Both the position numbers and the translations under genes were made by a program. A stretch of 8,911 bases of DNA from a bacterium (GTDB lineage: Bacteria; UBP15; UBA6099; DSWB01): positions 1 to 8,911 of the forward strand of contig JAGUYV010000175.1 in the NCBI GenBank assembly GCA_020061125.1, given 5' to 3'. Under the pieces are notes generated by a model. It was not told the DNA's origin, made no database searches, and saw only the letters and a list, made by a program, of their open reading frames with translations. Shown one piece after another: positions 1-8,911 of the stretch (the stretch's first letter is position 1; each line of letters opens with the position of its first letter).

Positions 1-1041
1 CAGCGCGCGCTGGGCAAGGCGCTGCGCGCCATGGGCGTGATCGCGGCCGTGGCCCTGCCCCTGTCCGTGCTCTTCGGCGTGGGTTTGAGCGTGCCCATCG
101 TGCGCCCATTGCGCCAGGTCGTGAACAGGATTCAGGACATCGCCCGGGGCGGCGACCTGCGCGCCGAAGTTCCCGTGCGGCGTCTCGATGAGATCGGACT
201 TCTGGCCCGCGCGTTCAACGACATGTCCCGCGCACTGGACGAGCGCGACAAAGCGCTGCGCGCCAGCGCCGAGGAACTGCGCATCAACCAGGAACAGCTC
301 ATTCAGAGCGGCAAACTGGCCGCGCTCGGCGAACTCGCCGCGGGCGTGGCCCACGAAATCGGAAACCCCTTGAGCGCCATTTCGGGTTACGCCCAGATGT
401 TGCGCAAAGGTAAAATCGGCGATGACGCGAAGCTGGAATTCCTCATCGAGATCGAGAAGGAAACCGAGTTCATCGAACGCATCATTTCGGATCTGCTGGA
501 CTTTTCGCGCCCGGCCACGGGCGGCCCGCACCCCGTGGATCTCGTGGAAACTCTGGATGCGGCTCTCAAGACAGCCAGCGCGCACAAGGCGTTCAAAGGC
601 GTGACCGTAACGCGCGAAGTGGATGAAAACACGCCCGCGGTCATGGCCAACCGCAAGGAAATTCTGCAGGTGGGCATCAACCTGTTCATGAACGCGGCGC
701 AGTCCATGCCCGCGGGCGGGGAAATTTCCCTGACTGTAACGGGCATGAACGACTCCGCGGTGTTCACCGTGGCGGACCGCGGCCCGGGCGTGCCCGGACA
801 CCTGCTGGACAAAATCTTCGACCCGTTCTTCACCACCAAGCCCACGGGCGTCGGAACCGGGCTTGGGCTTTCCATCTGTTACCGGATCATCGAAAAACTG
901 GGCGGCCGCATCGCATACGCGCAGCGCCCGGGCGGGGGCGCCTCGTTCACGGTCACTCTGCCCGCGGCGCCGGCTGCGGCCCGTTCGCAACAAGAGGGCA
1001 TTACGGGAGGATCTCATGACGGAACGCATTCTGGTCATTGA
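1..1041 (+). CDS. Sensor histidine kinase, C-terminal part (5'-truncated by window edge)
   Basis: Transmembrane sensor kinase that autophosphorylates on histidine and passes the phosphate to the response regulator encoded next. The frame is open from base 1, so the N-terminal sensor region and probably a first membrane helix lie outside the window. Numbering from the first codon: a membrane helix at about 11-34, a HAMP linker at about 30-80, a charged coiled-coil stretch at 78-104, then HisKA with phospho-acceptor H118 in the motif AHEIGNPL. E119 and N122 form the ExxN-type phosphatase motif. The HATPase domain follows (about 213-321), with an N box around N227/N231, G1 box DRGPGVP (259-265), F box FDPFFTTK (273-280) and G2 box GVGTGLGL (283-290). 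All catalytic boxes are intact. The last nine residues are encoded in DNA shared with the regulator's first codons. It resembles NtrB-like/ZraS-like kinases; the signal sensed cannot be inferred without the missing sensor domain. Confidence 0.95.
   Translation, partial: QRALGKALRAMGVIAAVALPLSVLFGVGLSVPIVRPLRQVVNRIQDIARGGDLRAEVPVRRLDEIGLLARAFNDMSRALDERDKALRASAEELRINQEQLIQSGKLAALGELAAGVAHEIGNPLSAISGYAQMLRKGKIGDDAKLEFLIEIEKETEFIERIISDLLDFSRPATGGPHPVDLVETLDAALKTASAHKAFKGVTVTREVDENTPAVMANRKEILQVGINLFMNAAQSMPAGGEISLTVTGMNDSAVFTVADRGPGVPGHLLDKIFDPFFTTKPTGVGTGLGLSICYRIIEKLGGRIAYAQRPGGGASFTVTLPAAPAAARSQQEGITGGSHDGTHSGH
1005..1010 (+). promoter_or_regulatory. Ribosome binding site of the response regulator
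   Basis: GGGAGG lies 5 nt before the ATG at 1016 and inside the end of the kinase gene. It decides the start: the open frame reaches back to 863, but the upstream stretch is kinase sequence read out of frame, while the protein from 1016 begins directly with a receiver domain (MTERILVIDD). Confidence 0.8.
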
Positions 1042-2437
1042 CGACAAGGAAAACATCTGCAAGCTGCTGTCCGCGCATCTGCAGAGCGAGGGGTATCAGG
1101 TTGATACCGCGCCCGACGGCGAACAGGGAACCGCCATGTTCGATTCCGGGGTTTACGACCTGGTGATCACGGATGTAAAAATGCCGGGCATGGACGGATT
1201 GGAAGTGCTGCGCCGCATCAAGGACCGCAGCCCGGACACGGTGGTGGTGATGATCACCGCATTCGCGGACATGGACGACGCCATCGCGGCCATGAAAATG
1301 GGCGCATTCGACTACCTCAAGAAACCGTTCAAGCTCGAGGAGATTCAGGCCACGGTGGAAAAGGCGCTCGAAAACCGCCGCCTGCTTCAAGAAAACCGGC
1401 GCCTGCGCCAGGAAGTCGAACAGAAGTACTCCTTTGAAAACATCCTGGCGCGCAGCAAGCCCATGCAAAATGTGTTCACGCGCATCGAGCGCGTGGCCGC
1501 GGCCAACAGCGCCGTGCTCATCACCGGAGAAACCGGCACGGGCAAGGAACTCGTGGCGCGCGCCATCCATTACAACAGCCTGCGCAAAACCGCCCCGTTC
1601 GTGGTGGTCAACTGCGGCGCGATCCCCGTGACGCTCATCGAGAGCGAGCTGTTCGGGCATGTGCGAGGCGCATTCACCGACGCCATCGCCAACAAGCCCG
1701 GCCGGTTCGAGGACGCCCACGGCGGCACCCTGTTCCTGGATGAAATCGGCGAACTGGACATCTCCGTGCAGGGCAAACTGCTGCGCGCGCTCCAGGAAGG
1801 CGAGGTCTCGCGCATCGGCGAAGCGCGCACCCGCAAGGTGGATGTGCGCGTGATCTGCGCCACCAACAGGAATCTCGAACAGGAAATTCTCAAAGGCGGA
1901 TTCCGCAAGGACCTGTTCTACCGCGTGAATGTGGTGCCCATTGCGCTGCCGCCGCTGCGGGACCGGGCCGAGGACATCCCCCTGTTGCTGAACCATTTCC
2001 TTTCCATGTTCACCGCCCAGCACAATCGCGGCGAGATGCAATTCGGCGCCAACGCCATGGCCCGCCTGCTTTCCTACTCGTGGCCGGGCAATGTGCGCGA
2101 ACTCATGAATGTTGTCGAGCGGTGCGTGCTCATGAGCGAGAACCCGATCATCTCCGAGCCTGACCTTCCCGCGGAAATTCTGGCCGCGCCCCGGCCCGCC
2201 GCGGACGGCGCGCCCGTGGAAACCCTGCTCGGCGCAGAGGGCAAGGTGCGCGCCGTAGTGCCCGCGGACGAGGTTTCCCTCAAACGCGCCATGGACCAGG
2301 CCGCGGAAGTCATCGAGCCGGAACTCATCCGGCGCGCTCTTTCCGCCGCTTCCGGCAACAAGGACAGGGCCGCGGCCATTCTCGACATCAGCCGCCGCTC
2401 CCTGTTCTACAAACTCAAGCAGTACGGACTGAACTGA
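1016..2437 (+). CDS. NtrC-family sigma-54-dependent response regulator
   Basis: Cytoplasmic transcription activator of 473 aa, a usual length for the family. Receiver domain 1-120: acidic pocket D9/D10, phospho-acceptor D53 in ITDVKMPGMDG, T81 and K103. A short coiled-coil linker covers about 118-138. The AAA+ sigma-54 interaction domain (about 142-372) has Walker A GETGTGKE (171-178), the sigma-54 contact loop GAFTDA (218-223; textbook form GAFTGA), Walker B GTLFLDEIGE (237-246) with D242/E243, arginine-finger candidates R297 and R303, and the sensor II segment WPGNVREL with R361. A Fis-type helix-turn-helix (about 430-471) ends in the motif ISRRSLFYKLKQYGL. The start at 1016 is supported by a good Shine-Dalgarno and by the domain start. 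The gene overlaps the kinase by 26 nt, so the two form a cognate pair. It should open sigma-54 promoters by ATP hydrolysis once phosphorylated; its targets are unknown, with the downstream genes as obvious candidates. No sigma-54 promoter is visible in the window. Confidence 0.95.
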   Translation: MTERILVIDDKENICKLLSAHLQSEGYQVDTAPDGEQGTAMFDSGVYDLVITDVKMPGMDGLEVLRRIKDRSPDTVVVMITAFADMDDAIAAMKMGAFDYLKKPFKLEEIQATVEKALENRRLLQENRRLRQEVEQKYSFENILARSKPMQNVFTRIERVAAANSAVLITGETGTGKELVARAIHYNSLRKTAPFVVVNCGAIPVTLIESELFGHVRGAFTDAIANKPGRFEDAHGGTLFLDEIGELDISVQGKLLRALQEGEVSRIGEARTRKVDVRVICATNRNLEQEILKGGFRKDLFYRVNVVPIALPPLRDRAEDIPLLLNHFLSMFTAQHNRGEMQFGANAMARLLSYSWPGNVRELMNVVERCVLMSENPIISEPDLPAEILAAPRPAADGAPVETLLGAEGKVRAVVPADEVSLKRAMDQAAEVIEPELIRRALSAASGNKDRAAAILDISRRSLFYKLKQYGLN

Positions 2438-2452
2438 CGCCCGCGCCGCTCC

Positions 2453-2457
2453 AAGGA
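2453..2457 (+). promoter_or_regulatory. Ribosome binding site of the radical SAM gene
   Basis: AAGGA lies 6 nt upstream of the ATG at 2464, within the 26-nt gap after the regulator's stop. The gap is too short for an obvious promoter plus leader, which favours co-transcription with the two-component genes. Confidence 0.65.
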
Positions 2458-2463
2458 TTCTTC

Positions 2464-3990
2464 ATGAAACTGCTGCTCGTTCAGCCGCCCAAACGGTTCT
2501 GGCCCTACATCAGTGAAGGGGACAACTATCTGCTGCCGCAGTGGATGGTGTGCCTGGCCGCGGCAGCGCGCTCCGCAGGTTACGAAACCCGCATGATTGA
2601 TTGCGCGCCGCGCAGAACCGGCTGGAAAAGCCTGGCCCGCGAAATCGCGGACTGGCAACCCGACTTCGTGGGCGTGGGCGAAAACCACGCGCTGTACGCC
2701 GACGAATCCCTGCGCGCCCTCAAGCTCGCCAAAGAGGTGCGCCCGGGCGCCGTGACCATCGCCGGCGGCACGCATTTCTCCAATACCGCAGAGCAAACCC
2801 TGGCCCACGGGTTCGTTGATTTCATCGCCACGCGCGAGGGGGAAATCACGCTTGTGGACCTCATGAACGCCGTGCGCGACGGCCGCGATCCCGAAACCGT
2901 GCAGAGCATCATCTTCAGCCGGGACGGGCAGATCACGGCCACGCCCCCGCGCCCGCTCATCGAGGATCTCGATTCCCTGCCCATGCCCGCCTACGACATC
3001 GCCTCCATGGAGCTTTACGGCAACTCCAGATTCCTGTTCTCGCCGGGCGGGGCCACCATCTTCCACTCCCGGGGCTGCGTGAGCAACTGCCGCTTCTGCG
3101 CCTGGTGGCTTCAGATGGCGGATGTCAAAGTCAAAGACGACGGCAAGCAGATTCTCAAGCCGCGCTGGCGCACCAAGAGCGTGGATTACACCGTGTCCGA
3201 AATCGAGCTGCTGGCGGAAAAATACAACAAGAAGTGCCTGGTGTTCGTGGACGAGTACTGGAACTATGACAGCGCGTGGAACGCGGCGTTTTCCGAGGCC
3301 TTGATTAAAAAGAATCTGGGCGTGGTGTGGTTCGCGTTCATGCGCGCGGACGCCATCGTGCGCGACGAGGAGAACGGCGTGCTCGAAGCCATGGTGCGCT
3401 CGGGCATGGTTCATGTGTGCGTGGGCGTGGAGCACACGGACGCGGACAAGCTTGCCTCCATGGGCAAGGGGTTCTATTCCTCGGACACCTCCACGCGCTG
3501 CTTCCATATCCTGCGCGACAAGTATCCCGGCGTGTTCCGCCAGGGCACCTTCATCGTGGGCACGCGCCAGGAAACCCGCGAGAGCATGCTGAACCAGGTG
3601 CGCTACGCGCGCCATCTGGATCTGGACTACCCCGGCTTCCACCCCATCACGCCCGTGCCCGGCACCGATGTCTGGCGCGAATACGATGAAAACGGCTGGA
3701 TCGAGACCAAGGATTTCCGCGAGTACGACTGGATGACGCCCATCATCAGTTCCGAGCACATGACGCGCTCGGAGATTGAAGATTTTCTGATCAATTTGAG
3801 CAAGAAATTCGTCAGCCCGCGGTGGTTTCTGCGCGGCATCACAAGCCGCAGCGCGTACCGCCGCCGCATGTATGTATGGTGGCTCATCGTAACATTCCGC
3901 GTGATCTGGGACTCGATCCGCCGCCGCGTGAAGCCGTTCACCACGGAATCCTATTCGTTTCTCGTGAAGCCGGAGTGGTATGACGACTGA
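2464..3990 (+). CDS. B12-binding-type (class B) radical SAM protein, substrate unknown
   Basis: 508 aa enzyme that should bind a [4Fe-4S] cluster and cleave S-adenosylmethionine to a radical. An N-terminal Rossmann-like B12-binding-type domain (about 1-155) starts with the typical KLLLVQPP and contains the GGTHFSNT loop (101-108). I see no DxHxxG cobalamin-ligand motif, so any cobalamin would lack a lower histidine ligand, as in several known members. The radical SAM core (about 195-420) has the cluster motif CVSNCRFC (C205, C209, C212), followed by an unusual aromatic run AWWLQM. The core ends with the family signature TPVPGTDVWREYDENGW. The C-terminus (about 455-490) holds a hydrophobic, tryptophan-rich segment flanked by arginines, a candidate membrane-surface anchor. 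The wider family includes methyltransferases, the BchE cyclase and the hopanoid enzymes HpnJ/HpnR. Linkage to a polytopic glycosyltransferase suggests a lipid, glycan or natural-product substrate, but no reaction can be assigned. Its last 11 nt overlap the next gene. Confidence 0.9.
   Translation: MKLLLVQPPKRFWPYISEGDNYLLPQWMVCLAAAARSAGYETRMIDCAPRRTGWKSLAREIADWQPDFVGVGENHALYADESLRALKLAKEVRPGAVTIAGGTHFSNTAEQTLAHGFVDFIATREGEITLVDLMNAVRDGRDPETVQSIIFSRDGQITATPPRPLIEDLDSLPMPAYDIASMELYGNSRFLFSPGGATIFHSRGCVSNCRFCAWWLQMADVKVKDDGKQILKPRWRTKSVDYTVSEIELLAEKYNKKCLVFVDEYWNYDSAWNAAFSEALIKKNLGVVWFAFMRADAIVRDEENGVLEAMVRSGMVHVCVGVEHTDADKLASMGKGFYSSDTSTRCFHILRDKYPGVFRQGTFIVGTRQETRESMLNQVRYARHLDLDYPGFHPITPVPGTDVWREYDENGWIETKDFREYDWMTPIISSEHMTRSEIEDFLINLSKKFVSPRWFLRGITSRSAYRRRMYVWWLIVTFRVIWDSIRRRVKPFTTESYSFLVKPEWYDD
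3972..3975 (+). promoter_or_regulatory. Ribosome binding site of the glycosyltransferase, inside the radical SAM gene
   Basis: GGAG lies 4 nt before the ATG at 3980, which itself overlaps the end of the radical SAM gene (stop 3988-3990). The arrangement supports translational coupling and this choice of start. Confidence 0.5.
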
Positions 3991-5992
3991 AGAGCCAAAA
4001 CAGGACTCCGCAGCGCAACGCTGGTGGCCGCTGATCTGCGCGCTGGCCGGGGCGCTGTTTTTCGCGGCCGCCTGGCCGTCGCTGGACGCGCACGGGCTGT
4101 GGATTGACGAGATGCGCACGGGCTACGCCACGATAACGCACCATGCGCTCCGCATGTCCGTGCTGCGTTACATTGTGCTGAACGATCCCGCGGGACCGCT
4201 GCACACGCTGCTCACCGTCGGGTTCTGTTCCGTGGCCGGGAATTCCGACGCCATGCTGCGCCTGCCGCCGCTGGCGTTCATGTCCCTGTGCGTGTGCGTG
4301 TTCGGCATGCTCGCGCGGCGCTTTCTCGCGCAGGGCGCGTCGTTCGCCGCCCTGCTCCTGTTCGCGTTTTCCATGAACACGCTGTACTTCGCGCAGGAAG
4401 CGCGGCCATACGCCATGCTCCTGTTCTGGTCCCTGCTTTCGTATTTGCTGGCGACCCTGGAACCGGACAACCCGCGCCGCCGGGCGGGCCTGTTCTCCCT
4501 CGCGTTCATCCTCGGCTCGTACACGCACATCGTATTCGCGTTCGTGATCGCAAACTGCGTGCTGCACGAATGGCTCGTGGACCGGAACGCACCCGGCGCC
4601 GGCAATTCCGGAGCGCGCCCGGCGGCGCTTGCTCTGCTCTGGCAGCGGATGCCCGCAACCGCGGGAGCGGCGGCCGCGGCCCTGGCGTATCTGCCCTGGT
4701 TCATTGCGCTGCTCACCCTCTCCGCGGATCCGTCGCGCACGCCGGATGTCACGCATTCCCTGGGCAAAACCGCGCTGGTTGCTTTCAGCGGCCTGTTCAC
4801 GGGCAATGCGTACGCGCCCATGAAATTCATGGCCATGGCTTCGGCCGCGGCCATGATCCTCTGGTTGTACGGGCTGGCGCGGTTTCCCGTGCGCGGGCGA
4901 TGCGGCCGCCGCACTCTGGCGCTGTGGACCGCCGCACCCATGCTCCTCGCGTTCGCGGCTTTCGCCCTGTTTCGAGGCGTATACAATTTCTTTCACTTCC
5001 GTTATCTTTTACCCGTGTTCCCCATGCTCATCCTGGCTATGGGCGCGGGCCTCGGCGCGTTCGTTCAGGACAATGCCGTGAACCTGCTGCGCCGCAGGGG
5101 CGAGCCTTTGCCCGAGCGCATCGCGGACCTGTGGCTCCGGCCCTCGGCCCTGCCGAAATTCCTTTTCGTTTTTGTGCTCCTTGTGTTTTTTTTCGGCAAT
5201 TTCATGAACATCGGCAGATACAGCCGGACACCCCTGCAGGACTGGCGTGGCGCTTACGATTTCATTTCCCAAAACGCGCGCCCGCCCCACGACACGATTC
5301 TGGTTTACGGCATCGCGGCGCCCATGATCTCCTACTACGCAAACAGGGAAGGCATTGCCGGAAAACGAGTCTTCACACTCAAGAGCGCGGACAAAGTCCG
5401 GGACATTTACGACGCGTTCGCATCCACGGACAACGCGCGCCTGATTTTTTACGAGGACCGCTGGCGAACGGAACTCAATCCGGTTCAGCACAAATGGTTC
5501 GCGCCCCTGTGCCGCAACAAAACCGTTCTGCCCGGCCGCTTCGGGGACATCACTATCTGCTCTTCAACAAATCCCATGCTGTTTGACACCCTGTCCCTGT
5601 GCTTCGGGCATGACCCGCGGCGCAGCGATCAAACCTGGGGTTCCCATTGCGGCGCAAAGGAAACCGGATGCCTGAAATTTCTGTGCGCGGGGAAAGCGTG
5701 CCGTGCGGGGTTCGACAATCCCGCGCCCGGCCCGGTCTCCATCGCCGTGACGCAACCCCTGCCCGCGGAACTGTCATTTCGTGCGCGCCGGGGCGCGGCG
5801 GATTTTTCATTTCACGCCGGACACAATGCGTACCTGACCACGGCCCTTGCCGCGGGCGCTTTTGATCTGGCGCTGGATCCCGCGGCGGGCGTATTCGAGC
5901 CTTTTTGCGTTGACCTGATCCGGCGCGGCGGCATGGCGCTGCCCGGCCCGGCAGATGAAGCGCCTCAATCCGCGGAATGGATCCGCAAATGA
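3980..5992 (+). CDS. GT39/PMT-like integral membrane glycosyltransferase (GT-C fold)
   Basis: 670 aa inner-membrane protein, expected to move a sugar from a polyprenyl-phosphate donor to a lipid, glycan or protein acceptor on the outer face of the membrane. The first helix (about 16-34) is followed by the acidic loop motif WIDEM (D43/E44), the catalytic position of GT-C enzymes. Further hydrophobic helices span to about residue 411 (roughly 11-12 in total). Family signatures seen are QEARPYA (139-145) and FRYLLPVFPML (340-350). After the last helix, DWRGAYDFI starts a C-terminal domain of about 250 residues that should be extracytoplasmic. It carries eight cysteines (511, 527, 541, 557, 564, 569, 574, 643), four of them spaced Cx6Cx4Cx4C, and no similarity I recognise. 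The start overlaps the radical SAM gene by 11 nt; the stop overlaps the next gene. Relatives include ArnT-type aminoarabinose transferases and protein O-mannosyltransferases; donor and acceptor are not predictable. Confidence 0.85.
   Translation: MTTEEPKQDSAAQRWWPLICALAGALFFAAAWPSLDAHGLWIDEMRTGYATITHHALRMSVLRYIVLNDPAGPLHTLLTVGFCSVAGNSDAMLRLPPLAFMSLCVCVFGMLARRFLAQGASFAALLLFAFSMNTLYFAQEARPYAMLLFWSLLSYLLATLEPDNPRRRAGLFSLAFILGSYTHIVFAFVIANCVLHEWLVDRNAPGAGNSGARPAALALLWQRMPATAGAAAAALAYLPWFIALLTLSADPSRTPDVTHSLGKTALVAFSGLFTGNAYAPMKFMAMASAAAMILWLYGLARFPVRGRCGRRTLALWTAAPMLLAFAAFALFRGVYNFFHFRYLLPVFPMLILAMGAGLGAFVQDNAVNLLRRRGEPLPERIADLWLRPSALPKFLFVFVLLVFFFGNFMNIGRYSRTPLQDWRGAYDFISQNARPPHDTILVYGIAAPMISYYANREGIAGKRVFTLKSADKVRDIYDAFASTDNARLIFYEDRWRTELNPVQHKWFAPLCRNKTVLPGRFGDITICSSTNPMLFDTLSLCFGHDPRRSDQTWGSHCGAKETGCLKFLCAGKACRAGFDNPAPGPVSIAVTQPLPAELSFRARRGAADFSFHAGHNAYLTTALAAGAFDLALDPAAGVFEPFCVDLIRRGGMALPGPADEAPQSAEWIRK
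5989..5992 (+). promoter_or_regulatory. ATGA stop/start overlap coupling two genes
   Basis: The TGA of the glycosyltransferase (5990-5992) overlaps an ATG at 5989, a typical translational coupling junction. TGGA at 5978-5981 sits 7 nt upstream as a weak ribosome site. An in-frame ATG at 5977 is the alternative start and would add four residues (MDPQ), but GGA lies directly against it, too close to serve as a Shine-Dalgarno. Confidence 0.55.
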
Positions 5993-7677
5993 ACGGTAAT
6001 GGACAAAAAGCAAATCCGGCTGCGCCCTCGCCCTGGCCCCTGTGGCTGCTGCTTGCCGATGCGGCGGTGTACGCGCTCGCCGCGTACCACTGCGCGCTGC
6101 TGGTGTTTTTCTGCAGGGACGGCGCCGTGGGGCCGGGCATGCGTTTTGCGGGCATGAGCCTTGCCCTTGTGGTGGCCATGCTCGGCTACGCCGCGCGCCA
6201 CGCTCTGGGATCCGCATGGAAACGGCTCCTGGTTCTCGACGCCCTGGCGTTCCTGTTTCTGGCCGCATGGCTGCCGTGGAAATTCTCCGGCGTGCAGACC
6301 GCCAAAGGGCTGTCCTTCGCGTGGGCGGCCATTGAGTGGTGGAAACTGCCGCCCAATCTGGAGTTGATGTTCCGCGCGTCGCCCGGCGGATTCCTGTTGT
6401 TCTGGGTGGCCGTGCTGGGACTCATCGAACTCATGCGCCGAGGCATGCGCAAAACCGCCGCCGCCGTCATCATCGCGTTTTCCGCGTGGTACTCATTTCA
6501 GCTTGCGGGCATGGAGGCCGGCGTGCGCCTGCCCGCGTATCTGTTCTTCGTGATCGCGCTGCTGGCGGCTACAGCAGCAGGGTACAGGGGCTATCTGCGA
6601 ACCTTTGCGCGCGTGCTGGTCATGGACGGCGCATTTCTTGTGATCTTCCTTTTTTACATCGGCGCCCTGCCCCTGGCCGCGCCCGGTCCGCCCGCGAACG
6701 CGCCCGGCGTCACGCGCATTTACCCGGCGCGAAACGCGCGCGCGGATTTCCCTCTCAAGTTTCTGCGAGACATGCACGCGGACACCCGCTCCGGCTTCCT
6801 GTTCACCGCCTACGGCCCCACCTCCGGCATCGTGCGCGTCAGCATGCAGTCCGGCCGCGCAGACATCATTCACAACCCCGGCATCGTGCGCGTGATGTGG
6901 ACCCGCCCGGAACTGGACCATGTGTTCGCCCTGGACTGGCAATATGCGGACTTCTACAAAATTAAAAAGCACCCATTCAAAATCCTCTCCAAAACGGACA
7001 TCCATGACAGCGTGCTGGTCACACCCATGAGCTACGCCATCACCCGCGGCAAGCTCTATGTGGTAAGCACGGACCTGCCCGCTCTCACGCGCCTGGACCT
7101 TGCCACCCTCGAAAAGGAAGCGCGCCTGGACTTCCGCGCCCTGGGACTCACGGCGTTCCGCAGCGGCGCCTGGAAATGCATTATTGACGAAAAGAAACAA
7201 AAACTCTTTGTGGAAATGGGTCCGGTGGATCTCAAGGGCCGTTATCGCATCGCGCGCGTGGACCTCAAGTCTTTTTCCGTCGAGAAAACCGCATACCTGC
7301 CCGAAGGCGGCCTGGAACTTGTTCGCGTTCCCTGGGACAACGCTTTAATCGCACCATCGTTTTTTTCTGAAAATATGTTCGTGCTCGACGCGGACACGCT
7401 CGAAATCCGGCGCGTGATCAAGGGGCCGCTCACATGCCGCAACCTGATTGCGGACACGGAACGGAGACTGCTTTACGGAACCAGCTACACACGCGGGCGG
7501 CTTGCGGCCATCCGCTACAGGGACGGTAAGACCTTGCGCGAGATCCCCATCGGCCGCAAGCCGTCCTCCCTGGCCTTTGCTCCAGAGCAGGACACCCTTT
7601 ACGCGGGCAGCGCGCGCGGCATCTTCCGCATCAGCATCCCGGCTCTGCTGCATGGTCAACCATCAGAAACGCAATAG
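5989..7677 (+). CDS. Polytopic membrane protein with C-terminal beta-propeller-like domain, function unknown
   Basis: 562 aa from the ATG at 5989 (566 aa if it starts at 5977; residues below count from 5977). I do not recognise a named family. The N-terminal third is hydrophobic, with likely helices at about 20-45, 55-73, 84-101, 137-153, 160-178, 185-203 and 213-234, and a tryptophan-rich loop (about 102-130) between the third and fourth. From about residue 255 to the end the chain is soluble and built of repeating beta-strand units of roughly 35-45 residues; I count about seven by eye. The last is the clearest, close to the YVTN/NHL consensus: IGRKPSSLAF, then DTLYAGSARGIFRI (525-552). The second unit is aromatic-rich (WQYADFYKI). 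A propeller with an odd number of preceding helices could lie on either side of the membrane; from cytoplasmic N-terminal topology it would be extracytoplasmic. The gene is coupled to the glycosyltransferase by a 4-nt overlap and is the last of the operon. It may sense, scaffold or bind the pathway's product; this is inference. Confidence 0.75.
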   Translation: MNGNGQKANPAAPSPWPLWLLLADAAVYALAAYHCALLVFFCRDGAVGPGMRFAGMSLALVVAMLGYAARHALGSAWKRLLVLDALAFLFLAAWLPWKFSGVQTAKGLSFAWAAIEWWKLPPNLELMFRASPGGFLLFWVAVLGLIELMRRGMRKTAAAVIIAFSAWYSFQLAGMEAGVRLPAYLFFVIALLAATAAGYRGYLRTFARVLVMDGAFLVIFLFYIGALPLAAPGPPANAPGVTRIYPARNARADFPLKFLRDMHADTRSGFLFTAYGPTSGIVRVSMQSGRADIIHNPGIVRVMWTRPELDHVFALDWQYADFYKIKKHPFKILSKTDIHDSVLVTPMSYAITRGKLYVVSTDLPALTRLDLATLEKEARLDFRALGLTAFRSGAWKCIIDEKKQKLFVEMGPVDLKGRYRIARVDLKSFSVEKTAYLPEGGLELVRVPWDNALIAPSFFSENMFVLDADTLEIRRVIKGPLTCRNLIADTERRLLYGTSYTRGRLAAIRYRDGKTLREIPIGRKPSSLAFAPEQDTLYAGSARGIFRISIPALLHGQPSETQ

Positions 7678-7715
7678 CGCGCCCTGTGATTTCCTCGCAG
7701 ATTCAAACACGGAGA

Positions 7716-8897
7716 TTACAACTTGCAGTCCAGAGCCAACTGGGCCAGAGTGCGCGCCACCTGCCCTGTTCCGCCCGCGGCGTAATACCCTCGCGGCTTG
7801 TCGAACATATACACGCCCGCGATGTCCAGATGAACCCACGGGGTTTTTTCCACGAAGAACTCAAGAAACAGAGCGGCCGTGGTTGCGCCCGCATATTTGC
7901 CGCCCACATTCTTGATGTCCGCGATCTGGCTTTTGTTCATTTCCTTGTATTCGTCGTCGGTGGGCATGTGCCAGAGCTTCTCGCCGGTTTTTTCCGAAGC
8001 GGCCATGACCCGGGCCAGGAGTTTTTCGTCGTTGGTGAACACGCCGGCGCGGGTCTCGCCCAGCGCGGCAACGCACGCGCCCGTGAGCGTGGCGGCGTCC
8101 ACGATGGCGTCCGCACCCTGCTTTTTTGCGTAGCAAATGGTGTCCACAAGAATGAGGCGGCCTTCGGCGTCCGTGTTGGCGATTTCAATGGTCTTGCCGT
8201 TCATTGCGGTGCGAATGTCGTCCACGCGTTGGGCCGCGCCGTCCGGCATGTTCTCCACGCACGGGGCGTACGCGGTCACATTGATTTTCGGACCCAGTTT
8301 GGCGATGGCGGTCATGGCGCCTATCACGCTGGCCGCGCCCGCCATGTCCCCTTTCATGCCCGCCATGGAGTTTGACGGCTTCAGGGACAGCCCGCCGGAA
8401 TCGAAAGTCACGCCCTTGCCGATCAGCGCCAGGGTTTTCTTGGACGCGGGGTTTCCCTTATATTCCATGATGATGAGCCGGGGTTCCTGTACGGAACCGA
8501 TGGTCACGCCCAGGTATGCGCCCATTTTGTGTTTTTCGAGGTCTTTGCGGCCCAGGGATTTCACGGTCACGGGCAGGCCCTTGAGCGCGGCGCGCGCGCG
8601 GCGGTCCATCTCCACGGGGGTAAGCACATTGGGCGGCTCGTTGACCAGATCGCGTGCGAGGATGGCGGCCTGCGCCATCACGGTTCCCATTTTGACGCCC
8701 GCGCGAATGGCGGACAAGCGGCCGGGGTCGCGCTCGACGATGGTGAGTTCGCCAAGCTCCGCAGGCTGATCCTCTTTGGCGACGCTTTTATATTTGTCGA
8801 ATTTGTAAAGGCCGAGAAGCGCGCCCTCGGTCACGGCCTGCGCCGCGTCGCGGGGGTCGAGTCCGCCTGCGCCCGCACCATGGAGAATGGTGGCGGC
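7716..8897 (-). CDS. pepA: Leucyl aminopeptidase, M17 family (N-terminus truncated by contig end)
   Basis: Cytoplasmic di-metal aminopeptidase that removes N-terminal amino acids from peptides. 393 codons are present. Reading from the GTG at 8834 as residue 1, the catalytic domain has K140 and D145 in GKGVTFDSGG, K152, D163 in MKGDMAGA, and D222, E224 and R226 in NTDAEGRL. The spacing of these residues matches E. coli PepA exactly (K270, D275, K282, D293, D352, E354, R356), so every metal ligand and catalytic residue is present. The GTG is unlikely to be the true start: the frame continues upstream with family-like sequence (AATILHGAG, then LDPRDAAQA) to the edge of genomic DNA at 8897. About 110 N-terminal residues are missing. 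A small oddity is RVDD where many relatives have RPGD just before the DI segment. The gene converges on the operon with a 38-nt gap and is probably functionally unrelated to it. Confidence 0.95.
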   Translation of the reverse strand, partial: AATILHGAGAGGLDPRDAAQAVTEGALLGLYKFDKYKSVAKEDQPAELGELTIVERDPGRLSAIRAGVKMGTVMAQAAILARDLVNEPPNVLTPVEMDRRARAALKGLPVTVKSLGRKDLEKHKMGAYLGVTIGSVQEPRLIIMEYKGNPASKKTLALIGKGVTFDSGGLSLKPSNSMAGMKGDMAGAASVIGAMTAIAKLGPKINVTAYAPCVENMPDGAAQRVDDIRTAMNGKTIEIANTDAEGRLILVDTICYAKKQGADAIVDAATLTGACVAALGETRAGVFTNDEKLLARVMAASEKTGEKLWHMPTDDEYKEMNKSQIADIKNVGGKYAGATTAALFLEFFVEKTPWVHLDIAGVYMFDKPRGYYAAGGTGQVARTLAQLALDCKL

Positions 8898-8911
8898 AGA
8901 TCGGAAGAGCG
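8898..8911 (+). other. Illumina adapter remnant (sequencing artefact)
   Basis: The last 14 bases, AGATCGGAAGAGCG, are identical to the start of the TruSeq universal/read-2 adapter. They are not genomic. The final four in-frame codons of pepA on the minus strand would be read from this adapter and should be removed. Confidence 0.93.

What the first reader, a model, noticed from the sequence alone, without database searches (positions are those of the whole stretch)
1..7677. Two-component sigma-54 regulator in one unit with a radical SAM enzyme, a GT-C transferase and a membrane/propeller protein
Five genes on one strand are separated by at most 26 nt, with three overlaps. I know of no named pathway with this set. 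The combination suggests a signal-controlled modification of an envelope lipid or glycan: radical chemistry on the substrate, sugar transfer on the outer face, and a membrane propeller of unknown role. This is the best candidate for an undescribed system here.
Basis: partly seen in the sequence, partly recalled or inferred. Interest (0 to 1): 0.62.

Follow-up and report, generated by a model that had tools for sequence, protein, structure and literature searches.

The report
B12 radical enzyme–sugar transferase gene pair
The five-gene run is really there, but only two of its genes (a vitamin-B12 radical enzyme and a membrane sugar transferase) stay together in related bacteria, so it is best read as a small uncharacterised cell-envelope-modifying pair with ordinary neighbours rather than a new five-gene system.

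Summary
In detail: a sensor kinase (5' end cut by the contig), an NtrC-type regulator, a radical SAM enzyme, a GT-C-like transferase and a membrane/β-propeller protein lie on one strand, with one 26-nt gap and three overlaps.

The reading as one signal-controlled system holds only in part. In the sister family the kinase–regulator pair is orthologous but lies elsewhere. Propeller relatives occur in each of those genomes, never beside the enzyme. No sigma-54 site was found in the window.

The conserved core is the radical SAM–GT-C pair, adjacent in all six genomes that carry it (three genera, two families). The enzyme is conserved (63–65% identity); its GT-C partner is not (20–24%). The enzyme is a B12-binding radical SAM protein, nearest to BchE and HpnJ but far below their cut-offs, with a constant C-terminal membrane-interface-like segment ending KPxWYD. 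Relatives (37–52%) occur in 22 of 384 genomes of the Omnitrophota phylum; 12 of 22 loci have a GT-C within 4 kb, against 17 of 105 for other B12 radical SAM genes.

Most likely the enzyme alters a membrane lipid or lipid-linked sugar and the GT-C glycosylates outside the membrane. Substrate and chemistry remain unknown. Hopanoid and haem roles are disfavoured.

The parts
1..1041 (+). sensor histidine kinase, 5' end cut by the contig end (HAMP, HisKA, HATPase_c); neighbour, not core
   Evidence: orthologue 50-52% beside the regulator in the sister family
1016..2437 (+). NtrC-type sigma-54 response regulator (receiver, AAA+, Fis HTH); neighbour, not core
   Evidence: orthologues 59-62% elsewhere in five sister-family genomes
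2464..3990 (+). B12-binding radical SAM enzyme, BchE/HpnJ-like but outside named families; core gene
   Evidence: AAGGA ribosome-binding site in front
2524..2862 (+). B12-binding domain of the radical SAM enzyme (residues 21-133)
   Evidence: PF02310 52.7 bits, cut-off 32.1
3076..3099 (+). CxxxCxxC iron-sulfur motif (C205, C209, C212), invariant in seven aligned relatives
3853..3918 (+). C-terminal aromatic/hydrophobic segment (AYRRRMYVWWLIVTFRVIWDSI), proposed membrane-interface anchor
   Evidence: present in 27 of 28 sequences
3967..3984 (+). C-terminal KPxWYD signature
3980..5992 (+). GT-C-like polytopic glycosyltransferase (PMT_2-like N-terminal half, extracytoplasmic C-terminal part); core gene
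   Evidence: positional partner in G002-G006
4106..4111 (+). acidic DE motif (D43 E44) of the first outer loop, expected GT-C catalytic site
   Evidence: E44 invariant in five sequences
5977..7677 (+). membrane protein (about 6-8 helices) with C-terminal β-propeller; next to the pair in this genome only. Start may be 5989
6769..7635 (+). β-propeller domain of that protein (about residues 265-553); matched repeats lie in profile positions 430-557
   Evidence: profile matches to 1l0q (3e-11) and YncE 3vgz (2e-10)

Best explanation
The functional core is a two-gene pair: a B12-dependent radical SAM enzyme (2464-3990) and a GT-C glycosyltransferase (3980-5992). Proposed working: the radical SAM enzyme sits on the cytoplasmic face of the membrane, held by its constant C-terminal aromatic segment, and performs a radical change (methylation, or a ring or rearrangement reaction as in BchE and HpnJ) on a membrane lipid or a polyprenyl-linked sugar; the GT-C enzyme then transfers a sugar from a polyprenyl-phosphate donor onto an acceptor on the outer face. 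The kinase-regulator pair and the membrane-propeller protein have come to lie next to the pair in this lineage only; they may be co-transcribed here but are not part of a conserved system. Shown: domains, gene order, conservation of the pair, separability of the other parts. Inferred: membrane attachment, substrate class, order of reactions, shared pathway.
For: Radical SAM orthologues 63-65% in five order relatives, each followed directly by a GT-C gene (gaps of about 19 nt, or a 4-nt overlap) although the GT-C itself is only 20-24% identical. Relatives of 37-52% in 22 of 384 genomes of the Omnitrophota phylum. 12 of 22 of those loci have a PMT_2 match within 4 kb, against 17 of 105 control B12 radical SAM loci in the same genomes (Fisher p 3e-4) and about 1.2 expected by even placement. 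Neighbours include polyprenyl-phosphate-sugar-type GT2, UbiA prenyltransferase and other polytopic membrane proteins. The YxWW...KPxWYD C-terminal segment is kept in 27 of 28 sequences. HK-RR and propeller orthologues are found elsewhere.
Against: No substrate evidence. The window GT-C scores just below Pfam's PMT_2 cut-off (23.6 against 26.1) and its model failed (pLDDT 40). Distant loci are related to one another and lie in gene islands, so the enrichment p-value is optimistic; at 1 kb the difference from control loci is not significant. In the Omnitrophota clade nearest the window only 1 of 7 loci has a PMT_2 match within 4 kb. In genus g3 the enzyme also sits directly behind a haem-synthesis run.
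Confidence: 0.45

Rival explanations
1. One reading: all five genes form one signal-controlled envelope-modification system, with the NtrC regulator switching on radical SAM, GT-C and propeller proteins.
For: Tight spacing, three overlaps, no terminator-like site in the junctions; 26-nt gap between regulator and enzyme.
Against: Regulator orthologues 59-62% lie elsewhere in five genomes; propeller homologues never beside the enzyme; no sigma-54 site in the window (1 weak match against 5.9 expected).
Confidence: 0.12
2. The radical SAM enzyme is a tetrapyrrole enzyme (BchE-like, anaerobic haem or chlorin chemistry); the GT-C neighbour is incidental.
For: Best NCBIfam match is BchE (176 bits); in genus g3 the gene follows hemC, cobA-hemD, two SPASM radical SAM genes, hemB and a class-III aminotransferase (hemL-like).
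Against: Far below the BchE cut-off (481); that context is seen in one genus only; the window organism's haem-cluster-type radical SAM genes lie on another contig and four of six other carriers tested (G005, G060, G112, G285) have none at 1e-30; Omnitrophota loci show no such genes; the GT-C partner is kept.
Confidence: 0.12
3. The enzyme is a hopanoid-type lipid enzyme (HpnJ or HpnR-like).
For: HpnJ and HpnR among the next best family matches; HpnJ is one of the non-methylating B12 radical SAM enzymes (PMC13142503).
Against: No squalene-hopene cyclase in any of 12 carrier or relative genomes; scores far below cut-offs (121 against 578; 90 against 650).
Confidence: 0.02
4. The pair makes or modifies a peptide or small secreted natural product rather than an envelope lipid; the GT-C glycosylates that product or a protein.
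For: Ranthipeptide-type SPASM radical SAM genes stand next to some relatives (PapB-like, L151); B12 radical SAM enzymes often modify peptides (family knowledge).
Against: No precursor-peptide gene was noticed in the window or the order relatives (not searched systematically); the window lacks a SPASM enzyme; the conserved C-terminal membrane-like segment.
Confidence: 0.15

Closest known systems
BchE (TIGR02026, anaerobic Mg-protoporphyrin monomethyl ester cyclase)
   Same: B12-binding domain followed by a radical SAM domain over almost the whole length (176 bits)
   Different: Far below the cut-off (481); no chlorophyll context; own C-terminal YxWW...KPxWYD segment; GT-C partner gene
HpnJ (TIGR03471, hopanoid B12 radical SAM)
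   Same: Domain order; acts on a membrane lipid (family knowledge; HpnJ listed as non-methylating in PMC13142503)
   Different: 121 bits against 578; no hopanoid cyclase in the genomes
OxsB, AprD4, TokK, CysS and related solved B12 or radical SAM enzymes
   Same: Profile matches over the radical SAM or B12 part (6fd2 2e-15, 5ul2 3e-12, 7kdx 3e-12)
   Different: Enzymes of antibiotic pathways; different neighbours
PMT_2 / Agl23-type GT-C glycosyltransferases (PF13231, TIGR03663)
   Same: Polytopic, acidic DE motif in the first outer loop, partial PMT_2 match
   Different: Weak match (below cut-off in the window, 28.1 against 26.1 in a relative); poorly conserved; long extracytoplasmic tail
YncE / surface-layer YVTN β-propellers (1l0q, 3vgz)
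   Same: Propeller repeats in the C-terminal half of the last gene
   Different: Fused to about 230 residues of membrane helices; found only in this order in the 60 genomes searched, apart from a short weak match in G041

Membership tests
B12-binding radical SAM superfamily | B12-binding domain plus radical SAM domain over curated cut-offs | tested here: met
   PF02310 52.7 (cut-off 32.1), PF04055 40.8 (29.5)
B12-binding radical SAM superfamily | CxxxCxxC cluster motif | tested here: met
   C205, C209, C212 invariant in seven relatives
BchE (TIGR02026) | score over 481.35 | tested here: not met
   176.5 bits
HpnJ (TIGR03471) | score over 577.6, and hopanoid synthesis in the genome | tested here: not met
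   121.1 bits; squalene-hopene cyclase 0 of 12 genomes
GT-C glycosyltransferase (PMT_2) | Pfam PMT_2 cut-off 26.1 | tested here: inconclusive
   window 23.6; positional partners G002 28.1 and G005 23.4
GT-C glycosyltransferase (PMT_2) | acidic motif in first outer loop, many membrane helices | tested here: met
   D43/E44 with E44 invariant in five; 7-10 hydrophobic segments
GT-C glycosyltransferase (PMT_2) | GT-C fold | tested here: inconclusive
   model pLDDT 40, not searched
NtrC-type sigma-54 response regulator | receiver, sigma-54 AAA+ and Fis-type HTH domains | tested here: met
   PF00072, PF00158, PF02954 over cut-off
NtrC-type regulator controlling this operon | sigma-54 promoter before the operon or the enzyme gene | tested here: inconclusive
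   only one weak match, inside the enzyme gene on the minus strand; DNA before the kinase is off the contig and untested
β-propeller (YVTN/PQQ type) | propeller repeats detectable by profile | tested here: met
   hmmsearch of alignment A3: 1l0q 3.2e-11, 3vgz 1.7e-10
   only radical SAM + GT-C co-occur

The most novel reading that the evidence does not exclude
The enzyme, a second B12 radical SAM enzyme (one lies within 500 bp of it in at least 10 of 22 Omnitrophota loci, and a likely orthologue is on another contig of the window genome, C64:12404-13801) and a GT-C make up an undescribed pathway that radically rearranges a polyprenyl-linked sugar or membrane lipid and glycosylates it, shared across deep candidate phyla, perhaps by gene transfer.
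Probability: 0.2. Interest if true: 0.62.

Novelty: new variant of a known kind. Interest (0 to 1): 0.38.

Why it matters
Few B12-dependent radical SAM enzymes have a known substrate, although several that act on lipids or tetrapyrroles (BchE, HpnJ, ladderane enzymes) carry out unusual ring chemistry. A family with a fixed C-terminal signature and a repeating GT-C neighbour in uncultured phyla gives a concrete enzyme-partner pair to test for new envelope chemistry. The negative part also matters: tight spacing in one fragmented genome bin did not predict a conserved five-gene system.

Tried and rejected
AlphaFold models of the propeller protein (single sequence, pLDDT 43) and the GT-C (five-row alignment, pLDDT 40) were too poor to search, so no fold search was run. 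Sigma-54 promoter search: nothing above chance. Hopanoid role: no squalene-hopene cyclase. Haem role: the haem-gene neighbourhood is limited to one genus, and four of six other carriers lack the haem-cluster-type radical SAM gene at the threshold used. Paper searches found no description of a B12 radical SAM + GT-C pair or of this lineage's enzyme. Sequence profile of the GT-C against solved structures gave nothing.

Full report
WHAT IS THERE. The window is one complete contig (C434) of a fragmented genome bin of 4.12 Mb, 513 contigs, 79% complete. Its close relatives carry titles such as 'bacterium UBP15_UBA6099' and 'bacterium ADurb.Bin236', a poorly known candidate lineage. On the plus strand lie a sensor histidine kinase (1-1041, start off the contig), an NtrC-type regulator (1016-2437), a radical SAM protein (2464-3990), a GT-C-like membrane protein (3980-5992) and a membrane/β protein (5977 or 5989 to 7677); a leucyl aminopeptidase follows in the opposite direction. 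Codon-position GC supports all of these frames. No terminator-like site falls in the junctions and no sigma-70-like promoter was found.

DOMAINS. The radical SAM protein also has a B12-binding domain (PF02310, PF04055, both over cut-off). Among curated families it is nearest to BchE (176 bits against a cut-off of 481) and then HpnJ (121 against 578), so it belongs to neither. Against solved structures its profile matches AprD4, OxsB, TokK and CysS. The GT-C-like protein has a partial PMT_2 match just under the cut-off (23.6 against 26.1), while its positional partner in G002 is over it (28.1); the acidic motif of the first outer loop is kept. The last protein has 6-8 membrane helices and a C-terminal β-propeller, the latter shown by a six-sequence profile that finds the surface-layer YVTN propeller 1l0q (3e-11) and YncE (2e-10).

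WHICH GENES TRAVEL TOGETHER. The radical SAM protein has 63-65% orthologues in five order relatives, G002-G006. In all five the next gene is a GT-C (about 19-nt gaps, or a 4-nt overlap in G005), yet the GT-C proteins are only 20-24% identical to the window's. So the position is conserved while the sequence of the partner is not. The remaining three genes do not follow. The kinase-regulator pair has clear orthologues (kinase 50-52%, regulator 59-62%, next paralogues 50% or less) in the same five genomes, in a different place: after a gene that reads as tilS (named from its sequence, not by a family search) in four of them, and before unrelated proteins. The propeller protein has a 22-26% homologue in each sister-family genome, a more distant relative G001 has one too, and the window genome has a second copy (38%, C416); none lies by the radical SAM gene. 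No sigma-54 site was found in the window. The five-gene unit is therefore local to this lineage as far as held genomes show.

DISTANT RELATIVES. A search of 384 genomes of the Omnitrophota phylum found 22 with a 37-52% relative; a further genome, G041, has one at 37%. A tree places the window lineage (100/100) with a group of seven Omnitrophota sequences, apart from a second group of sixteen plus G041; this is compatible with transfer between phyla, but the supports at the joining branches are 90-97 and the direction is not shown. Their neighbourhoods are rich in membrane glycosyltransferases, GT2 enzymes, further B12 radical SAM genes, and in four loci a UbiA prenyltransferase with a variant radical SAM gene. 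A PMT_2 match lies within 4 kb of 12 of 22 of these loci, against 17 of 105 loci of other B12 radical SAM genes in the same genomes (Fisher p 3e-4) and about 1.2 expected by even placement (23 loci including G041). The loci are not independent, the listings were truncated at the weak end, and at 1 kb there is no significant excess, so this is moderate evidence. Another B12 radical SAM gene lies within 500 bp of the enzyme gene in at least 10 of 22 loci; the window genome has a candidate orthologue of the commonest such partner (41%) on contig C64, not beside the enzyme.

MECHANISM. All but one of 28 sequences carry, near their C-terminus, an aromatic, hydrophobic segment (YxWW... in most) followed by a KPxWYD-type end. 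Such a segment is typical of proteins lying on the membrane surface; this is inference from composition, not shown. Together with the GT-C partner it suggests that the enzyme acts on a membrane lipid or a polyprenyl-linked sugar on the inner face and the GT-C transfers a sugar on the outer face. GT-C enzymes use polyprenyl-phosphate sugars (family knowledge). Whether the radical step is methylation or a ring or rearrangement reaction, as in BchE and HpnJ (PMC13142503), cannot be told from sequence.

ALTERNATIVES. A tetrapyrrole role is suggested by genus g3, where the gene follows a haem-synthesis run, but this is one genus; the window genome's own relatives of those radical SAM genes are on another contig, and four of six other carriers have none at the threshold used (some of those genomes are incomplete). 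A hopanoid role is disfavoured by the absence of squalene-hopene cyclase in 12 genomes. A peptide product cannot be excluded, since SPASM maturase-like genes stand beside some relatives.

NOVELTY AND VERDICT. No paper in the searched library describes such a pair, but the library is partial. The enzyme is an unnamed family inside a well-known superfamily, so I call it a new variant of a known kind.

Noticed in passing
window 8898-8911: The contig ends in AGATCGGAAGAGCG, the Illumina adapter sequence; the first residues of the aminopeptidase frame are therefore probably adapter, not genome.
   Followed up: yes
L152:13257-19601 (G203:C15 from about 70,660): A PMT_2 domain starts an uninterrupted frame reported as 24,479 codons long, three genes downstream of a relative of the radical SAM enzyme: a giant gene in an Omnitrophota genome.
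   Followed up: no
L044:14864-18319: A 1152-residue protein joins a PMT_2 GT-C part to an NHL propeller repeat, about 4 kb from the G041 relative of the enzyme; an echo of the GT-C next to a propeller protein in the window.
   Followed up: partly
L039:912-15629: In genus g3 the enzyme gene stands directly after hemC, cobA-hemD, two SPASM radical SAM genes, hemB and a hemL-like aminotransferase, and is followed by GT-C, DUF3866, an AAA ATPase and a VWA protein.
   Followed up: partly
L148, L150, L153, L156: A UbiA prenyltransferase followed by a variant radical SAM gene lies just before the enzyme in four Omnitrophota loci.
   Followed up: partly
G000:C64:12404-13801: The window genome has a 41% match to the second B12 radical SAM gene that flanks the enzyme in Omnitrophota; here it lies on another contig.
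   Followed up: partly
L154:6601-7785 and repeats in neighbouring loci: Several loci carry tandem copies of a U32-peptidase-like protein beginning MKLSVPTNW next to the enzyme.
   Followed up: no
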